A stretch of DNA of 64,000 nt, from NCBI RefSeq assembly GCF_000023225.1, contig NC_013173.1, positions 3,164,501 through 3,228,500 on the forward strand, given 5' to 3'. Source of the DNA: Desulfomicrobium baculatum DSM 4028 (lineage in GTDB: Bacteria > Desulfobacterota > Desulfovibrionia > Desulfovibrionales > Desulfomicrobiaceae). Shown here one piece after another: positions 1-64,000 of this stretch. The first letter of the stretch is position 1; each line of letters begins with the position of its first letter. The translations under genes were made by a program, and so were the position numbers. Below the pieces are notes generated by a model, which did not search any database, was not told the DNA's origin, and saw only the letters and a program-made list of their open reading frames with translations.

Positions 1-269
1 TCAAAGGTTAAACCCTTGGCGATGCACTCATCGACATCGTATTTGGGCTTGCCGATATCGTAACTGACGTATTCCAAGGTGGCCGTCTTATTGAAATCAT
101 GAATCGGAAAAACAGAACGAAAAACGCCTTCGAGACCGATATCCGTGCGCATGCTGGGCGGAACATCAGTCTGCAGAAATTTATTATACGAATCAAGCTG
201 AAGGCTTAAAAGATGAGGGATATCAATGGAATCTTTAATTCGTCCGAATTTCTTGATCAGTTTGTTCAT
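1..269 (-). CDS. rpoB: RNA polymerase beta subunit, N-terminal fragment
   Basis: This is the start of the catalytic beta subunit of RNA polymerase. The reading frame begins at an ATG at 267-269 behind an AGGGG ribosome site and stays open to the window edge, giving 89 codons. The N-terminus ([20 protein letters not shown]) and the following segment ending in [19 protein letters not shown] match the start of bacterial RpoB. It lies downstream of rplL in the usual rplKAJL-rpoBC order. Only the N-terminal part of the first beta lobe is visible. Confidence 0.93.
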
Positions 270-399
270 CGTTTCCCCTCAGGAAATGGGATGTTGCTGG
301 GCAGGCAAAGCGTTCTGGGACCAAAGGGAGAGTAGCTATGGTGAAGTATCACTCAGTCGCATATGCTGACGCTTAAGGCGTGGTGTTACACAAAAAGGC

Positions 400-440
400 G
401 TAAAGAGTGTAAGAGGTTTTTTTCCCCTTACACTCTTTAC
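400..440 (-). terminator. rplL-rpoB intercistronic hairpin
   Basis: Positions 400-413 and 427-440 form a perfect 14-bp inverted repeat (GTAAAGAGTGTAAG and its complement) with a 13-base loop. In the direction of transcription the stem is followed by GCC and five T. It sits just after the rplL stop. In other bacteria this position carries a partial terminator or an RNase III site that lowers rpoB expression relative to rplL; that role is inferred here. Confidence 0.7.
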
Positions 441-465
441 AAAAAGTCAAACAGAAAGCAAAAAA

Positions 466-849
466 CTACTTAATTTCAACCTTTGCACCAGCTTCTTCAA
501 GCTGCTTCTTGGCGTCGTTGGCGGCATCCTTGGCAGCGGCTTCCAGGATCACGGAAGGAGTCTCGTCGACCTTGGCCTTGGCTTCTTTCAGGCCCAGGCT
601 GGTCAGAGCGCGCACAACCTTGATGACGCCGATCTTGTTGGCGCCGGCTTCAGTCAGGACGACGTCGAATTCGGTCTTCTCTTCTTCAGCTTCCGCTGCG
701 GCGACAGGAGCGGCGGCGGCAAAAGCGGCTACGGGAGCAGCGGCGGATACGCCGAACTTCTCTTCCAACTCCTTGATGAAGACGGAGAGTTCCAACACAG
801 TCATGTTAGCGATGAATTCGACAACCTGTTCTTTGGTGATATCAGACAT
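466..849 (-). CDS. rplL: 50S ribosomal protein L7/L12
   Basis: This is the multicopy ribosomal stalk protein that recruits translation factors to the GTPase centre. The 127 residues show the three usual parts: an N-terminal dimerisation region (about 1-33), an Ala/Pro-rich flexible hinge (about 35-55) and a C-terminal factor-binding domain with the conserved stretch [20 protein letters not shown]. The gene follows rplJ by 27 bp, and the start has a good ribosome site (AGGAGGAT). It should be co-regulated with rplJ through the L10 leader. Confidence 0.98.
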
Positions 850-876
850 TTTATCCTCCTAAATATTAGCTTTGGC

Positions 877-1398
877 TCAAACTTCTTTTTTGTCTTTGAG
901 CGCGGTCAGTACGTTGACCATGCCTCTAACAACATTGGCAAAGAGAGAAACGAAATTCTGCGGTACCGCGTTCATGGTGCCCAGAAGAGATCCGAGCAAC
1001 TGTTCGCGGCCGGGAAGTTCGGAGAGCGCCTTGATGGACGCCTCTTCAAGAAACTTGCCTTCCAGACTTGCGTAACGCACGGAAAACTTATCGTTCTTCT
1101 TTGCAAACTCAACCAGGACCTTTGCAGCGACGACAGGGTCGTCATAACCGAAAGCCACGGCACAGTTGTACTTCAAATGTTCATTGAGTACTACGTGTGG
1201 TCCTTCCATGAAAGCTTTCCGTGCCAGAGTATTCTTCACGACCTGATAGTCGCACCCCGCTTCATGCAATTTTGCACGCAAGGGAGTAAGCTCTGCCACT
1301 TTGAGCCCATGGAAATCCGTGACAATGGCGATGCTCGCCTTGTCAGCCCTCTCCTTCAGGCCATCGATGATTTTTGCTTTTTCTGCCCTATTCACCAC
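877..1398 (-). CDS. rplJ: 50S ribosomal protein L10
   Basis: L10 anchors L7/L12 dimers on the ribosome and represses its own mRNA. The 173-residue product has the family N-terminus (NRAEKAKIIDGLKER) and a C-terminal helix for L12 binding. The start is a GTG at 1398 or the adjacent GTG at 1395; both lie behind AGAGAGG. The gene is preceded by a 99-bp spacer after rplA containing an L10-type leader. Confidence 0.97.
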   Translation of the reverse strand: MVNRAEKAKIIDGLKERADKASIAIVTDFHGLKVAELTPLRAKLHEAGCDYQVVKNTLARKAFMEGPHVVLNEHLKYNCAVAFGYDDPVVAAKVLVEFAKKNDKFSVRYASLEGKFLEEASIKALSELPGREQLLGSLLGTMNAVPQNFVSLFANVVRGMVNVLTALKDKKEV

Positions 1399-1416
1399 AT
1401 ACCTCTCTATAGCTAG

Positions 1417-1478
1417 GCAGACTGAGCCAAAGCAGTCTCAGCAGGATATTAAGGAAGATCCACCTGCATTCTCTGACT
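1417..1478 (-). promoter_or_regulatory. L10 (rplJ) leader with kink-turn and alternative hairpin
   Basis: Read on the transcript, AGTC at 1475-1478 pairs with GACT at 1435-1438, and GCAGG at 1463-1467 pairs with CCTGC at 1441-1445. The two short stems are separated by AGAGAAT on one side and TGA on the other, which is the kink-turn arrangement of known L10-binding leaders. The same 1433-1438 strand can instead pair with AGACTG at 1419-1424. L10 binding and translational feedback on rplJ-rplL are expected from the family; the alternative pairing is my inference. Confidence 0.7.
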
Positions 1479-1497
1479 CATCTACTTGTTTTGAAAC

Positions 1498-2202
1498 TTA
1501 TTCGCCCGCTTTGCGCAGGGAAGCAGCGTCAACCTTGACGCCCGGTCCCATGGTGGAGGACAGGGACACTGCCTTCACATACGTACCCTTGGCGGTGGAG
1601 GGTTTGAGCTTGATCAGTGCATCGACTACCGTGCGCAGGTTGCCGAGCAGCTTCTCGGAGCCGAAGGATACCTTGCCGATGGGGGCATGGATAACGCCGG
1701 CCTTGTCCACACGGAACTCCACCTTGCCCGCGAGCAGTTCCTGAATGGCTTTCTCCAGCTCGACGGTGACCGTACCGGTCTTGGCATTGGGCATGAGTCC
1801 ACGGGGGCCGAGGATCTTGCCGATTTTGCCGACGTGTCCCATCATATCGGGAGTGGCTACGGCATTGTCGAAATCGAGCCAGCCGCCCTTGATCTTCTCG
1901 ACCAGCTCATCGCCGCCAGCCGCAATGGCACCGGCGCTCAGAGCCTTTTCCTCGTTTTCACCCTTGCAGAAGGCGACCACGCGGACAGTCTTGCCCAAGC
2001 CGTGAGGCATGGACACAGCACCGCGCACCATCTGATCGGAGTACTTGGGATTGACTCCAAGATTTACCGCGATATCAACGGTCTCATCAAACTTGGCATA
2101 CGAGCTTTTGAGAACCAACTCGACAGCTTCAGCCACATCGTACATCTTGAGACCATCAATGGCCTCAAATACTTTCTGAAATTTTTTTCCGTGCTTGGGC
2201 AT
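1498..2202 (-). CDS. rplA: 50S ribosomal protein L1
   Basis: L1 binds 23S rRNA at the mobile stalk near the E site and in many bacteria represses the L11-L1 mRNA. The 234-residue product is of standard length, beginning [11 protein letters not shown] and containing the conserved region [18 protein letters not shown]-like (seen as [18 protein letters not shown]). It follows rplK by 15 bp and is transcribed in the same direction. Confidence 0.98.
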
Positions 2203-2217
2203 AGCTCGCTTACTCCC

Positions 2218-2640
2218 TTATTCCACTTCAATTCCCATGCTGCTTGCAGTGCCCATGATGGTCTTACATGCCGCATTCAGATCATAAGCCGAAAGGTCGG
2301 GCATCTTGATCTTCGCAATTTCCTCAATTTGAGCCATGCTCACCTTCCCAACTTTTTTCTTGTTGGGCTCACCGGATCCCTTTTGCAATTTGGCAGCCTT
2401 GACCAAAAGCACTGCAGCCGGAGGAGTCTTGGTGATGAAGGTGAAAGAACGGTCGGAAAAGACCGTGATCTCAACCGGAATGATCGTACCCTTATCATTG
2501 AGAGTCTTGGCGTTATACGCCTTGCAGAACTCCATGATATTCACACCATGCTGACCCAAGGCAGGACCAACTGGGGGTGAAGGGTTCGCAGCTCCTGCGG
2601 GAAGTTGCAGTTTGATTATTGCATTAATTTTTTTGGCCAT
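2218..2640 (-). CDS. rplK: 50S ribosomal protein L11
   Basis: L11 forms part of the GTPase-associated centre. The 140-residue protein has the usual length, the N-terminal Pro-rich segment ([19 protein letters not shown]) and the C-terminal rRNA-binding domain ending [11 protein letters not shown]. It lies 25 bp downstream of nusG and 15 bp upstream of rplA in the conserved order. Confidence 0.98.
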
Positions 2641-2665
2641 AACACTACCTCATATCTAAAAATTA

Positions 2666-3208
2666 TCAGCCTTTAGTCACCTGAACAAAGTCAAGCTCAA
2701 CCGGCGTTTGTCTTCCAAAAATAGATACCGAGACACGCAATTTGCCTTTATCATAATTCACATCTTCAACCGTGGCATTGAAATTTGCAAAAGGCCCGTC
2801 AATCACGCGGACATCATCACCACGTTCAAAATGAAATTTTGGTCTTGGCTGCTCTTTCCTGGTTTCAATCGTTGCCAGAATTCTCTGCGCTTCTTTATCC
2901 GTAAGCGGCACCGGGCGGCTTTTGCCGCCAATAAATCCGGTAACTTTCGGAATGGACTGAATCATGTGCCAGGAATCATCCGTAAACACCATCTTGACCA
3001 TTGCATAACCAGGATAAAATTTACGCGTGGATGTGCGTTTCTGGCCCTTGATCAGTTCAACAACCTTTTCCGTCGGAACAATCACTTCCTCAACCAGGCC
3101 TTTGGCCTGTCCGGTACGGATCATCTCTTTGATCGTCTGCTCCACCCGCTGTTCAAATCCCGAATATGTGTGAATTATGTACCAGCGTGCCTTAGGTTCG
3201 TCGCTCAT
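2666..3208 (-). CDS. nusG: Transcription termination/antitermination factor NusG
   Basis: NusG binds RNA polymerase and links it to Rho or to the leading ribosome. The 180-residue product contains an N-terminal NGN domain (from RWYIIHTYSGFEQRVEQTI) and a C-terminal KOW domain starting near GDDVRVIDGPFANFNATV. Its length matches the family. It lies 12 bp downstream of secE, the standard secE-nusG pairing. Confidence 0.98.
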   Translation of the reverse strand: MSDEPKARWYIIHTYSGFEQRVEQTIKEMIRTGQAKGLVEEVIVPTEKVVELIKGQKRTSTRKFYPGYAMVKMVFTDDSWHMIQSIPKVTGFIGGKSRPVPLTDKEAQRILATIETRKEQPRPKFHFERGDDVRVIDGPFANFNATVEDVNYDKGKLRVSVSIFGRQTPVELDFVQVTKG

Positions 3209-3220
3209 GATGGCCTCGCC

Positions 3221-3463
3221 TTAGGACAGAACGGCGGCAATGATTTTGGTCAATACCAAATCCACAACGCCCAGAAAGAGTGCCATTACGACTACCAACA
3301 ACAAAACCGCCGAACTGGTACTGATGGTCTCCTGCTTGTCAGGCCAAACAACTTTCTTCAGTTCCACTTTTGCTTGGTCAAAGAATATACGCAGATCTGT
3401 TATCTTCTGCATGATTCCTTGTTTTTGCAATTCTGCTTCGGCATTCTTTTTCATTTTGTCCAT
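3221..3463 (-). CDS. secE: Preprotein translocase subunit SecE
   Basis: SecE stabilises SecY in the inner-membrane Sec translocon. The 80-residue form has a soluble N-terminus, the conserved amphipathic segment (FDQAKVELKKVVWPDKQET) and one C-terminal membrane span (about residues 52-78), as in the short single-span type. It is followed by nusG and preceded by tRNA-Trp. Confidence 0.96.
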   Translation of the reverse strand: MDKMKKNAEAELQKQGIMQKITDLRIFFDQAKVELKKVVWPDKQETISTSSAVLLLVVVMALFLGVVDLVLTKIIAAVLS

Positions 3464-3477
3464 CGCTAGTAAATGTA

Positions 3478-3553
3478 TGGCAGGCCAGGAGGGATTCGAA
3501 CCCCCAGCCCTCGGATTTGGAGTCCGATGCTCTACCGTTAGAGCTACTGGCCT
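3478..3553 (-). tRNA. trnW: tRNA-Trp (CCA anticodon)
   Basis: A full cloverleaf is visible. The acceptor strand AGGCCAG starts at 3553 and pairs with CTGGCCT, the anticodon loop reads CTCCAAA, the T arm is GGTTCGAATCC, and the 3' CCA is encoded (3478-3480). It lies between rpmG and secE and is probably processed from the same transcript. Confidence 0.97.
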
Positions 3554-3605
3554 GCGTGAGGGAAATTTTCAATGCAGATGCCGCATTGGCAGCATCTGCA
3601 TTACA

Positions 3606-3755
3606 CTATTTAGATTCGCGATGCTTTGTGTGCTTTCCGCAAAAAGGACAAAACTTGCTCAGTTCGAGCTTTGTGGTAGTGTTCTTTTTGTTTTTCTGAG
3701 TTGCGTAGTTTCTACGCTTGCAATCACCACAAGCAAGAAGGATATTAATGCGCAT
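3606..3755 (-). CDS. rpmG: 50S ribosomal protein L33, zinc-binding type
   Basis: This 49-residue protein starts [19 protein letters not shown] and ends KHTKHRESK, typical of L33. It keeps four cysteines as two CxxC pairs (C9/C12 and C36/C39), so it is the zinc-binding paralogue type. It begins 3 bp after the tuf stop codon and is followed by tRNA-Trp, the standard tuf-rpmG-trnW-secE arrangement. Confidence 0.96.
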
Positions 3756-3758
3756 TAT

Positions 3759-4952
<1,194 letters not shown>

Positions 4953-5057
4953 ACATTACCCCCTAATAAAATTACGAATTACTATATATGTATAAGTGAG
5001 TGCTTCTTGAGACAAGGTGAGGAGAAATGGAGGCGCAAGACTGGTGAGACGAGGAAA

Positions 5058-5133
5058 TGGAGCGGGAAACGGGACTCGAACCCGCAACCCTCAGCTTGGA
5101 AGGCTGATGCTCTAGCCATTGAGCTACTCCCGC
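5058..5133 (-). tRNA. trnG: tRNA-Gly (TCC anticodon)
   Basis: The acceptor strand GCGGGAG begins at 5133. The anticodon loop contains TCC within CCTTCCAAG, the T arm is GGTTCGAGTCC, and the CCA end is encoded at 5058-5060. It is the last of a Thr-Tyr-Gly tandem upstream of tuf. Confidence 0.97.
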
Positions 5134-5198
5134 ATTTCATCTCAGTAGTCAGGCGACAGCATGATCTCTGTCTCCTACTGGTTTTCACGGCTTCTACT

Positions 5199-5284
5199 TG
5201 GTGGAGGGGGGAGGATTTGAACCTCCGAAGGCGTACGCCGACAGATTTACAGTCTGTTCCCTTTGGCCACTCGGGAACCCCTCC
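5199..5284 (-). tRNA. trnY: tRNA-Tyr (GTA anticodon)
   Basis: This is an 86-base class II tRNA with a long variable arm. It begins GGAGGGG at 5284, has the anticodon GTA in ACTGTAAAT, and encodes CCA at 5199-5201. It is the middle gene of the Thr-Tyr-Gly tandem. Confidence 0.97.
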
Positions 5285-5290
5285 ATCACC

Positions 5291-5366
5291 TGGAGCTGGC
5301 GATGGGACTTGAACCCGCAACCTGCTGATTACAAGTCAGCTGCTCTACCAGTTGAGCTACGCCAGC
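5291..5366 (-). tRNA. trnT: tRNA-Thr (TGT anticodon)
   Basis: The acceptor strand GCTGGCG begins at 5366. The anticodon TGT sits in ACTTGTAAT, the T arm is GGTTCAAGTCC, and CCA is encoded at 5291-5293. It is the first gene of the tRNA-tuf transcript. Confidence 0.97.
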
Positions 5367-5382
5367 CCGTGAGAACGAAGTC

Positions 5383-5409
5383 ATTATGAGCATTCAATCT
5401 CAAAGGCAA
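5383..5409 (-). promoter_or_regulatory. Candidate promoter of the tRNA-tuf transcript
   Basis: On the minus strand TTGCCT (5404-5409) and CATAAT (5383-5388) lie upstream of tRNA-Thr, separated by 15 bp. The -10 box is good but the spacer is short, so the call is tentative. Confidence 0.3.
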
Positions 5410-5431
5410 GCATTATTTTCGAGAAATTAAA

Positions 5432-5453
5432 AAAAGCGCCTTGCGGCGCTTTT
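5432..5453. terminator. Bidirectional terminator after lpxC
   Basis: AAAAGCGCC, a TTGC loop and GGCGCTTTT form a compact stem with A/T runs on both sides. It ends lpxC transcription on the minus strand, just before the tRNA-tuf transcript starts. Confidence 0.85.
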
Positions 5454-5456
5454 GGC

Positions 5457-6386
5457 TCAAGCCCAGGCAGGCACCCCGGCAGGCAAAAGCACGGGGTCGG
5501 GACAGCTGGAGACGCTCGCAGGCTCTTCAAGAGCGACAAAGTCCAGATATTCCGACTGGTTATCAAAAATATAACGCATGAATTTATTATTGAAGTCATG
5601 CCCGGAGCAGGAGACTTCAAAATGGCCCCACAAGCGATGACTGCCGACAGCGATGTCGCCCATGAAATCCAAAATTTTGTGACGCACCATTTCGTCCGCA
5701 AAACGCAACCCCTCGGGGTTGACCACACCGTAGTCATCGAAAACAACCGCATTTTCAAGCGACCCGCCAAGGGCCAGGCCATTTTTCTGCAACCACTCAA
5801 CATCCTTCATGAAACCAAATGTTCTGGCGCGGGCGATGCGGTGGGAGAATGTCAGCGGAGTCGACTCGAAACAAAAATTCTGCGTACCGATCTGCGGATG
5901 GGGGAAACTTATGCGGTAGTCGATCTTCAAGCCGTTATATGGCTTGGCCACGACACGCTTTCCCTCCTGCTCGAAGACAAGGGACCGCTTGATCCTGGCG
6001 ATCTCGCGCGGACGATCGAGCACCCGGATTCCGGCGGAATTGATCAGATACACGTATACGGAAGCGCTCCCGTCAAGAATGGGGATTTCTTCTCCATCAA
6101 CTTCGACCAGAACATTGTCTATTTCCAAACCGACCAAGGCGGCCAGGAGGTGCTCCACCGTGGAAACCTTGGCCCTTTCGGTACCCAAAGTCGTAGCCAG
6201 TCCTGTGCCCACAACCCGTCCAGGTTCCGGCACCACGACCTGACGGCCACTTTTGGTCAACAGCGAAAAAATAACTCCCGTATCGGCAGGCGCGGGCTTG
6301 AGCACCATCTCAACCTTCTGGCCGCTATGCAAACCGACACCGGAGCATCGAACTTCTTTTCGTAGTGTAGTCTGTTTCATGACCAC
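5457..6386 (-). CDS. lpxC: UDP-3-O-acyl-N-acetylglucosamine deacetylase
   Basis: LpxC is the zinc enzyme that commits UDP-acyl-GlcNAc to lipid A synthesis. The 309-residue protein shows the EHLLAAL motif with the first zinc His, the RHKILDFMGD motif with a second His and the Asp ligand, ARTFGF, and SGHDFNNKFM. These match the family closely, so the organism should make lipid A. It is the last gene of the rpmE-prfA-prmC-lpxC run, 117 bp after prmC, and is followed by a terminator. Confidence 0.97.
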   Translation of the reverse strand: MVMKQTTLRKEVRCSGVGLHSGQKVEMVLKPAPADTGVIFSLLTKSGRQVVVPEPGRVVGTGLATTLGTERAKVSTVEHLLAALVGLEIDNVLVEVDGEEIPILDGSASVYVYLINSAGIRVLDRPREIARIKRSLVFEQEGKRVVAKPYNGLKIDYRISFPHPQIGTQNFCFESTPLTFSHRIARARTFGFMKDVEWLQKNGLALGGSLENAVVFDDYGVVNPEGLRFADEMVRHKILDFMGDIAVGSHRLWGHFEVSCSGHDFNNKFMRYIFDNQSEYLDFVALEEPASVSSCPDPVLLPAGVPAWA

Positions 6387-6428
6387 CCATTATCAAACTT
6401 CATGCCAGAAGTGACTCAAACATACCTG

Positions 6429-6442
6429 CCTGTAATTACAGG
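6429..6442. promoter_or_regulatory. 14-bp perfect palindrome upstream of lpxC
   Basis: CCTGTAATTACAGG lies in the prmC-lpxC spacer, 43 bp before the lpxC start. A perfect palindrome of this length could be an operator, but no bound regulator can be named from the sequence. Confidence 0.3.
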
Positions 6443-6503
6443 TTTTAATATCTCGAACACTCCTTCGTCCCCAAAAAGTTTCCTTCAAACAACACGACAA
6501 GTG

Positions 6504-7352
6504 CTAAAAAACAACAATAGCTAGCCGATCAAGCCCTGCATAATCCTTCAAAATCCGCACATTCTGCGCAATCCCTGAAAACAGGTCGATCACGGCCAAA
6601 CCCTGGCTATGATCAATTTCGCACAGCAGCAAGGCCCCAGGCTTCATGGCACCGCTGAGCGAGCGGGCCAGCGCACGGTAACAATCAAGGCCGTCGAGCC
6701 CGGAAAAGAGCGCGCTATGCGGTTCGTGACAGAGGACTTCCCTACTAAGCGTTTTCTTAGTTGTCAGCGGCACATAAGGCAGGTTTGCCAAAACAACGTC
6801 AAAAGAATCAATGCGCAAGGATTCAAGCAGGTCGCCCTGCAAGAACACAATCCGGTCCTGGACATCATGAAGCAGCGCATTTTTGCAGGCGACCTTGAGC
6901 GCTTCAAAGGAGATGTCCACCGCCGCGACACAAGAATAAGGGAAAAGATTGGCGCACGATACGGCCAGAGCACCGCTGCCGGTGCCGATATCCAGGACCT
7001 GCAAACGTGCATTCGTGTCTAGCGATTCCAGCAGATGGTCGAGGATAAGCTCAGTTTCGGGCCGGGGGATGAGCACTCCGGGGCCAACGCGAAAGGTAAA
7101 ACCGTAAAATTCCTTTTCACCCACAAGGTAGGCCACGGGTTCGCCTTTCATCCGCCGCACGCCGAGCTCGTCCATCCGCAAACGGCAGGGCTCGTCCACA
7201 GGCGCGCCAACATCAAGGAGCATGTCGAGCCGCTCCATGCCGAGGATGTGTGCAAGCAGAACCTGCGCGGAAAGACGGGGAGAGTCGACACCGCTTTGCT
7301 GCAGCAATCGCTCCCAGTGCTCGAGTAGTGTTTTGCGGGACGGCATGGACAA
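6504..7352 (-). CDS. prmC: Peptide chain release factor N5-glutamine methyltransferase
   Basis: PrmC methylates the Gln of the GGQ loop in release factors, using S-adenosylmethionine. The 282-residue protein has the N-terminal helical domain (LLEHWERLLQQSGVDSPRL) and the SAM-binding motif VLDIGTGSGALAVS. The substrate-binding motif, normally NPPY, reads NLPY here (in LANLPYVP). It lies next to its substrate gene prfA (18 bp), a common arrangement. Confidence 0.94.
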   Translation of the reverse strand: MSMPSRKTLLEHWERLLQQSGVDSPRLSAQVLLAHILGMERLDMLLDVGAPVDEPCRLRMDELGVRRMKGEPVAYLVGEKEFYGFTFRVGPGVLIPRPETELILDHLLESLDTNARLQVLDIGTGSGALAVSCANLFPYSCVAAVDISFEALKVACKNALLHDVQDRIVFLQGDLLESLRIDSFDVVLANLPYVPLTTKKTLSREVLCHEPHSALFSGLDGLDCYRALARSLSGAMKPGALLLCEIDHSQGLAVIDLFSGIAQNVRILKDYAGLDRLAIVVF

Positions 7353-7370
7353 GAAAAAAGCCGAGTCTCC

Positions 7371-8432
<1,062 letters not shown>

Positions 8433-8471
8433 TGTGATTGCTGTGCTCGACGAAGGCTAATTATCAGTCAA

Positions 8472-8681
8472 TTATTTTGCCAAGCTGGCGTATTTCTTTC
8501 TGAACCTGTCGATACGACCGGCCGAATCGATAAACCGCTGCTCACCAGTAAAAAAGGGATGGCAATGCGAGCAAATTTCAACACTGAGTTCCGCGCCAAC
8601 AGTGGACTTGGTGGTGAACTCGTATCCGCAGGCACAACGTACCGCGGTTTCATAAACTTTGGGATGCAAATCTTTCTTCAT
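8472..8681 (-). CDS. rpmE: 50S ribosomal protein L31, zinc-binding type
   Basis: This 69-residue protein begins [19 protein letters not shown] and retains the four zinc-ligand cysteines (CAC near residue 16 and CSHC near residue 37). It is therefore the zinc-containing L31 type. A GGAGG ribosome site precedes the ATG. It is the first gene of the rpmE-prfA-prmC-lpxC run. Confidence 0.97.
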
Positions 8682-8778
8682 GGGAAACCTCCAGTTTCAA
8701 AAGAGAGAGGACAACTAAACCACTCGCAGACGAATGGCAAGTCGAAATTCACGCAACCTGATTTTGGAAAAAAGGGAA

Positions 8779-9423
8779 TTAGGAAAGACCCTTGGATTGA
8801 TTGATCGAAATATTGAAGGCCACGGAAAAAATATGGTGCATGAAGTCGACGTATTCAACCGCAACATTTTCCGGGACAGAAATTCTGGCTGGCGCGAAAT
8901 TCACGATGCCCCGCACACCTGCTTCAATCAGATAATTGGCGGCACGCTGGGCTCGTTCGGGAGGTGTGGTGATGATGCCTATTTCAATCTCGAGTTCGCT
9001 GACTTTTTCCTTGAGTCGGCGCGAACAGACAACCTCCAGACCGGCGACTTCCTCGCCAATCTTGAAGGGATCACAATCAAAGGCACCCACAAGAATAAAC
9101 CCTCGGCGCCTGAAAATACCATGCCTGAGTAATGCCCGCCCCAAATTCCCGACTCCGACCAATGCGACATTCCATGTCCGGTCGATACCCAGAGACTGTT
9201 TGATGGCGGTCAATAAATCCTGAACATAGTATCCGACGCCTCGCACGCCGAATTCACCAAAATAAGCCAGATCTTTTCGAATCTGCGAAGGGTTCACGCC
9301 GCAGGCACGGGCCAGGCCGTCTGAAGAAATGACGGAATCCCCCTCTTGAAGGAGCGTCTCCAGAACTTGTACGTAAACAGCCAATCGCTGAATCGTGGCG
9401 CGAGGTATATGGGCGCTTTTCAA
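8779..9423 (-). CDS. rex: Redox-sensing transcriptional repressor Rex
   Basis: Rex senses the NADH/NAD+ ratio and represses energy-metabolism genes when NADH is low. The protein has an N-terminal winged helix with the recognition segment SQIRKDLAYFGEFGVRGVGY, an NAD-binding Rossmann fold with GVGNLGRAL, and a C-terminal swap helix (YVDFMHHIFSVAFN). I prefer a TTG start at 9421-9423 (214 residues, MKSAHIPRATIQRL) because GGAG lies 5 bp upstream and it matches the family's usual start; a TTG at 9438 would add five residues. A Rex-like operator lies just upstream, so autoregulation is likely. Confidence 0.93.
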   Translation of the reverse strand: MKSAHIPRATIQRLAVYVQVLETLLQEGDSVISSDGLARACGVNPSQIRKDLAYFGEFGVRGVGYYVQDLLTAIKQSLGIDRTWNVALVGVGNLGRALLRHGIFRRRGFILVGAFDCDPFKIGEEVAGLEVVCSRRLKEKVSELEIEIGIITTPPERAQRAANYLIEAGVRGIVNFAPARISVPENVAVEYVDFMHHIFSVAFNISINQSKGLS

Positions 9424-9443
9424 AATGACTCCAAACAATAACT

Positions 9444-9461
9444 TCGTGAGTTATTTCACTA
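9444..9461. promoter_or_regulatory. Rex-like operator upstream of rex
   Basis: TCGTGAGTTATTTCACTA matches the Rex consensus TTGTGAA-N4-TTCACAA at 11 of 14 fixed positions with the correct spacing. It lies 20 bp upstream of the preferred rex start and downstream of the atpE terminator, so it probably serves rex itself. Confidence 0.55.
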
Positions 9462-9468
9462 AAATAGC

Positions 9469-9499
9469 AAAAAAAGAGGGAGGCTGGGCCTCCCCCTTT
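9469..9499. terminator. Terminator after atpE
   Basis: GGGAGGC (9478-9484), a three-base loop and GCCTCCC (9488-9494) form a stem flanked by A-rich and T-rich tracts. On the minus strand it ends the atpZ-atpI-atpB-atpE transcript. Confidence 0.8.
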
Positions 9500-9510
9500 T
9501 TCGATCAGAG

Positions 9511-9834
9511 TTAGCCAACGAAGGGGTTGGCGAACAGCAGGATCAGGTTAACAACCAGAGCGTAAATGGCCAGAGATTCGATCAGAGCAAGACCGATCAG
9601 CATGGTAACAGTGATTTTGCCGGAAGCTTCGGGGTTGCGGGCGGTGCCTTCGCAAGCAGCCTTGACGGCAAGACCCTGGGCGATGCCACAACCAGCAGCG
9701 GCGATGGCCATTCCCAAGGAAGCGGCCCAAGCGATGGTGGAGATGACTTCAGGAGCAGCTTCAGCGGCGAATGCGGAAGAAGCGACAGCTACCAGAGCGA
9801 CAGTGGCCAGTACGGACAGAAAACCTTTACGCAT
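9511..9834 (-). CDS. atpE: F-type ATP synthase F0 subunit c
   Basis: Subunit c forms the rotating ion-carrying ring of F0. The 107-residue precursor has an N-terminal signal-like segment (about 1-23, ending SSAFA), which is longer than most c subunits, followed by two membrane helices with the polar loop ARNPE. The ion-binding Glu is E86. Q53, S87 and Y91 occupy the positions of Gln32, Ser66 and Tyr70 of the sodium-type Ilyobacter c ring, so sodium coupling is possible. It is the last gene of the F0 cluster; no F1 genes lie in the window. Confidence 0.96.
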
Positions 9835-9894
9835 GATTCAAAAACCTCCTAAAACGTATAATGATTAGTGGTCGAAAAGACCATTTCCCCCAAA

Positions 9895-10605
9895 TTAATG
9901 CGCTTCTTCGAATGCTCCCTTCAGGTACAGCATGGAGAGCATGAAGAAGACCAAAGCCTGAATGACTTTCAGCAACATGAACAGGAAGTAAATCGGAACG
10001 GTGGAAACGACCGGAGCCAGCATGAAGAGCAGCACCAGAACGATTTCCTCACCCTTGATGTTTCCGAAAAGTCGCAAAGAGAGTGAAAGCATGCGAGCGA
10101 AATGCCCGATTACCTCAATGGGAAAGATAAGCGGAGCAAGCCACGGCACCGGACCGGTGAAATGATGGATGTAGTGGAATCCATGCAGCTTGAAGCCCCA
10201 ATACTGGTAGTACACGAACACGAACACGGCCATGGCCAGCGTGGTGTTGATATTCGCCGTGGGAGCATCCAGACCGGGCACCAAACCTTCATAGTTGCTG
10301 AACAGAATGAAGATGAAAAGGGTCGCAAGCACCGGGAAGACCTTTCGACCGTCTTCGCCCATGTTGGCGACAACAAAATTCTCAAGTGATTCGATGAGCA
10401 GTTCAAAAAAATTCTGCAACCCTTTAGGAACAAGGGAGAGTTTTTTCGTGGCCAATATGCCAAGAGCGATGAGCACACCCATGACCACCCACGCGTGGAG
10501 GACCTGGCCCGGTATCAAGCTGTGGCCATGAGCATCCACGAGACCAATGGCTTTTACTACTTCCTCTACTAAGAAAATTGGATGTAAATCCCCTGCCATT
10601 TTCAC
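9895..10605 (-). CDS. atpB: F-type ATP synthase F0 subunit a
   Basis: Subunit a provides the ion half-channels beside the c ring. The 236-residue protein is strongly hydrophobic, with the conserved helix LSLSLRLFGNIKGEE containing the essential Arg, and further spans in the C-terminal half (LLFMLAPVVSTVPIYFLFML). It overlaps the upstream atpI-like gene by 4 bp and is followed by atpE. Confidence 0.97.
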   Translation of the reverse strand: MKMAGDLHPIFLVEEVVKAIGLVDAHGHSLIPGQVLHAWVVMGVLIALGILATKKLSLVPKGLQNFFELLIESLENFVVANMGEDGRKVFPVLATLFIFILFSNYEGLVPGLDAPTANINTTLAMAVFVFVYYQYWGFKLHGFHYIHHFTGPVPWLAPLIFPIEVIGHFARMLSLSLRLFGNIKGEEIVLVLLFMLAPVVSTVPIYFLFMLLKVIQALVFFMLSMLYLKGAFEEAH

Positions 10606-11018
10606 GCCTCCTTAGAAGTTTTCCCCAAAAATTGTGACATTCCCCAAAGCAAAATATTGATCAGCACGGTGGAAAAACCCATCAGCAGCCAGACACCAGA
10701 AGAATCCAGATGGGCGATCAGCACATAAAAAGCCAATGCTGTGATCATCATGCGCCCATAAAAGCTGAAAATCTGAACCACCACCGCACTTTTTTGCAAA
10801 TAGACCAATTCCTGAATCAACTTGGCCAGCGCCAGAAAGTTAAGGGTTCCGAGCAGCACGCCGGTAACCAGATCCACCCCTTTCCAGCCAAAGGCCAATG
10901 CCGGCAAGACGCCTAGCAGAATATAGAGTTGACGCGACGCCATCTTGCGCACCTCCGGGACATGAAATCCCCGGGTGTAAAGAACGCGTTCAATCTTTTT
11001 CTGTATCATTGCGAGCAT
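10602..11018 (-). CDS. atpI: ATP synthase subunit I family protein
   Basis: This 138-residue protein has four predicted membrane spans starting near LYILLGVLPALAFGWKGVDL and sits directly before atpB. That position and architecture match the AtpI-like assembly proteins, which help build the c ring and are weakly conserved in sequence. It overlaps the preceding gene by 29 bp and atpB by 4 bp, so translation is probably coupled. Starts at 11018 or 11009 are possible. Confidence 0.75.
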   Translation of the reverse strand: MLAMIQKKIERVLYTRGFHVPEVRKMASRQLYILLGVLPALAFGWKGVDLVTGVLLGTLNFLALAKLIQELVYLQKSAVVVQIFSFYGRMMITALAFYVLIAHLDSSGVWLLMGFSTVLINILLWGMSQFLGKTSKEA

Positions 11019-11253
11019 CGGCTTCCGCTTCTTTCTTTTGGATACGCTGCATTTCGCGGAACATGTTCCTGTATCCGGCGATGATCCCGAACACCAAGAA
11101 AATCAGCGTCAACCACGGTTTCGTTTCGAAATATTTGTCGAGGTAATAGCCCATGGCAAAGCCAACGATTACCCCGGACACCAGCTGAAGCCCCATCACC
11201 GAAGCAATACCCAGCGACTCGAAATGTTTAGAATTTTTCTTGTTAAAGAGCAT
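10990..11253 (-). CDS. AtpZ/AtpI-type small F0 membrane protein
   Basis: The 87-residue protein has two membrane helices (about residues 17-39 and 48-64) and the segment MGYYLDKYFETKPWLTLIF, typical of the AtpZ/AtpI two-helix family found in front of F0 genes. I chose the ATG at 11253 (MLFNKKNSKHFESLG); longer in-frame starts would add a segment unlike the family. Homologues are linked to c-ring assembly or magnesium supply. It is the first gene of this F0 transcript. Confidence 0.75.
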   Translation of the reverse strand: MLFNKKNSKHFESLGIASVMGLQLVSGVIVGFAMGYYLDKYFETKPWLTLIFLVFGIIAGYRNMFREMQRIQKKEAEADARNDTEKD

Positions 11254-11290
11254 ATGTTCGTCTCGATGGGTTTTCGCTGTCCCAAATCGT

Positions 11291-11308
11291 TCGTGCAATA
11301 AATCACAA
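11291..11308. promoter_or_regulatory. Rex-like operator upstream of the F0 ATP synthase genes
   Basis: TCGTGCAATAAATCACAA is an 18-bp Rex-type inverted repeat; read on the other strand it matches TTGTGAA-N4-TTCACAA at 11 of 14 fixed positions. It lies 38 bp before the first F0 gene. With rex three genes away, control of ATP synthase by NADH status is a reasonable inference. Confidence 0.5.
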
Positions 11309-11389
11309 ATCGAAGTCGGGGCTACCACACCCCCCAACTTCGCGTCAACCAAAGTTTTTCACCTGATCAATTATAAAGGCCCTCCGCCT

Positions 11390-11527
11390 ATGTCCCGTGC
11401 GCATTCCTTAAAATCAAAGCGCATGCGTGTCCGGACCGGTCGGCTTGCCAGCCGCACCTATTCGCACTATGCCCGGACACGAAATCAACAACCCTGGCGC
11501 AAAAGCCAGCAGCACGAGAATCAATGA
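11390..11527 (+). CDS. Small basic ORF coupled to the Lon-like protease gene
   Basis: This 45-codon frame runs from an ATG at 11390 to a TGA that overlaps the start codon of the next gene (ATGA). The product is very basic (many Arg, Lys and His) and unlike any family I recognise. A TATAAA box lies at 11372-11377. There is no clear ribosome site, so it may be untranslated leader. Confidence 0.25.
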   Translation: MSRAHSLKSKRMRVRTGRLASRTYSHYARTRNQQPWRKSQQHENQ

Positions 11528-13959
11528 AAACCATCCCTGAACTCAAAGTCCGCCAACTCAAGATCGAGCCGGATCCGCGCAAGATCCTGCGCAGCACCGA
11601 CATCCGCGACAACGTCAGCGCCGTATGCCTTTTCCAGCCCCGTGCCCGCAAGGCCCTGGAGATGGGCCTCTCCATACCGGGCATGGAATACAATGTTTAT
11701 GTTGCCGGAGAACCGGGACTTGGCCGGACATATCTTGTCGAAAACTTTCTTCTTCCCCGGGCCCAGACAGGTACGACGCCACCAGACCTCGTCTATCTGA
11801 ACAATTTCGACAACCCTGACAAGCCACTCCTGGTCAGCCTTACGCCCGGCCAGGGGAAAATCCTCAAAGAGAACCTGCAGCGCATCGTCAAGCGCCTTCG
11901 CCGCGACCTGCCGCGTCACTTTGAGCAGGCCAGCTATCTCCGACTGCAGAACAAGCTCTTCACCAAGCTGGCCCTGGTGCGCGACGACCTGATGGACAGA
12001 ATGGATGAAGCCGCCCAGAAAAAGGGGTTCAGCCTGAACATCGACGACTCCGGGGCGGTATCGCTGACACCGCTGGTGGACGGCAAAGTCCTCAGTTCGG
12101 AAGAATTCGAACGTCTTGAGTCCTCCCAGAAAAAAGTCATCAAGGATCAAAGCAGCGCCGTGCTCAACACCATTGCGGACCTTTCGCGACTGGTCAACAA
12201 AAGTGAGCAGGAATTCCGGGCCAAGGAAGTGCAGTTGGCGCAAGAGCATGCCGCGAGCCTCGTGGACCGCCTGCTTATGCCGATCCACAAAAAATTCGCC
12301 GACAACAAGGCTCTCAAGAAGTATTTCGATTCCTTCAAGGAAGACATCCTCGAAAACCTGCCCCACTACCAGGGCCGACAGGAACGGGAACCGCGCACGG
12401 GCCCGGAGCAGCAAGGCGAAGGCCTGTCGGACTCCTTCTTTGGGCGCTATGATGTCAACCTCTTTGTGGACAATTCCGAAGTCACCGGCGCGCCCGTGGT
12501 CAAGGAGATCAACCCCGGCTTTTTCAACCTCCTCGGATGCGTGGAGCGTGAAACGGAATGGGGCACCTACTACACCGATTTCTCCCTGATCAAGGCCGGG
12601 GCGGTGCACCGGGCCAACGGTGGCTTTCTCATACTGCGCGTGGATGACCTCTTGAACCACCCCGCCGCCTGGGAAGGCCTGCTGCGCTGCCTGCGCACCA
12701 AGCAGTCGAGCCTGGACGACCCCACGGATCATTATGACATGCTGCGCACCCGCACCATCAGCCCGGACCCGATCCCGCTTTCCCTCAAGGTGCTGCTCAT
12801 CGGTGACGACGAGACATACGAACTGCTCTACATGCACGACGAGCGGTTCAGGAAGATATTCAAGCTCAAGGCTCATATCCAGGACACCGTGGAACGCACG
12901 CCCGAATCCATCACCGGATATGCCCAGGCCCTGGACCGCGCCGGACGCGAAACCGGCCTGCGCGGGTTCACCAAGGACGCTTACGCCGAGCTTGTGAACT
13001 ATTCGACCCGCATGGCCGAGGACAGGGAACGACTGTCGCTGCATTTCTCGCATTTACGCGAAATCATGATCGAATCCAATGCATTGGCCATCAGCCAGGA
13101 CAAGCGCATCATCGACGCCGGCATCGTCAAGCTGGCTCTGGATGAGCGTGAATACCGGACCAATCTGTACCAGGAAGAATTCCTGCGGGAATACGACCGC
13201 AGATCCATCAAGGTCCTCACCCAGGGACAGGGAGTCGGCGTGGCCAACGGCCTGTCCGTGACCCAGGTGGGGGATTACGTCATGGGCCTGCCCCATCAGA
13301 TTTCCTGCACTGTAGGCGTGGGTCACGGCGGCATCATGGACCTGGAACGGGAGGCCGAACTGGGCGGACCCATTCATACCAAGGGCATGATGATCCTCAA
13401 GAGCTATTTCGTGAACCTCTTTGCCCGCAACAAACCGCTCGTGCTGACCGGCAGTCTGTGCTTCGAACAGAGCTACGCCCAGGTCGACGGAGACTCGGCA
13501 TCCGGCGCGGAACTGGCCGCCCTGCTCTCCGCCCTCTCAAACGTGCCGATCCGTCTCGACCTGGCCTTCACTGGGGCCATCTCCCAGTCGGGAGCGATCA
13601 TGGCCGTGGGCGGGGTCACGCACAAGGTGGAGGGCTTTTTTGAGGTCTGCAGGAGACGCGGCCTCACCGGCCAGCAGGGAGTCCTGCTGCCCAGAGACAA
13701 CATCGTGCACCTGGTGCTCAGGGACAATGTGCTGCAGGCCATAAAGGACGGGCAGTTCCATATCCACCCCGTGAGCACCATCGAGGAGGCCATGGAGTTC
13801 CTGACCGGCACACGAGCGGGCGAGCGTTTGAAAGACGGCCGCTTTTCGCCGAACTCCATCTACGCGGCCGTGGACGAAAGGCTGACTGAGCTCGCGGTTC
13901 TGGCCGAAAAGAAATGCGCCATGCCCAGGCGAAAAAGTATTAAAAAAGCCGGATCCTAG
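11524..13959 (+). CDS. ATP-dependent protease, Lon family (AAA_32/LonB-like)
   Basis: This 811-residue protein combines an unusual AAA+ region with a C-terminal Lon protease domain. The nucleotide-binding loop near residues 62-69 reads GEPGLGRT, with Arg where Lys is usual. The serine-lysine dyad is visible as S658 in DGDSASGAE and K701 in GGVTHKVEG; the 43-residue spacing equals that of E. coli Lon (S679-K722). It resembles the YcbZ-like AAA_32-Lon_C group, whose substrates are poorly known. It is a single gene ending in a shared terminator. Confidence 0.9.
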   Translation: MKTIPELKVRQLKIEPDPRKILRSTDIRDNVSAVCLFQPRARKALEMGLSIPGMEYNVYVAGEPGLGRTYLVENFLLPRAQTGTTPPDLVYLNNFDNPDKPLLVSLTPGQGKILKENLQRIVKRLRRDLPRHFEQASYLRLQNKLFTKLALVRDDLMDRMDEAAQKKGFSLNIDDSGAVSLTPLVDGKVLSSEEFERLESSQKKVIKDQSSAVLNTIADLSRLVNKSEQEFRAKEVQLAQEHAASLVDRLLMPIHKKFADNKALKKYFDSFKEDILENLPHYQGRQEREPRTGPEQQGEGLSDSFFGRYDVNLFVDNSEVTGAPVVKEINPGFFNLLGCVERETEWGTYYTDFSLIKAGAVHRANGGFLILRVDDLLNHPAAWEGLLRCLRTKQSSLDDPTDHYDMLRTRTISPDPIPLSLKVLLIGDDETYELLYMHDERFRKIFKLKAHIQDTVERTPESITGYAQALDRAGRETGLRGFTKDAYAELVNYSTRMAEDRERLSLHFSHLREIMIESNALAISQDKRIIDAGIVKLALDEREYRTNLYQEEFLREYDRRSIKVLTQGQGVGVANGLSVTQVGDYVMGLPHQISCTVGVGHGGIMDLEREAELGGPIHTKGMMILKSYFVNLFARNKPLVLTGSLCFEQSYAQVDGDSASGAELAALLSALSNVPIRLDLAFTGAISQSGAIMAVGGVTHKVEGFFEVCRRRGLTGQQGVLLPRDNIVHLVLRDNVLQAIKDGQFHIHPVSTIEEAMEFLTGTRAGERLKDGRFSPNSIYAAVDERLTELAVLAEKKCAMPRRKSIKKAGS

Positions 13960-13979
13960 AAAGGGACCCGGCTCTTTTT
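13942..13979. terminator. Bidirectional terminator between the protease gene and tolC
   Basis: AGCCGG (13947-13952) pairs with CCGGCT (13968-13973), with A-rich and T-rich flanks. The two genes converge on it. Confidence 0.75.
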
Positions 13980-15286
13980 CACTGCGCCAGAAGTTCCGGA
14001 TTTCTTTGGCCCATGGCTCCATAGAGTTCAGCCACGGACCGCTCATAGTCCGAAAGCGCCTCGTGCAGACTGGCTTCACTGAGCGTCTGCTTGGCCTGGG
14101 CGTCGAGCACGTCCGTATTGGTGCCCACCTGGGCCTCGTATCTGGCCACGGCCATGCGGTAGCTCTCCTTGGCGGCGATCAGCCCTTGCCTGGCGGCAGA
14201 GATGCGTTTTTCGGCGGTTTCAATCTGCAGAAAGCTCTTCTTGACCTCAAACGCGGCGTCGTTCTCAAGATTCAGATATTCCTGACCCAGCCGGCTCACA
14301 TTTTTTTCCGCCTGCTTTTCCCCGTAGTAGGTCTTTCCCCATTCGAAGAAAGTCCACTTCATTCCAACCTGCGCGTTCCACTGACTGGGCGTATGATAGT
14401 CTCCACCGTGCACCAGGGGATCCTCTCCGGCCCGGACGTAGTTGAAATCCGCGCCGACCTGCGGGTAATACGGCACCGCCGCGAGCACCTTGTCCTTTTC
14501 GGCCAACATGACGGACTGCCGGGCAATGCGCAGATCCGGACGGTGCTGCCCGGCGCGCGCCAGACATTCTTCAAGGGTCAGCGGCATGGGAAAATATCGC
14601 AACTCCCCGGCATACTCCACGTCCGCTTCCACGCTCTTGCCAAGCAGGGTGTTGAGTTGCGCGTTCAACGTCGCTTCATTGTTTTTCGCGGACAGCATGA
14701 GCTGCTCGGCATTGGCCACATCGACCTCGGCCTGCAGCATATCGAGCTTTGGACGCAGGCCAACCTCGTAAAAAGCGGTGCTCACCTTCAACTGCGACCG
14801 CAGACGGACAAGGGAATCCTCGGCAGAGCGGACATTCTCCCGGGCCTGCAACAGACGCAAAAACGTGTCCTGAATGGCAACGATCAGCTGCAACTCGACA
14901 TTGTCGATCTGCGATGCGGCCTGCTCCTTCTGCAAAATGGTTTTTTCATGCGTCGTCAGCAGGTTGAATCCCGTGAACAGCGGCTGATGCACGTTGAAGA
15001 CAAGCTCCCAGTTGTCAAGCGCGCCTGCGGTGAACCCAAGGGACTGCGGCCGCTCATCGAGCCGGGTGTAGCCATACTGGGTGCTCAGGGCTGGCCCAAA
15101 GGCGGCCTTGGCCGACTTGACGGCATAGTCCGACGCAGAAAGCGCCTCCCGCGCGGCCAGAATTGAAGGGTTCGACTTGAGCCCGATCTCCACCGCCTCT
15201 CGCATGGTCAAGGTCTCTGCCCCCCAGGCAGAAAAAGAAAATAGGCAAAAAACGATCAGGCACAGACTGCACTTCCATATCTTCAT
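13979..15286 (-). CDS. TolC family outer membrane protein
   Basis: TolC-type proteins form the outer-membrane and periplasmic tunnel of efflux or type I secretion systems. I chose the ATG at 15286 (435 residues) because GGAG lies 7 bp upstream and it starts a clean signal peptide (MKIWKCSLCLIVFCLFSFSA, cleavage after AWG). Two long coiled-coil repeats follow, the first beginning LTMREAVEIGLKSNPSI and the second LTLEECLARAGQHRPDL. No pump or membrane-fusion gene is adjacent, so its partner is unknown. Confidence 0.9.
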   Translation of the reverse strand: MKIWKCSLCLIVFCLFSFSAWGAETLTMREAVEIGLKSNPSILAAREALSASDYAVKSAKAAFGPALSTQYGYTRLDERPQSLGFTAGALDNWELVFNVHQPLFTGFNLLTTHEKTILQKEQAASQIDNVELQLIVAIQDTFLRLLQARENVRSAEDSLVRLRSQLKVSTAFYEVGLRPKLDMLQAEVDVANAEQLMLSAKNNEATLNAQLNTLLGKSVEADVEYAGELRYFPMPLTLEECLARAGQHRPDLRIARQSVMLAEKDKVLAAVPYYPQVGADFNYVRAGEDPLVHGGDYHTPSQWNAQVGMKWTFFEWGKTYYGEKQAEKNVSRLGQEYLNLENDAAFEVKKSFLQIETAEKRISAARQGLIAAKESYRMAVARYEAQVGTNTDVLDAQAKQTLSEASLHEALSDYERSVAELYGAMGQRNPELLAQ

Positions 15287-15406
15287 AAAACACTCCGAAG
15301 CCGGTTGTTTGGATAGTTTTCCAGGCAATGAGGGCCGCATACTCCTCCCCTTCTCAAAAGGCCACCCCGCCGCCACGTCCGGCCCTTGACTTGTGAAGAA
15401 AAGAAC

Positions 15407-15435
15407 TTGAAGTCAAGCAGGATCTCGCTTATAAT
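15407..15435 (+). promoter_or_regulatory. Sigma-70 type promoter for the 32-residue peptide and tRNA-Arg
   Basis: TTGAAG (15407-15412) and a perfect TATAAT (15430-15435) are separated by 17 bp. This is one of the best promoter matches in the window and lies 34 bp before the start codon of the small gene. Confidence 0.7.
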
Positions 15436-15469
15436 TTTGGACTAGATCATAATCAAGAGGAGGCATCCC

Positions 15470-15568
15470 ATGTTTTCTGGACTTATTCTTGCCCTGGGTC
15501 TTTGCTGTGTCGGCCTGATCGTTTATTCCCTGAACAAGGAACACGGCCCCGACAAACATCATCATTAA
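15470..15568 (+). CDS. 32-residue single-span membrane peptide
   Basis: The frame from the ATG at 15470 encodes 32 residues: one hydrophobic helix (about 2-20, containing LGLCCVGLIVYSL) and a short polar tail ending in three His. It has a near-perfect AGAGGAGG ribosome site and a strong promoter, which makes expression likely. The stop lies 9 bp before tRNA-Arg. I do not recognise the family; it could be a small subunit of a membrane complex. Confidence 0.6.
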   Translation: MFSGLILALGLCCVGLIVYSLNKEHGPDKHHH

Positions 15569-15577
15569 TCACCTGTT

Positions 15578-15654
15578 CCGCCCTTAGCTCAGCTGGATAG
15601 AGTAGCGGACTTCGAATCCGTTGGTCGCATGTTCGAATCATGCAGGGCGGGCCA
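15578..15654 (+). tRNA. trnR: tRNA-Arg (TCG anticodon)
   Basis: The acceptor strand CCGCCCT starts at 15578 and pairs with AGGGCGG. The anticodon loop is CTTCGAA, the T arm is ATGTTCGAATCAT, and CCA is encoded at 15652-15654. It is probably cotranscribed with the small membrane peptide gene. Confidence 0.96.
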
Positions 15655-15765
15655 TCCAGGCGGATAGCGATGCGGAGCGAAGGGTTGCCTCTCCGGGGGC
15701 AACGGGTCTGCCGGGCTCGGACTTGAACGCGATGACGGAAATTCGAAAAAGTGCAAAATTCCCTC

Positions 15766-15794
15766 TTGCCTTCGTTCCTCCCTTTGCATAAAAG
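15766..15794 (+). promoter_or_regulatory. Candidate promoter of the first tRNA-Phe gene
   Basis: TTGCCT (15766-15771) and TAAAAG (15789-15794) are separated by 17 bp and end 18 bp before the tRNA. Confidence 0.45.
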
Positions 15795-15812
15795 CACCTC
15801 TCACCACACGTT

Positions 15813-15888
15813 GCCGGGGTAGCTCAGTCGGTAGAGCAGGGGACTGAAAATCCCCGTGTCGGCAGTTCAACTCTGTCCCCCGGCACCA
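15813..15888 (+). tRNA. trnF: tRNA-Phe (GAA anticodon), copy 1
   Basis: The acceptor GCCGGGG pairs with CCCCGGC, the anticodon loop reads CTGAAAA, and CCA is encoded. It is identical to the copy at 16068. The T arm is CAGTTCAACTCTG. Confidence 0.97.
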
Positions 15889-15895
15889 TGAAATC

Positions 15896-15923
15896 AAGGT
15901 CGCACTACGCGGCCTTTTTTTTT
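15896..15923 (+). terminator. Terminator of tRNA-Phe copy 1
   Basis: AGGTCGC (15897-15903) pairs imperfectly with GCGGCCT (15909-15915), followed by nine T. Confidence 0.8.
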
Positions 15924-16024
15924 GTGCCCCGTCCGCTTCATATCAAAAACAACCTGCGATCCGCCGCGACTTACGTTGGGGGAACCGAACATGGCACGTA
16001 ATTTCACAAACTTCATTTTTGGAC

Positions 16025-16053
16025 TTGCCAAAACAGACCGATTTCCATAGTAA
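16025..16053 (+). promoter_or_regulatory. Candidate promoter of the second tRNA-Phe gene
   Basis: TTGCCA (16025-16030) and TAGTAA (16048-16053) are separated by 17 bp. The upstream flank is unrelated to that of copy 1. Confidence 0.4.
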
Positions 16054-16067
16054 CGGTCTTCCGTTGA

Positions 16068-16143
16068 GCCGGGGTAGCTCAGTCGGTAGAGCAGGGGACT
16101 GAAAATCCCCGTGTCGGCAGTTCAACTCTGTCCCCCGGCACCA
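16068..16143 (+). tRNA. trnF: tRNA-Phe (GAA anticodon), copy 2
   Basis: The 76 bases including CCA are identical to the first tRNA-Phe, and the identity runs on into the 3' flank and terminator with only two changes in the stem-loop. This is a recent duplication. Confidence 0.97.
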
Positions 16144-16150
16144 TGAAATC

Positions 16151-16180
16151 AAGGTCGCGCTATGCGGCCTTTTTTCTTTT
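16151..16180 (+). terminator. Terminator of tRNA-Phe copy 2
   Basis: AAGGTCGC and GCGGCCT form the same stem as after copy 1, followed by a T run broken by one C. Confidence 0.8.
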
Positions 16181-16364
16181 CAAGAAGCGTGCAGAGCATC
16201 CCGCACTCCCGGACACCATGCCCCGCCAGCCGCACGAATCTTGCCGCGCATGCTGCCTGCATGCGAAGACCGGTTTCACGTTTCCGCCACAAATCTTGAC
16301 GAAACCGGGCCGGAGCACCTAACCTGAGCGGATGCACCGGTCTTGAATCAGGAGAATTCCGCCC

Positions 16365-16952
16365 ATGCTTATCACCCAACGACGCTTTTCAAACACCTTC
16401 ACGTTCACGTTCGAGCCGGACACCCTGACCTACTCCAGAACCGACGCCTATGGCTCGCATTCCTTCGAACTGCCCTACGGCTCCATAGGCATGGACCCGC
16501 ACCGGACCACGGAACGAAACGCGACCCTGTTCAACGGAGGGATTCTCCTTTCGGTCTGGGGACTGGCCCAGGCGGGATACGCACTGGCTCACGGCGACCC
16601 TCTCGGGATCATCTTCCTCTTCCCGGGGATCGCGTGCTTCCTGCTCCATGTTCTGACCAAAATCGAGCTGACATCACTCGGCTCCGACGCCGGAGAAATC
16701 GTGCTGCTCCACGACAAGCAGCACGACCGCATCATGGAGACAATACAGGAACGCAGAAAAAAACAGCTGCTCGAATGGTATGGAAACATCAACTTCGCCA
16801 ATGATCCCGAAGAGGAAATACGCAAATTCCACTGGCTCCACTCCCAGCATCTGATCAGCGAAGGCCAGTTGCAGCAGATCATCACAACCATCCGCAACGC
16901 CGACATCGAAGGGATGGACGGGATCGACGATTCTATCCCGCCCCAGCAATAA
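16365..16952 (+). CDS. Uncharacterised membrane protein with two spans
   Basis: This 195-residue protein has a polar N-terminal region (1-53), two adjacent membrane helices (about 55-75 and 79-98) and a charged cytoplasmic C-terminal half with predicted helices (RIMETIQERRKKQLLEWYG). An AGGAGA ribosome site precedes the ATG. I do not recognise the family. It is a single gene between the tRNA-Phe repeats and the convergent HD-HAD gene. Confidence 0.75.
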   Translation: MLITQRRFSNTFTFTFEPDTLTYSRTDAYGSHSFELPYGSIGMDPHRTTERNATLFNGGILLSVWGLAQAGYALAHGDPLGIIFLFPGIACFLLHVLTKIELTSLGSDAGEIVLLHDKQHDRIMETIQERRKKQLLEWYGNINFANDPEEEIRKFHWLHSQHLISEGQLQQIITTIRNADIEGMDGIDDSIPPQQ

Positions 16953-17021
16953 TCCCTCTGACAACAGGGGAGCGCGGGGAGCAACCATTTTCACCCCCTG
17001 GCTGGCCCCGCTCATCCTTTT

Positions 17022-18413
17022 TTAGAAAATCAGCCCTGACCGCAGACCGGCCCATCCATGGCCAAGACGAAGCCGATCCAGAAATCCGCCCGCGCCGTTG
17101 TCCGCGCACTGTCCAATAGTCCAGTCCGCGCCGCGCCGCGCCCACTCTCCGGCATTGCCCACGGCGGCACAGGCACCGCAAAGGGCAAAGAGCGGCTCGT
17201 CATTTTCCGTATCGCCTACGGCCAGGGAATGCAGCACCGGCCACGTGGCCTGTTCCATGACGGTGCGGGCGGCCTGCCCCTTGTTGCCACGCTTGGGCAA
17301 GAACTCCAGAAAATGCCGGTCACTGCGACAGCAATCCACGCCCAGTTCCAAAGCCAGAAGACGCAGCTCTCGCTCCCGCCGCAGGTCATCGCCGTCCACG
17401 ATGCACAGAATCTTCAGCGCCTCGCCCGGCAGGGGCGTCCGCGTGGGCCTTATTTCCCCGTAGCGGTCGAAAATCTCGTCCAGGGATGCCGGCCACATTC
17501 CTCCCGTCTCGATACCGAGCGGCCGGTAGATGGCAATGGGCAAACCCCTGCTCTCAAGCGCGGCGCGCAATGCATCCGCAGCGTCTCCGAGTTCGTCCAA
17601 AACGGTTATCCCATTCTTGTCCAGCAGACACGACCCGTTGCCCGCCACTTGAGTCGTCTCCAGGCCCAATTCCAGGGCCAGCGGGGCGATGCTGAGCGGA
17701 TGCTTGCCCGTGGCCAGTGAAAAGGCTCCGCCTGCCGCCACATAGGCCTTGACCGCGGCCTTGTTCGAGACCGAGAGCCTGTCTCCCGGACGGATGAGCG
17801 TGTTGTCCACGTCACAAAAAACCCAAGGCAACGGGCGGCGCTCAGTGGCCATGTCCCGCGCCCACTGCAAAAACCCGTCACGCACCTCATCCACCATGAT
17901 CGCGGCACGGCGAACCTTATCCGGATTGTGCGGGTTACGGGTGGCGATATCCTGGAAACGGCGCGCAAAAGAGACCCTCCCGCCCACTCCCGCCGCGCGC
18001 CAATCGGCCACGGTCACTGCCCGCACCAGCCAGGCTGCATCGGGCAAAGGCTGGCGCTGCGCATACTGTTCGCTCACGGCAGGATCCAGACCAGACTTCC
18101 GACCCGCCCATGAATGGCGCAATACGCCCTCTGTGACCCACGGATGCTCCTCCTGATCGGCCAGAAACAAGGCGCCGTCCAGGGGATGATAATCAAACCG
18201 ACGCAGCGCCGGAGCGTATCCGATGTCATGCAGCAGGGCCGACCGGACGAGCAACTGCGCATCTTCCGCAGGCAAGGAAAAACTGCCGGCGATATCTTTG
18301 GCAAAAGACGCGGCGTCACGCATATGCGCAAGACGCGGCCCGTGATCCACAAAAAGGGAATCCAGGACGCGGATATCGAAACCCGACTCGAGGCAAGACG
18401 AAACGAAAGACAT
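17022..18413 (-). CDS. HD domain-HAD phosphatase fusion protein
   Basis: The 463-residue protein joins two hydrolase domains. Residues about 15-150 form an HD phosphohydrolase-type domain with H62-D63 in ALLHDIGY and a further His at 76. Residues about 197-455 form a Cof-like HAD phosphatase with motif I FCDVDNTLI (D201, D203), motif II SLATGK, a Lys in GNKGQAA and motif IV GDTENDE. Cof-type HADs act on sugar phosphates or related small molecules; the substrate here is unknown. The start has an AGGAA site. No operon partner is evident. Confidence 0.85.
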   Translation of the reverse strand: MSFVSSCLESGFDIRVLDSLFVDHGPRLAHMRDAASFAKDIAGSFSLPAEDAQLLVRSALLHDIGYAPALRRFDYHPLDGALFLADQEEHPWVTEGVLRHSWAGRKSGLDPAVSEQYAQRQPLPDAAWLVRAVTVADWRAAGVGGRVSFARRFQDIATRNPHNPDKVRRAAIMVDEVRDGFLQWARDMATERRPLPWVFCDVDNTLIRPGDRLSVSNKAAVKAYVAAGGAFSLATGKHPLSIAPLALELGLETTQVAGNGSCLLDKNGITVLDELGDAADALRAALESRGLPIAIYRPLGIETGGMWPASLDEIFDRYGEIRPTRTPLPGEALKILCIVDGDDLRRERELRLLALELGVDCCRSDRHFLEFLPKRGNKGQAARTVMEQATWPVLHSLAVGDTENDEPLFALCGACAAVGNAGEWARRGADWTIGQCADNGAGGFLDRLRLGHGWAGLRSGLIF

Positions 18414-18499
18414 GTGATTTCCTATAAAAGATGATGGTGAGGAGCGAAGAGACGGGGACCGACGACTCGCAAAAAAAGTATTTGCCGTTTACTTTCAAG

Positions 18500-18531
18500 A
18501 TGATTCGGCTTAATCAGCTGAGCCTAATCAT
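18500..18531. repeat. Inverted repeat abutting the ribosome site of the next gene
   Basis: ATGATTCGGCT (18500-18510) and AGCCTAATCAT (18521-18531) are complementary at 10 of 11 positions. The repeat ends one base before the AGAGG site of the gene starting at 18546. It could be an operator or an mRNA hairpin. Confidence 0.4.
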
Positions 18532-18545
18532 AGAGGATTGTGGCA

Positions 18546-18758
18546 ATGAAACAAGCTGAAAATTTACTGCGGCAAGCACAGAACATTGTTCGACGACTGG
18601 GCATCCATCCCCTGATTCTCATTCTGGGTCTCTTGTTTTGCCTGTTTTTCCCACGCTTCTTCCTTCTCGCCGCCTTTGGCTACGGAGTCTATTGGGTGGT
18701 CAAAAACATCGGCTTCACCCGGCAAGGGGATGGACGCAAAGGCCGGGGAAGAAAGTAG
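18546..18758 (+). CDS. Uncharacterised small membrane protein (70 residues)
   Basis: The product has an N-terminal amphipathic stretch (MKQAENLLRQAQNIVRRLG), a hydrophobic region of one or two helices (about 22-54) and a very basic tail (RQGDGRKGRGRK). I chose the ATG at 18546 because AGAGG lies 9 bp upstream; a GTG at 18540 is too close. The family is unknown. It is followed 29 bp later by another small membrane protein gene. Confidence 0.6.
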   Translation: MKQAENLLRQAQNIVRRLGIHPLILILGLLFCLFFPRFFLLAAFGYGVYWVVKNIGFTRQGDGRKGRGRK

Positions 18759-18787
18759 ACCGATTTCAATACAATGAGAGGAATTCC

Positions 18788-18976
18788 ATGGCTTCCGATT
18801 CATCCTTTTTCATGCGCATTCTCCGGGCCATCATTCACAGGGTCTGGGCCGTCCTCTTTTTCCTGTCCGTCCTGTCCTTGCTTTCCGTGGCCAACCACTG
18901 GTGGGACATCATCGTAAGCGGCTACCATGCGCTGGAAAGCTCGATCCTGACCGGAATAGAACTGATTCGCGGCTAA
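18788..18976 (+). CDS. Uncharacterised single-span membrane protein (62 residues)
   Basis: One hydrophobic helix (about residues 19-36) follows a short basic N-terminus and leads to an amphipathic tail (ANHWWDIIVSGYHALESS). GAGAGG lies 6 bp before the ATG. It appears to form a two-gene unit with the preceding 70-residue membrane protein. No function can be assigned. Confidence 0.6.
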   Translation: MASDSSFFMRILRAIIHRVWAVLFFLSVLSLLSVANHWWDIIVSGYHALESSILTGIELIRG

Positions 18977-18979
18977 GGC

Positions 18980-19168
18980 TCACCCATCCTCATCCAGCAA
19001 CCTCTCCTCGGTGTGGATTTCGTTCCAGGCCGGAGAACCCGGAGTCGTCTCCCGTTGCCGGGGACGGGTCCTGCCCACGGACGTGGATTCGGCAACCTCT
19101 TTTTCAATCTGCCGCCGACGCTTGAAATTTCCCAGAATTCCATCCACTTTTTCGATTTTATCCGGCAT
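18980..19168 (-). CDS. Uncharacterised small charged protein (62 residues)
   Basis: The frame encodes a hydrophilic, highly charged protein (MPDKIEKVDGILGNFKRRRQ...). Its ATG lies one base beyond the TGA of the cysteine-rich gene upstream, so translational coupling is likely and supports it being real. No family is recognised. Confidence 0.45.
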   Translation of the reverse strand: MPDKIEKVDGILGNFKRRRQIEKEVAESTSVGRTRPRQRETTPGSPAWNEIHTEERLLDEDG

Positions 19169-19169
19169 T

Positions 19170-19649
19170 TCAAATATCCAGCGCTTCGGGCGCTCGCCCA
19201 GGAATAATGGCCGCCAGTTGCTCGTGCCTGAGTTGATTCAATGCGGCCGGAACCTGCGGCATGCCATCAGGCCCCACAAAGTTCCCGTCCTTCCGCGAAC
19301 CGGATTTTGCGCCCTGTTCACAGGCAGCGCCAAGCCCGGGCAGAGGGCGCACCAGTTGCGGCAAGGGTGTCTCCTCGGGCATTCTGAATGAGTGGGCCGG
19401 GCATGGCGGCTGGGCGCCGATGGGAATGTCTGCGCTGCAGTCCGCCACGGCCTCGGGACTGCCCGCGCACGCCAGGCAAAAGGCCGCGATACAATTCTGT
19501 AGCGCGGCGTCCTCCCCGTCCTCGATCATCCGGCACGAATGCAGCGGACACTGGACATGCCCGCACTCCCGGACAAACTTGGGGCTTCCTCCCTGACAGC
19601 ACAGACAGATTTTCCGGATTACACCGGTCATTGCGTTCCTGGCGGTCAT
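19170..19649 (-). CDS. Cysteine-rich protein with two CxxC...CP-HS-RM modules
   Basis: The 159-residue protein contains two related metal-ligand modules. The first has C15/C18, C29 and C34 and ends CPLHSCRM; the second has C58/C61, C71 and C83 and ends CPAHSFRM. The first module resembles the KCLDCC...VreC...CPLypyR motif of a widespread uncharacterised zinc-binding family often found in phages and proteobacteria. The rest is low in structure. The start at 19649 has an AAGGAGAGG site. A zinc or iron-sulfur role is inferred. Confidence 0.6.
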   Translation of the reverse strand: MTARNAMTGVIRKICLCCQGGSPKFVRECGHVQCPLHSCRMIEDGEDAALQNCIAAFCLACAGSPEAVADCSADIPIGAQPPCPAHSFRMPEETPLPQLVRPLPGLGAACEQGAKSGSRKDGNFVGPDGMPQVPAALNQLRHEQLAAIIPGRAPEALDI

Positions 19650-19801
19650 GCAACCCTCTCCTTGGTCCTGGCGGAATAGAATTGCTTCACCTTACGCGTG
19701 AATTTGGCATGCATCAATGCCCAAAATGGAGAACTCCCGACTCCACATATCACCGGCCAAAACCATATTTCAGAAAAAATGACCGGCGGTCATAAAAAAT
19801 C

Positions 19802-19807
19802 TTGACA
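19802..19807 (+). promoter_or_regulatory. Candidate -35 box before the aromatic leader
   Basis: A perfect TTGACA lies 34 bp upstream of the leader-peptide start. No convincing -10 follows at 16-18 bp (GTAGTC or TAGTCA), so the promoter of the aromatic gene run is uncertain. The rest of the 19650-19841 spacer holds only a near-palindrome at 19705-19723 (TTGGCAT...ATGCCCAA). Confidence 0.3.
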
Positions 19808-19841
19808 GCCTCCTCGCAAACTGAGTAGTCAGGCAATCGTT

Positions 19842-19928
19842 ATGACAAACTTCTCCCTCAATCACAGCCTGTACTTTTTTTGGTACTTTTATTTTAGCAG
19901 AGCCTGTGGTCTGAGGGGACTGCTTTAG
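19842..19928 (+). CDS. Aromatic-rich leader peptide of the aro-phe-tyr-trp run
   Basis: A 28-codon frame begins ATG ACA AAC TTC and ends TAG at 19926-19928. Residues 11-18 read YFFWYFYF: eight aromatic codons in a row (three Tyr, four Phe, one Trp). The stop is followed 29 bp later by a GC-rich terminator and then the first gene for aromatic amino acid synthesis. This is the layout of a ribosome-mediated attenuation leader, as known for trpL and pheL. A weak AGG ribosome site precedes the ATG. It is too short to be called by usual gene finders. Confidence 0.8.
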   Translation: MTNFSLNHSLYFFWYFYFSRACGLRGLL

Positions 19929-19990
19929 CCTTATTTGACAAAAGCAAACCAACCTTAGGGCCGCAGGCGACACGCCGGCGGCCCTTTTTT
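19896..19990 (+). promoter_or_regulatory. Attenuator: pause, antiterminator and terminator hairpins
   Basis: The terminator stem is GGGCCGC (19958-19964) with GCGGCCC (19978-19984), continued inside by GGCG/CGCC, and followed by six T. An antiterminator can form between CUGAGG (19911-19916) and CCUUAG (19953-19958), which shares a base with and adjoins the terminator stem. AGCAG (19896-19900) and CTGCT (19920-19924), directly after the aromatic codons, could form the pause hairpin. A ribosome stalled on the aromatic codons would cover AGCAG and favour the antiterminator. The pairings are my reading and were not folded by computer. Confidence 0.65.
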
Positions 19991-20033
19991 ACATTCAAGG
20001 CCCCGGGCGCCCGGCCGAAACCGGAGGAAAATC

Positions 20034-20840
20034 ATGAACATGGGAAAAAGCGTACGACTGGAGAGGATCTTCAACCGCAACACGGGCCGCAGCATCATCG
20101 TGCCCCTGGACCACGGGACCACGGTCGGCCCCATCGAAGGACTGGTCGACCTGCGCTCCACAGTGAACAAGGTGGCCGAAGGCGGAGCCAACGCGGTGCT
20201 CATGCACAAGGGCCTGCCGCGTTGCTCGCACCGGGGCCATGGCCGCGACGTGGGCCTCATCATTCACCTTTCGGCCAGCACCACGCTGTCCCCCTTCCCC
20301 AATGCCAAGATCCTGGTCGGCACGGTCGAAGACGGGATCAAGCTCGGCGCGGATGCGGTGTCCGTGCACCTGAACCTCGGTGACGAGTCCGAACGCGACA
20401 TGCTGCGCGACATGGGTCAGGTCGCCTCCAAATGCGCCGAATGGGGCATGCCGCTCCTGGCCATGGTTTACGCCCGCGGCCCCAAGGTCAAATCCGAATG
20501 GGATCCGGCCACCGTGGCGCACTGCGCTCGCCTGGCGGAAGAACTTGGCGCCGACGTGATCAAGGTCGTATACACCGGAGACCCGGAGTCCTTTTCCAGA
20601 GTGACCGAAGGCTGCTGCATTCCCATCGTCATTGCCGGCGGCCCGCGCATGGAATCTCCGCGCGACATCATCCAGATGGCTCATGACTCTGTTGCCGCCG
20701 GCGGCGCAGGCCTGTCCATGGGTCGCAACATCTTCCAGGCCGAAAACCCGACCCGCCTGGTGCAGGCCTTGCACGCAGTGGTGCACATGGATTACTCCGT
20801 CGATCAGGCCCTGGCCCTGCTTGAAGAACCCAAACTCTAG
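20034..20840 (+). CDS. 2-amino-3,7-dideoxy-D-threo-hept-6-ulosonate synthase
   Basis: This 268-residue aldolase of the FbaB/DeoC type (the archaeal AroA' family) makes the seven-carbon precursor of 3-dehydroquinate from a ketofructose phosphate and aspartate semialdehyde. It thereby replaces DAHP synthase. Visible motifs are the N-terminal RLERIFNRNTGRSIIVPLDH and the Schiff-base region IKVVYTGDPESF with a Lys. It is the first structural gene after the attenuator and is followed by 3-dehydroquinate synthase II, its pathway partner. Confidence 0.92.
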   Translation: MNMGKSVRLERIFNRNTGRSIIVPLDHGTTVGPIEGLVDLRSTVNKVAEGGANAVLMHKGLPRCSHRGHGRDVGLIIHLSASTTLSPFPNAKILVGTVEDGIKLGADAVSVHLNLGDESERDMLRDMGQVASKCAEWGMPLLAMVYARGPKVKSEWDPATVAHCARLAEELGADVIKVVYTGDPESFSRVTEGCCIPIVIAGGPRMESPRDIIQMAHDSVAAGGAGLSMGRNIFQAENPTRLVQALHAVVHMDYSVDQALALLEEPKL

Positions 20841-20849
20841 GTCCGCTTC

Positions 20850-21818
20850 ATGAAAAAAGTACTCTTTTCCGGCGTCCCCTTTGACAAGGGCGAGATCACC
20901 CTGGCTCTGGAATCCGGCGTGGACGCGGTCATCGTCGAGCGCGAGCACGTCGCCTCGGTGCAGGCCCTGAGCAAGATCCCGGTCCTGGCCGCCGAAGACC
21001 AGCCCTATGTCCTCCTGGCCTCCAAGGCAGACGAGGAAGAGGCCGTGAGGCTCCTGGCCCAGGGCAGGGACGTCATCCTGAGGGAAGGCTGGGAAATCAT
21101 CCCCGTGGAAAACATCCTGGCCCAGTCCGAACATCTAGCCGTGGAGGCCGCAAGCCTGGAACGGGCACGCCTCGCGGCGGGCATCCTGGAGCGCGGGGTC
21201 GAAACCGTGGTCGTCCTGCCTCAAGCCGCCGCAGATCTTAAAACCATTGTCCGCGAACTCAAACTGAGCCAGGGAATCATGGAACTGGAAACCGCGACGG
21301 TCACCGCCGTCACCTCCGCAGGACTCGGACACCGCGTCTGCGTGGACACCATGAGCCTCCTTAAATCCGGTCAAGGCATGCTGGTCGGCAATTCCAGCGC
21401 CTTCACCTTCCTCATCAACGCCGAGACCGAATCCAACCCCTACGTGGCCCCCCGCCCGTTCCGCATCAATGCCGGAGCCGTACACGCCTACGCGGCCATG
21501 CCCGGGGACAGAACCACGTACCTGGATGAACTCAAAACCGGAACAGAAGTGCTCATCGTCGGCGCCGACGGTTCGACCACCCTGGCCACGGTGGGCCGCT
21601 GCAAGGTCGAGATCCGGCCCATGCTGCTCATCGAAGCCGAGGCGGGTGGCAAGATCGGCACCCTCTTCCTGCAGAACGCCGAGACCATCCGCATGGTCCG
21701 CGACGACGGCCGCCCGGTCAGCGTGGTCGACCTCAAGATCGGCGACAAGGTGCTGTGCCGCACGGATCAGGCCGGACGGCATTTCGGCATGCGCATCACC
21801 GAGGAGATCAAGGAATGA
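20850..21818 (+). CDS. 3-dehydroquinate synthase II (archaeal type)
   Basis: The 322-residue protein matches the AroB' family, which converts the amino-dideoxyheptulosonate into 3-dehydroquinate by NAD-dependent deamination and cyclisation. It is unrelated to classical AroB. Family stretches include MLVGNSSAFTFLINAETESN, FRINAGAVHAY and TYLDELKTGTEVLIVGADG. It begins 9 bp after the synthase gene, and its stop overlaps the pheA start (ATGA). Together the two genes form the non-canonical entry to the shikimate pathway. Confidence 0.94.
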   Translation: MKKVLFSGVPFDKGEITLALESGVDAVIVEREHVASVQALSKIPVLAAEDQPYVLLASKADEEEAVRLLAQGRDVILREGWEIIPVENILAQSEHLAVEAASLERARLAAGILERGVETVVVLPQAAADLKTIVRELKLSQGIMELETATVTAVTSAGLGHRVCVDTMSLLKSGQGMLVGNSSAFTFLINAETESNPYVAPRPFRINAGAVHAYAAMPGDRTTYLDELKTGTEVLIVGADGSTTLATVGRCKVEIRPMLLIEAEAGGKIGTLFLQNAETIRMVRDDGRPVSVVDLKIGDKVLCRTDQAGRHFGMRITEEIKE

Positions 21819-22933
21819 ACTCGTCCACGCAGCGCCTGACCGAGATCCGGACCCAGATCGACGACCTGGACGAACGGATCCTCGATCTCTTGAACAAACG
21901 CGCTTCTTTAAGCCGCGAAGTGGGCCAGCTCAAATCCGATTCCCTGGACATCGTCTTCAAGCCCTTCCGCGAAAAGGAAGTTTTGAGCCGCCTGAACGCC
22001 TTGAGCCCCGGCATCCTGCCCGAAGATCACCTGCGCGCCATCTACCGCGAGATCCTGTCCTCCTCCCGCCGCCTGCAGCAGCCCCAGACCGTGGCCTACC
22101 TCGGCCCCGAGGGCACCTTCACGCATCTGGCGGGCCTTGAGTACTTGGGCCGCTCCATGGACTTCACCCCCTGCCCGACCCTGCACGACGTCTTTTTGAC
22201 CGTGGCCTCGCGCAAGGCGGACCTTGGCGTCATTCCGCTCGAAAACTCCCTGCAGGGCAGCGTGGGCCAGAGCCTGGACCTCTTCCTGCAGTACAATGTC
22301 TATATCCACGCCGAGCTTTTCAGCCGCATCAGCCATGCTTTGCTCGCCGTGAACGCCGACCTGTCCTCCGTGCGCACGGTCTATTCCCATCCTCAGGCCC
22401 TGGCCCAGTGCTCCGGATGGCTGCGCACCAACGTGCCCCAGGCCTCCGTCATCCCCACCGAGAGCACGGCCGCGGCCGCGGCCCAGGCCGAGCGCGAGGG
22501 CGACGGCTCCGCAGCCATCGGGCACCCAAGGCTGGTGGAACGCTATGGCCTGAAAGCCGTGGCGCTGGACATCCAGGACCTGCCGGACAACTGGACCCGC
22601 TTTCTGGTCATCGGGCCCACGCCGACGGTCGGCAGCAGTCGCGACAAGACCTCCCTCCTGTTCACCACGCCGGACCGGCCCGGCGCCCTGGCCGCCATCC
22701 TGAACCTGCTGGCCGACCAGGGGCTGAACCTGACCAAGCTGGAATCGCGGCCCCTCAAGGGCGAAAAATGGAAATACGTCTTCTTCATGGACGTGGAATG
22801 CGACCTGTCCCAGGAACAGTATGAAAACACCATGAACAACCTGACCAGCCTCTGCCACACCATGCGCGTGCTCGGCAGCTACCCCACGGGCCCGCACCTC
22901 TACGGCGCTGGCATGGTCCAGGAGCAGGCATGA
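21815..22933 (+). CDS. pheA: Bifunctional chorismate mutase/prephenate dehydratase
   Basis: The 372-residue enzyme takes chorismate to phenylpyruvate for Phe synthesis. Residues about 5-90 are an AroQ-type chorismate mutase (IDDLDERILDLLNKRASLS), about 95-275 the prephenate dehydratase (YLGPEGTFTHLA, VIPLENSLQGSV), and the C-terminal part an ACT domain with GALAA and LESRP motifs, the Phe-binding signature. Feedback inhibition by Phe is therefore likely. The start at 21815 overlaps the preceding stop; the ATG at 21755 upstream lies inside the previous gene. Confidence 0.96.
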   Translation: MNSSTQRLTEIRTQIDDLDERILDLLNKRASLSREVGQLKSDSLDIVFKPFREKEVLSRLNALSPGILPEDHLRAIYREILSSSRRLQQPQTVAYLGPEGTFTHLAGLEYLGRSMDFTPCPTLHDVFLTVASRKADLGVIPLENSLQGSVGQSLDLFLQYNVYIHAELFSRISHALLAVNADLSSVRTVYSHPQALAQCSGWLRTNVPQASVIPTESTAAAAAQAEREGDGSAAIGHPRLVERYGLKAVALDIQDLPDNWTRFLVIGPTPTVGSSRDKTSLLFTTPDRPGALAAILNLLADQGLNLTKLESRPLKGEKWKYVFFMDVECDLSQEQYENTMNNLTSLCHTMRVLGSYPTGPHLYGAGMVQEQA

Positions 22934-24276
22934 AACCCGTCATCGACATCACCGCGCCCTCATCCAAGTCCCTGTCCCACCGGGCGCTGATCTGCGCGGC
23001 CCTGGCCGAAGGCGAGTCGCTCCTCGAAGGCGTGCTCGACAGCCAGGATCTGACCCGCACCGCCGGGTGCCTGCGCCTTCTGGGGGCACTCATAACGCCT
23101 CAAGGCGGCAAGCTCTTTGTGCGCGGCATCGGCGGGAAGACAGGAGCCAGCGCAGAAGGCCCCGTCTCCATGAACGTCGGCGAATCCGGCACCACCTGCC
23201 GGCTCATGGCCGGCGTAGTCACGGCCATCCCTGGCATCTACCGCATCCACGGCGAGGGGCGCATCCACGACCGTCCGGTCGCGCATCTGACCGACGCCCT
23301 GACCCAGCAGGGTGTGCGCGTCACCTTCGAGGAAAAAAGCGGCTACCCGCCCATGGTCATGTCCAGCCCCGGCCTGATCGGTGGCGAGGTGACCATCAAC
23401 CTGGAGCAGAGCAGCCAGTATCTCTCGGGCCTGCTCCTGGCCGCGCCCCTGGCGACCGGGACGACGACCATCCGCCTCATCGGCAGGTCCGTGGCCTCCT
23501 GGCCCTATGTCGCACTGACGCTCGACACCATGGCCCGCTTCGGCGTGCCCGTGATCCTGGAACGCAGAATCCTGGACGATTGGCATTCCTGCACCCACGC
23601 CGAGGCGGCGGGTCTTCCCCCCACGGACATCCGGCTCGTCGTCCACCCGGCCCCCTACCGGGCCGGAGCCATGCGCGTCGAGGGCGACTGGTCCAATGCC
23701 TCCTACTTTCTGGCCGCAGGGGCCGTGGGCACGGCTCCGGTCCGCATTTCCGGGCTCAGCAGGCAGTCGGCCCAGGGAGACCGCTTCATGCTCGAAATCC
23801 TGTCCCGCATGGGCGCGTCCGTCGAATGGCAGGACGACGTGGTCACGGTTTTTCCGTCAGCGCTGCGCGGCACGCAGGTCGACATGAACGCCTGTCCGGA
23901 CATCGTGCCCACAGTGGCGGCCATGGCCGCCTTCGCCACCGGCGAGACAATCATCTCCGGAGCCGCGCACCTGGCCCTGAAGGAATGCGACCGCATCCTG
24001 GGACCGGTCACGGAACTGTCCAAGGCCGGTGTGAATATCGAGGCCCGTCCCGACGGCATGATCATTCGCGGCAACGGCGGGCTTCTGCCGCGCAGCGTGG
24101 ACCTGTGCACCTACGGCGACCACCGCATGGCCATGAGCTTCTCCCTGCTCGAACTGGGGGGCATCAGCGTAAACCTCGACAACCCCTCCTGCGTGGCCAA
24201 ATCCTTTCCTGGGTTCTGGGACGTCTGGAGCCTGATCCGCCTCGGCAACGGCCTGGGAGCCACGCATGAGTCTTAG
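22930..24276 (+). CDS. aroA: 3-phosphoshikimate 1-carboxyvinyltransferase (EPSP synthase)
   Basis: EPSP synthase joins shikimate 3-phosphate and phosphoenolpyruvate. The 448-residue protein shows PSSKSLSHRALICAALA at the N-terminus, the NVGESGTTCRLM motif, the RIHDRPVAHLTDAL region and the C-terminal GDHRMAMSF. It overlaps pheA by 4 bp and tyrA by 11 bp. The intervening shikimate steps (aroD, aroE, aroK) are not in this cluster. Confidence 0.97.
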   Translation: MKPVIDITAPSSKSLSHRALICAALAEGESLLEGVLDSQDLTRTAGCLRLLGALITPQGGKLFVRGIGGKTGASAEGPVSMNVGESGTTCRLMAGVVTAIPGIYRIHGEGRIHDRPVAHLTDALTQQGVRVTFEEKSGYPPMVMSSPGLIGGEVTINLEQSSQYLSGLLLAAPLATGTTTIRLIGRSVASWPYVALTLDTMARFGVPVILERRILDDWHSCTHAEAAGLPPTDIRLVVHPAPYRAGAMRVEGDWSNASYFLAAGAVGTAPVRISGLSRQSAQGDRFMLEILSRMGASVEWQDDVVTVFPSALRGTQVDMNACPDIVPTVAAMAAFATGETIISGAAHLALKECDRILGPVTELSKAGVNIEARPDGMIIRGNGGLLPRSVDLCTYGDHRMAMSFSLLELGGISVNLDNPSCVAKSFPGFWDVWSLIRLGNGLGATHES

Positions 24277-25045
24277 CCCCGCATCGGCCATCGTGGTCAT
24301 CGGCGCCAAAGGGCAGATGGGGGCGCGCTTCGTACGCAGCTTTCGCGAAGCGGGCAACCCCGTGACCGAGTTCGACCATCCCCTGGATCTGGCCAGGCTG
24401 CCCGGCGCCGTGCGGGGGGCCGCCCTTGTCCTCTTGTGCGTACCCATCACGGCGATGAAGGATGTCGTCGCCTTGGTGGCCCCGCATCTCACGCAGACGA
24501 CCATCCTGGCCGACATCTGCTCGGTCAAGGTCCAGCCCCTGCGTGACATGCTGTCCCAGACCACAACGCCCGTGGTCGGCACCCATCCACTTTTCGGCCC
24601 CGAAACGCTTGACGTGGAGCTACGAATTGCCGTAACTCCGGGACGTGACCAGGAAGCGACCGATAATCTATCAAGCTGCTTCCGCGATCTGGGATTTTCC
24701 CCGTTCACCACAACGGCCGATGAGCATGACAAAGCCATGGCCTACATCCAAGGACTCAACTTCGTGACAACCGTCGCTTACCTCTGTGCTTCCCCTCTGG
24801 AAAACGGAATCGAGCGTTTCTTCACGCCCTCGTTCGGACGACGCGTGGAGGCGGCCACGAAAATGATCACCCAGGACGCCCCCCTCTTCTCCACCATGTT
24901 CGAAGCGAACCCCCACAGCCTTGAAGCCGTGCGCGCGTTTCGTTCATACCTGAACGTCGCCGCCGGCGGCGATCTGGAACTTTTGAGCCAGAAGGCTCTT
25001 TGGTGGTGGCGCAAGCAGCATGACGCAGGGGGACCCGCTTCCTGA
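24266..25045 (+). CDS. tyrA: Prephenate dehydrogenase
   Basis: The 259-residue protein oxidises prephenate to 4-hydroxyphenylpyruvate for Tyr synthesis. It has an N-terminal NAD(P)-binding motif (VVIGAKGQMGARFV) and the family segment VVGTHPLFGPE. It lacks a chorismate mutase part and an ACT domain, so it is a short monofunctional form. It overlaps aroA by 11 bp and is followed by a strong terminator before trpE. Confidence 0.93.
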   Translation: MSLSPASAIVVIGAKGQMGARFVRSFREAGNPVTEFDHPLDLARLPGAVRGAALVLLCVPITAMKDVVALVAPHLTQTTILADICSVKVQPLRDMLSQTTTPVVGTHPLFGPETLDVELRIAVTPGRDQEATDNLSSCFRDLGFSPFTTTADEHDKAMAYIQGLNFVTTVAYLCASPLENGIERFFTPSFGRRVEAATKMITQDAPLFSTMFEANPHSLEAVRAFRSYLNVAAGGDLELLSQKALWWWRKQHDAGGPAS

Positions 25046-25085
25046 CGGCATCGCAGTGCCGTTAGTTCAGGCATAAAAGGCATTA

Positions 25086-25118
25086 AAGCCGGATCCTCCC
25101 AGGATCCGGCTTTTTTTT
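25086..25118 (+). terminator. Strong intrinsic terminator between tyrA and trpE
   Basis: AAGCCGGATCCT and AGGATCCGGCTT form a perfect 12-bp stem with a CCC loop, followed by a run of T. Only 33 bp separate it from the trpE start and no clear promoter lies there, so trp expression may depend on read-through. A weaker hairpin (CGGCA/TGCCG) precedes it near 25046-25061. Confidence 0.88.
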
Positions 25119-25151
25119 ATTCAAAATTCAACAATCGATTATGGAGGCACC

Positions 25152-26564
25152 ATGATCACCCTACCCCAACAGGGGACCTGGCTCCCGGCGGACACACAGA
25201 CGCCCATCTCCCTGTACCTGACACTGGTGCGCGAAAAACAGGGTTTCCTCCTTGAAAGCACCGAGGTGGACGGACGGCTGGGCCGGTATAGCCTCATCGG
25301 CTGGGATTATCGCCTGATCCTCTCCTGCTCCGGCGGCAAGCTCGACGTGCAGAGCTACGACCCGCGCCTGCATGCCTTGAAGGAATTCAGCGGCCAGGAT
25401 TACGTGTCCGGGCTGCGCGCCTGCCTGAACGCCCTGACCGTCACCGGCCCCGAAAACCTGGGCCCGCTCCCGGCCGTGACCAGGAGCGTGTGCGGCTACA
25501 TGGCCTACAACATGGGCGGCATCTTCGAGCCGGCCCTGGCCGACCGCTTGCGGCCCGAAGAAGGGCGCTCCATCATGGTCCTGCCGGGCAAGGTCATCCT
25601 CTTCGACCACCTGCATCACCGCTGTTGCTACCTGACGCTCGATTCGACCACCAACCTGAACGGCTGCCAGCGCCCGAGCACCCCGGCTCCGCCCGTGGTC
25701 GGCGCCATCACCACCACGCCGAACCAGGATGAATTCCTGCGCCGTGTGGGCCGGGCCAAGGATCTCATCACCGAGGGCGAGGCAATCCAGATCGTGCTCT
25801 CGACCCGCTTCTCGGCTCCGTTCTCAGGCTCCGCCTTTGAACTGTACAGGCGTCTGCGGCAGATCAACCCCTCTCCTTACACCTTCTTCATGTCCTTCGG
25901 GGAGTTGACCATCATGGGCTCCTCGCCGGAACTGCTCATCCGCTGTGAGGACGGCCTCTTGCAACTGCGGCCCATCGCCGGAACCCGCGTACGCGGAGCG
26001 ACAGAGGCCGAGGATCAGGCCTTGGCCGAGGAACTGCTGGCCGACGAGAAAGAGCGGGCCGAGCATGTCATGCTCGTGGACCTGGGCCGCAACGACCTCG
26101 GCCGCATCGCCGCCCCCGGCACCGTACACGTCGACAAATACATGCAGGTCGAGCGCTTTTCCCATGTCATGCACCTGACCTCCTACCTCTCGGCCCATCT
26201 GGCCGAGGGCCTCGACGCCATCGACGTGCTCAAGGCCGGATTCCCGGCAGGCACCGTCTCCGGCGCTCCCAAGATCCGGGCCATGCAGATCATCGCCGAC
26301 GAGGAGAAGCTTGATCGCGGCCCCTATGCCGGCGGCATCGGCTGGATCGGCCTCGACCAGGGGCAGGTCAACCTCGACACGGGCATCACCATCCGTTCCC
26401 TCTGGGTCGAGAACGGCCAGATCAACTGGCAGGCGGGCGCAGGCCTCGTCTTTGACTCGGATCCCGAAAAGGAATGGCAGGAGTGTCACAACAAGGCCAG
26501 GGCAATTCTGAAGGCTATCACCAGCACCGGAGGCGGCGATGATTTTACTGATCGACAACTTTGA
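25152..26564 (+). CDS. trpE: Anthranilate synthase component I
   Basis: TrpE converts chorismate to anthranilate with ammonia supplied by TrpG. The 470-residue protein has the LLES element (GFLLESTEVDGRLGRYSL) involved in tryptophan feedback binding, and the catalytic C-terminal half with PIAGTRVRGATEAED, DLGRNDLGRIA and GTVSGAPKIRAMQII. A GGAGG site precedes the ATG. It overlaps trpG by 26 bp. Confidence 0.97.
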   Translation: MITLPQQGTWLPADTQTPISLYLTLVREKQGFLLESTEVDGRLGRYSLIGWDYRLILSCSGGKLDVQSYDPRLHALKEFSGQDYVSGLRACLNALTVTGPENLGPLPAVTRSVCGYMAYNMGGIFEPALADRLRPEEGRSIMVLPGKVILFDHLHHRCCYLTLDSTTNLNGCQRPSTPAPPVVGAITTTPNQDEFLRRVGRAKDLITEGEAIQIVLSTRFSAPFSGSAFELYRRLRQINPSPYTFFMSFGELTIMGSSPELLIRCEDGLLQLRPIAGTRVRGATEAEDQALAEELLADEKERAEHVMLVDLGRNDLGRIAAPGTVHVDKYMQVERFSHVMHLTSYLSAHLAEGLDAIDVLKAGFPAGTVSGAPKIRAMQIIADEEKLDRGPYAGGIGWIGLDQGQVNLDTGITIRSLWVENGQINWQAGAGLVFDSDPEKEWQECHNKARAILKAITSTGGGDDFTDRQL

Positions 26565-27123
26565 CTCGTTTACTTTCAACCTGGTTCAGGTTTTCCAATC
26601 TTTGGGCGCAAACCCCTTGGTGCTTCGTAACAACGAGCCGGAAATCCTGAACCTGGCCACGGACCCGCGCCTGCGTGGCGCGATCATCTCCCCCGGCCCC
26701 AGCCACCCGCGCAACACCGGGCTGTGCCTGCAGTTTCTGGATCTGGTCCCGAAAAGCGTGCCGGTCCTTGGCGTCTGCCTCGGGCACCAGACCCTGGCGC
26801 ACCACAGCGGCGTGACCGTGGGCTCGGCCCGGCGCATCATGCACGGCAAAACCTCGGATATCCGCCACGCCGGGACCGGCCTCTTTGCGGGGCTGCCAAA
26901 CCCCATGCAAATCGGGCGCTACCATTCCCTGGCCGTGCATGAGGAAGGACGGACCGACCTGCCCTTCACCGTCACCGCCCGCACCGACCGCGGCGAGGTC
27001 ATGGCCCTGGCCTTCAGGGATCGCCCCTGGGTCGGCGTGCAGTTCCACCCCGAATCCGTGCTCACGCCGGACGGCCCGAAGCTTCTCAAAAACTTCCTCA
27101 GCATGTGCGACACCACGGAGTAA
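26539..27123 (+). CDS. trpG: Anthranilate synthase component II (glutamine amidotransferase)
   Basis: The 194-residue class I amidotransferase begins MILLIDNFDSFTFNLVQ. The nucleophile Cys lies in VLGVCLGHQTLA and the His/Glu pair in GVQFHPESVLT. It provides ammonia to TrpE and is not fused to TrpD. The start lies inside trpE, which suggests coupled synthesis of the two subunits. Confidence 0.97.
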   Translation: MILLIDNFDSFTFNLVQVFQSLGANPLVLRNNEPEILNLATDPRLRGAIISPGPSHPRNTGLCLQFLDLVPKSVPVLGVCLGHQTLAHHSGVTVGSARRIMHGKTSDIRHAGTGLFAGLPNPMQIGRYHSLAVHEEGRTDLPFTVTARTDRGEVMALAFRDRPWVGVQFHPESVLTPDGPKLLKNFLSMCDTTE

Positions 27124-27126
27124 GCC

Positions 27127-28128
27127 ATGAACACCATCAGCCATATCCTCGAACACCTGACCACGGGCGCGGACCTCTCCGCTCCCCAGGCCAAGGAAGC
27201 CTTCGACCTCCTGCTGACGGGCGAGGTCTCCCCGGTGCAGGCCGGGGCCTTTTTGATGGGCCTGCGGGCCAAAGGCGAAACCGCCGCCGAGCTCTCGGCC
27301 GCCGTGGAAGCGGCACTTAGCCAGGCCCGGCTCATTCCCGGACTCTCGGGCAAGCGCATCGACACCTGCGGCACGGGCGGCGACGGCCAGCACAGCTTCA
27401 ACTGTTCCACGGCCGTGTCCTTCTTCCTGGCCGACATGGGCTATCAGGTCGTCAAGCACGGCAACCGCGCCGTGTCGAGCAAGTGCGGCAGCGCCGACGT
27501 GGTCGAAGACTTGGGTTACCCTCTGGTCACGGAACCCGAGGAGGCGCGGGCGGAGCTGGCGCGACGCAACTTCGTCTTCCTCTTCGCCCCGCATTTCCAT
27601 CCGGCCTTCAGGCATGTGGGGCCGGTGCGGCAACAGCTTGGCGTGCGCACCATCTTCAACCTCATGGGCCCGCTCCTGAACCCGGCCCTGCCCACGCACC
27701 AGATATTGGGCGTGCCGGATTTTCGCTTCGCGCCCATGATCGCCCAGGTCCTGGCGGCCAGAAAGGGCTTGGAGCGCGCGGCCATCGTCCACGGCGCGGG
27801 CGGCTTCGACGAACTGACCCCCTGCGGCCCCGGACAGGTCATCTTCATCGAACACGGCGTGATCCGCGAAACAGTCCTCGACCCGGCGGATTTCGGCCTC
27901 TCGACCTGCGTGCCGAGGGCTCTGGCCTGCGACAGCAAGGAAGAAGCGCTCAAGCTGCAACGTCAGGTCCTGACGGGAAAAGGCCCCAAATCCCTCCAGG
28001 ACATGGTCACCCTGAACCTCGGAGTGGCCATCTACCTGCTGGAGGACAATCTGCCCCTGGAGCTGGCCATGGAAATGGCGCAGGCCAAGGTGGAACAGGG
28101 ACTCTCGCACGGAGTGTGCCATGCTTGA
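27127..28128 (+). CDS. trpD: Anthranilate phosphoribosyltransferase
   Basis: TrpD transfers phosphoribose to anthranilate. The 333-residue protein shows the PRPP-binding CGTGGDGQHSFNCST motif, KHGNRAVSSKCGSADV and the NLMGPLLNPA region. It begins 3 bp after trpG with a GGAG site and overlaps trpC by 8 bp. Confidence 0.97.
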   Translation: MNTISHILEHLTTGADLSAPQAKEAFDLLLTGEVSPVQAGAFLMGLRAKGETAAELSAAVEAALSQARLIPGLSGKRIDTCGTGGDGQHSFNCSTAVSFFLADMGYQVVKHGNRAVSSKCGSADVVEDLGYPLVTEPEEARAELARRNFVFLFAPHFHPAFRHVGPVRQQLGVRTIFNLMGPLLNPALPTHQILGVPDFRFAPMIAQVLAARKGLERAAIVHGAGGFDELTPCGPGQVIFIEHGVIRETVLDPADFGLSTCVPRALACDSKEEALKLQRQVLTGKGPKSLQDMVTLNLGVAIYLLEDNLPLELAMEMAQAKVEQGLSHGVCHA

Positions 28129-28894
28129 GAAATTCCGCCTGGCCAAGGAAGCGGAAGTCCGGGAGCTCCTGCGCCTGCGCGACGCCGGGCATGTGCATAC
28201 GCCTTGGGGCCGCCCCCGTCCGGGTTTTGGCGCGGCTCTGACCCGGTCCGGATCATCGGGCATCATCGCCGAGTACAAGCGCGCCTCCCCGTCCAAAGGC
28301 GACATCAACGTAAGCGTCACGCCCGCTGAAGCCTGCGCCGGGTACGCCAAGGCCGGGGCCTGCGCTTTGTCCATCCTGACCGAGAGCCGCTATTTCAAGG
28401 GCGACCTCTCCTTTCTGGCCGAGGTCGCCGGCCTTGGCCTGCCGCTCTTGCGCAAGGACTTCATCATCCATCCCTTGCAGGTGGAGGCGACCACGGCCAC
28501 CCCGGCCTCGGCGATCCTGCTCATCGTGCGCATGTTCGAGGATTTGAACAATCTGGCCACGCTGCATACCCTGTGTTTGAAACATGGCCTTGAGCCTGTG
28601 GTGGAGGTCTTCGACGAACGCGATCTGGACCGGGCCAAGGAAATCGGGAGCACCATCATCCAGGTCAACAATCGCGACCTGGACACGCTGACCACGGACC
28701 TTGGCCGCTGCCTGGACATGGTGCGGCGCAAGGAGGAAGGTGAAATCTGGATCGGGGCCAGCGGCATCGCAACCTTCGAGCAGGTGCGGGAACTCAAAAG
28801 CGCTGGCCTGGACGCGCTCCTCATCGGTACGGCGCTCATGCAGCACGGCGATCCCGGCCAGGGTCTGGCCGCGCTGACCGGAGGGAGATCATGA
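28121..28894 (+). CDS. trpC: Indole-3-glycerol phosphate synthase
   Basis: TrpC closes the indole ring. The 257-residue TIM barrel has IIAEYKRASPSKGDI, VLTESRYFKGDL-like (ILTESRYFKGDL), LRKDFIIHPLQV and the later INNRDL-type stretch (VNNRDLDTL). It is separate from TrpF, unlike the E. coli fusion. It overlaps both neighbours. Confidence 0.97.
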   Translation: MLEKFRLAKEAEVRELLRLRDAGHVHTPWGRPRPGFGAALTRSGSSGIIAEYKRASPSKGDINVSVTPAEACAGYAKAGACALSILTESRYFKGDLSFLAEVAGLGLPLLRKDFIIHPLQVEATTATPASAILLIVRMFEDLNNLATLHTLCLKHGLEPVVEVFDERDLDRAKEIGSTIIQVNNRDLDTLTTDLGRCLDMVRRKEEGEIWIGASGIATFEQVRELKSAGLDALLIGTALMQHGDPGQGLAALTGGRS

Positions 28895-29505
28895 TCATCA
28901 AGGTTTGCGGCATGACCAGGTCCGAAGACGTCGAATTCTGCGACGCGCTCGGCATTGACCTCCTGGGCTTCATCTTTCATCCTGAGAGCCCCAGAAACAT
29001 TGCGCCGGAATGGGTCGCCACCCAAAAGCCCGGCCGCGCCCTCAAGACCGGCGTCTTCGTGCGCCAGGGCGTGGAGGAAATCAGCGCCATCGCCAAAGCG
29101 TCAGACCTCGACCTGCTGCAACTCCACGGCGGGCACACTCTGGAACAGTGCCGGGACCTCGGACCCGAGCGGGTCATCAAGACCCTATGGCCCCAACGTT
29201 ATGCGACCACGGAACTCCTGCTCGCGGACATGCTCCTTTTCGCCCCGGTCTGCCGGGCCATTCTGCTCGACAGCGGGACCAGCGGCGGCGGACACGGCAC
29301 AAGCCTGAGTGCCACCGATCTGCAACGACTCAAATGCCCCCATCCCTGGTATCTGGCCGGGGGCCTCGGGCCGCACAACCTGACGGCCATGAAATTCACC
29401 GGCGCGAGCGGCTTCGATCTCAACTCCGGAGTGGAAAACCTTCCCGGAATCAAGGATCATGAGAAAATCCGCACCGCCTTACACATACTGCGAGGAAAAC
29501 CATGA
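28891..29505 (+). CDS. trpF: Phosphoribosylanthranilate isomerase
   Basis: TrpF isomerises phosphoribosylanthranilate. The 204-residue TIM barrel begins [16 protein letters not shown] and contains [20 protein letters not shown] and a C-terminal FDLNSGVEN, with the catalytic Cys in KVCG. It overlaps trpC and trpB by 4 bp each. Confidence 0.95.
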
Positions 29506-30740
29506 GCAGAATATCCGACATGCTCCCCCGTCATTTCGGCCCTTACGGCGGCCGCTATGTGCCGGAGATGCTTGTTCCGGCCCTGGAAGAGCTGGAACAG
29601 GGCTACCAAAAATACAAGGACGATCCCGAGTTCACGGCCGAACTGACGGACCTGTACCAAAACTACTGCGGCCGCCCCACGCCGCTCTACTTCGCCGAGA
29701 ACCTGACCCGCGAGCTTGGCGGCTGCAAAATCTACCTGAAGCTCGAAGGGCTGGCACACACCGGCGCGCACAAGATCAACAACGCTCTCGGCCAAGCGCT
29801 GCTGGCCAAACGGCTGGGCAAGACCAAGGTCATCGCCGAGACCGGGGCTGGTCAACACGGCCTGGCCTCGGCCACGGTGGCCGCGCGGTTCGGCCTTGAG
29901 TGCAGGGTCTTCATGGGCGAGGTGGACGTGCGCCGCCAGTACCCCAACGTCTATGCCATGAAGCTCCTCGGCGCCGAGGTCATCCCGGTCACCGACGGCA
30001 CTAGAACCCTGAAGGACGCGGTCAACGCCACCCTCAAATACTGGATTCAGAACTTGAAAGACACGCACTACATCCTGGGCTCGGCCCTTGGGCCGTTCCC
30101 CTACCCGGTCATCGTGCGCGATTTCCAGTCCGTCATCGGCCGCGAAGCGCGCGCCCAGATCCTGGAACGCGAGGGCAGGCTGCCCAATCATCTGGTAGCC
30201 TGCGTGGGCGGCGGCTCCAACTCCATCGGACTCTTCCATCCCTTTCTGCAGGACACGGGCATCCGCTTCCACGGGGCCGAGGCCGGAGGACGAGGCCCTG
30301 CCATTGGCGACAATGCGGCCCGCTTCGGCGGTAAACCCAAGGTCGGCATCGTGCAGGGCTACAAGAGCTATTTTCTGCAGGACGAGAGCGGACAGCTGCA
30401 GAACACCCATTCGGTCTCGGCGGGCCTCGATTATGCCGGGGTCGGACCGGAGCTGGCCTGGCTGCATGACCAGAACATCATCGAATTCGCGCCTATCACC
30501 GACGTGAAAGCACTCGATGCCTTCAAGCGCCTGACGCGGCTGGAGGGGATCATCCCGGCGCTCGAATCCTCCCACGCCGTGGCTCGTGCCATCGAACTGG
30601 CACCGACACTGCCGAAAGACGAGATCATGATCGTCAACATCTCCGGGCGCGGCGACAAGGACATCTTCATCACGGCCATGGAACTGGACCGCGAAAACTG
30701 GATAGCATTTTTGGAGAACGAGGTGCGCCATGGAAAATAA
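29502..30740 (+). CDS. trpB: Tryptophan synthase beta subunit
   Basis: TrpB condenses indole and serine with pyridoxal phosphate. The 412-residue protein shows [17 protein letters not shown], the Schiff-base Lys in [23 protein letters not shown] and the phosphate loop [12 protein letters not shown]. It is of the common trpB1 type, paired with trpA (11-bp overlap). Confidence 0.98.
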
Positions 30741-31500
30741 TATCGACCGGGCGCTGGCAAACGCGGCAAGCATCCAGCTCATGACCCATGTGGTGGCCGG
30801 GTACCCGAATCTGGACGTGAACGCCGATCTCATCCGGCTCATGGCCAGGCGGGGGGTGAAACTCATTGAAATCCAAATCCCCTTCACCGATCCACTGGCC
30901 GATGGCCCGACCATCATGCGCGCCAACCAGGCCGCCCTTGATCAGGGCGTCACGCCCCGCCACTGCTTCGAGCTGTGCGCGGCCCTTTCCAGGGAACTGC
31001 CGGAGGTGGCGTTCCTGTTCATGACCTACGCCAACATCCCGTTTGCCTTGGGGCTTGAAACGTTCATGGCCAAGGCCAGGCAGAGCGGGGCCAGCGGCCT
31101 GATCCTGCCCGACCTGTCCTGGGACGAGAGCGACGGCGACTACGCCGGGGCCGCCCGCGAACACGGACTGCACCCGGTCATGGTCATTTCCCCGGACACG
31201 CAAAGCCCGCGTCTGGACGCCATCCTGAGCCGCGCCTCAGGCCTGTTGTACACGACGCTCAAAGTCGGCATCACCGGGGCCGGAGCCGGCATCGATCAGA
31301 CCGGCGTGGATTATGTCCGAAGCCTGAAGAAAAAAACCGGCCTGCCCATCGCCGCCGGTTTCGGCATCTCAAGCCCCGATCACGTCCGCATGCTGGACGG
31401 CTTGGCCGACGTGGCCGTGATCGGCAGCCACATCATCAACCTGATGGATGCACAGGGGCTGGGGGCCGTGGATGAATTTTTGGCGGCGTGTGGGGATTGA
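30730..31500 (+). CDS. trpA: Tryptophan synthase alpha subunit
   Basis: TrpA cleaves indole-glycerol phosphate to indole, which is channelled to TrpB. The 256-residue TIM barrel contains [17 protein letters not shown] with the catalytic Glu, LPDLSWDE with the catalytic Asp, and a C-terminal [12 protein letters not shown]. It is the last gene of the aromatic run; palindromic repeats rather than a T-rich terminator follow it. Confidence 0.96.
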
Positions 31501-31526
31501 ACACGTTGTGGCGGTGCGCACGTTCC

Positions 31527-31554
31527 GTAGGGGCGAAAAATTTTTCGCCCCTAC
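31527..31554. repeat. Perfect 28-bp palindromic repeat element
   Basis: The sequence starts GTAGGGGCGAAAAA and continues as its exact reverse complement (14-bp arms, no loop). Palindromes with GTAGGGGCGAA ends are dispersed in many genomes as small non-autonomous elements. It lies 27 bp after trpA and may also serve as a transcript end. Confidence 0.7.
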
Positions 31555-31643
31555 AATGCATCGCCCTGACAACCAAACCGCGCACGTGATCCTTCGCCGT
31601 TCGGCCGGTGTGATCGTCCATTATTGATGATCCGCGCATTTCC

Positions 31644-31690
31644 GTAGGGGCAAAAAATTTTTTGCCCTCCCAGCGCCCGTGCGCCCCTAC
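31644..31690. repeat. Second, interrupted copy of the palindromic element
   Basis: GTAGGGGCAAAAAA (31644-31657) is followed by TTTTTTGCCC, then 15 unrelated bases, then GCCCCTAC (31683-31690). It is the same type of palindrome with an insertion or rearrangement in its right arm. The two copies lie 117 bp apart, in the same spacer before glnA. Confidence 0.6.
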
Positions 31691-31785
31691 ATTGATTTTC
31701 CAATTTTGCAAATCACCCTCAAAAACAAGACAAGCCCTGCGCTCTTTGCTAGGTTTCGCGCAACACCCTGTTGCGGAGGAAACCC

Positions 31786-33132
31786 ATGCCCGAATATCCG
31801 ATCTTCAATTGCAAAAATTCCGACGATGTCGTCAAAGCCGTGCGTGAACACAAGATCGAGCTGGTCCAGTTCTGGTTCGTGGATGTGCTTGGGACGTTGA
31901 AAAGCTTTCAGGTTTTGCCCGGCGAACTGGAGGCGGCCTTTGAGGAAGGGATGGGTTTTGACGGCTCTTCCCTGGAAGGATTTTGCAGAATTGAAGAAAG
32001 CGACATGATCGCCATCCCGGACCCGGCCACGTTTCAGCTGGTCACCTGGCGGCAGACCTCCGCGCCCATCGCGCGCATGTTCTGCGACATTCTGGAACCA
32101 AACGGCACTCCCTTTGCCGGGGACAGCCGCCATTGCCTGAAACGCAACCTGCAGGCTGCCGCGAGCAAAGGCTATTCCTTCTATGTCGGACCTGAACTGG
32201 AATTTTTCCTGTTTGAAAGCTCGACGTCCCCCAAGCCTCTCGATGCGGGCGGCTATTTCGACGCGCCACCGCTGGATCTGGCCGGAGACATCCGCCGCGA
32301 AATCATCTCCTGTCTGCGCTCCATGGGCATCCCCGTGGAATACGGACACCATGAGGTCGCGCCCAGCCAGCACGAGCTCGCTCTGCGCTATACCGACGCC
32401 CTCAAGATGGCGGACACGGCCATCACCTACCGCGTGGTGGTCAAGGAAATCGCCCGCCAGAACGGCTGCTACGCGACCTTCATGCCAAAGCCCCTCTACG
32501 GCGAGAACGGCAGCGGCATGCACGTGCACCAGTCCCTGTTCAAGAATGGGCGCAACCTCTTCTACGACGCCGACGGCGACCATCACCTGAGCCGCGAGGC
32601 CAAGTCCTACATCGCGGGGCTGCTAACGCACTGCAAGGAATTCACGGCCATCACCAACCAGTGGGTCAACTCCTACAAGCGTCTCGTGCCCGGTTTCGAG
32701 GCTCCGACCAACATCGCCTGGGCGCGGCGCAACCGCTCCACCCTGGTCCGTGTGCCCATGTACAAGCCGGGCAAGGAGGCAGCCACCCGCGTCGAGCTGC
32801 GCTCCCCCGACCCGGCCTGCAACCCGTACCTGACCTTCGCCTGCATGCTCGCGGCGGGCCTCAAAGGCATCGAGGAAAACTACGTCCTGTCCGCCCCCGT
32901 GGAAGAGGACATCTACAACATGACCTCAGGGGACCGCCGGGCTCGCGGCATCGAGAGTCTGCCGGGCAGCCTGGAAAAAGCCCTTGAAGCCATGGAGGGC
33001 AGCACCCTGATCCGCGAGGCCCTGGGCGAGCACATCTTCACCAAATTCCTGGCCAACAAACATATAGAGTGGGACCAGTACCGCTCGCAGGTCACGAATT
33101 ACGAACTGGAGAGATACTTACCCCGGCTGTAA
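31786..33132 (+). CDS. glnA: Glutamine synthetase type I
   Basis: Glutamine synthetase assimilates ammonium. The 448-residue protein contains MGFDGSSLEGF, the metal-binding YGPELEFFLF-like stretch (YVGPELEFFLF), HHEVAPSQHE and GSGMHVHQS. Its short length fits the GSI-alpha group. The region of the adenylylation Tyr reads DIYNMTSGDRR rather than NLYDLP, so control by adenylylation is doubtful. I chose the ATG at 31786, 6 bp after GGAGG, over a TTG at 31771. Confidence 0.95.
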   Translation: MPEYPIFNCKNSDDVVKAVREHKIELVQFWFVDVLGTLKSFQVLPGELEAAFEEGMGFDGSSLEGFCRIEESDMIAIPDPATFQLVTWRQTSAPIARMFCDILEPNGTPFAGDSRHCLKRNLQAAASKGYSFYVGPELEFFLFESSTSPKPLDAGGYFDAPPLDLAGDIRREIISCLRSMGIPVEYGHHEVAPSQHELALRYTDALKMADTAITYRVVVKEIARQNGCYATFMPKPLYGENGSGMHVHQSLFKNGRNLFYDADGDHHLSREAKSYIAGLLTHCKEFTAITNQWVNSYKRLVPGFEAPTNIAWARRNRSTLVRVPMYKPGKEAATRVELRSPDPACNPYLTFACMLAAGLKGIEENYVLSAPVEEDIYNMTSGDRRARGIESLPGSLEKALEAMEGSTLIREALGEHIFTKFLANKHIEWDQYRSQVTNYELERYLPRL

Positions 33133-33138
33133 AACAAT

Positions 33139-33170
33139 AGGTCCGATAGGTCAGACGACCTGTCGGACCT
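33139..33170. terminator. Hairpin after glnA
   Basis: AGGTCCGA-T-AGGTC and GACCT-G-TCGGACCT pair with one T.G mismatch and an AGAC loop. There is no T run, so it may act in RNA stability or as a weak terminator. Confidence 0.5.
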
Positions 33171-33222
33171 CTATCCGAACCCGCCCGCCAGAAACCGTCG
33201 CGAGCATCCTCGTCTGCCTCAT

Positions 33223-33361
33223 TCACACCAGACCAACTACCTGCTTGACGGACAAATCCGGCAGCTCGAAAAAGCCGTCATCGAAGAAGGCGGACTTTTA
33301 CGAACGCATGACCCGCGCCCGTATCACACGGCGCGCAGGCCATCCCGAAAGCGCTGTCTAG
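33223..33361 (+). pseudogene. Decayed gene fragment, four-helix-bundle-like
   Basis: One frame reads NYLLDGQIRQLEKAVIEEGG and, after a one-base shift, another continues DFYERMTRARITRR to a TAG at about 33361. The combined pattern resembles the C-terminal part of small four-helix-bundle suffix-domain proteins (related to 23S rRNA intervening-sequence proteins). There is no start codon or intact frame. The family match is from memory and moderate. Apart from this, the 33133-33527 spacer holds the hairpin above and the operators below. Confidence 0.4.
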
Positions 33362-33379
33362 ACCCTCCTTCGAAGCAAA

Positions 33380-33527
33380 TGGTCCGACCTTTCCCCTCTT
33401 TTTCCGCCAACCGGGTTGACACCTGAGCCTTCTTTAGGCAGAAAGGTCCTACCATTTGCAGTAAAAAAGCACTTTAACGCCCTTTTTTGCCCATTTTTGC
33501 GAAAAATAACACAAAAAGGTACTACCA
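33380..33527. promoter_or_regulatory. Three TGGTnnnACCT operators upstream of the GntR gene
   Basis: TGGTCCGACCT at 33380-33390, AGGTCCTACCA at 33444-33454 and AGGTACTACCA at 33517-33527 all fit TGGT-N3-ACCT (the last two in reverse orientation). This is the half-site geometry of FadR-type GntR regulators. The third ends directly at the regulator's start codon and covers its ribosome site. A TTGACA lies at 33416-33421 between the first two. Autoregulation is likely. Confidence 0.6.
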
Positions 33528-34286
33528 ATGACAACCTCCGAACCTCTCTTCTTCCCTGCCAAGGCCGGGCGGGCCAGCGAAGATGTCGCCTTGCAGATCG
33601 AGGCGGCCATCATGGCCGGACGTTTGGCGCCCGAACAGCGTCTGCCGAGCGAGCGCGAGATGCAGCAACAGTTCGGCATTGGGCGCGGCGCCATCCGCGA
33701 GGCCCTGCGGGCACTGAAGCAGAAAGGACTCCTGGACATCCGCAAGGGCGTCAAGGGCGGGGCCTATGTGTGCAAGGTCGGCATGGTCAGCATCGGGGAG
33801 TCGCTGGCTCTTTTTCTCAAGCAGCATGATGTCGCGCCTTCGGCCCTCATTGAATTTCGCGAGAGCGTGGACCAGACCCTGGTCGTCCTGGCCATTGCCC
33901 GGGGTTCGGTTGAAGCCAAGCAGGCCCTGGTGTCCATGGCCGAAGAGTTCGAGGCCTGCCTGCGGCAGAACGAACATGACGCGGACAGGATCGGCCATCT
34001 GGACCGGGACCTGAACCTGGCCCTGGCCGACATGGCCGCCAATCCGATTTTCGAGTGGATCATGCAGGCGCTGCAACGAGGGTTCAGCTCCCATGACTAC
34101 ACTTTGTACGATACTCCGATGTACCGCGAGCGCACCGCCGCCAACTGGGCCGAGACCGCCCGCGCCATCGCCGATAACGACCCCCTGCGCGCCAGGAGCC
34201 TCATTGGCTACCATTACGCCATGCTCAGGCATTGCCTAAGCGATCGCGCAGCTGCGTCCTCCCGTGTTTCGCCCGACGATTCCTAA
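33528..34286 (+). CDS. GntR family (FadR/FCD type) transcriptional regulator
   Basis: The 252-residue protein has an N-terminal winged helix with GRLAPEQRLPSEREMQQQFGIGRGAIREALRAL (about residues 28-65) and a helical ligand-binding FCD-type C-terminal domain (from LIEFRESVDQTLVVLAI). It lies 32 bp upstream of betA and is probably the regulator of the choline genes, in place of the usual TetR-type BetI. Its ligand is unknown; choline, betaine or betaine aldehyde are guesses from context. Confidence 0.9.
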   Translation: MTTSEPLFFPAKAGRASEDVALQIEAAIMAGRLAPEQRLPSEREMQQQFGIGRGAIREALRALKQKGLLDIRKGVKGGAYVCKVGMVSIGESLALFLKQHDVAPSALIEFRESVDQTLVVLAIARGSVEAKQALVSMAEEFEACLRQNEHDADRIGHLDRDLNLALADMAANPIFEWIMQALQRGFSSHDYTLYDTPMYRERTAANWAETARAIADNDPLRARSLIGYHYAMLRHCLSDRAAASSRVSPDDS

Positions 34287-34318
34287 AACGGGGCAACCTC
34301 AATTCAAAAGGATTTTGC

Positions 34319-35974
34319 ATGAAGTTTTATGATTACATCATTGTCGGCGGCGGCTCCGCCGGCAGCGTCCTGGCCAACCGTCTCAGCGCCAACCCCAAAA
34401 CCAGCGTCCTGGTCCTTGAAGCGGGCCTGCCCGACTTCCGCCTTGATTTCCGCATCCACATGCCTGCGGCCCTGACCTATCCCCTGGCCGGAAAGACCTA
34501 CAACTGGTGGTACGAATCCGAGCCGGAACCGCACATGCACAACCGGCGCATCTACCAGCCGCGCGGCAAGGTGCTGGGTGGATCAAGCTGCATCAACGGC
34601 ATGATCCACATTCGCGGCAACGCCATGGATTATGAGAAATGGGCCCGTGAAAAGGGCCTGGAGAACTGGGATTATGCCCGCTGCCTGCCGTACTTCAAGC
34701 GCTTTGAATACCGCCTTAAAGGTACGGACGAATATCAGGGCGGCGCAGGCCCGCTGTATCTGACCAGCCCGGATTGCGACAATCCGCTCTTCGACGCCTT
34801 TTTCCAGGCCGTGCAGGAGGCCGGATACCCCCTGACCGACGTCAACGGCTATCAGCAGGAAGGGTTCGGCAAGTTCGACCGCACCACCTACCGCGGCCGG
34901 CGCTGGAACGCGGCCCGGGCCTACGTCCACCCGGTCAAGAACAGGCGCAACCTGACCGTCAAATGCAAGGCCACGGCCCATCGCATCCTTTTTGAAGGCA
35001 CCCGCGCCATAGGCGTGGAATACGAACGCCTGGGCCGCATGCACCGCGTGAACGGCGGCGAGATCATCAGCTGCGGCGGGGCCATCAATTCCCCGCAGCT
35101 TCTGCAGCTCTCCGGCATCGGCAACGGCTCGGAGCTTCGCGAGCTGGGCATCCCCGTAGTCCACGACCTGCCGGGCGTGGGCGAGAACCTGCAGGACCAT
35201 CTGGAACTCTATGTGCAGTACGCCTGTACCAAGCCGGTCAGCATGTTCCCGGCGCTCCAGTGGTGGAATCAGCCCTGGATCGGACTGAAATGGCTTTTCG
35301 GCCAGACCGGCGAGGCAGCCACCAACCATTTCGAGGCCGGCGGCTTCGTGCGCGGCAACGACCAGGTCGAGTACCCGAACATCCAGTACCACTTTCTGCC
35401 CATCGCCATCCGGTATGACGGGTCTTCGCCCAACGCGGGGCATGGTTATCAGGTCCACGTCGGCCCCATGAACACCGACGTGCGTGGTCACGTGAAGATC
35501 AAAAGCTCCGATCCCAAAGAATACCCGTCCATCCTGTTCAACTATCTGTCCACGGAACAGGAACGCCGGGACTGGGTCGATGCAATCCGCCTGACCCGAA
35601 AGATCATGACCCAACCCGCCTTTGACAGCTTGCGCGGCCGGGAACTGGCCCCGGGCGAAGACGTGCAGACCGACGAGGCGATCCTCGATTTCGTGGCCCG
35701 GGAAGGCGAGAGCGCCTACCACCCGAGCTGCACCTGCAAGATGGGCTACGACGACATGGCCGTGGTCGACAGCGAACTGCGCGTGCATGGCGTGCAGGGA
35801 CTGCGCGTGGTCGACGCCTCGATCATGCCCTATGTGACCAACGGCAACATTTACGCGCCGGTGATGATGATCGCCGAGAAGGCGGCCGACCTGATCCTTG
35901 GCAACACGCCGCTCGCCCCCGACACCGCGCCCTTCTACCGGCACGAAAAAAGCACGGCCAAGGAGAAGAAATGA
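34319..35974 (+). CDS. betA: Choline dehydrogenase
   Basis: This FAD enzyme of the GMC family oxidises choline to betaine aldehyde at the membrane, passing electrons to the respiratory chain. The 551-residue protein has the FAD motif YIIVGGGSAGSVLANRLS, the GMC signature VLGGSSCINGMIHIRGN, and the C-terminal active-site region ESAYHPSCTCKMG. The ATG at 34319 follows AAGGA. It overlaps betB by 4 bp. Confidence 0.94.
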   Translation: MKFYDYIIVGGGSAGSVLANRLSANPKTSVLVLEAGLPDFRLDFRIHMPAALTYPLAGKTYNWWYESEPEPHMHNRRIYQPRGKVLGGSSCINGMIHIRGNAMDYEKWAREKGLENWDYARCLPYFKRFEYRLKGTDEYQGGAGPLYLTSPDCDNPLFDAFFQAVQEAGYPLTDVNGYQQEGFGKFDRTTYRGRRWNAARAYVHPVKNRRNLTVKCKATAHRILFEGTRAIGVEYERLGRMHRVNGGEIISCGGAINSPQLLQLSGIGNGSELRELGIPVVHDLPGVGENLQDHLELYVQYACTKPVSMFPALQWWNQPWIGLKWLFGQTGEAATNHFEAGGFVRGNDQVEYPNIQYHFLPIAIRYDGSSPNAGHGYQVHVGPMNTDVRGHVKIKSSDPKEYPSILFNYLSTEQERRDWVDAIRLTRKIMTQPAFDSLRGRELAPGEDVQTDEAILDFVAREGESAYHPSCTCKMGYDDMAVVDSELRVHGVQGLRVVDASIMPYVTNGNIYAPVMMIAEKAADLILGNTPLAPDTAPFYRHEKSTAKEKK

Positions 35975-37446
35975 TGGAAAAAATGATGCACGTCGACGGC
36001 CGCTGGACCCGCGCCCACTCCGCGGCCACGCGGGACATCATCAATCCCTTCGACCAGAGCGTCATCGCGACCGTTTCGGAAGGAAACCGCGAAGACGCCC
36101 GTGACGCCATAAACGCGGCGCGGCGCGCCTTCGACCAGGGTCCGTGGCCCAAGACCACGGGCCCGGAGCGCGGGCGGCAACTGCTGCGACTGGCGGACCT
36201 GATCGAACGCGACGCCGAGGAACTGGCCCGCCTTGAGACCCTGAACACCGGCAAAACCCTGGAAGAGAGCCGCTGGGACATGGCCGACATCACGGGCATC
36301 TTCCGCTATTACGCAGGGCTTGCGGACAAGGACGCGGGCGAGGTCATCGCCGCTCCGGTGCCGGACGCGACAAGCATGGTCGTGCGAGAGCCCGTGGGCG
36401 TGTGCGGGCAGATCTCGCCCTGGAACTATCCCCTGTTGCAGGCCGCCTGGAAACTGGCTCCGGCCCTGGCCGCCGGCTGCACCGTGGTCATGAAGCCAAG
36501 TGAAATCACGCCCTTGACCAGCATAAAAGTCACCGAACTGTGCGCGGAGGCCGGATTTCCGGAGGGCGTGGTCAACCTGGTCCTTGGCCCCGGGGCCACG
36601 GTCGGGGCGGAGCTGGCCGAAAACCCCGCCGTTGACCTCATCTCCTTCACTGGCGGCATCGAGACCGGCAAGACCATCATGCGCGCGGCGGCGACAAACG
36701 TGAAAAAGGTTGCCCTGGAACTGGGCGGCAAAAACCCCAACATCATCTTCGATGACGCCGATTTCGACACGGCCCTGGACTACATTCTGAACGGCGTCTT
36801 CTTCCACGCCGGGCAGATCTGTTCCGCCGGAGCCCGCGTCCTGCTGCAGGACGGCATCCACGACCGCATGGTTGAGGCCCTGGCGGAGCGCATGTCCAAG
36901 ATCCGCGTGGGAGACGGGATGACGGACGGCACCCAGATGGGCCCTCTCATCTCGGCCGCGCACCGCGACAAGGTGGAAAGCTACATCCGCATTGCCCGCA
37001 AAGAAGGGGCCAGGCTGCTGCTGGGAGGCAAGCGCCCGGCTGATCCGGCCCTGGCCAATGGCTTTTTCGTGGAGCCGACCCTGTTCACGGACTGCGCGAA
37101 TGACATGCGCATCGTGCAGGAGGAGGTCTTCGGCCCGGTCATCACCATCGAGCGCTTCAGCACCGAAGACGAGGCGCTGGTCCGGGCCAACAGCACGGTC
37201 TACGGTCTGTCCGCCGGCTTCTGGACCCGCGATCCGGACCGCATCCGCCGCATGTCATCGGGCCTGCGCTTCGGCACGGTCTGGGTCAACGACTTCAACG
37301 TCTATTTCACCCAGGCCCCCTGGGGCGGCTACAAGCAGTCCGGCCTGGGCCGGGAACTGGGGCGGCAGGGCCTGGAAGAGTACACGGAAGTCAAACACAT
37401 TTTCCAGAACCACAACGCCCGGCCGATCAACTGGTTCGGCGTGTAG
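35971..37446 (+). CDS. betB: Betaine aldehyde dehydrogenase
   Basis: This NAD(P)-dependent aldehyde dehydrogenase completes glycine betaine synthesis. The 491-residue protein shows ISPWNYPLLQAAWKLAPALA, the catalytic Glu in LELGGKNPNIIF, the catalytic Cys in FFHAGQICSAGARV, and the EEVFGPV motif. It is coupled to betA and is followed 66 bp later by a periplasmic betaine/choline-binding protein gene. Confidence 0.93.
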   Translation: MMEKMMHVDGRWTRAHSAATRDIINPFDQSVIATVSEGNREDARDAINAARRAFDQGPWPKTTGPERGRQLLRLADLIERDAEELARLETLNTGKTLEESRWDMADITGIFRYYAGLADKDAGEVIAAPVPDATSMVVREPVGVCGQISPWNYPLLQAAWKLAPALAAGCTVVMKPSEITPLTSIKVTELCAEAGFPEGVVNLVLGPGATVGAELAENPAVDLISFTGGIETGKTIMRAAATNVKKVALELGGKNPNIIFDDADFDTALDYILNGVFFHAGQICSAGARVLLQDGIHDRMVEALAERMSKIRVGDGMTDGTQMGPLISAAHRDKVESYIRIARKEGARLLLGGKRPADPALANGFFVEPTLFTDCANDMRIVQEEVFGPVITIERFSTEDEALVRANSTVYGLSAGFWTRDPDRIRRMSSGLRFGTVWVNDFNVYFTQAPWGGYKQSGLGRELGRQGLEEYTEVKHIFQNHNARPINWFGV

Positions 37447-37512
37447 CATGCTGGGCCGGGATGTCCCGGCCTCCCAAGTCACTTCGCCTTTCATTTCAAC
37501 AAGGGAGTTTCC

Positions 37513-38466
37513 ATGACCATTGCAACACTGAAAAAAACCATCCCCGTCCTTGTCCTTCTACTCGCCCTCTTCATCGCTCCGGCTCAGGCCAGCCGCGACG
37601 ACGTGCGCATCACCAGCGTCGGGTGGACCGATGTCACCGTGACCAGCGAGCTGGCCGTGGCCATTTTGCAGAGCCTTGGCTACTCCTCCTCCAACATGAT
37701 GACCTCCCTGCCCATCTGCTATCAGGCCCTGGCCACGAACGAGGCCGACGTGTTCCTCGGCAACTGGATGCCGTCCATGGAAAGCGTAGCGCGTCCCCAT
37801 TTCGATTCCGGCAACGTCATCCAGCTTGTGCCGAACATGACCGGAGCCAAATACACCCTGGCCGTGCCGAGCTACGTGGCCGCAGGCGGCCTCAAGGATT
37901 TCAAGGACATCGCCAAGTACGGCGACAAGCTGGAATGGAAGATCTACGGCATCGAGGAAGGTAACGACGGCAATGACATCATCGAATCCATGATCGACAA
38001 GAACATGTTCGGCCTCGGCAAGTTCGAGCTGGTCGCCTCCAGCGAATCCGGCATGCTGGCCCAGGTGCAATCCTTCATGCGTGAAAAGAAATGGATCGTC
38101 TTTCTGGGATGGTCCCCGCACAGCATGAACGAAAAGATCGACATGACGTACCTGACGGGCAGCACGGACGACACCTTCGGACCGAACGACGGCACGGCCA
38201 CGGTCTACACCAACGTGCGCAAGGGACTGCCGCAGGACATGCCCAACGTAACCCGTTTTCTGCAGAACTACGTCGTGCCCGTAACCATGATGAACTCCAT
38301 CATGGTCACCATGCACGAAAAGCCTGAAATGAAAGCCCGCGATGCGGCCCTGGACTGGGTGACCGCGCATCCGGACATGGCCGCCACATGGCTTGAAAGC
38401 GTGACCACCAAGGAAGGCAAGCCCGGCCTGCCCGCCTTCCTGAAGCTGCTTGAATCCCGCAAGTAA
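37513..38466 (+). CDS. Choline/glycine betaine-binding periplasmic protein
   Basis: The 317-residue protein has a signal peptide (1-27, ending APAQA) and an OpuAC-type substrate-binding fold. W38 (VGWTD), W85 (LGNWMP), Y114 (AKYTL) and W200 (FLGWSP) could build the aromatic box that holds a trimethylammonium group, as in the choline-binding protein ChoX. AAGGGAG precedes the ATG. No permease or ATPase gene is adjacent; the transporter core must lie elsewhere. Confidence 0.85.
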   Translation: MTIATLKKTIPVLVLLLALFIAPAQASRDDVRITSVGWTDVTVTSELAVAILQSLGYSSSNMMTSLPICYQALATNEADVFLGNWMPSMESVARPHFDSGNVIQLVPNMTGAKYTLAVPSYVAAGGLKDFKDIAKYGDKLEWKIYGIEEGNDGNDIIESMIDKNMFGLGKFELVASSESGMLAQVQSFMREKKWIVFLGWSPHSMNEKIDMTYLTGSTDDTFGPNDGTATVYTNVRKGLPQDMPNVTRFLQNYVVPVTMMNSIMVTMHEKPEMKARDAALDWVTAHPDMAATWLESVTTKEGKPGLPAFLKLLESRK

Positions 38467-38473
38467 ACGCGAC

Positions 38474-38505
38474 CGGGGCGGGCCGTGCATGCACGACCCG
38501 CCCCG
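38474..38505. terminator. GC-rich palindromic terminator after the binding-protein gene
   Basis: CGGGGCGGG (38474-38482) and CCCGCCCCG (38497-38505) flank an inner CGTGCATGCACG palindrome. The stem is very stable but is followed only by AAAAC, so Rho-independent release is uncertain. Confidence 0.6.
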
Positions 38506-38555
38506 AAAACATTCATCCCCGTCCCTTGTGGCCGGGCCATTTTTCCATCCGCAAT

Positions 38556-39452
38556 TCAGCGCATCAAGAGCAGACTGAGCGCCATGACCGCCATGCCGCC
38601 AACCAGGCCGAACAGGCTGTCATGCCCTTCTCCGTAGGCCCGGCTGGTGGGCAGGAGTTCGTCAAGGCTGATGTAGACCATGATCCCGGCCACTCCGCCG
38701 AAGAGAATGCCCATAAGCTGTGCAGGCAACACCCCGCCCGGCCCGCCGGCGAAAAAGAGGATGCCCAGATAGGCGATGCCCGCCCCGATCGGCTCGGCCA
38801 GTCCGCTCAAAAACGAGTAGAAAAAAGCCGTCCTGCGCTTCCCTGTGGCGTAATAGATGGGCACCGAGACGCTCACGCCCTCGGGGATGTTGTGCAAAGC
38901 GATGGCGATGGCAATGGCGACGCCAAGGCTCGGATCCTCCAACGCCGCCAAAAACGTGGCCAAGCCCTCGGGAAAGTTGTGAATGCCGATGGCCAGGGCG
39001 GTGAAAAGGCCCATGCGCAGAAGCTTCTTCTCATGTCCCGGCTGGGGTTTGGCAGGAGTCTTGGCCAGCCCGCAGCTGTGCTCCCCGATATGCAACAGGG
39101 TAGAGACCTTGCCGTGCAACTTGTCGGCGTCGGTCTCGGAAGGGATCTCATGCGGGTTGGTCTCTTCGGGAATGAAATTATCGATCAGTCCGATCAGCAG
39201 CATTCCGCCGAAGAACGAAGCCACGTTGACCCAATATCCCGCCGGATCGCCATAGTGCTCGACCAGAGCCTCCTGCCCCTTGAAGAAAATCTCCACAAAA
39301 GAGACGTAGAGCATCACGCCCGCCGAAAACCCCGTGGCCACGGACAAAAAACGGTAACTGGACAACTTGGCCGTAAAGGCGATGATGCTGCCGATCCCCG
39401 TAGCCAGTCCTGCGAAGGTGGTCAGAGCCAGGGCAAACCAGACTTCATTCAT
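38556..39452 (-). CDS. zupT: ZIP family metal transporter (ZupT-like)
   Basis: ZIP proteins import zinc and other divalent metals across the inner membrane. The 298-residue protein has eight likely spans and the two metal-site motifs [10 protein letters not shown] and [10 protein letters not shown] cytoplasmic loop with several His and Glu lies near residues 97-145. It converges with the choline genes. The exact metal cannot be told from the sequence. Confidence 0.9.
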
Positions 39453-39483
39453 GGGCGCGTGCTCCTTGGTGCGTCAAAAAGCA

Positions 39484-40581
39484 TCACGAACGAATGCTTT
39501 TACCGGGTTCAACGTCCTCGTCCTGTTCGAAAATGCCAAGGGACTGAGCTCTTTTTTTCCATTGCTGCCGGGCCAGGGCCTGCATGTCGGCCACGCTGTC
39601 CATCTCATCCACGATCTCCATGCCAAAGAGGGTCTCCACCACATCCTCCAGGGTAACCAATCCCCGAGTCCCACCGTATTCGTCCAAGACGATGGCCAAG
39701 TGCTGACGCTGGTCAAGAAAAAACTCCAACAGATCAGAAAGGGACAGGCTGTCAGGCACGGAAAGTATCTGGCGCTTCAAGGATTCCAAAGAGCCCTCGC
39801 AGCCGCCCCGGGACATGCAGATCAGCACCTCGTCCTTGAGCACGACGCCGGTGATGTCATCCAGATCCGCGCCGTAGACGGGCAGTCTGGAAAAAGGGGT
39901 CTTGGTGACAAAAGGCAGGGAGTCGGCAATGGTCATGTCCTGCTGCAGGGCCGTCATGACCGTGCGCGGAGTCATCACGGCGGTGATGTTTACGGACCCG
40001 AAGCGGAAGATGTTGCGGATGATTCGGAATTCATGCTCCTCCAGATGTCCGGACTGTTCCCCGATTCCGGCCATGGCGATAAACTCCTCGCGGCTGAAGA
40101 CATGCGCTTTTTTCCCTCGGGATATCAGCTTGGTCAGCCCATTGGACAGCCAGACAAGGGGATAGAGAACCGTGATCAACATGTTGACGAAATGCGCCGT
40201 CACTCCGACGAAGGCCTGCCAGTACACGGCACCGATGGTCTTGGGTACGATCTCGGACAAAAACAGGATAAGCGCCGTCATCACCGCCGAAAAAAGGCCG
40301 ATCCACGCATTGCCGAAAACCACGAGAGCCTGAGCGCCTGCCACAATGGCGCCCACCGTGTGGGCGATGGTGTTCAGGGTCAAAATCGCGGCCAGGGACT
40401 GATCCACTTTCTCCAGACGCAGTTTCTTCAGGACCTCCGCCCGTGCGGGATTCCTTTCACGCAAACTGGCGATATAGGACGGGGTGATGCTTAAAAGCAC
40501 GGCCTCGGCCACTGAACACAAAAACGACAAACCCAAGGCCAAAAAAACAACGACGACCAGCAGAAAAAAATCCCCGCTCAT
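39484..40581 (-). CDS. CNNM/hemolysin-C-like protein with CBS domains
   Basis: The protein has an N-terminal membrane domain of the CNNM (DUF21) family (LALGLSFLCSVAEAVLLSI, then ILFLSEIVPKTIGAVY) and a C-terminal CBS pair (VMTPRTVMTAL; DEYGGTRGLVTLEDVVETLFG). The usual CorC/HlyC domain at the end is missing. Homologues are linked to magnesium or cobalt efflux. I chose the ATG at 40581 (365 residues); a frame open to a TTG at 40677 would add 32 residues. Neither start has a good ribosome site. Confidence 0.85.
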   Translation of the reverse strand: MSGDFFLLVVVVFLALGLSFLCSVAEAVLLSITPSYIASLRERNPARAEVLKKLRLEKVDQSLAAILTLNTIAHTVGAIVAGAQALVVFGNAWIGLFSAVMTALILFLSEIVPKTIGAVYWQAFVGVTAHFVNMLITVLYPLVWLSNGLTKLISRGKKAHVFSREEFIAMAGIGEQSGHLEEHEFRIIRNIFRFGSVNITAVMTPRTVMTALQQDMTIADSLPFVTKTPFSRLPVYGADLDDITGVVLKDEVLICMSRGGCEGSLESLKRQILSVPDSLSLSDLLEFFLDQRQHLAIVLDEYGGTRGLVTLEDVVETLFGMEIVDEMDSVADMQALARQQWKKRAQSLGIFEQDEDVEPGKSIRS

Positions 40582-40887
40582 GATGCCCGCCCAGTCGGCC
40601 CAGGACGGTTCGCCACCGAAGGCAACAGAAGACGTCCAGGCACGCAAACCCAAGACAAGATCAAGCAACCACGACAATATCGCACGAACAAGCGATCCTC
40701 CCTCTTTTAAAAAACGTGAAATGTCATCCGGCCTTCGCGTGACGAAGCCGGAGATTCAGGAATCGTCCACATGCCCCTCTTCAACGCAGACCGGACTCAT
40801 TGAAGAACGTGTTACTCCGGGACGTCCCGCCGACACAAGATGTTTTGACATCTTGACATATCTGCCCATGCAGATACGTTCGCGGTC
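40582..40887. other. Divergent spacer between the CNNM-type gene and arsR
   Basis: This 306-bp stretch separates two divergent genes. Its left part (to 40677) is an in-frame extension of the membrane protein and may be coding. The right part holds the arsR promoter and operator. I see nothing else in the middle. Confidence 0.5.
40845..40880 (+). promoter_or_regulatory. arsR promoter and operator
   Basis: Two TTGACA boxes (40845-40850 and 40853-40858) precede a TATCTGC-CCAT-GCAGATA inverted repeat (40859-40876). A weak -10 (TACGTT, 40875-40880) lies 16 bp after the second box. ArsR-family repressors bind such repeats between or over promoter boxes, so autorepression is likely. Confidence 0.6.
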
Positions 40888-41235
40888 ATGGAAAGAATCG
40901 CCGAAACACTCAAAGCCCTATCCGATCCCACACGTCTGCGCATCGTCAGCCTGCTCCGTCACGGGGAACTCTGCGTGTGCGACCTGACGGAAGCCTTGCA
41001 AACACCCCAATCCAAAGTCTCACGGCATCTGGCGTTTCTGAAGAACGCCGGATGGGTCAGGGCCCGCCGCAGCGGAAAATGGGTCTACTATCAGATCCTT
41101 GATTCCGAACCATCCCTACAGGCCTCAATCGCCCAGGCGCTGACAATGCATATTGCAAAACATCCTGTCTGCCTTGAAGACGACCGGCGTTATTTCGACT
41201 ATCTTGCAACCAAATCGTCGCGATCCTGTGACTAA
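40888..41235 (+). CDS. ArsR family transcriptional repressor
   Basis: This 115-residue winged-helix repressor has the metal-sensing motif ELCVCDL in the DNA-recognition region, the CxC pair of arsenic(III)/antimony-sensing ArsR proteins, and the recognition helix TPQSKVSRHLAFLKNAGWV. A metal other than arsenic is possible. No arsenic pump or reductase gene lies beside it; the divergent CNNM-type gene is the nearest possible target. Confidence 0.9.
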   Translation: MERIAETLKALSDPTRLRIVSLLRHGELCVCDLTEALQTPQSKVSRHLAFLKNAGWVRARRSGKWVYYQILDSEPSLQASIAQALTMHIAKHPVCLEDDRRYFDYLATKSSRSCD

Positions 41236-41323
41236 AACGACACAAGAAAAGATTCTGGGGGGTGAGCACTGGCGGGTCGTTATGGAATCCGGGATTTCAC
41301 AGCCGGACTGCAGCGCAATCTGA
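41228..41323 (+). pseudogene. Short transposase-like remnant
   Basis: A 31-codon frame from GTG at 41228 contains EHWRVVMESGISQPDCSAI and then stops. The pattern W..h...SG.SQ..yC is typical of the N-terminal helix-turn-helix protein of IS66-type elements. Only this piece remains, directly after arsR, with no terminal repeats visible. The call rests on a short match. Confidence 0.35.
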
Positions 41324-41349
41324 AAGCAGGCCGAGCCGGAAAACCCAGC

Positions 41350-42582
41350 CTACGAGGGATTTCCGGATACATCGACGACCCGGTCCGGATCTCTGGGCAA
41401 GGTCAAATAGAACACGGCGCCCTGCCCGGGGCTGGTTTCCAGCATGATGGAACCTTTCAGGGTCTGGGTGACCAGATTGTAGACGATGTTCATGCCCAGA
41501 CCCGTACCGCCGGAGCCTCGTGTAGTGGTGTAAAACGGATCGTAGATACGCTCCTTTTGCTCACGGTCCATGCCGATGCCCGTGTCGCGGTACGTCAGCA
41601 CCACGTTTTCTCCGGCCTGCTCCACCTTGATGGATATCTCACCGGGCCGTCCGTCCGCGAAGCCGTGAATAAGAGAGTTCATGATCAGGTTGGTGATGAT
41701 CTGCATGATCGCGCCGGGGTAGGAATCAAGGGACAGGTCGTCCGGGCAGTCCATGCGCACCTGATGCGGAGTGCGCTTGAACTGCGGACGCAGGCTGAGG
41801 AGAATCTGTTCCAGATAATTCTTCATCTCGAAGACGCGCTTCTCTTCAGAGCTCTGGTCCGCGGCGACCTTCTTGAAACTCTGCACCAGCTCTGCGGCCC
41901 GCTCCAGATTGGAAAGCACCGACCCGGAAGACTCCTCGGCCAGGGCCAGGTATTTCTCCAGATCCGAGCGCTTCATCTCCCCTTTCCCGTACAACTCCCG
42001 CAGCTGCCTCGTCCGTTCGGCCAGAAAGGACGCCGCCGTAACGCTGACCCCGATGGGCGTGTTGACCTCATGGGCCACCCCCGCCACCAGATCCCCCAGC
42101 GCCGCCATCTTGGCAGACTGGATCATCTCCTTTTGGGTGCGATGCAGTTTCTCAAGGGACTCTTCGAGACTTTGCTGATATTCGAGGTTCTGACGCTGCA
42201 AACGGGCCCGCTCCAGACACGTCTCCACCGAATGCAAGAGAATGTTCATGTCCTGAATGGGCTTGACCAGATAATCCCATGCGCCCCGCCGCAGCGCCTC
42301 CACCACGTCACGAATGTCTCCGGCCCCCGAGATGACCATGATGGGCGTCTGGGGCGAAAGTTCCTGCACCCGCGCCAGGACCTGCAATCCGTCCATGCGC
42401 GGCATGCGCAGGTCCACCAGGATCAGGTCGGGCCGATTGGCGGCAAAGACCTCCAGCCCTTGCTGTCCATCTCCGGCCTGCAAGACTTCATACCCGAAAT
42501 CCTCCAGAAAATTGGCAAGACTCTCACGCACCGCCTGATCGTCATCGATGGTCAGCACCACGGATGTCTTGCCCTGGTTCAT
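41350..42582 (-). CDS. Response regulator-histidine kinase hybrid (REC first)
   Basis: The 410-residue soluble protein starts with a receiver domain (VVLTIDDDQAVRESLANFL, phospho-Asp in DLILVDLRMPRMDG, conserved KP in YLVKPIQ) and continues through a coiled coil into a kinase core with the H-box VAGVAHEVNTPIGVS and an ATPase domain (TGIGMDREQKERIYDPFYTTT). Receiver-first hybrids usually act inside a relay. It overlaps the upstream receiver gene by 4 bp. There is no membrane span. Confidence 0.92.
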   Translation of the reverse strand: MNQGKTSVVLTIDDDQAVRESLANFLEDFGYEVLQAGDGQQGLEVFAANRPDLILVDLRMPRMDGLQVLARVQELSPQTPIMVISGAGDIRDVVEALRRGAWDYLVKPIQDMNILLHSVETCLERARLQRQNLEYQQSLEESLEKLHRTQKEMIQSAKMAALGDLVAGVAHEVNTPIGVSVTAASFLAERTRQLRELYGKGEMKRSDLEKYLALAEESSGSVLSNLERAAELVQSFKKVAADQSSEEKRVFEMKNYLEQILLSLRPQFKRTPHQVRMDCPDDLSLDSYPGAIMQIITNLIMNSLIHGFADGRPGEISIKVEQAGENVVLTYRDTGIGMDREQKERIYDPFYTTTRGSGGTGLGMNIVYNLVTQTLKGSIMLETSPGQGAVFYLTLPRDPDRVVDVSGNPS

Positions 42583-42983
42583 GACCGGCCCTCCGCGACC
42601 TTTTCCAAAATGAGGGTCTCGAAAATACCCATGTCCAGAACCGGCTTGAAAAGCACCTCCCGATCCGTCAGGCCGATATCCCGCAATTCGTTATCCAGCT
42701 GAAAATCCGTGGAACCGGTGTGAATCAGGCAGCGCACGGCGGGATGCAGGGTGTGCAACCGCTTGATGAACTCCAGGCCATCCATGCCCCCAAGGCGGAT
42801 ATCCACCACCGCCACCGCGACACTGCCCAGTTCGGAAAGCATCAAGGCGTCCTCCGCGCTCTCGGCCGTCAGGGTGACAAAGCCGCAGTCCATCAGGTAC
42901 TCAGCCAGACTTTCCCGAATGTTCGGCTCGTCATCCAGAACGAGCACCTTTGTCGTGCTTTCCGCCATCGTGTTCTGCACCAT
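42579..42983 (-). CDS. Single-domain response regulator
   Basis: The 134-residue protein is a lone receiver domain (KVLVLDDEPNIRESLAEYL, phospho-Asp in VAVVDIRLGGMDG, VLFKPV near the end). It has no output domain, so it likely shuttles phosphate or acts by protein contact. Its start overlaps the stop of the membrane kinase and its end overlaps the hybrid kinase, so the three are translated from one message. Confidence 0.92.
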   Translation of the reverse strand: MVQNTMAESTTKVLVLDDEPNIRESLAEYLMDCGFVTLTAESAEDALMLSELGSVAVAVVDIRLGGMDGLEFIKRLHTLHPAVRCLIHTGSTDFQLDNELRDIGLTDREVLFKPVLDMGIFETLILEKVAEGRS

Positions 42984-44878
42984 TATGAAGCTCCGTCGGC
43001 GTCCTGGTCAGCCGGAACGAGAGGCAGATGAATGATGAAGACAGAGCCCTTGCCGGGACTGGAGTCCACATCAATCCTGCCGCCATGATTTTCAACTATC
43101 AGAAAATAGGACACGGAAAGGCCAAGGCCGGTGCCTTCCCCCACCCGTTTGGTGGTAAAAAAGGGCTCGAAAACCCTTTTGCGCAACTCTTCGGACATGC
43201 CCGGGCCATTGTCCTCGATCTCAATCCGCACCTCTTTGCCGGCCTTCATGACCCGCAGAATGAAGCAGGGAGGGCGGTCCTGCGATCCCATGGCCTGCGC
43301 TCCGTTACGGATCAGGTTGAAGAAGACCTGCTGAATCTTGCTTTCCTCGCAACAGATCAGTGGCAGGTTTTCCTCATATTCGCGGACAATCCTGATCTTG
43401 CGGAAGTCATACTGCTTTTTGAGATCATAGTCATTGGCCGCAAGTTCAAGAGTGCGATCCAGCAGGCCGCAGATATCGACCTCGGCCATGCGCAACGTGT
43501 TCTTGCGGCTGAAAGAAAGCATGTTCTCCACTATCCGCGCGGCCCGCAAACCCGAATCCATGATCGAATCCATCATGCGTAGGCAGCCGCGGCGCTCAAA
43601 ATAGCCATGAATCAAGGCCATGTCGGTTCCAAGCTCTTCCGCCAGCTTCCTGTTCGCGGGCAACTCCAGAGACATCCTGTTTCTGATGACCTGCCCGTTT
43701 TGCAAAATTCCAGCCAGAGGATTGTTGATCTCGTGGGCCATGCCCGCAGCGAGACCGCCGACGGAAATCATCTTCTCCGACTGGATCAGCATTTCTTCGA
43801 GCCGCACCCGCTCCGTGGCATCGTCTATGCGGATAACCGCACCTTGCACATTGTTGGTCGTCAGGGGATAGACCGTGACATCCATATACTCGACCATGTC
43901 TTCCTTTTTTCTGGGCACCTTGGGTATCTTGACCGGGAGCCCGGAACTTACCGCAGCCCTGACCTGATCCATGCTGACCGGAGCATTTGGACACACATCC
44001 GTGACACGACGCCCCATGGCCTCTTCCGCCGAAACACCGGTTTTGAGTACCGCTTGCTGGTTCCATTGGGTCACGCGGCCGTCCACATCGACAGAGATCA
44101 GAATCGACGGCATCGAATCAAGAATGTTGCGGATGTAGCCTTCGGCCTCTTTGAGCTTCTGCTCGGCCTTTTCCCGGTGCTTGATATCCCGGAGCAGGTT
44201 CTCGCGCATGTCGTTGAAGGCGCGGACCACAATATCGATCTCGTCGGGCTTGGACGAGGTCTTGTCCAGCGAGAGCGGCTCCTGCAATCTGTCAATGGTC
44301 AGCCCGGAGGTGTAAAGAGCCATCCGGCGCAAATGGCGGGTGACCAGCATGTAAAAAATGAAGACAACAAGGACGGCCACCAGAAATATCTGCACGCCCT
44401 GGGTGATGCCGATGACCAGAATCTTGTCCCGCAGCCTGCGCTGGAGGGCGCTCTTGTCGGCGGCGACGATGAGTGTGCCGATCAGATCTATGCGCTCCAG
44501 GGCCCTGTACTGGAGAGGAAATTTTTGCACGTACAGGTTCTTCTCTTCGGCCTGCTTGCCACGGAAATACCGTATCCCCTCTGGAGTGATCACCTCTGCG
44601 TACATGATGTCCCGCATCTCCAGAATCCCTTCAAGCTGGACCAGAACCTGCGCTTCGTCCAGATGCCACAGGGCGCTGGTCAGGCTGGACAGGCGCGATG
44701 TGCGGATCTGCTCCAGCTGCGCGAGCATGGCTTCCTTGTCGTTGCGGTAGTCGAATGTCAGCTGCACCGCAGTGCCGAGCAGCGTGAACACGGTGCTCCC
44801 GAGCAGAATCCAGAACAGCAGTTTGCGACCCAGTCGTCCGCTGACATCGGTTGAGAGGATTCGAGAGGAGGTCGCCAT
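42983..44878 (-). CDS. Membrane sensor histidine kinase with HAMP and PAS domains
   Basis: The 631-residue kinase has a first span (about 21-43), a periplasmic sensor segment of about 120 residues, a second span (ILVIGITQGVQIFLVAVLVV region), a HAMP linker, a PAS domain (YIRNILDSMPSILISVDVDG), an H-box in AAGMAHEINNPLAGIL and a C-terminal ATPase domain (GPGMSEELRKRVFEPFFTTK). I chose the ATG at 44878 over one at 45025 because the longer form puts an odd Cys-rich segment before the first span. It heads a three-gene relay operon; the signal is unknown. Confidence 0.93.
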   Translation of the reverse strand: MATSSRILSTDVSGRLGRKLLFWILLGSTVFTLLGTAVQLTFDYRNDKEAMLAQLEQIRTSRLSSLTSALWHLDEAQVLVQLEGILEMRDIMYAEVITPEGIRYFRGKQAEEKNLYVQKFPLQYRALERIDLIGTLIVAADKSALQRRLRDKILVIGITQGVQIFLVAVLVVFIFYMLVTRHLRRMALYTSGLTIDRLQEPLSLDKTSSKPDEIDIVVRAFNDMRENLLRDIKHREKAEQKLKEAEGYIRNILDSMPSILISVDVDGRVTQWNQQAVLKTGVSAEEAMGRRVTDVCPNAPVSMDQVRAAVSSGLPVKIPKVPRKKEDMVEYMDVTVYPLTTNNVQGAVIRIDDATERVRLEEMLIQSEKMISVGGLAAGMAHEINNPLAGILQNGQVIRNRMSLELPANRKLAEELGTDMALIHGYFERRGCLRMMDSIMDSGLRAARIVENMLSFSRKNTLRMAEVDICGLLDRTLELAANDYDLKKQYDFRKIRIVREYEENLPLICCEESKIQQVFFNLIRNGAQAMGSQDRPPCFILRVMKAGKEVRIEIEDNGPGMSEELRKRVFEPFFTTKRVGEGTGLGLSVSYFLIVENHGGRIDVDSSPGKGSVFIIHLPLVPADQDADGAS

Positions 44879-45011
44879 CTGCCCACCGCTGAAAAATTTG
44901 ACTCCGGGCATGCCCGACCGGAAAATCCCGGCTATTCCCAATGCATTGTAAACATATCGGCAAGACTTTGAAAAGCAAAACTCTTCTCCGCCAAGAAGGC
45001 CCCCGCAGCTC

Positions 45012-45698
45012 TTAGGGAAAGACAATGGAAAGGATGACGATCACGACCAGGGACGGCAACAGGCTGGACAGACGAATAACCGTCAGACCCAGCAGATTGA
45101 TGCCGATGCCAAGGATCAAGGTTCCGCCCGTGGCCGTGAGCTGGGCGATAAGATAATCCGAAAAATAGGCCTGAAAGGAGCCTGCGAAAAGGGTCAACAG
45201 GCCCTGGTAGAGAAAGACCGGCAAGGCGGAAAAAAGCACCCCCGCCCCGTAGGTCGAGGCCAGGGCGATGGAGGCGAATCCGTCCAGCAAGGCCTTGGTG
45301 AAAAGGATGGAGTGATCGCCGCGAATGCCTTCGTCGAAAGAACCGAGAATGGCCATGGCGCCGATGCAGTAAATCAGGGACGCGTTGACCATGCCGTCCA
45401 CGAAACGGGTGTTTTTTGAACGCACGAGCCCTTTAAGCTTGCCGGCCAGACCCGCGAAGCGGTCTTCGAGCCGCAAGGCCTCGCCCACCACCCCGCCGAT
45501 GAGGACGCTTAAAACCACAAGCAGCCCGTTCTTGCCTTGCAGCGCCATCTGCATGCCGATGACCAGAACGCAGAGCCCGAGGCCCTGGAAAACGACCTGG
45601 CGCATTTTTTCCGGCAACCGGCCATGCAACAGCAGCCCCAAAGCGCCTCCGGCCAAAATGGCCAGAGCATTTATCACCGAACCGAGGGGGAAGACCAT
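45012..45698 (-). CDS. DUF554 family membrane protein
   Basis: The 228-residue protein has six or seven spans and the family features FPLGSVINALAILAGGALG at the start and FVDGMVNASLIYCIGAMAILGS in the middle. DUF554 proteins are inner-membrane proteins of unknown transport role. I chose the ATG at 45698; an ATG at 45713 adds five residues. It lies between the kinase operon and the amidase gene. Confidence 0.9.
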   Translation of the reverse strand: MVFPLGSVINALAILAGGALGLLLHGRLPEKMRQVVFQGLGLCVLVIGMQMALQGKNGLLVVLSVLIGGVVGEALRLEDRFAGLAGKLKGLVRSKNTRFVDGMVNASLIYCIGAMAILGSFDEGIRGDHSILFTKALLDGFASIALASTYGAGVLFSALPVFLYQGLLTLFAGSFQAYFSDYLIAQLTATGGTLILGIGINLLGLTVIRLSSLLPSLVVIVILSIVFP

Positions 45699-45724
45699 GG
45701 CGCGTAACTCCATAACAAAATATT

Positions 45725-45764
45725 AAAAAAAGACCGCCCAGCCCCAAAAACGGAGCATGGGCGG
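45725..45764 (-). terminator. Terminator after the amidase gene
   Basis: On the transcript CCGCCCA (45758-45764) pairs with TGGGCGG (45734-45740), followed by TCTTTTTTT. It lies between the amidase stop and the DUF554 gene start. Confidence 0.85.
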
Positions 45765-45787
45765 CAAGAGCCTGACCACTAAAAATA

Positions 45788-47722
45788 TCAGGATTTGCCC
45801 GATTCGTTCAGGGCAAATCGCTCCAGTTTCTTTTTGTAAGCCACCACCCCGCGGGTCAGCCCTTGAGCCATGGACGCAAGATACGCGTCCGTATTGAGCT
45901 TGGAGGCCTCCGCAGGGTTGGTCAGATAGCCAAGCTCAACCAGAATGGATGGCATGCGCGCCCCGGTCAGGACGTAGAAAAATGCGCCCTTGGAACCATG
46001 GCTGGCAAGGGAGTACTTGGGGCGCATGACCCGCAACGTCTCCGCCTCCACTATGGAGGCCATCTGCCTTGACTCGTTGATCTTGGAATTGAGCATCAGG
46101 TCCGAAAGAATAAACTGCATGTCGCTGATCTTCTTGGCAGACACTCCATTTTCGCGGGCCGCGACGCGCACGGCCTGCGCGTCGGTGGCCAGGTTCAGGT
46201 AGTAAACCTCAAGTCCTTTGACATTCTTGTCCTTGTGGGCGTTGCAGTGGACGGAAATGAAGAGGTCCGCGTTCTTGGCGTTGGCCATGGCGGTGCGCTC
46301 CTCCAGGGGGATGAACGTGTCGGCGGTGCGGGTGTAGTGCACCTCGAAGCCCTGGGCCTTGAGCATCTCCCCCAGAATCCTGGCCATGCGCAGATTGATG
46401 TTTTTTTCATGGAGGCTGTTGGCCACCGCGCCGGGATCCTTGCCGCCATGTCCGGCGTCGATCATGATGGTACGCACCTTGAGTCCAAGCTGCTCGACCA
46501 GCGATCCGGTATATTTTTTCTGCGTTGAGCTGACCTTTATCTCCGGCGTCGTATTCGCCGGGGCCTTGGTTCCCTTGGCCGCCGTCTGGACGGGAGTCTT
46601 GGTTTTCGCAGCCGTGCTCTTGGTCGCCGGAACCTGACCGGCCTGTTTTATCGTGGCGGCCTTTTTGGGGCTGGCGGGCTGCGCCTGCTTTGCCTGCAGT
46701 TCGGCCAGGGCCGCCTGTACATGATCCACTTCCGCATCCGTCGCGGCGGCAACGGATTGAGGCTTATGAGCCGCCTCTCCGGCCTTGCCGTAGATGTCGA
46801 TAACCACGCGATACGGCTCCGGCAGGGTAAAAACCCTGTAGTGGTCCATCGCCATCAGATCGAAGGTGATCAGCGCTCCCCCGGCCGGATCGGGGGCGAC
46901 CTGAATCTGGGAGAGGATTCCATCCCCGATGGTGCGCACGGGCATGACATCGGCCGCGATCCCGGCCTGCTGCAAGGTGATCTGCAGCTGCTTGTTTCCG
47001 TTCTTGGCCTTCTCCACAAGCGCGCGTTCATAGTGCGCATCCTGGGTGATATCCATGACTACCCGGGTGTAATCCGGGCTGGACCAATGGCGGATGCCAA
47101 GCAGGGTCAACCCGTCTTTCAGCTTTGCCGCCGGAACCGCGGCCTGCTTCGGGGCCGCCGCTGCTTTTGCCTCCGCAGGCTTTGCTTGCGCAGGCGCTGC
47201 CGTCTTGGCCGGCTCGCCACCCGGAATCTGAGCCAAGCGCTCGCGAGCCTCGGGAACCTTGTCGCCTTTGGGGTAGTCGTTGAGTACAGCCGTGAAAACC
47301 TTGGACGCCCTTACCGGATCCTTGAACTGCTCCAACCAGACCAGCCCCATGCGAAACAAGGCGTCATCGGCCCATCCATGCTTCGGATACACGGCCAGCA
47401 TGCGGTCGTAAGCTTCAAGGGCTTTTAGCCGGTCGGTTCGGGAAAAAGAGCGCCGGGCCAGTTCCTCGTAGCATCTGCCGAGGAAAAACATGCTGCGGGG
47501 CGCGTACTCGCTCTTGGGATCGGCCCCCACGGCGCGCAGGAAGGGTTTCATGACCGCTTCCCATTCCGTCCGCAGCCCGGACCTTTTTTCATTGGCAAGC
47601 AACGAATTAAAGGCGCTGACCCCACGCGTATACTCGCTCTTGGCCGAAGCCAGAGCCGTGCAGGCAAACCCCAGCACCAAGGCCAAGGTAAGAACAATTC
47701 CAAGCGATTTTCTTAAAGACAT
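45788..47722 (-). CDS. N-acetylmuramoyl-L-alanine amidase with TPR-like and AMIN domains
   Basis: This 644-residue exported enzyme cleaves the peptide stem from peptidoglycan, as in daughter-cell separation. It has a signal peptide (1-25), a tetratricopeptide-like region (about 30-170), an Ala/Lys/Pro-rich linker, an AMIN domain (about 205-320, LLGIRHWSSPDYTRVVMDI), a second linker and a zinc amidase_3 domain from about residue 415. Zinc ligands are visible in IDAGHGGKDPGA, PLEERTAMAN and SVHCNAHKD, and the catalytic Glu in VELGYLTN. It follows glmS by 2 bp. Confidence 0.94.
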   Translation of the reverse strand: MSLRKSLGIVLTLALVLGFACTALASAKSEYTRGVSAFNSLLANEKRSGLRTEWEAVMKPFLRAVGADPKSEYAPRSMFFLGRCYEELARRSFSRTDRLKALEAYDRMLAVYPKHGWADDALFRMGLVWLEQFKDPVRASKVFTAVLNDYPKGDKVPEARERLAQIPGGEPAKTAAPAQAKPAEAKAAAAPKQAAVPAAKLKDGLTLLGIRHWSSPDYTRVVMDITQDAHYERALVEKAKNGNKQLQITLQQAGIAADVMPVRTIGDGILSQIQVAPDPAGGALITFDLMAMDHYRVFTLPEPYRVVIDIYGKAGEAAHKPQSVAAATDAEVDHVQAALAELQAKQAQPASPKKAATIKQAGQVPATKSTAAKTKTPVQTAAKGTKAPANTTPEIKVSSTQKKYTGSLVEQLGLKVRTIMIDAGHGGKDPGAVANSLHEKNINLRMARILGEMLKAQGFEVHYTRTADTFIPLEERTAMANAKNADLFISVHCNAHKDKNVKGLEVYYLNLATDAQAVRVAARENGVSAKKISDMQFILSDLMLNSKINESRQMASIVEAETLRVMRPKYSLASHGSKGAFFYVLTGARMPSILVELGYLTNPAEASKLNTDAYLASMAQGLTRGVVAYKKKLERFALNESGKS

Positions 47723-47724
47723 CC

Positions 47725-49542
47725 TTATTCCACGGTCACGGATTTGGCCAGATTCCGGGGCTGGTCCACGTCCTTGCCCAGGTAGACGGCCATTTCATAG
47801 GCGAAAAGCTGCACGGCCGGCAGCACCAGAAAACTCTTCAGCGGCCCCCAAGCATCGGACAGAACCCAGGGATTCTCCACTGCGGGCGAGGCCCCCGGGT
47901 TGACCAGGGCGATGATGCGCCCACCCCTGGCCTGCACTTCTTGCAGATTCGAGGCGACCTTTTGCAGGAGTTCGTCGCCCAGCGCCATGGCAAAGGTCGG
48001 GAAATGCTGGTCGATGAGCGCGATGGGGCCGTGCTTCATTTCGCCGGCGGCGTAGCCTTCGGCGTGGATGTAGGAAATCTCTTTAAGTTTCAGCGCGCCC
48101 TCAAGGGCTAGGGGAAAGTTCTGGCCCCGTCCCAAAAAAAAGAAGCTGCGGGCGTCGGCGTATTCCTGGCTCAAGGTCTTGGCCTTCTCGCGGATGGTGG
48201 GCAGTTCCGCCTCCAGCTGATCGGGGAGAAGGGGCAGATCGTGCAGGCAGCGCTCCAGGATTTCGCCCTGCAACACGCCCTTGCGCACGCCCCAGGACAG
48301 GGTCATGAGCAGCAGCAGGACCATCTGGCTGCACATGGCCTTGGTCGAAGCCACGCTGATCTCGGGCCCGGCCTGGGTATACACGACCGCGTCGGACTCG
48401 CGCGCGATGGAAGACCCGACCACGTTGCACAGGCCAAGGATAGGCACGCCCGCCTCGCGGGCGATGCGGATGGCGGCCAGGGTGTCGGCGGTCTCGCCGG
48501 ACTGGCTGATGGTCAGGACCAGATCGCCGGGCAGAAAGACGCTGTCGCGGTAGCGGAACTCCGAGGCGATCTCGACCTGCACCGGGATGCGGGCCCAGGA
48601 CTCAAGCAGATACTTGGCCCAGAGCCCGGCATGGTACGACGTGCCGCAGGCCACAACCGTCAGGCGCTGCGGAACGTTCAGGGCATCAAGCTCCGGCAGC
48701 ACGACGCGCCCTTTCTGGATGCGGCCGGTCAGGCAGTCGCGGATGACCTTGGGCTGCTCGAAGATTTCCTTGAGCATGAAATGTTTGAACCCATCTTTCT
48801 GTGCGGCCTGCACGTCCCAGGAGATGTGCTTGACCTCCTTGACCTTGGGCTCCAGGGTCAGGGAGTCGAAGACCTGCCAGGAAGCGGCGTCGATCTCCAC
48901 CAGTTCGCCGTTGTCCAGGAAAACCACCTCGCGGGTGTAGGGCAGAAAGGCGGGGATGTCGGAGGCCAGGAAATTCTCACCCGTGCCGATGCCCATCAGG
49001 AGCGGGCTGGCCTTGCGGCTGGCCCAGATCTTTCCGGGATGCTCACGTGAGAGCAGGGCAAAGGCATAGGCTCCGTCGACCCGTGACAGGGCCCAGGAAA
49101 TGCCCCGTCGCACGTCGCCGGTCAGCTCCACTCCCTTGGCGATGACATGCACCAGCACCTCGGTGTCGGTCTCGGACAAAAAGACATGGCCTTCGGCCAC
49201 GAGTTCCGCCTTGAGCTCCGCGTAGTTCTCGATGATCCCGTTATGAACCAAGGCAAATTTTCCATCACCATCCATGTGCGGATGCGCATTACGCTCCACG
49301 GGCAAACCGTGGGTGGCCCAGCGGGTATGCCCGACGCCGCAGACCGAGGACGCCGTATCCAGGCCCGCTATTTTCTGGTCCAGCGCCCCGAGCTTGCCCT
49401 CGGCGCGAATGACCTTGAGGCCCTGTGGCTCCTCGTAGGCCACTCCGGCCGAATCATAGCCCCGATATTCCAGCCGCCGCAAACCTTCGACAATGGCCGG
49501 GATGGCCGGACGGTGCCCCGTGTATCCGATGATTCCGCACAT
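47725..49542 (-). CDS. glmS: Glutamine--fructose-6-phosphate aminotransferase
   Basis: GlmS makes glucosamine 6-phosphate, the first step toward UDP-GlcNAc for peptidoglycan and lipid A. The start at 49542 leaves the catalytic Cys at position 2 (MCGIIGYTGHRPA). The 605 residues comprise an N-terminal glutaminase (RWATHGLPVERNAHPH) and two SIS sugar-isomerase domains (SQSGETADTLAAIR; ESLAYKEI-like LKLKEISYIHAEGY), ending with the conserved KSVTVE. It lies 2 bp after rdgB and 2 bp before the amidase gene. I see no glmS ribozyme upstream. Confidence 0.97.
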   Translation of the reverse strand: MCGIIGYTGHRPAIPAIVEGLRRLEYRGYDSAGVAYEEPQGLKVIRAEGKLGALDQKIAGLDTASSVCGVGHTRWATHGLPVERNAHPHMDGDGKFALVHNGIIENYAELKAELVAEGHVFLSETDTEVLVHVIAKGVELTGDVRRGISWALSRVDGAYAFALLSREHPGKIWASRKASPLLMGIGTGENFLASDIPAFLPYTREVVFLDNGELVEIDAASWQVFDSLTLEPKVKEVKHISWDVQAAQKDGFKHFMLKEIFEQPKVIRDCLTGRIQKGRVVLPELDALNVPQRLTVVACGTSYHAGLWAKYLLESWARIPVQVEIASEFRYRDSVFLPGDLVLTISQSGETADTLAAIRIAREAGVPILGLCNVVGSSIARESDAVVYTQAGPEISVASTKAMCSQMVLLLLMTLSWGVRKGVLQGEILERCLHDLPLLPDQLEAELPTIREKAKTLSQEYADARSFFFLGRGQNFPLALEGALKLKEISYIHAEGYAAGEMKHGPIALIDQHFPTFAMALGDELLQKVASNLQEVQARGGRIIALVNPGASPAVENPWVLSDAWGPLKSFLVLPAVQLFAYEMAVYLGKDVDQPRNLAKSVTVE

Positions 49543-49544
49543 GC

Positions 49545-50171
49545 TTATTTCTCCAGTTTGAGCCGGGCTTGTTTCCAGAATTCGGGCCAGCCGCGCAGCA
49601 GCTCCCGCAGAGCCAAACCGCGATGACTGCGGCTGTTCTTGACCTGCGCGTCCATCTGCGCGGCGGTCATGGCCAGTTCCTCGTCGAAGAATACGGGATC
49701 GTATCCGAACCCCGCCCCTCCCTGCGGAGCATGAGCCACCCGGCCATGCCAGGCCCCATGCCCGATCAGCTCCCGGCCGCCTGGGGTGGCCGCAAGCATG
49801 ACGCAGGCGAAATGGCAGCCGCGCCATGGGTCCACAACGTCCTTCATGGCATCCAGAAGCTTGGCCACATTCTTCTCGTCCGTGGCCCCCTCGCCGCTAT
49901 ACCGGGCGGAATAGACGCCCGGCGCCCCGTGCAGAGCGTCCACAACCAAGCCGGAGTCGTCGGCCACGGCCACCAACCCCGTAGCCCGGGCCACGGCCAG
50001 GGCCTTGATGCGGGCGTTGTCCTCGAAGGTCGCGCCGGTCTCGGGTATTTCGCCGATTTCCGGAAAATCATTCAGGCCGAGGACGCGCAGGCCCGGATGC
50101 AACTCGGCCAGCAAGGCCGAAAGTTCACGTATCTTACCGGCGTTGCCGGTGGCGAGCACAATGGTGTTCAT
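49545..50171 (-). CDS. rdgB: Non-canonical purine NTP pyrophosphatase (RdgB/HAM1)
   Basis: This house-cleaning enzyme hydrolyses dITP, ITP and XTP. The 208-residue protein shows the family start IVLATGNAGKIRELSALL, the metal-binding DDSGLVVDALHGAPGVYSAR and GFGYDPVFF. It lies 9 bp after the E1-like gene and directly before glmS. Confidence 0.96.
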   Translation of the reverse strand: MNTIVLATGNAGKIRELSALLAELHPGLRVLGLNDFPEIGEIPETGATFEDNARIKALAVARATGLVAVADDSGLVVDALHGAPGVYSARYSGEGATDEKNVAKLLDAMKDVVDPWRGCHFACVMLAATPGGRELIGHGAWHGRVAHAPQGGAGFGYDPVFFDEELAMTAAQMDAQVKNSRSHRGLALRELLRGWPEFWKQARLKLEK

Positions 50172-50180
50172 CTGTATCCG

Positions 50181-51017
50181 TCACGAAAGGTCATAGAGTT
50201 CAAAATGAAATTCGGCCAAATCGGCGTGCAGCATGCGACCGGCCAGACGCAGAGAGCCCGTGGTCAGATACTGCACGGTTTCCGCCGCCTGCAATGCGGC
50301 GGCCAGGCATGCGGCCGGAGCCAGGCTGCCCAGGACATGCTCCGCGTCCTTGTCCGAGGGATCGGTCCACATGCTGGAAATGCCCTTCTGCCCAGGCAGT
50401 TCACTGCCGACCAACGCCGTCCATCCGGCCACGGCCGCACTCACGACCGGAACCCCGGCCAGACCTGCGGCTTCGTGCAGGGTCAAGCGCGGGGCGATGC
50501 CTCCCAGTGCGTCAACGACCACATCAACGCCTGTCAGTACTCCCTGCAGATTGGAGGCGTCCAAGAAAAATTCAAGCGCTTCGACCTTCACCAGCGGACA
50601 GGTTGCCCGTGCCCGTTCAGCCCCGGCCCTGGCCTTGTTGCTTCCCAGGTTCCGGGCCGTGGAAAGCAGTTGGCGGTTCAGGTTGCTGTCCTCGAACCCG
50701 TCTCCGTCCGCGACCACGATCCTTCCCACTCCGAAGCGGGACAGCAGCTCCAGCACATAACCGCCGAGCCCGCCCGCCCCGGCCAGCAGAACCGTGGCGC
50801 TCATGAGCCGATTCTGCTCGGAAATGGACAGGGAGTGCAGATTTTTCAAAAACGGCAGAGGCACGACCCCCTGTTCCATCGCCCCTTTTGCGCCCTGGGG
50901 CAGAGTCAACCCGTGATCCCGGCACAGCTGGCGCAGTTCTTCAAGACCGACAGTCCGAACCCGGCGCGAGGCGTTCTCCGAGGCCAAAGCCTCCAACGCG
51001 GCTCGAAAATCCCTCAT
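50181..51017 (-). CDS. HesA/MoeB/ThiF family E1-like protein
   Basis: The 278-residue protein has the adenylylation fold of E1-like enzymes, with GAGGLGGYVLELLSRFGVG as nucleotide loop and the conserved NLNRQLL segment. It would activate the C-terminus of the adjacent ubiquitin-like protein, which it overlaps by 4 bp. The two CxxC zinc pairs common in MoeB and ThiF are absent, so it is a zinc-less variant. The nearby mobB favours a molybdenum-cofactor role over thiamine, but this is inference. Confidence 0.85.
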   Translation of the reverse strand: MRDFRAALEALASENASRRVRTVGLEELRQLCRDHGLTLPQGAKGAMEQGVVPLPFLKNLHSLSISEQNRLMSATVLLAGAGGLGGYVLELLSRFGVGRIVVADGDGFEDSNLNRQLLSTARNLGSNKARAGAERARATCPLVKVEALEFFLDASNLQGVLTGVDVVVDALGGIAPRLTLHEAAGLAGVPVVSAAVAGWTALVGSELPGQKGISSMWTDPSDKDAEHVLGSLAPAACLAAALQAAETVQYLTTGSLRLAGRMLHADLAEFHFELYDLS

Positions 51018-51238
51018 CCGCCACCTACCGCCGGAAAAATACCCACCTGGTCTCCGTCGGCCAGCGCCGCCTCCAAGCTGCTGTTCCTGCTGTTGACAAA
51101 AACAAGTTTGATGTCGCCGGCTTCAAGTCCAAGAAGCGGAAGCATGGCCTCTACCACGGCTCCCTCTTGCAGATCGACAAAGCCGTCCGGCGGGGTATGA
51201 TCGGCAAGGGTAGCAAAACATTTGACGCGCACACGCAT
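51014..51238 (-). CDS. MoaD/ThiS-like sulfur carrier protein
   Basis: The 74-residue beta-grasp protein ends in VGGG, so the terminal Gly-Gly needed for adenylylation and thiocarboxylation is present with one extra Gly. It begins MRVRVKCFATLADHTPP. It overlaps the E1-like gene, its likely partner. Molybdenum- or tungsten-cofactor synthesis is the most likely use. Confidence 0.85.
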   Translation of the reverse strand: MRVRVKCFATLADHTPPDGFVDLQEGAVVEAMLPLLGLEAGDIKLVFVNSRNSSLEAALADGDQVGIFPAVGGG

Positions 51239-51300
51239 AACGGTCCCCCTGACAAACGGTCAATAAATGCGACGGTTCCGTTTCCTATAAGAAGAAGCAT

Positions 51301-51328
51301 CTTTTATGACGCAAGCCCCAGGAGTCAA
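51301..51328 (-). promoter_or_regulatory. Candidate promoter of the moaD-like to amidase gene run
   Basis: On the minus strand TTGACT (51323-51328) and TAAAAG (51301-51306) are separated by 16 bp and end 63 bp before the MoaD-like start. Confidence 0.4.
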
Positions 51329-51369
51329 CACATTTAAGCCGTTGCCGCGCTAAAAGACTCCGGCCGGCC

Positions 51370-52074
51370 TCACTCCAGGATGATTTCGACCTTCTGCCCC
51401 GGCACATTGCCCTTGAGCTCGGTCAAAAGCCCGCGAATGGTTCCCGTGACCAGCCGATCCAGAAAGGGATTCAGCGCCAGACGCCGGCCACCCACTTTAA
51501 CACAGAGCTTGGCATGCATGGCCACGCAGAAATCCGCGTCGGCCTCGCCGGTCACGATTTCCCGCGCCAGGGCCAGGCAGGACTCCCGGCCGCAGGCCCC
51601 GCAATCAAGACCGGGCAATGAGAAGGCCTTGTTTTCCGCCAGCGTGGCCAACTCCGCGACGGAATCGGCCTTCCGCACTCCGGGCAATGCCCGCGGCCCC
51701 CAGGTTGCCAGCGCCAGCCCGTTGCCGAGCATCGACTCGTCCTCGCCGGAGCCAAGGGCCACGATCCGCGGCAGCCAGGTCAGCGACTTGCCGCCTTCGA
51801 CCAACACTATCTCCGCATCCAACAGAGGAAATATATCTTGCAGTTGCCGCGCCGAGTTCCAAAGCAAGGTCGTTGTTTTGGGACCGATTCCGGCAACGCT
51901 GACGCACTCCTGCGCGAAACGGGATGTATCCGTTCCATCAAGATCCAGCCCGTGATGGGTAAACTTGACCGCCGCCACTTTACGACCCCGCGCAGTCAAT
52001 TCACGGGCAAGCTCGAGCACAAGAGTGGTCTTGCCTGATTTCTTGAAACCCACCACTGAAACAGCCTTGAACAT
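51370..52074 (-). CDS. mobB: MobB-type protein with C-terminal iron-sulfur domain
   Basis: MobB is a GTP-binding partner in making the guanine dinucleotide form of molybdenum cofactor. The 234-residue protein has a P-loop GFKKSGKTT (residues 9-17) and the MobB segment KFTHHGLDLDGTDTSRF. Beyond the usual length it carries C158, C161, C166 and C183 (spacing x2, x4, x16), the FeS-domain pattern of a [4Fe-4S] cluster. The ATG at 52074 follows GGAGG. It precedes the sulfur-carrier pair on the same strand. Confidence 0.88.
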   Translation of the reverse strand: MFKAVSVVGFKKSGKTTLVLELARELTARGRKVAAVKFTHHGLDLDGTDTSRFAQECVSVAGIGPKTTTLLWNSARQLQDIFPLLDAEIVLVEGGKSLTWLPRIVALGSGEDESMLGNGLALATWGPRALPGVRKADSVAELATLAENKAFSLPGLDCGACGRESCLALAREIVTGEADADFCVAMHAKLCVKVGGRRLALNPFLDRLVTGTIRGLLTELKGNVPGQKVEIILE

Positions 52075-52221
52075 TGATCCTCCGTCTTTGACAATCCTTC
52101 GTTCATCAATTAACCAATTCAATTTTCCCATGCGCATCGCCGCAAGTCCCGCCCCACCGCAAACGGAGCCTGACTCAAGGCGCGCATCCCCCATCCCATT
52201 CGTCAAGGACAGATATTTTCT

Positions 52222-53475
52222 ATGTCTAAAATTCAGAAAATTAAAGGCTTTTCTGACCTCTTCAGCCCGGAAAGCACGGTTCACACCCTGATGGAGAACC
52301 TGGCCCGCCAGGTGTTCGGCACGTATGGATGCCAGGAGGTACGCGTGCCCATCCTGGAAAAGACCGAGCTCTTCGCCCGCTCCATCGGTGAAGAGACCGA
52401 CGTCGTGCAAAAGGAAATGTACACCTTTGCCGACCGCAAGGGCCGCTCGCTGACCATGCGCCCCGAAGCCACTGCCGGAGTGCTGCGCGCCTTCATCGAG
52501 TCCGGCCAGTGCGGGGCCGAAGGCACGACCAAGCTCTTCGCCTGCGGTCCCATGTTCCGCTACGAACGCCCGCAAAAGGGCCGCCTGCGCCAGTTCCACC
52601 AGCTCGACGTCGAGGTCCTGGGCACGGACGCGCCCCAGGCCGACGCCGAGGTCGTGCTCATGCTCTGGACGTTTTTGACCAAGCTGGGCCTTAAAAACCT
52701 GGGCCTGGAACTCAACTCCCTGGGTTGCCCCGAGTGCCGGCCGGTCTTTCATCAGCGTCTGCGCGACTTTCTGGCCACCATCGACCACACCCAGCTCTGC
52801 GAAGACTGCAAGCGCCGGGCGCAGACCAATCCCTTGCGCGTGCTGGACTGCAAGGTCCCGGCCTGCAAGAGCCTGGTCGAGAACGCGCCGAGCATCGCCG
52901 AGTCGCTCTGCCCCGGATGCGACGAACATTTCGCCCAGGTGCGCGACATCCTGGACAGCGCGAAGCTCCCCTATCGCCTGAACGACCGTCTGGTGCGCGG
53001 CCTGGACTACTACCAGCGCACCACCTTCGAGGTCGTCTCCGGCGAGATCGGCGCCCAGACCGCCGTGGCCGGCGGCGGCCGTTACGACGGGCTCATCAAG
53101 CAGCTCGGCGGCCCCGACCTGCCCGGCATCGGCTTCGCCTGCGGCATGGAGCGGCTCGCCCTGCTTTACGGCCAGGCTCAGATCCCGGCCCCGGACTTCT
53201 ATCTGGCCGTGCTCGACTCCCGCGCCTTGAATACCGCCTTGCTCCTGGCTCAGCGCATGCGCGAGCGGGGCTTTTCCGGCGAGGTGTCCTTCGAGGCCCG
53301 CAGCATCAAGGCCCAGATGCGCCAGGCCAACAAGCTCGGTGTCAAGACCTGCCTGATCCTGGGACAGGACGAAATGGAGAAGGGCCAGATCGTGGTCAAG
53401 GACATGGCCACGGGCGTGCAGAAGAACATCGGTCAGGATGACCTGGAACAGGCGCTGGGCTTTCGCAAGCCCTAA
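52222..53475 (+). CDS. hisS: Histidyl-tRNA synthetase
   Basis: HisRS charges tRNA-His. The 417-residue class II enzyme shows [15 protein letters not shown] at the start, motif 2 in [19 protein letters not shown], the His-binding [15 protein letters not shown] and motif 3 in [19 protein letters not shown] lies upstream of the ATG. It is divergent from mobB and followed by aspS 50 bp later. Confidence 0.97.
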
Positions 53476-53525
53476 GTCTTTACACACACTTTTTGCAGCT
53501 TATCGTACCCAAGCGAGGAACATAT

Positions 53526-55322
53526 ATGGATGACAGAAACACGGAACTCGGGATGGACTCCCTCGGCGGATGGCGCAGAACCCACACCTGCGCAGGCCTT
53601 GGAACGGAGCAGCTGGGGCAGGAAGCCTGCCTCATGGGCTGGGTGCAGTATCGCCGCGACCACGGCGGGCTCATCTTCATCGACCTGCGCGACCGCCACG
53701 GCCTGACCCAGGTCGTCTTCTCACCCGAAGTCGCGCCCGAAGCCCATGCACGCGCCCACGTGCTGCGCACCGAATTCGTGCTGGCCATCAAGGGCGTGGT
53801 CCGCGCGCGGCCCGATGACATGATCAACCCCAAGCTGGCCACGGGCGCCATCGAGGTCTACGTCACGGAATTCAAGCTCCTGAACACGGCCAAGACCCCG
53901 CCCTTCCCCATCGAGGACCGGGTGGACGTGTCCGAGAACCTGCGCCTCAAGTACCGTTTTCTGGACCTGCGCCGCAAGGCCATGGCCGACAACCTGATTT
54001 TGAGGAGCCGCGTCTCCCAGTCCGTGCGCCGCTACCTGGACGAGCTCGGGTTCCTTGAAATCGAGACCCCGGTCCTGACCAAGTCCACCCCCGAGGGCGC
54101 GCGCGACTTCCTGGTGCCGAGCCGCGTCAATCAGGGCCAGTTCTACGCCCTGCCCCAGTCGCCCCAGCTCTTCAAGCAGCTCCTCATGTGCGGCGGCATG
54201 GACCGCTATTTTCAGATCGTCAAATGCTTCCGCGACGAGGACCTGCGCGCCGACCGCCAGCCCGAGTTCACGCAGATCGATATCGAGATGTCTTTCGTGG
54301 ACGAGGAACAGGTCATGGAAATGGCCGAGGGCATGATGGCCCGCGTCCTGCGCGAAGCGCTCGGGCAGGAGCTTTCCCTGCCCATCCCGCGCATGAAGTA
54401 CGAGCAGGCCATGGCCCTCTACGGCGTGGACAAGCCCGACATCCGCTTCGGCCTGACGCTCACCGACGTGACCGAAATCGTGCGCGGCTCCGAGTTCAAG
54501 CTCTTCGCCACGGCCGCCCTGATCAAGGCATTGCCCGTGCGCGGCGGCGGCGAACTTTCGCGCAAGGAGATCGACGACTACACCGAATTCGTCAAAATCT
54601 ACGGCGCCCAGGGCCTGGCCTGGATCAAGATCAAGGAGGACGGCTGGCAGTCTCCCATCGCCAAATTCCTGAGCGATGCCGAGCGGGCCGGACTGACCGA
54701 AGCCCTTGGCCTTGTGCCCGGCGACATCGTCTTTTTCCAGGCCGGCGCGCCGGAAATGGTCAACAGCGCGCTCGGCAACCTGCGCCTCAAACTCGGCGAA
54801 CGTTTTGGCCTTATCCCCGAGGGCACCTTCGCGCCCTTGTGGGTCACGGACTTCCCGCTCCTCGAATGGGATCCTGAGGCCAAACGCTGGGTGGCCATGC
54901 ATCACCCCTTCACCGCGCCCAAAGACATGGGCGCCCTGGCCACAGACCCGGGCCAGGCCGTGGCCCGCGCCTACGACCTCGTGCTGAACGGCACCGAAGT
55001 CGGCGGCGGCTCCATCCGCATCCACAACCCCGAGACCCAGCAGCATATGTTTTCCGCCCTGGGCATCAATGAAGAGGAAGCGCAGGCCAAATTCGGATTT
55101 CTGCTCGACGCCCTGGTTTTCGGCGCTCCGCCCCACGGCGGCATTGCCTTCGGCCTGGACCGTCTTATCATGCTCCTGACCGGAGCCAAGTCCATCCGCG
55201 ACGTCATCGCCTTCCCCAAGACCCAGAAGGCGACCTGCCTCATGACCGAGGCCCCGTCGGCGGTCGAGAACACACAATTGCGCGATTTGGGCCTGCGCCT
55301 GCGGGAAAAGCCCAAAGAGTAA
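53526..55322 (+). CDS. aspS: Aspartyl-tRNA synthetase
   Basis: The 598-residue bacterial-type AspRS has the N-terminal anticodon-binding OB fold ([23 protein letters not shown]), the class II core with [20 protein letters not shown] and [13 protein letters not shown], and the bacterial insertion domain. The ATG at 53526 follows GAGGAAC; an upstream ATG at 53493 lacks a site. Whether it also charges tRNA-Asn cannot be told here. Confidence 0.97.
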
Positions 55323-55327
55323 AGATC

Positions 55328-55840
55328 ATGCCTAGAACAATAGTTACATATCCCAACCCGGTGCTGGCCAAAAAGGCCGCGCCGGTGGTAGAGATAACGG
55401 AAGAGATACGCGCCCTGGCGGCCGAGATGCTTGAAATCATGTACGCGGACAAGGGCATCGGCCTCGCCGCGCCCCAGGTGGCGGAAAGCATCCGCCTCAT
55501 CACCGTGGACCTGAGCGGCCCGGACAAACGCGAAGACCCGCACGTCTTCGTCAATCCCGTCCTCTCGAACCTTGAGGGCGAAGTGGAATCCGAGGAAGGG
55601 TGCCTGTCCGTTGTCGGCTACCGCACCACGGTGAAACGCGCCGAACGGCTGCACCTTTCGGCCACGGACCTTGACGGCAAGCCGGTTGAAATGGATGCCG
55701 ACGATCTCATGGCCATCTGCCTGCAACACGAGGTGGATCACCTCGACGGCGTGCTGTTCATCGACAAGATCAGCAAATTGAAGCGCACCCTGTACGAGAG
55801 AAAGCTCAAAAAATGGCTGAAAGAGAAAAACGAAGATTGA
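55328..55840 (+). CDS. def: Peptide deformylase
   Basis: Def removes the formyl group from new proteins. The 170-residue protein has the three metal-site motifs GIGLAAPQVAE, EEGCLSV and QHEVDHLDG. It lies 5 bp after aspS and overlaps fmt, the enzyme that adds the formyl group, a common pairing. Confidence 0.97.
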   Translation: MPRTIVTYPNPVLAKKAAPVVEITEEIRALAAEMLEIMYADKGIGLAAPQVAESIRLITVDLSGPDKREDPHVFVNPVLSNLEGEVESEEGCLSVVGYRTTVKRAERLHLSATDLDGKPVEMDADDLMAICLQHEVDHLDGVLFIDKISKLKRTLYERKLKKWLKEKNED

Positions 55841-56817
55841 AAGTCGTGTTCATGGGCACGCCGGATTTTGCGGCCGTGTCCCTAAGGCACCTTCTGGACT
55901 GGGGCGGCTGCGACGTCGTTGGAGTCTATTGCCAGCCTGACCGGCCCTGCGGCCGGGGGCAGGTCTGCACGCCGCCACCCGTCAAGCTGCTGGCCATGGA
56001 GGCGCGGCTGCCCGTGTTCCAGCCCCTGAACTTCAAGGAGCAGGCGGATGTGGACCAGCTCGCGGCCCTTGAACCGGACCTACTGCTCGTCGCGGCCTAC
56101 GGGCTGATCCTCCCCCAGTCGGTACTGGACATTCCCAGGCTTGGCGCCTTCAACGTGCATGCCTCGCTTCTGCCCGAGTACCGTGGTGCTGCCCCCATTC
56201 AGCGCGCCATCATGGACGGACGCCCCGTGACCGGCATCACCATCATGCACATGGAGGCGGGCCTGGACACCGGCGACATCCTGCTGCAGCGCAGCCGCGC
56301 CATCGGCATCATGGACACGGCCCAGACTCTGCACGACGAACTGGCCGAGATGGGCGGCAAGCTCCTGGTCGACGCCCTGGAAAAAATGGGCCAGGGACGC
56401 CTTGTGCGCATCCCTCAGGACCACGCCCGGGCCACCTATGCCGCGAAGCTTTCCAAAGAAGAAGGGCGCATCGATTGGAACCAGCCCGTCCTGACCGTGC
56501 ACAACCGCATCCGCGGCCTCTTCCCCTGGCCCGGTTCCTGGTTCGATTGGGACGGCATGCCCGGCAAGACCCTGCGTCTGACCGTACACCCCGGCACCAT
56601 CGGCGACCCCCTGCCCGAAGGAGCGCAGCCCGGCGAAATCCACGGCGTGGCCGATGAAAACGTGCTCATCGCCTGCGCTGATCGCCTGTACGCAGTGCCG
56701 GTCATCAAGCCCGCAAACAGCAAACCCCTGCGCGGCCGCGAGTTTTACTGCGGCTATCTGAGCCGCTGCTCCGGCGACCACCTGCTCAAACCCGAACCTG
56801 CCTGCCCGGGCGAATAA
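55813..56817 (+). CDS. fmt: Methionyl-tRNA formyltransferase
   Basis: Fmt formylates initiator Met-tRNA. The protein contains VVFMGTPDFAAVSL at the start, HASLLPEYRGAAPIQRAI with the catalytic His, and the C-terminal tRNA-binding domain. The ATG at 55813 gives 334 residues and a 28-bp overlap with def. A TTG at 55837, overlapping the def stop, would give the family's usual N-terminus (KVVFMGTP) and is a serious alternative. Confidence 0.95.
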   Translation: MAEREKRRLKVVFMGTPDFAAVSLRHLLDWGGCDVVGVYCQPDRPCGRGQVCTPPPVKLLAMEARLPVFQPLNFKEQADVDQLAALEPDLLLVAAYGLILPQSVLDIPRLGAFNVHASLLPEYRGAAPIQRAIMDGRPVTGITIMHMEAGLDTGDILLQRSRAIGIMDTAQTLHDELAEMGGKLLVDALEKMGQGRLVRIPQDHARATYAAKLSKEEGRIDWNQPVLTVHNRIRGLFPWPGSWFDWDGMPGKTLRLTVHPGTIGDPLPEGAQPGEIHGVADENVLIACADRLYAVPVIKPANSKPLRGREFYCGYLSRCSGDHLLKPEPACPGE

Positions 56818-56821
56818 TCCC

Positions 56822-57628
56822 ATGGTCAGTCCCAGGAGCGCCAAAACCAGAAGCCCTTTGGAACAGGAAATCCGGGATTCCTTTCAGACCCGCAAGCGTG
56901 TCTTCATCGGGCTCATCACCGGCTCTTCGGTACTGATCTGCCTTTTTTTGGCCATGGTCTGGTTCATCCCCTTTGTCGGGCTGACCACCATCCATCCCGC
57001 CGCGCCCTGGATTTTCGGCTTCATCACCGTCGCCCTGATCCTGGCCATCGGCTGGGCGGCCCTGGCCCTGGTTTTAAACATCCTGCTCGGCCGCCCCGTA
57101 CTTTTCGCCAAACGCCTGCGCGGCATCACGGTCAAGCTCTTCCTGCCGCTCATGACCCTGCTGGGCCGCTTTGTCGGCATCCCGAAGCAGACGGTGCGGG
57201 CCTCCTTCATCAAGGTCAACAACGAACTGGTCAGGGGCGAAGGGCACCGCTATCCGGCGGAAAAGATCCTCTTACTCATGCCGCACTGCATCCAGAACAG
57301 CCGCTGCAAGTACCGGCTGACCTACGACATCGACAACTGCAAGCGCTGCGGGGACTGCGCCCTGGCCGGGCTGCTCGATCTGCGCGACAAATACGGAATC
57401 AGGCTGGCCGTGGCCACGGGCGGAACCATCGCCCGGCGCATCGTGGTCCAGCACAGACCCTCGCTCATCATAGCCGTGGCCTGCGAACGCGACCTGGCCA
57501 GCGGCATCCAGGACACCCATCCCCTGCCAGTTTACGGAATCCTGAATTCCCGCCCTTTCGGCCCCTGTCTGGACACCGACGTAGCCCTGGACCGGGTCGA
57601 ATGGGCCATCAAAGAGTTTCTGGCATGA
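56822..57628 (+). CDS. DUF116 family membrane protein with Cys cluster
   Basis: The 268-residue protein has two membrane helices (about 28-54 and 63-90) followed by the DUF116 domain with five conserved cysteines: C156, C162, C173, C176 and C179 (HCIQNSRC; CKRCGDC). The Cys pattern suggests an iron-sulfur or zinc site. DUF116 proteins commonly sit between fmt and rsmB in anaerobes, as here. Its function is unknown. Its stop overlaps the rsmB start. Confidence 0.92.
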   Translation: MVSPRSAKTRSPLEQEIRDSFQTRKRVFIGLITGSSVLICLFLAMVWFIPFVGLTTIHPAAPWIFGFITVALILAIGWAALALVLNILLGRPVLFAKRLRGITVKLFLPLMTLLGRFVGIPKQTVRASFIKVNNELVRGEGHRYPAEKILLLMPHCIQNSRCKYRLTYDIDNCKRCGDCALAGLLDLRDKYGIRLAVATGGTIARRIVVQHRPSLIIAVACERDLASGIQDTHPLPVYGILNSRPFGPCLDTDVALDRVEWAIKEFLA

Positions 57629-58899
57629 GTACGCCCTCGGCCCGGCGCCTGGCCCTCGACATCCTGCGCCGCACCCTTGACCACAAGCAGGACCTGCAGG
57701 CCGCCGTGGACGAAGTGCTGAACCCGGTTCAGGCCGGACCCGACAAGGGGCTGGCCACGGAACTCGCCTACGGCTATCTGCGCATGCGCGGGCGCATCGA
57801 TTTTCTTCTCTCCCAGTTGCTTAAAAACCCGGTCCAGACTTCTCCCATCATGAAACGCATTCTCGGCGTGGCCATGTACGAACTCCTTTTCCTGAGCCGC
57901 ATCCCCGATTACGCGACCCTGGACTGGGCCGTCACTCTGGTGCGCGAGCGTCTGGACCAGACCATGGGCAAGGTCGCCAACGGCGTTCTGCGGAGCCTCT
58001 TGCGCCTGGGCCTGTCCGTGCGCTTCGAGGAGTATTACCAGACCAAGACCGCCGGCCATGACCAGTTTCTGTCCGCCTGGTACTCCTGCCCGCAGTGGCT
58101 GGCCCGCATGTGGCTCGGCAGCTACGGCAAGGAACAGACCCAGGCCTTCCTGCAGGCGACTCTGAGCGCCCCGCCGCTGGGGGTCAGGATAAACCGCACC
58201 CATGCCCAGGCAGAAACGCTGCGGGAAAATTTGCAGCCGCTGCAACAGGACTCCTCGAACTGGGGGTTTGCCCTGACGCAGTGGCCGGAGTTTTTACAGC
58301 ACGCCGTGGCCGAGGGAGCGGCGACCCGCCAGAGCCTTGCCGCCCAAAAAATCATGGACGCCCTCGGCGTGGAGCATTGGCCGTCTCCCGTGCTCGACGC
58401 CTGCGCCGGTCGCGGCGGCAAGACGTATCTGATGTCCGAGCAGGGCAAAAACGTCTGGGCATCGGACGTGAATGTCTTTCGTCTCAGGCAGCTTAAGGCC
58501 GAAGGCGCGCGACTCGGCTTTGACATCCCTGCATTCAGGAGCCAGGGGCAAGGCCCTTATCCCCTGCGGCAGACACCCCGCACGATATTTCTCGATGTAC
58601 CCTGCTCGGGTCTCGGCGTCCTGTCCCGGCGGCCCGATATCAAATGGAAACGGACCGCTGCCGATTGCGCAGGGCTCGTCAAGCTGCAGGAAGAAATTCT
58701 GCGGGCCGCAGCCGATCTTCTCACGTCAGGAGGATGCCTAGTCTACGTGACCTGCACGCTGAACCCGGAAGAAAACGAAAAGCAGATCGACCGTTTCGCA
58801 AGCCTCCATCCTGAGTTCTCACGCCTGCGCCAAGCCCAGAGCGGACCCGCGGAAGGACTGGGTGAATTTTTCTACGGCGCGGTCCTGCGCAAAAAATGA
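57625..58899 (+). CDS. rsmB: 16S rRNA (cytosine-C5) methyltransferase RsmB
   Basis: RsmB methylates C967 of 16S rRNA. The 424-residue protein has an N-terminal NusB-like RNA-binding domain (RRLALDILRRTLDHKQDL) and a C-terminal SAM domain with DACAGRGGKTYLM, the catalytic Cys in LDVPCSGLGVL and the releasing Cys in YVTCTL. I chose the ATG at 57625, which overlaps the preceding stop. Confidence 0.95.
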   Translation: MSTPSARRLALDILRRTLDHKQDLQAAVDEVLNPVQAGPDKGLATELAYGYLRMRGRIDFLLSQLLKNPVQTSPIMKRILGVAMYELLFLSRIPDYATLDWAVTLVRERLDQTMGKVANGVLRSLLRLGLSVRFEEYYQTKTAGHDQFLSAWYSCPQWLARMWLGSYGKEQTQAFLQATLSAPPLGVRINRTHAQAETLRENLQPLQQDSSNWGFALTQWPEFLQHAVAEGAATRQSLAAQKIMDALGVEHWPSPVLDACAGRGGKTYLMSEQGKNVWASDVNVFRLRQLKAEGARLGFDIPAFRSQGQGPYPLRQTPRTIFLDVPCSGLGVLSRRPDIKWKRTAADCAGLVKLQEEILRAAADLLTSGGCLVYVTCTLNPEENEKQIDRFASLHPEFSRLRQAQSGPAEGLGEFFYGAVLRKK

Positions 58900-58978
58900 A
58901 CACGGATCCGTCCCGGGACCGCCTGTCACGAAAGGACGGCCACGACCCGCGCGACGTCAACCTGAAGGATTATTCGAT

Positions 58979-59191
58979 ATGGAAGTAAAAGACAGTAACG
59001 GCACGCCGCTCAAAGCCGGAGATTCGGTGCAGGTCATCAAAGATCTGAAAGTGAAGGGTTCTTCCGTGACCCTTAAACGCGGAACCGTCATCAAGAACAT
59101 CCGCCTCTCGGACAGCGAGGACGTGATCGAATGTAACGCGGACAAGGTCAAAGGCCTTGTTCTCAAGACCTGCTTCCTGAAAAAGGCCTGA
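58979..59191 (+). CDS. PhnA/YjdM C-terminal domain protein
   Basis: The 70-residue protein (VKDSNGTPLKAGDSVQVIKD... LKRGTVIKNIRLSDSEDVIE) matches the C-terminal domain of the PhnA/YjdM family, without the N-terminal zinc ribbon. The family name comes from a link with phosphonate use, but its role is not established. AAGGATT precedes the ATG; longer in-frame starts lie in a region without family similarity. Confidence 0.85.
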   Translation: MEVKDSNGTPLKAGDSVQVIKDLKVKGSSVTLKRGTVIKNIRLSDSEDVIECNADKVKGLVLKTCFLKKA

Positions 59192-59234
59192 CCGGCGGAT
59201 ACACGGCGGAGGCACAGTCTCCGCTTCGCAAATT

Positions 59235-59483
59235 CTACGTCGTGGCCGTAGCCCGGCGATGGAACTCCTTGACCAGGATCTTTTCCAGACATTCTCGGCA
59301 GATATCGGTATTATTGCTGTTCTGGAGCTTCATCTCGATTATCGGATTCAGCTTGCCCATCTGTCCGCCCAGGCGGGTCAGGTTGGCCGGGTCCTCGATG
59401 ACCAGGGAGTAACGTTCCTCGTAGATTCCGTCCTTGAGACCCAGTATCTCTTTCCCGCAGATATCGCAGAATCTTTTGATCAT
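59235..59483 (-). CDS. Small protein with two CxxC pairs
   Basis: The 82-residue protein has C6/C9 (FCDICGKEI) and C62/C65 (DICRECLEKIL), which probably bind one zinc ion. A GGAGGGAAAGGA tract precedes the ATG at 59483. It lies 11 bp after pyrD on the same strand. I do not recognise a named family. Confidence 0.75.
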   Translation of the reverse strand: MIKRFCDICGKEILGLKDGIYEERYSLVIEDPANLTRLGGQMGKLNPIIEMKLQNSNNTDICRECLEKILVKEFHRRATATT

Positions 59484-59494
59484 TCCTTTCCCTC

Positions 59495-60403
59495 CTAAAC
59501 CTTGAGCGTGCCCCGGTAGTCGCCCCATGACTCTATGCCCAGGGTCTCGGCCAGCACGCGCACCTCTTCCACCAGGCGAAAGGCGTTGTCCGGGCGCATG
59601 AAATTGTACGTCCCGACCTGCACCGCATGCGCCCCCACCAGGATGAACTCCAGCACGTCCTCGGCGCTGACGATGCCGCCCATGCCGATGACCGGCACGT
59701 TCACGGACTGCACGACCTGGTGGACCATGCGCAGGGCCACGGGCTTGATGGCCGGGCCGGACAGCCCCCCGACCACGTTGGCCAGGCGGCTCTTGCGCGT
59801 GCGGATGTCCACGGCCATGCCCGAGAGCGTGTTGATGAGGGAAAGCATGTCCGCCCCCGCGTCCACGGCCGCCCTGGCGATGACGCGCACGTCGGTCACG
59901 TTGGGGCTGAGCTTGACTATGACCGGCTTGCTTCCGGCCCGCTTCTTGACCGCGCCGACGACAGCGGAAGCCATGTGCGGGTCCTGGCCGAACTGCACCC
60001 CGCCCTCGCGCACGTTGGGGCAGGAGATGTTGACCTCCAGGGCCGCGATCTTGTCCTCACCCGAAAAAATGGCCGCCAGCTCCCCGAAGTCCTCGGGGGT
60101 CTGCGCATACAGATTGGCGATGAGCGTCGCGCCGGCCGGGATGTAGGGCAGCTTCTCTTTCAGAAACTTCTCCACGCCCACGTTCTGCAGGCCGATGGCG
60201 TTGAGCATGCCGCAAGGGGTTTCGGCGATGCGCGGCATGGGATTGCCCGTGCGCGGAGCCAGGGAAATGCCCTTCAGGCAGATGCCGCCCAGCGCGGACA
60301 GATCGCCGTAGCGCAAGAACTCCAGTCCGTAGCCGAAGGTGCCCGAAGCGGTGATGATCGGATTCCTCAGGGTCAGGGGGCCGAGTTTGACGGTCAGGTC
60401 CAT
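59495..60403 (-). CDS. pyrD: Dihydroorotate dehydrogenase B, catalytic subunit
   Basis: This FMN enzyme oxidises dihydroorotate in pyrimidine synthesis. The 302-residue protein has NPIITASGTFGYGLEFL, the catalytic Cys in NISCPNVREGG (class 1B type) and IGMGGIVSAEDVLEFI. It pairs with pyrK, 2 bp upstream, so it should pass electrons to NAD rather than to quinone. Confidence 0.96.
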   Translation of the reverse strand: MDLTVKLGPLTLRNPIITASGTFGYGLEFLRYGDLSALGGICLKGISLAPRTGNPMPRIAETPCGMLNAIGLQNVGVEKFLKEKLPYIPAGATLIANLYAQTPEDFGELAAIFSGEDKIAALEVNISCPNVREGGVQFGQDPHMASAVVGAVKKRAGSKPVIVKLSPNVTDVRVIARAAVDAGADMLSLINTLSGMAVDIRTRKSRLANVVGGLSGPAIKPVALRMVHQVVQSVNVPVIGMGGIVSAEDVLEFILVGAHAVQVGTYNFMRPDNAFRLVEEVRVLAETLGIESWGDYRGTLKV

Positions 60404-60405
60404 GT

Positions 60406-61182
60406 CTAATCTCCCAAATCGATTTCACGCACGTCAAAGACCGGACCGTGCACGCAGCTCTGCACGTAGTCACCCGCCACCGTCTTGCCCACGCAGCCGA
60501 GGCACGCGCCCACACCGCAGGCCATGCGGTTCTCCAGGGAAACCTGCCCGTCCGTGCCGTGCAGCAGGCAATACCTGCGCACGACTTTAAGCATGGGCTC
60601 CGGCCCGCAGGCCAGCACCTGCCCCACTCCGGCCAGGGCCTTGATGCGCTCGGACAGCACGATCTCGAATTCGGCGATGTCGGCCACAGTCTTCTGCTGC
60701 ATGGCCTCGCTTTTGATGCGAGCCGCGATCTCGGCGTAAGGGTAGTGCTCAAGGTCCAGGCGGTGGCCGAAGAGCATGGACAGATTGTCCGTTTTTTCGC
60801 GCCGGGCCAGCATGACAAAAGGGGCGATGCCCACGCCACCGGCCAGGATCAGGTTGGGCCGGGCCTCGTCGATGCGGAACCAGCGCCCCAGCGGCCCCCA
60901 GACCGTGACTTTCTGTCCGGGAACAAGCTCGGCCAGCTTGCGCGTGCCGCGCCCCACGGTCTGAAAAATGATGCGCAGCCCCTGCTCCGATACGTCGCAG
61001 ACGGAAAAAGGCCGGGGCCAGACCAGTTCCGAGCCCCAGTGCGCGGGCCGGATCATGACGAACTGTCCGGGCTTGCAGGTCCAGCCCGGTGCGGAAAGCA
61101 CAAGGTCGACAAGAGAAGGGTCGCTTCCGGGTCGGCAGGACAGAACCTCCAGATCCCGGCATGGTGTTTGGCTATCGATCAT
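60406..61182 (-). CDS. pyrK: Dihydroorotate dehydrogenase B, electron transfer subunit
   Basis: PyrK holds FAD and a [2Fe-2S] cluster and links PyrD to NAD+. The 258-residue protein has the FAD motif RPFSVCD, the NAD-binding LAGGVGIAPFVMLA and the cluster cysteines in MACGVGACLGCVGKT plus a later Cys (VQSCVHGPVFD). It overlaps recN by 4 bp. Confidence 0.96.
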   Translation of the reverse strand: MIDSQTPCRDLEVLSCRPGSDPSLVDLVLSAPGWTCKPGQFVMIRPAHWGSELVWPRPFSVCDVSEQGLRIIFQTVGRGTRKLAELVPGQKVTVWGPLGRWFRIDEARPNLILAGGVGIAPFVMLARREKTDNLSMLFGHRLDLEHYPYAEIAARIKSEAMQQKTVADIAEFEIVLSERIKALAGVGQVLACGPEPMLKVVRRYCLLHGTDGQVSLENRMACGVGACLGCVGKTVAGDYVQSCVHGPVFDVREIDLGD

Positions 61183-62780
61183 ATCACATTCCCGGACATG
61201 CGTCCTGGCTCATGGGTGGAAGGAGGAGCCTCGCCCACCATGCGCGCCAGTTCGGTCTGGCGCTCGGCAGGAGAGAGGCTTGCGCACAAGGTGTAGGTCA
61301 CGCCGTCGTGAACCTCCTTGCGGATGGCAAAATGTTCGTCGGCCAGCCGGGCCAGCTGCGGCCAGTGGGTGATGAGGATGACCTGCTGGCGCTCGGACAA
61401 AAGGCGGATGCGTTCGGCGACCTTGATCAGGGTCTGCCCGCCGATGCCCGAATCGACCTCGTCGAAAAGCAGGGCCGGAAGCTGCTCCCGGGTGCGCAGG
61501 CTGACCACGGCCAAGAGAAAACGGGACAGTTCGCCGCCCGAGGCGATGCGGTCCAGGGGCTGGGCTTCGAGGCCGGGGTTGGGCACCCATAAAAACCGGG
61601 GCCGAAGCTCGTCGATGCCCGCATGGATGGTCAATGCCCGAAAATCCACCAGCACCCGCAGATGCTCCGAAAAACCCAAGTTCACGAGCTCGCTCTTCAG
61701 GCCGGCGGTCAGGTCGACCGAGGCCTCTTCCCGCGCGGAGTTCAGCGCCGTCGTGGCCTGGGCCAGAACCTTGGCGGCCAGGACCTCGTCCTTTTCCAGA
61801 CGCTTGAGGGCAAGCCCGCTTTCGTCCAGAAAAGACAAATTCTCTTCGATTTCCTCACCCATCGCCACAATGGAGTCCAGGGACCGTTTGAGCTTGCGCT
61901 GCAGTTGTTGCAGCTCCCACAGGCGCTTCTCCACTTTTTCGGCATCGAAATCCGCGCGCTGATGCGAACCAAGGGCGCGCAGATCGCGGACCATGTCGGA
62001 CAGGCCATCGCGGAAACGCCCAACCTCCCTGGCATGCTCGCCAAAGCCCTCGTCCACTTCGCCAAGTCCGGCCAGAGCCCTTTCCAGAGAGGTAAGGGCA
62101 TCCTGCAACCCGTTCTCGCCCAGCAGCACGCCCTGGGCCTCGTCGGCCAGGGCGTGGGTTTTCTCGGCCTGGCGGGAGGCATCGCGCAAGCGCAGCAACT
62201 CTTCTTCCTCGCCGGGGCGTGGATCGACCTTGCGTATTTCAGCCAACTGAAATTCAAGAAATTCCCGCCGCTCCAGCAGTCCGGCCATGCGCCGTTGCAC
62301 CTCGGCCTTGCGTGCCAGGATGGCCTGCAAGGCCTCGCGGGCCTCGCGCTGGGAGACCAGGATCTGCGGATCCGCCAGAAACGCATCCAGGATCTCGGCA
62401 TGGTGTTCCGGTGAAAGCAGCCGCTGCTGTCCGTGCTGGCTGGTGTGCATCAACAGGCGGGGTCGAAGCTCGGCCAGGCGCTCCTGGGAACCAAGATCGT
62501 CGTTGATGAAGAGGCGGCTGCGGCCGTTCTTGGCGGAAAGTTCGCGCCGCAAAAAAAGCTCCTCGCCATCAAGGTGGAAAACAGCCTCGACCAGGGCCTT
62601 CTCGCGGCCGGGACGGACCAGGTCGGCGGCAATGCGCTCGCCGAGAATGAAATCCAGGGCGCGCAGGATGAAGGACTTGCCCGCACCGGACTCGCCCGTA
62701 AGCACGTTCAGGCCCGGGCAAAATTCAAGCTCCACGTCGTCGATGAGAGCCAAATTCCGAATGCGCAGTGTTTCGAGCAT
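61179..62780 (-). CDS. recN: DNA repair protein RecN
   Basis: RecN is an SMC-like ATPase in double-strand break repair. The 533-residue protein has a Walker A GESGAGKSFIL near the N-terminus, a coiled-coil middle, the ABC signature ASGGELSRFLLAV and Walker B ALLFDEVDSGIGG. It lies 13 bp downstream of the glycosyltransferase gene. Confidence 0.96.
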   Translation of the reverse strand: MLETLRIRNLALIDDVELEFCPGLNVLTGESGAGKSFILRALDFILGERIAADLVRPGREKALVEAVFHLDGEELFLRRELSAKNGRSRLFINDDLGSQERLAELRPRLLMHTSQHGQQRLLSPEHHAEILDAFLADPQILVSQREAREALQAILARKAEVQRRMAGLLERREFLEFQLAEIRKVDPRPGEEEELLRLRDASRQAEKTHALADEAQGVLLGENGLQDALTSLERALAGLGEVDEGFGEHAREVGRFRDGLSDMVRDLRALGSHQRADFDAEKVEKRLWELQQLQRKLKRSLDSIVAMGEEIEENLSFLDESGLALKRLEKDEVLAAKVLAQATTALNSAREEASVDLTAGLKSELVNLGFSEHLRVLVDFRALTIHAGIDELRPRFLWVPNPGLEAQPLDRIASGGELSRFLLAVVSLRTREQLPALLFDEVDSGIGGQTLIKVAERIRLLSERQQVILITHWPQLARLADEHFAIRKEVHDGVTYTLCASLSPAERQTELARMVGEAPPSTHEPGRMSGNVI

Positions 62781-62793
62781 ATCCGCCTTGTGC

Positions 62794-64000
62794 TTATGTT
62801 GCGTGCGTTGCCGTAACCAGTGCGGACTTCAGCATGTCCCTGATCCGTCCGGACTGGTCATGGGCTTCGAGCCTGCGCCAGAACCGTGGTTCCTGATCCT
62901 GGCGCAGGGCTTCATCCCGGGCATGGAGCAGCTCTTCCAGACCCTGCCGCACCCGAAAAGCGCGACAATCGGCCGCCCCGAGTTCCAGAGTCAGCCGCCA
63001 GTTCGTGCGTTCACGCAGTGAAAGATAGGACATGGCCTTGAGCCGCAGGCCGTCCCACCCGCTGTCGCGGGCAAGGATTCTGGCCATCTCTCTGTACACA
63101 TCCATATTCTGCGGATCGAATTCGCTGGCCTGCACCAGACATTCCAGGCTTGATGCCGGCAGGTGCTTATGCGGGTTGAACACGAACCCGGGCCTGAAAA
63201 TCTGCCTGCAACGTTGTAGCTCCCTGGCCCAGGCAAGGCAAATTAAAAGCGGCGTGTTCCCCGGGTCCGGAGCCGAAGGGGCGCAGTGTCGCTTGTGACG
63301 CAGAAAGAAAAGACGCGACAGGCGCACATCCTCGAAGCGAAGCGCACCCATGCCGCCCGCCAGATTGACTTCCAGCGAGGACTCATATTGCCCTTTCTCC
63401 GCCACCGGCACAACCAGACGCATGTACTCGTCTCGGCCAAGCCTGGCCCGCAGCCGAAGCAGCACCGCCAGAACCTCTGCCGTCACGGGCAGGGCCGAAA
63501 GGCCGTTGGCCATAACCTGCGCATCCATGTCCAGCCGCCCGGCCTCCCAGAGATGATACAGGGTCAGCCACCAGGCCGCCTGCGCATCGACGCCCCCTGC
63601 GGCCCGGCCGGAAATATCCCCGGACGCGGCCAGCAAGGTCGCGGCGCGATGCTCCGGCAGATGCTCGCGCTTGACCCGCTCCCGGGCCCGCAGGCCCATG
63701 CTCCGGGCCAGCAGATCCTCCGCGCGCAACCGCCGGGCCCAGTGGGCAAGCTCCGCGCCATCGTGGTACACGGCCACCTCCTCGCCCGGGACAAACAAAT
63801 CCTCAAGACCGGGAGTAGCCGGATTGATCACCACGCATCCACATGAAGCCGCTTCGAACAAACGAAAATTCACTTCGCCGAAAATCGACTCGTTGGGCAC
63901 GATCCGGCTGTGGTCATAAAAATCGTGCATGGCCGCAAAACCCAGATCCGCGCGACTCTCAAGCGGCCCGAGCTCGCTCAGCCACTCCAGAAACCACCCC
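62794..64000 (-). CDS. Glycosyltransferase family protein (CgeB-like), N-terminus missing
   Basis: The frame is open at the window edge, so the start lies outside. The visible 402 codons begin with the end of a GT-B fold: SIFGEVNFRLFEAASCGCVVINPATPGLEDLF is the nucleotide-sugar site typical of CgeB-like (Glyco_trans_1_2) enzymes. A helical C-terminal region of about 250 residues follows. Substrates are unknown; surface polysaccharide or flagellin glycosylation are guesses. Confidence 0.8.
   Translation of the reverse strand, partial: GWFLEWLSELGPLESRADLGFAAMHDFYDHSRIVPNESIFGEVNFRLFEAASCGCVVINPATPGLEDLFVPGEEVAVYHDGAELAHWARRLRAEDLLARSMGLRARERVKREHLPEHRAATLLAASGDISGRAAGGVDAQAAWWLTLYHLWEAGRLDMDAQVMANGLSALPVTAEVLAVLLRLRARLGRDEYMRLVVPVAEKGQYESSLEVNLAGGMGALRFEDVRLSRLFFLRHKRHCAPSAPDPGNTPLLICLAWARELQRCRQIFRPGFVFNPHKHLPASSLECLVQASEFDPQNMDVYREMARILARDSGWDGLRLKAMSYLSLRERTNWRLTLELGAADCRAFRVRQGLEELLHARDEALRQDQEPRFWRRLEAHDQSGRIRDMLKSALVTATHAT

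Follow-up and report, generated by a model that had tools for sequence, protein, structure and literature searches.

How is the 12-gene aromatic operon controlled that fills part of the window (the whole 64,000-nt stretch of Desulfomicrobium baculatum DNA analyzed here), and what does the short reading frame directly ahead of it do? The sequence-only reading had placed a leader before ADH synthase, DHQ synthase II and an aro-phe-tyr-trp run, and our gene assignments agree:

20034..20840, + strand: ADH synthase (2-amino-3,7-dideoxy-D-threo-hept-6-ulosonate synthase, ADHS), the first regulated gene (TIGR01949, 382 bits, cut-off 299)
20850..31500, + strand: DHQ synthase II (identified by PF01959), pheA, aroA, tyrA, trpE, trpG, trpD, trpC, trpF, trpB and trpA, in the same order in relatives

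TrpR repression was rejected as the main control, as no TrpR was found above the cut-off in 101 genomes, E. coli TrpR being detected in the control set. With high confidence, we read the region ahead of the operon as a ribosome-mediated transcription attenuator whose leader peptide would sense Phe, Tyr and Trp together.

The reading frame and its codon run are as follows:

19842..19928, + strand: leader peptide ORF of 28 sense codons, translated as MTNFSLNHSLYFFWYFYFSRACGLRGLL* and conserved in relatives
19872..19895, + strand: sensor, eight consecutive aromatic codons TAC TTT TTT TGG TAC TTT TAT TTT

Translation of 19842-19928 places YFFWYFYF at residues 11-18 of MTNFSLNHSLYFFWYFYFSRACGLRGLL, as had been claimed for this 28-codon frame, and the ORF ends 105 nt before the start of the ADH synthase gene. 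Aromatic codons are T-rich, so a T-rich stretch could mimic an aromatic run, and the locus might then be a plain constitutive terminator, or the leftover end of an upstream gene, accompanied by an AT-rich ORF that arose by chance. When 19651-20033 was shuffled 20,000 times with dinucleotides preserved, 21 shuffles produced a short ORF with 6 or more aromatic residues out of 8, and none produced 8 of 8. A scan of both strands of 1.24 Mb from 80 loci required an ATG ORF in which 6 or more of 8 residues are aromatic and, 28-35 nt upstream of it, a TTGACA-like box matching at 5 of 6 positions or better; it gave 32 cases at the leader place and 0 elsewhere.

The regions upstream of ADHS that were compared came from three sets: genomes of the order, 80 named loci and 60 loci elsewhere in the phylum. 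Of the 110 loci from the order, 94 have an aromatic leader with a terminator; the counts are 68 of 78 for the named loci and 38 of 60 for the remainder of the phylum. The order set and the named set overlap, with some loci identical in sequence. The runs of the 168 distinct leader peptides contain Phe, Tyr and Trp in 120, Phe and Tyr in 29, only Phe in 13 and only Tyr in 6, and Phe is their commonest residue. TTT makes up 80% of the leader Phe codons vs 28% in the ADHS genes behind, and TAT makes up 69% of the Tyr codons vs 37%. Outside the order, the residues after the run are wholly different (..STGLP.., ..GRGLP.., ..AGVCP..) and the aromatic run stays, so it is the codons that are kept and not a frozen sequence. 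Conservation of the aromatic codons and the terminator, on which the sequence-only reading had made its case depend, therefore extends across the order and much of the phylum. Two stand-alone ADH-synthase copies (L262, L276) had no leader that we could find.

The leader ORF and the terminator are real, far beyond chance. Besides the shuffles, the ORF, the promoter spacing and a covarying alternative helix (both described below) are kept across the order, and the aromatic run is kept across the phylum. Shuffles, conservation and covariation rule out a chance T-rich ORF, and the explanation by a plain terminator or leftover gene end has a practically negligible probability.

The leader RNA up to the first gene contains the segments of an attenuator:

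19851..19874, + strand: segment 1, pairs with segment 2 by duplex energies (1:2 hairpin, aromatic codons in the loop)
19896..19927, + strand: segment 2, within the last leader codons, with the core GCCTGTGGTCT at 19902-19912
19939..19969, + strand: segment 3, includes the 5' arm of the terminator and pairs with segment 2
19957..19985, + strand: terminator hairpin (3:4) with the conserved mismatch A19965/G19977; A19965 pairs with U19905 in the antiterminator
19985..19990, + strand: T-run of the terminator

The strong GC-rich terminator proposed earlier was located between the leader ORF and the first gene as an intrinsic, conserved terminator, AGGGCCGCAGGCG-ACA-CGCCGGCGGCCCT-TTTTT at 19957-19990, with a hairpin of -23.9 kcal/mol. 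Folding of the region 19835-19993 gave -52.6 kcal/mol (z = -4.7), and none of 200 dinucleotide shuffles was as stable. In the alignment, 92.6% of the cells of the terminator helix 3:4 are paired, with double changes in 7 pairs. The antiterminator 2:3, which is mutually exclusive with it, is also paired in 92.6% of cells over 44 distinct constructs and shows compensatory change, with 22 double changes vs 6.9 in shuffles (0 of 500 as high). When the 2:3 helix was slid by 1-3 columns, pairing fell to 31-44%. Cognate 2:3 duplexes average -34.2 kcal/mol vs -30.2 kcal/mol for swapped partners; for 1:2, the values are -26.9 vs -21.6 kcal/mol and represent duplex energies only.

One base of segment 3, A19965 in the window, has a partner in segment 2 in 86 of 87 loci (U-A 54, C-G 19, U-G 11, A-U 2) and is mismatched with segment 4 in 71 of 87, so segment 3 is under selection to form the antiterminator as such. 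Judged from these aligned loci, the terminator carries a weak point that is kept at A19965/G19977. The position of segment 2 within the final leader codons would account for the conserved RACGL.

The competing antiterminator that the sequence-only reading had called plausible folds well as long as segment 4 has not been made. At this stage, the RNA below a ribosome at the first aromatic codon folds into 2:3 with -32.4 kcal/mol; this form has P 0.84 in the window and a median of 0.78 over 133 leaders. Equilibrium folding favors the terminator whichever ribosome position is modelled, with a stalled ribosome or none (window P 0.84-0.90), and was discarded as evidence for antitermination, so that the support for the switch comes from the kinetic window only, and the decision of the switch must be kinetic. 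The decision is likewise kinetic in other attenuators.

From these elements we infer the following course of events. The transcript would begin at the leader AUG or slightly ahead of it, with a ribosome trailing RNA polymerase through the leader. When all three charged tRNAs are plentiful, the ribosome would pass through segment 2, 3:4 would pair and transcription would stop at 19985-19990. A shortage of any of the three would stall the ribosome within the aromatic codons, so that segment 1 is covered and segment 2 stays accessible; 2:3 would form ahead of the synthesis of segment 4, allowing RNA polymerase to read into the 12-gene operon. In the case of no translation, 1:2 and 3:4 would form and lead to termination.

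The predicted start of the leader mRNA is based on the following elements:

19802..19807, + strand: -35 box TTGACA, 34 nt before the leader ATG, from the sequence
19826..19831, + strand: degenerate -10-like TAGTCA (TG at 19822-19823), its consensus weak in the window
19838..19842, + strand: predicted transcription start, 0-4 nt before the leader ATG, from the -35/-10 spacing

Among 101 distinct ADHS upstream regions, 87 have a TTGACA box (at least 5 of 6) located 29-34 nt before the leader ATG, most often at 31, so in the order a promoter, with a predicted start, stands ahead of the leader ORF at a nearly constant distance. When these 87 loci were aligned on the -35 box, base 24 at the -10 position was always A or T and base 25 was A in 80%; bases -2 and -1 relative to the ATG were pyrimidines in 92% and 98%. 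Shine-Dalgarno matches before 116 leaders of the TTGACA promoter type stayed at the random level; they were strong for the ADH-synthase genes and weak for leaders of other groups. Because of the 29-34 nt spacing and the missing Shine-Dalgarno signal, which together fit a 5' end at the start codon, a leaderless or nearly leaderless leader mRNA is predicted for most of the order, with a 5' UTR of 0-4 nt in the window.

Two further observations concern this region. In a group of one genus (g12; L213, L215, L229, L237 and others), the aromatic leader is kept (SWYFFAYF..ACGREL) and TTGACA at 29-34 nt is absent; groups of this kind have weak Shine-Dalgarno-like sequences before the leader ATGs. Just upstream of the -35 box of the window, 19777-19796 forms a perfect palindrome, ATGACCGGCGGTCAT, which also occurs in a congener (L012) and is a candidate for an operator or for the end of an antisense transcript.

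If a leaderless mRNA stops at a strong terminator, a transcript of about 150 nt would result, which raises the possibility that the locus is mainly a source of an sRNA or a trans-acting peptide, with attenuation secondary. The model for this is S. meliloti rnTrpL/peTrpL, where the 5' end of the trpL RNA is the leader ATG, the leader peptide is leaderless and rnTrpL, beginning with this ATG, acts in trans (PMC7298713). That trpL senses Trp only and stands before trpE(G); it resembles the predicted leaderless leader of the window, homology having been compared via Rfam only. The leader described here stands before a matching gene, its sensor codons change with that gene, and the antiterminator pairing is under selection in cis, so a main role in trans seems very unlikely to us. 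The preferred reading remains an attenuator acting on the operon behind it.

If the leader senses three amino acids, its codons should be read against the genes downstream. Operon content was determined for 60 loci, read up to 13 kb downstream. Trp is part of the run in all 22 operons that include trp genes vs 13 of 36 that do not (Fisher p = 2.7e-7, the loci being related by descent), and in 35 of 44 operon heads vs 0 of 14 stand-alone ADH-synthase genes (p = 8e-8). Its presence changed at least 14 times on the protein tree; phylogenetically independent contrasts all point in the same direction and are too few for significance (p about 0.06-0.25). Where Trp codons occur without nearby trp genes (13 of 36 leaders), the common pathway nonetheless has Trp among its end products. 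The stand-alone ADHS copies have Phe-rich (RFFFFSFF, FFFFFFF) or Tyr-rich runs (PYYYYG, TYYYYGY) without Trp, and where trpE lies elsewhere in the genome, it has its own Trp-only leader in 21 of 23 cases (GWWWR, NWCWWR). The leaders of two congeners (G012, G006) are free of Trp (VFVYDYY, VFAYGYY), and in these genomes no trpE (E 1e-60), no trpD (E 1e-5) and no operon-type trpB was found; only the second trpB is present, as in all six genomes tested. The leader ORF therefore holds a run of codons matching the end products of the downstream genes. Because Trp codons track the trp genes of the operon and Phe and Tyr codons stay where trp is absent, the codon and gene content supports the earlier proposal that the leader would sense Phe, Tyr and Trp together.

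In practice, the switch might respond to one amino acid, Phe or Trp alone, with the other aromatics as bystanders or as padding for slow translation. A ribosome held at the end of the aromatic run would partly cover segment 2; the eight codons may thus differ in effect and, by this geometry, the early ones may dominate. The predominance of Phe in the runs also speaks for a response to one amino acid. Single-amino-acid sensing is nonetheless unlikely in our estimate, given that all three amino acids occur in the run of 120 of 168 distinct leaders and that Trp both tracks the trp genes and is missing in the congeners without trpE and trpD. Runs of a single type on other genes (below) argue further that specificity is selectable. 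We therefore retain joint sensing of the three aromatics as the preferred reading.

Two other arrangements involve trpE. In one genome (G017), whose aro operon lacks trp genes, tandem Trp leaders (L440/L442; ..SNLWWWHGLSYG.., ..AWLWWWLFSRVRG..) precede a separate trpE. In another (L352, G005:C73), a second leader of the Phe-Tyr-Trp type (MNKIIPNHSSLYFFWCFYCNGSCGLGELL) precedes trpE and a remnant of the tyrA 3' end, which looks as though duplication and deletion had split the operon.

Related switches were searched with a covariance model, R1, which covers segment 2 to the terminator; it has terminator pairs only and is therefore not a test of the antiterminator. The scan of the D. baculatum genome itself gave one strong match (87.5 bits), the next one (26.6 bits) being without a leader. 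Other R1 matches with the same architecture stand ahead of an SSF symporter, a TRAP substrate-binding protein, a separate trpE and a TrpB2-like gene. For the SSF symporter (PF00474), a Phe-rich run lies upstream in 11 of 14 homologues, and for the TRAP substrate-binding protein (PF03480), a Trp run lies upstream in about 13 of 28. From these runs, the SSF symporter is predicted to be a Phe importer and the TRAP transporter a Trp importer.

The individual loci are as follows. Phe-rich leaders (e.g., MNSHQNRFGFFFFFGFRFFRSACGLGVCE) precede the SSF sodium:solute symporter at L342, L344, L346, L347, L354, L357, L359, L361 and L364 (homologues: L402-L409, L411 and L415); at L357, the symporter is accompanied by a small symporter accessory protein (NF045580). 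Trp-rich leaders (RLWWWRASCGRVYG, NLNWWWRFWGEVRSG) precede the TRAP protein at L360, L362, L363, L365, L376 and L380, with further such loci at L385, L386, L388, L390, L391 and L393. At L435 (G023:C5), the TrpB2-like gene, which was named from its sequence, is preceded by the leader MDITCTCIASFGTAWSWRLAANGRGRGVRL, which has a TTGACA box at 30 nt and GGCCGCAGACG as its terminator.

The related switches have the TTGACA spacing and the CCUGYGGYC/GGCCGCAGG core largely in common, which suggests that one switch was copied to several genes and its codons exchanged. We lean, with some reserve, toward a modular attenuator family of the Desulfobacterota, in which a constant switch (the CCUGYGGYC/GGCCGCAGG antiterminator, the terminator and the promoter for a leaderless mRNA) would be combined with an exchangeable cassette of sensor codons, which specifies the ligand. 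The cassettes would be Phe, Tyr and Trp for the fused supraoperon, Phe or Tyr for duplicated ADH synthases, Phe for the SSF symporter, and Trp for separate trp genes, the TrpB2-like gene and the TRAP transporter. These related switches, like the promoter placement and the conserved terminator mismatch, go beyond the sequence-only reading.

The known system closest in plan is the trpL leader of E. coli, which senses one amino acid, has a leader led by a Shine-Dalgarno sequence and is co-controlled with TrpR. The window shares with enterobacterial trpL a leader ORF with sensor codons, the pairings 1:2, 2:3 and 3:4, a Rho-independent terminator and biosynthetic genes behind it; unlike trpL, its leader holds three amino acids, its mRNA is predicted to be nearly leaderless and no TrpR was found. 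The Rfam Trp_leader model gave no match at the gathering threshold in the whole window and none up to E 5 at 19750-20040. The best sub-threshold match was Phe_leader RF01859, over the full model length (19.1 bits, E 0.69); the aromatic run and the terminator are shared with pheL, which senses Phe only and controls pheA. At 19.1 bits vs a gathering threshold of 55, assignment to RF01859 was rejected, and no Rfam family matched the element of the window above threshold.

Known attenuators had been said in the sequence-only reading to sense usually one amino acid, as trpL and pheL do; this has to be qualified, since multi-amino-acid attenuators are known for ilv (ilvGMEDA) and thr (thrABC), which are gammaproteobacterial and sense branched-chain amino acids or Thr/Ile. 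The present leader resembles these in having codons for several end products of its own operon and differs in sensing, as we propose, three aromatics and in the splitting or swapping of its sensor content between genes in relatives.

The further claim, that a multi-aromatic attenuator on this pathway was not well described, held in part. The open-access literature yielded no account of an aromatic leader peptide from these bacteria, and earlier subscription reports are possible. A putative attenuator was, however, listed in 2005 for the D. vulgaris operon aroA'>aroB'>aroQ-pheA>aroF>tyrA>trp (Table 7 of Song et al., PMC1173090). That entry was drawn from the Merino database, an automatic terminator/antiterminator screen, and the attenuation section and table of the paper mention no leader peptide, sensor codons or conservation (PMC1173090). 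Given the same operon type and position, the D. vulgaris element is very probably a relative of the one in the window. A comparative survey of 2013 gives attenuators only for His, Leu, Thr and Trp (in Rfam) and for Ile/Val and Phe, lists no aromatic multi-sensor and considers that amino-acid attenuators may have originated in gammaproteobacteria (PMC3766115). Leader-peptide attenuation as a mechanism is thus already known; to our knowledge, the fused sensor for three aromatics, on an mRNA predicted to be nearly leaderless and with a swappable cassette, is new.

In summary, the whole phylum of sulfate reducers and their relatives appears to run its unusual ADH-synthase aromatic pathway by an attenuator whose sensor content evolves with operon fusion and splitting, gene duplication and pathway loss. 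The leaders offer a natural series for how the number, kind and position of codons set the response of an attenuator. E. coli has Phe-, Tyr- and Trp-controlled DAHP synthases, a comparison for the ADH-synthase isoenzymes seen here. Testable ligand predictions follow for two transporter groups and for these isoenzymes, and, if the modular family is real, the cassette would predict the amino acid served by an orphan transporter or isoenzyme.
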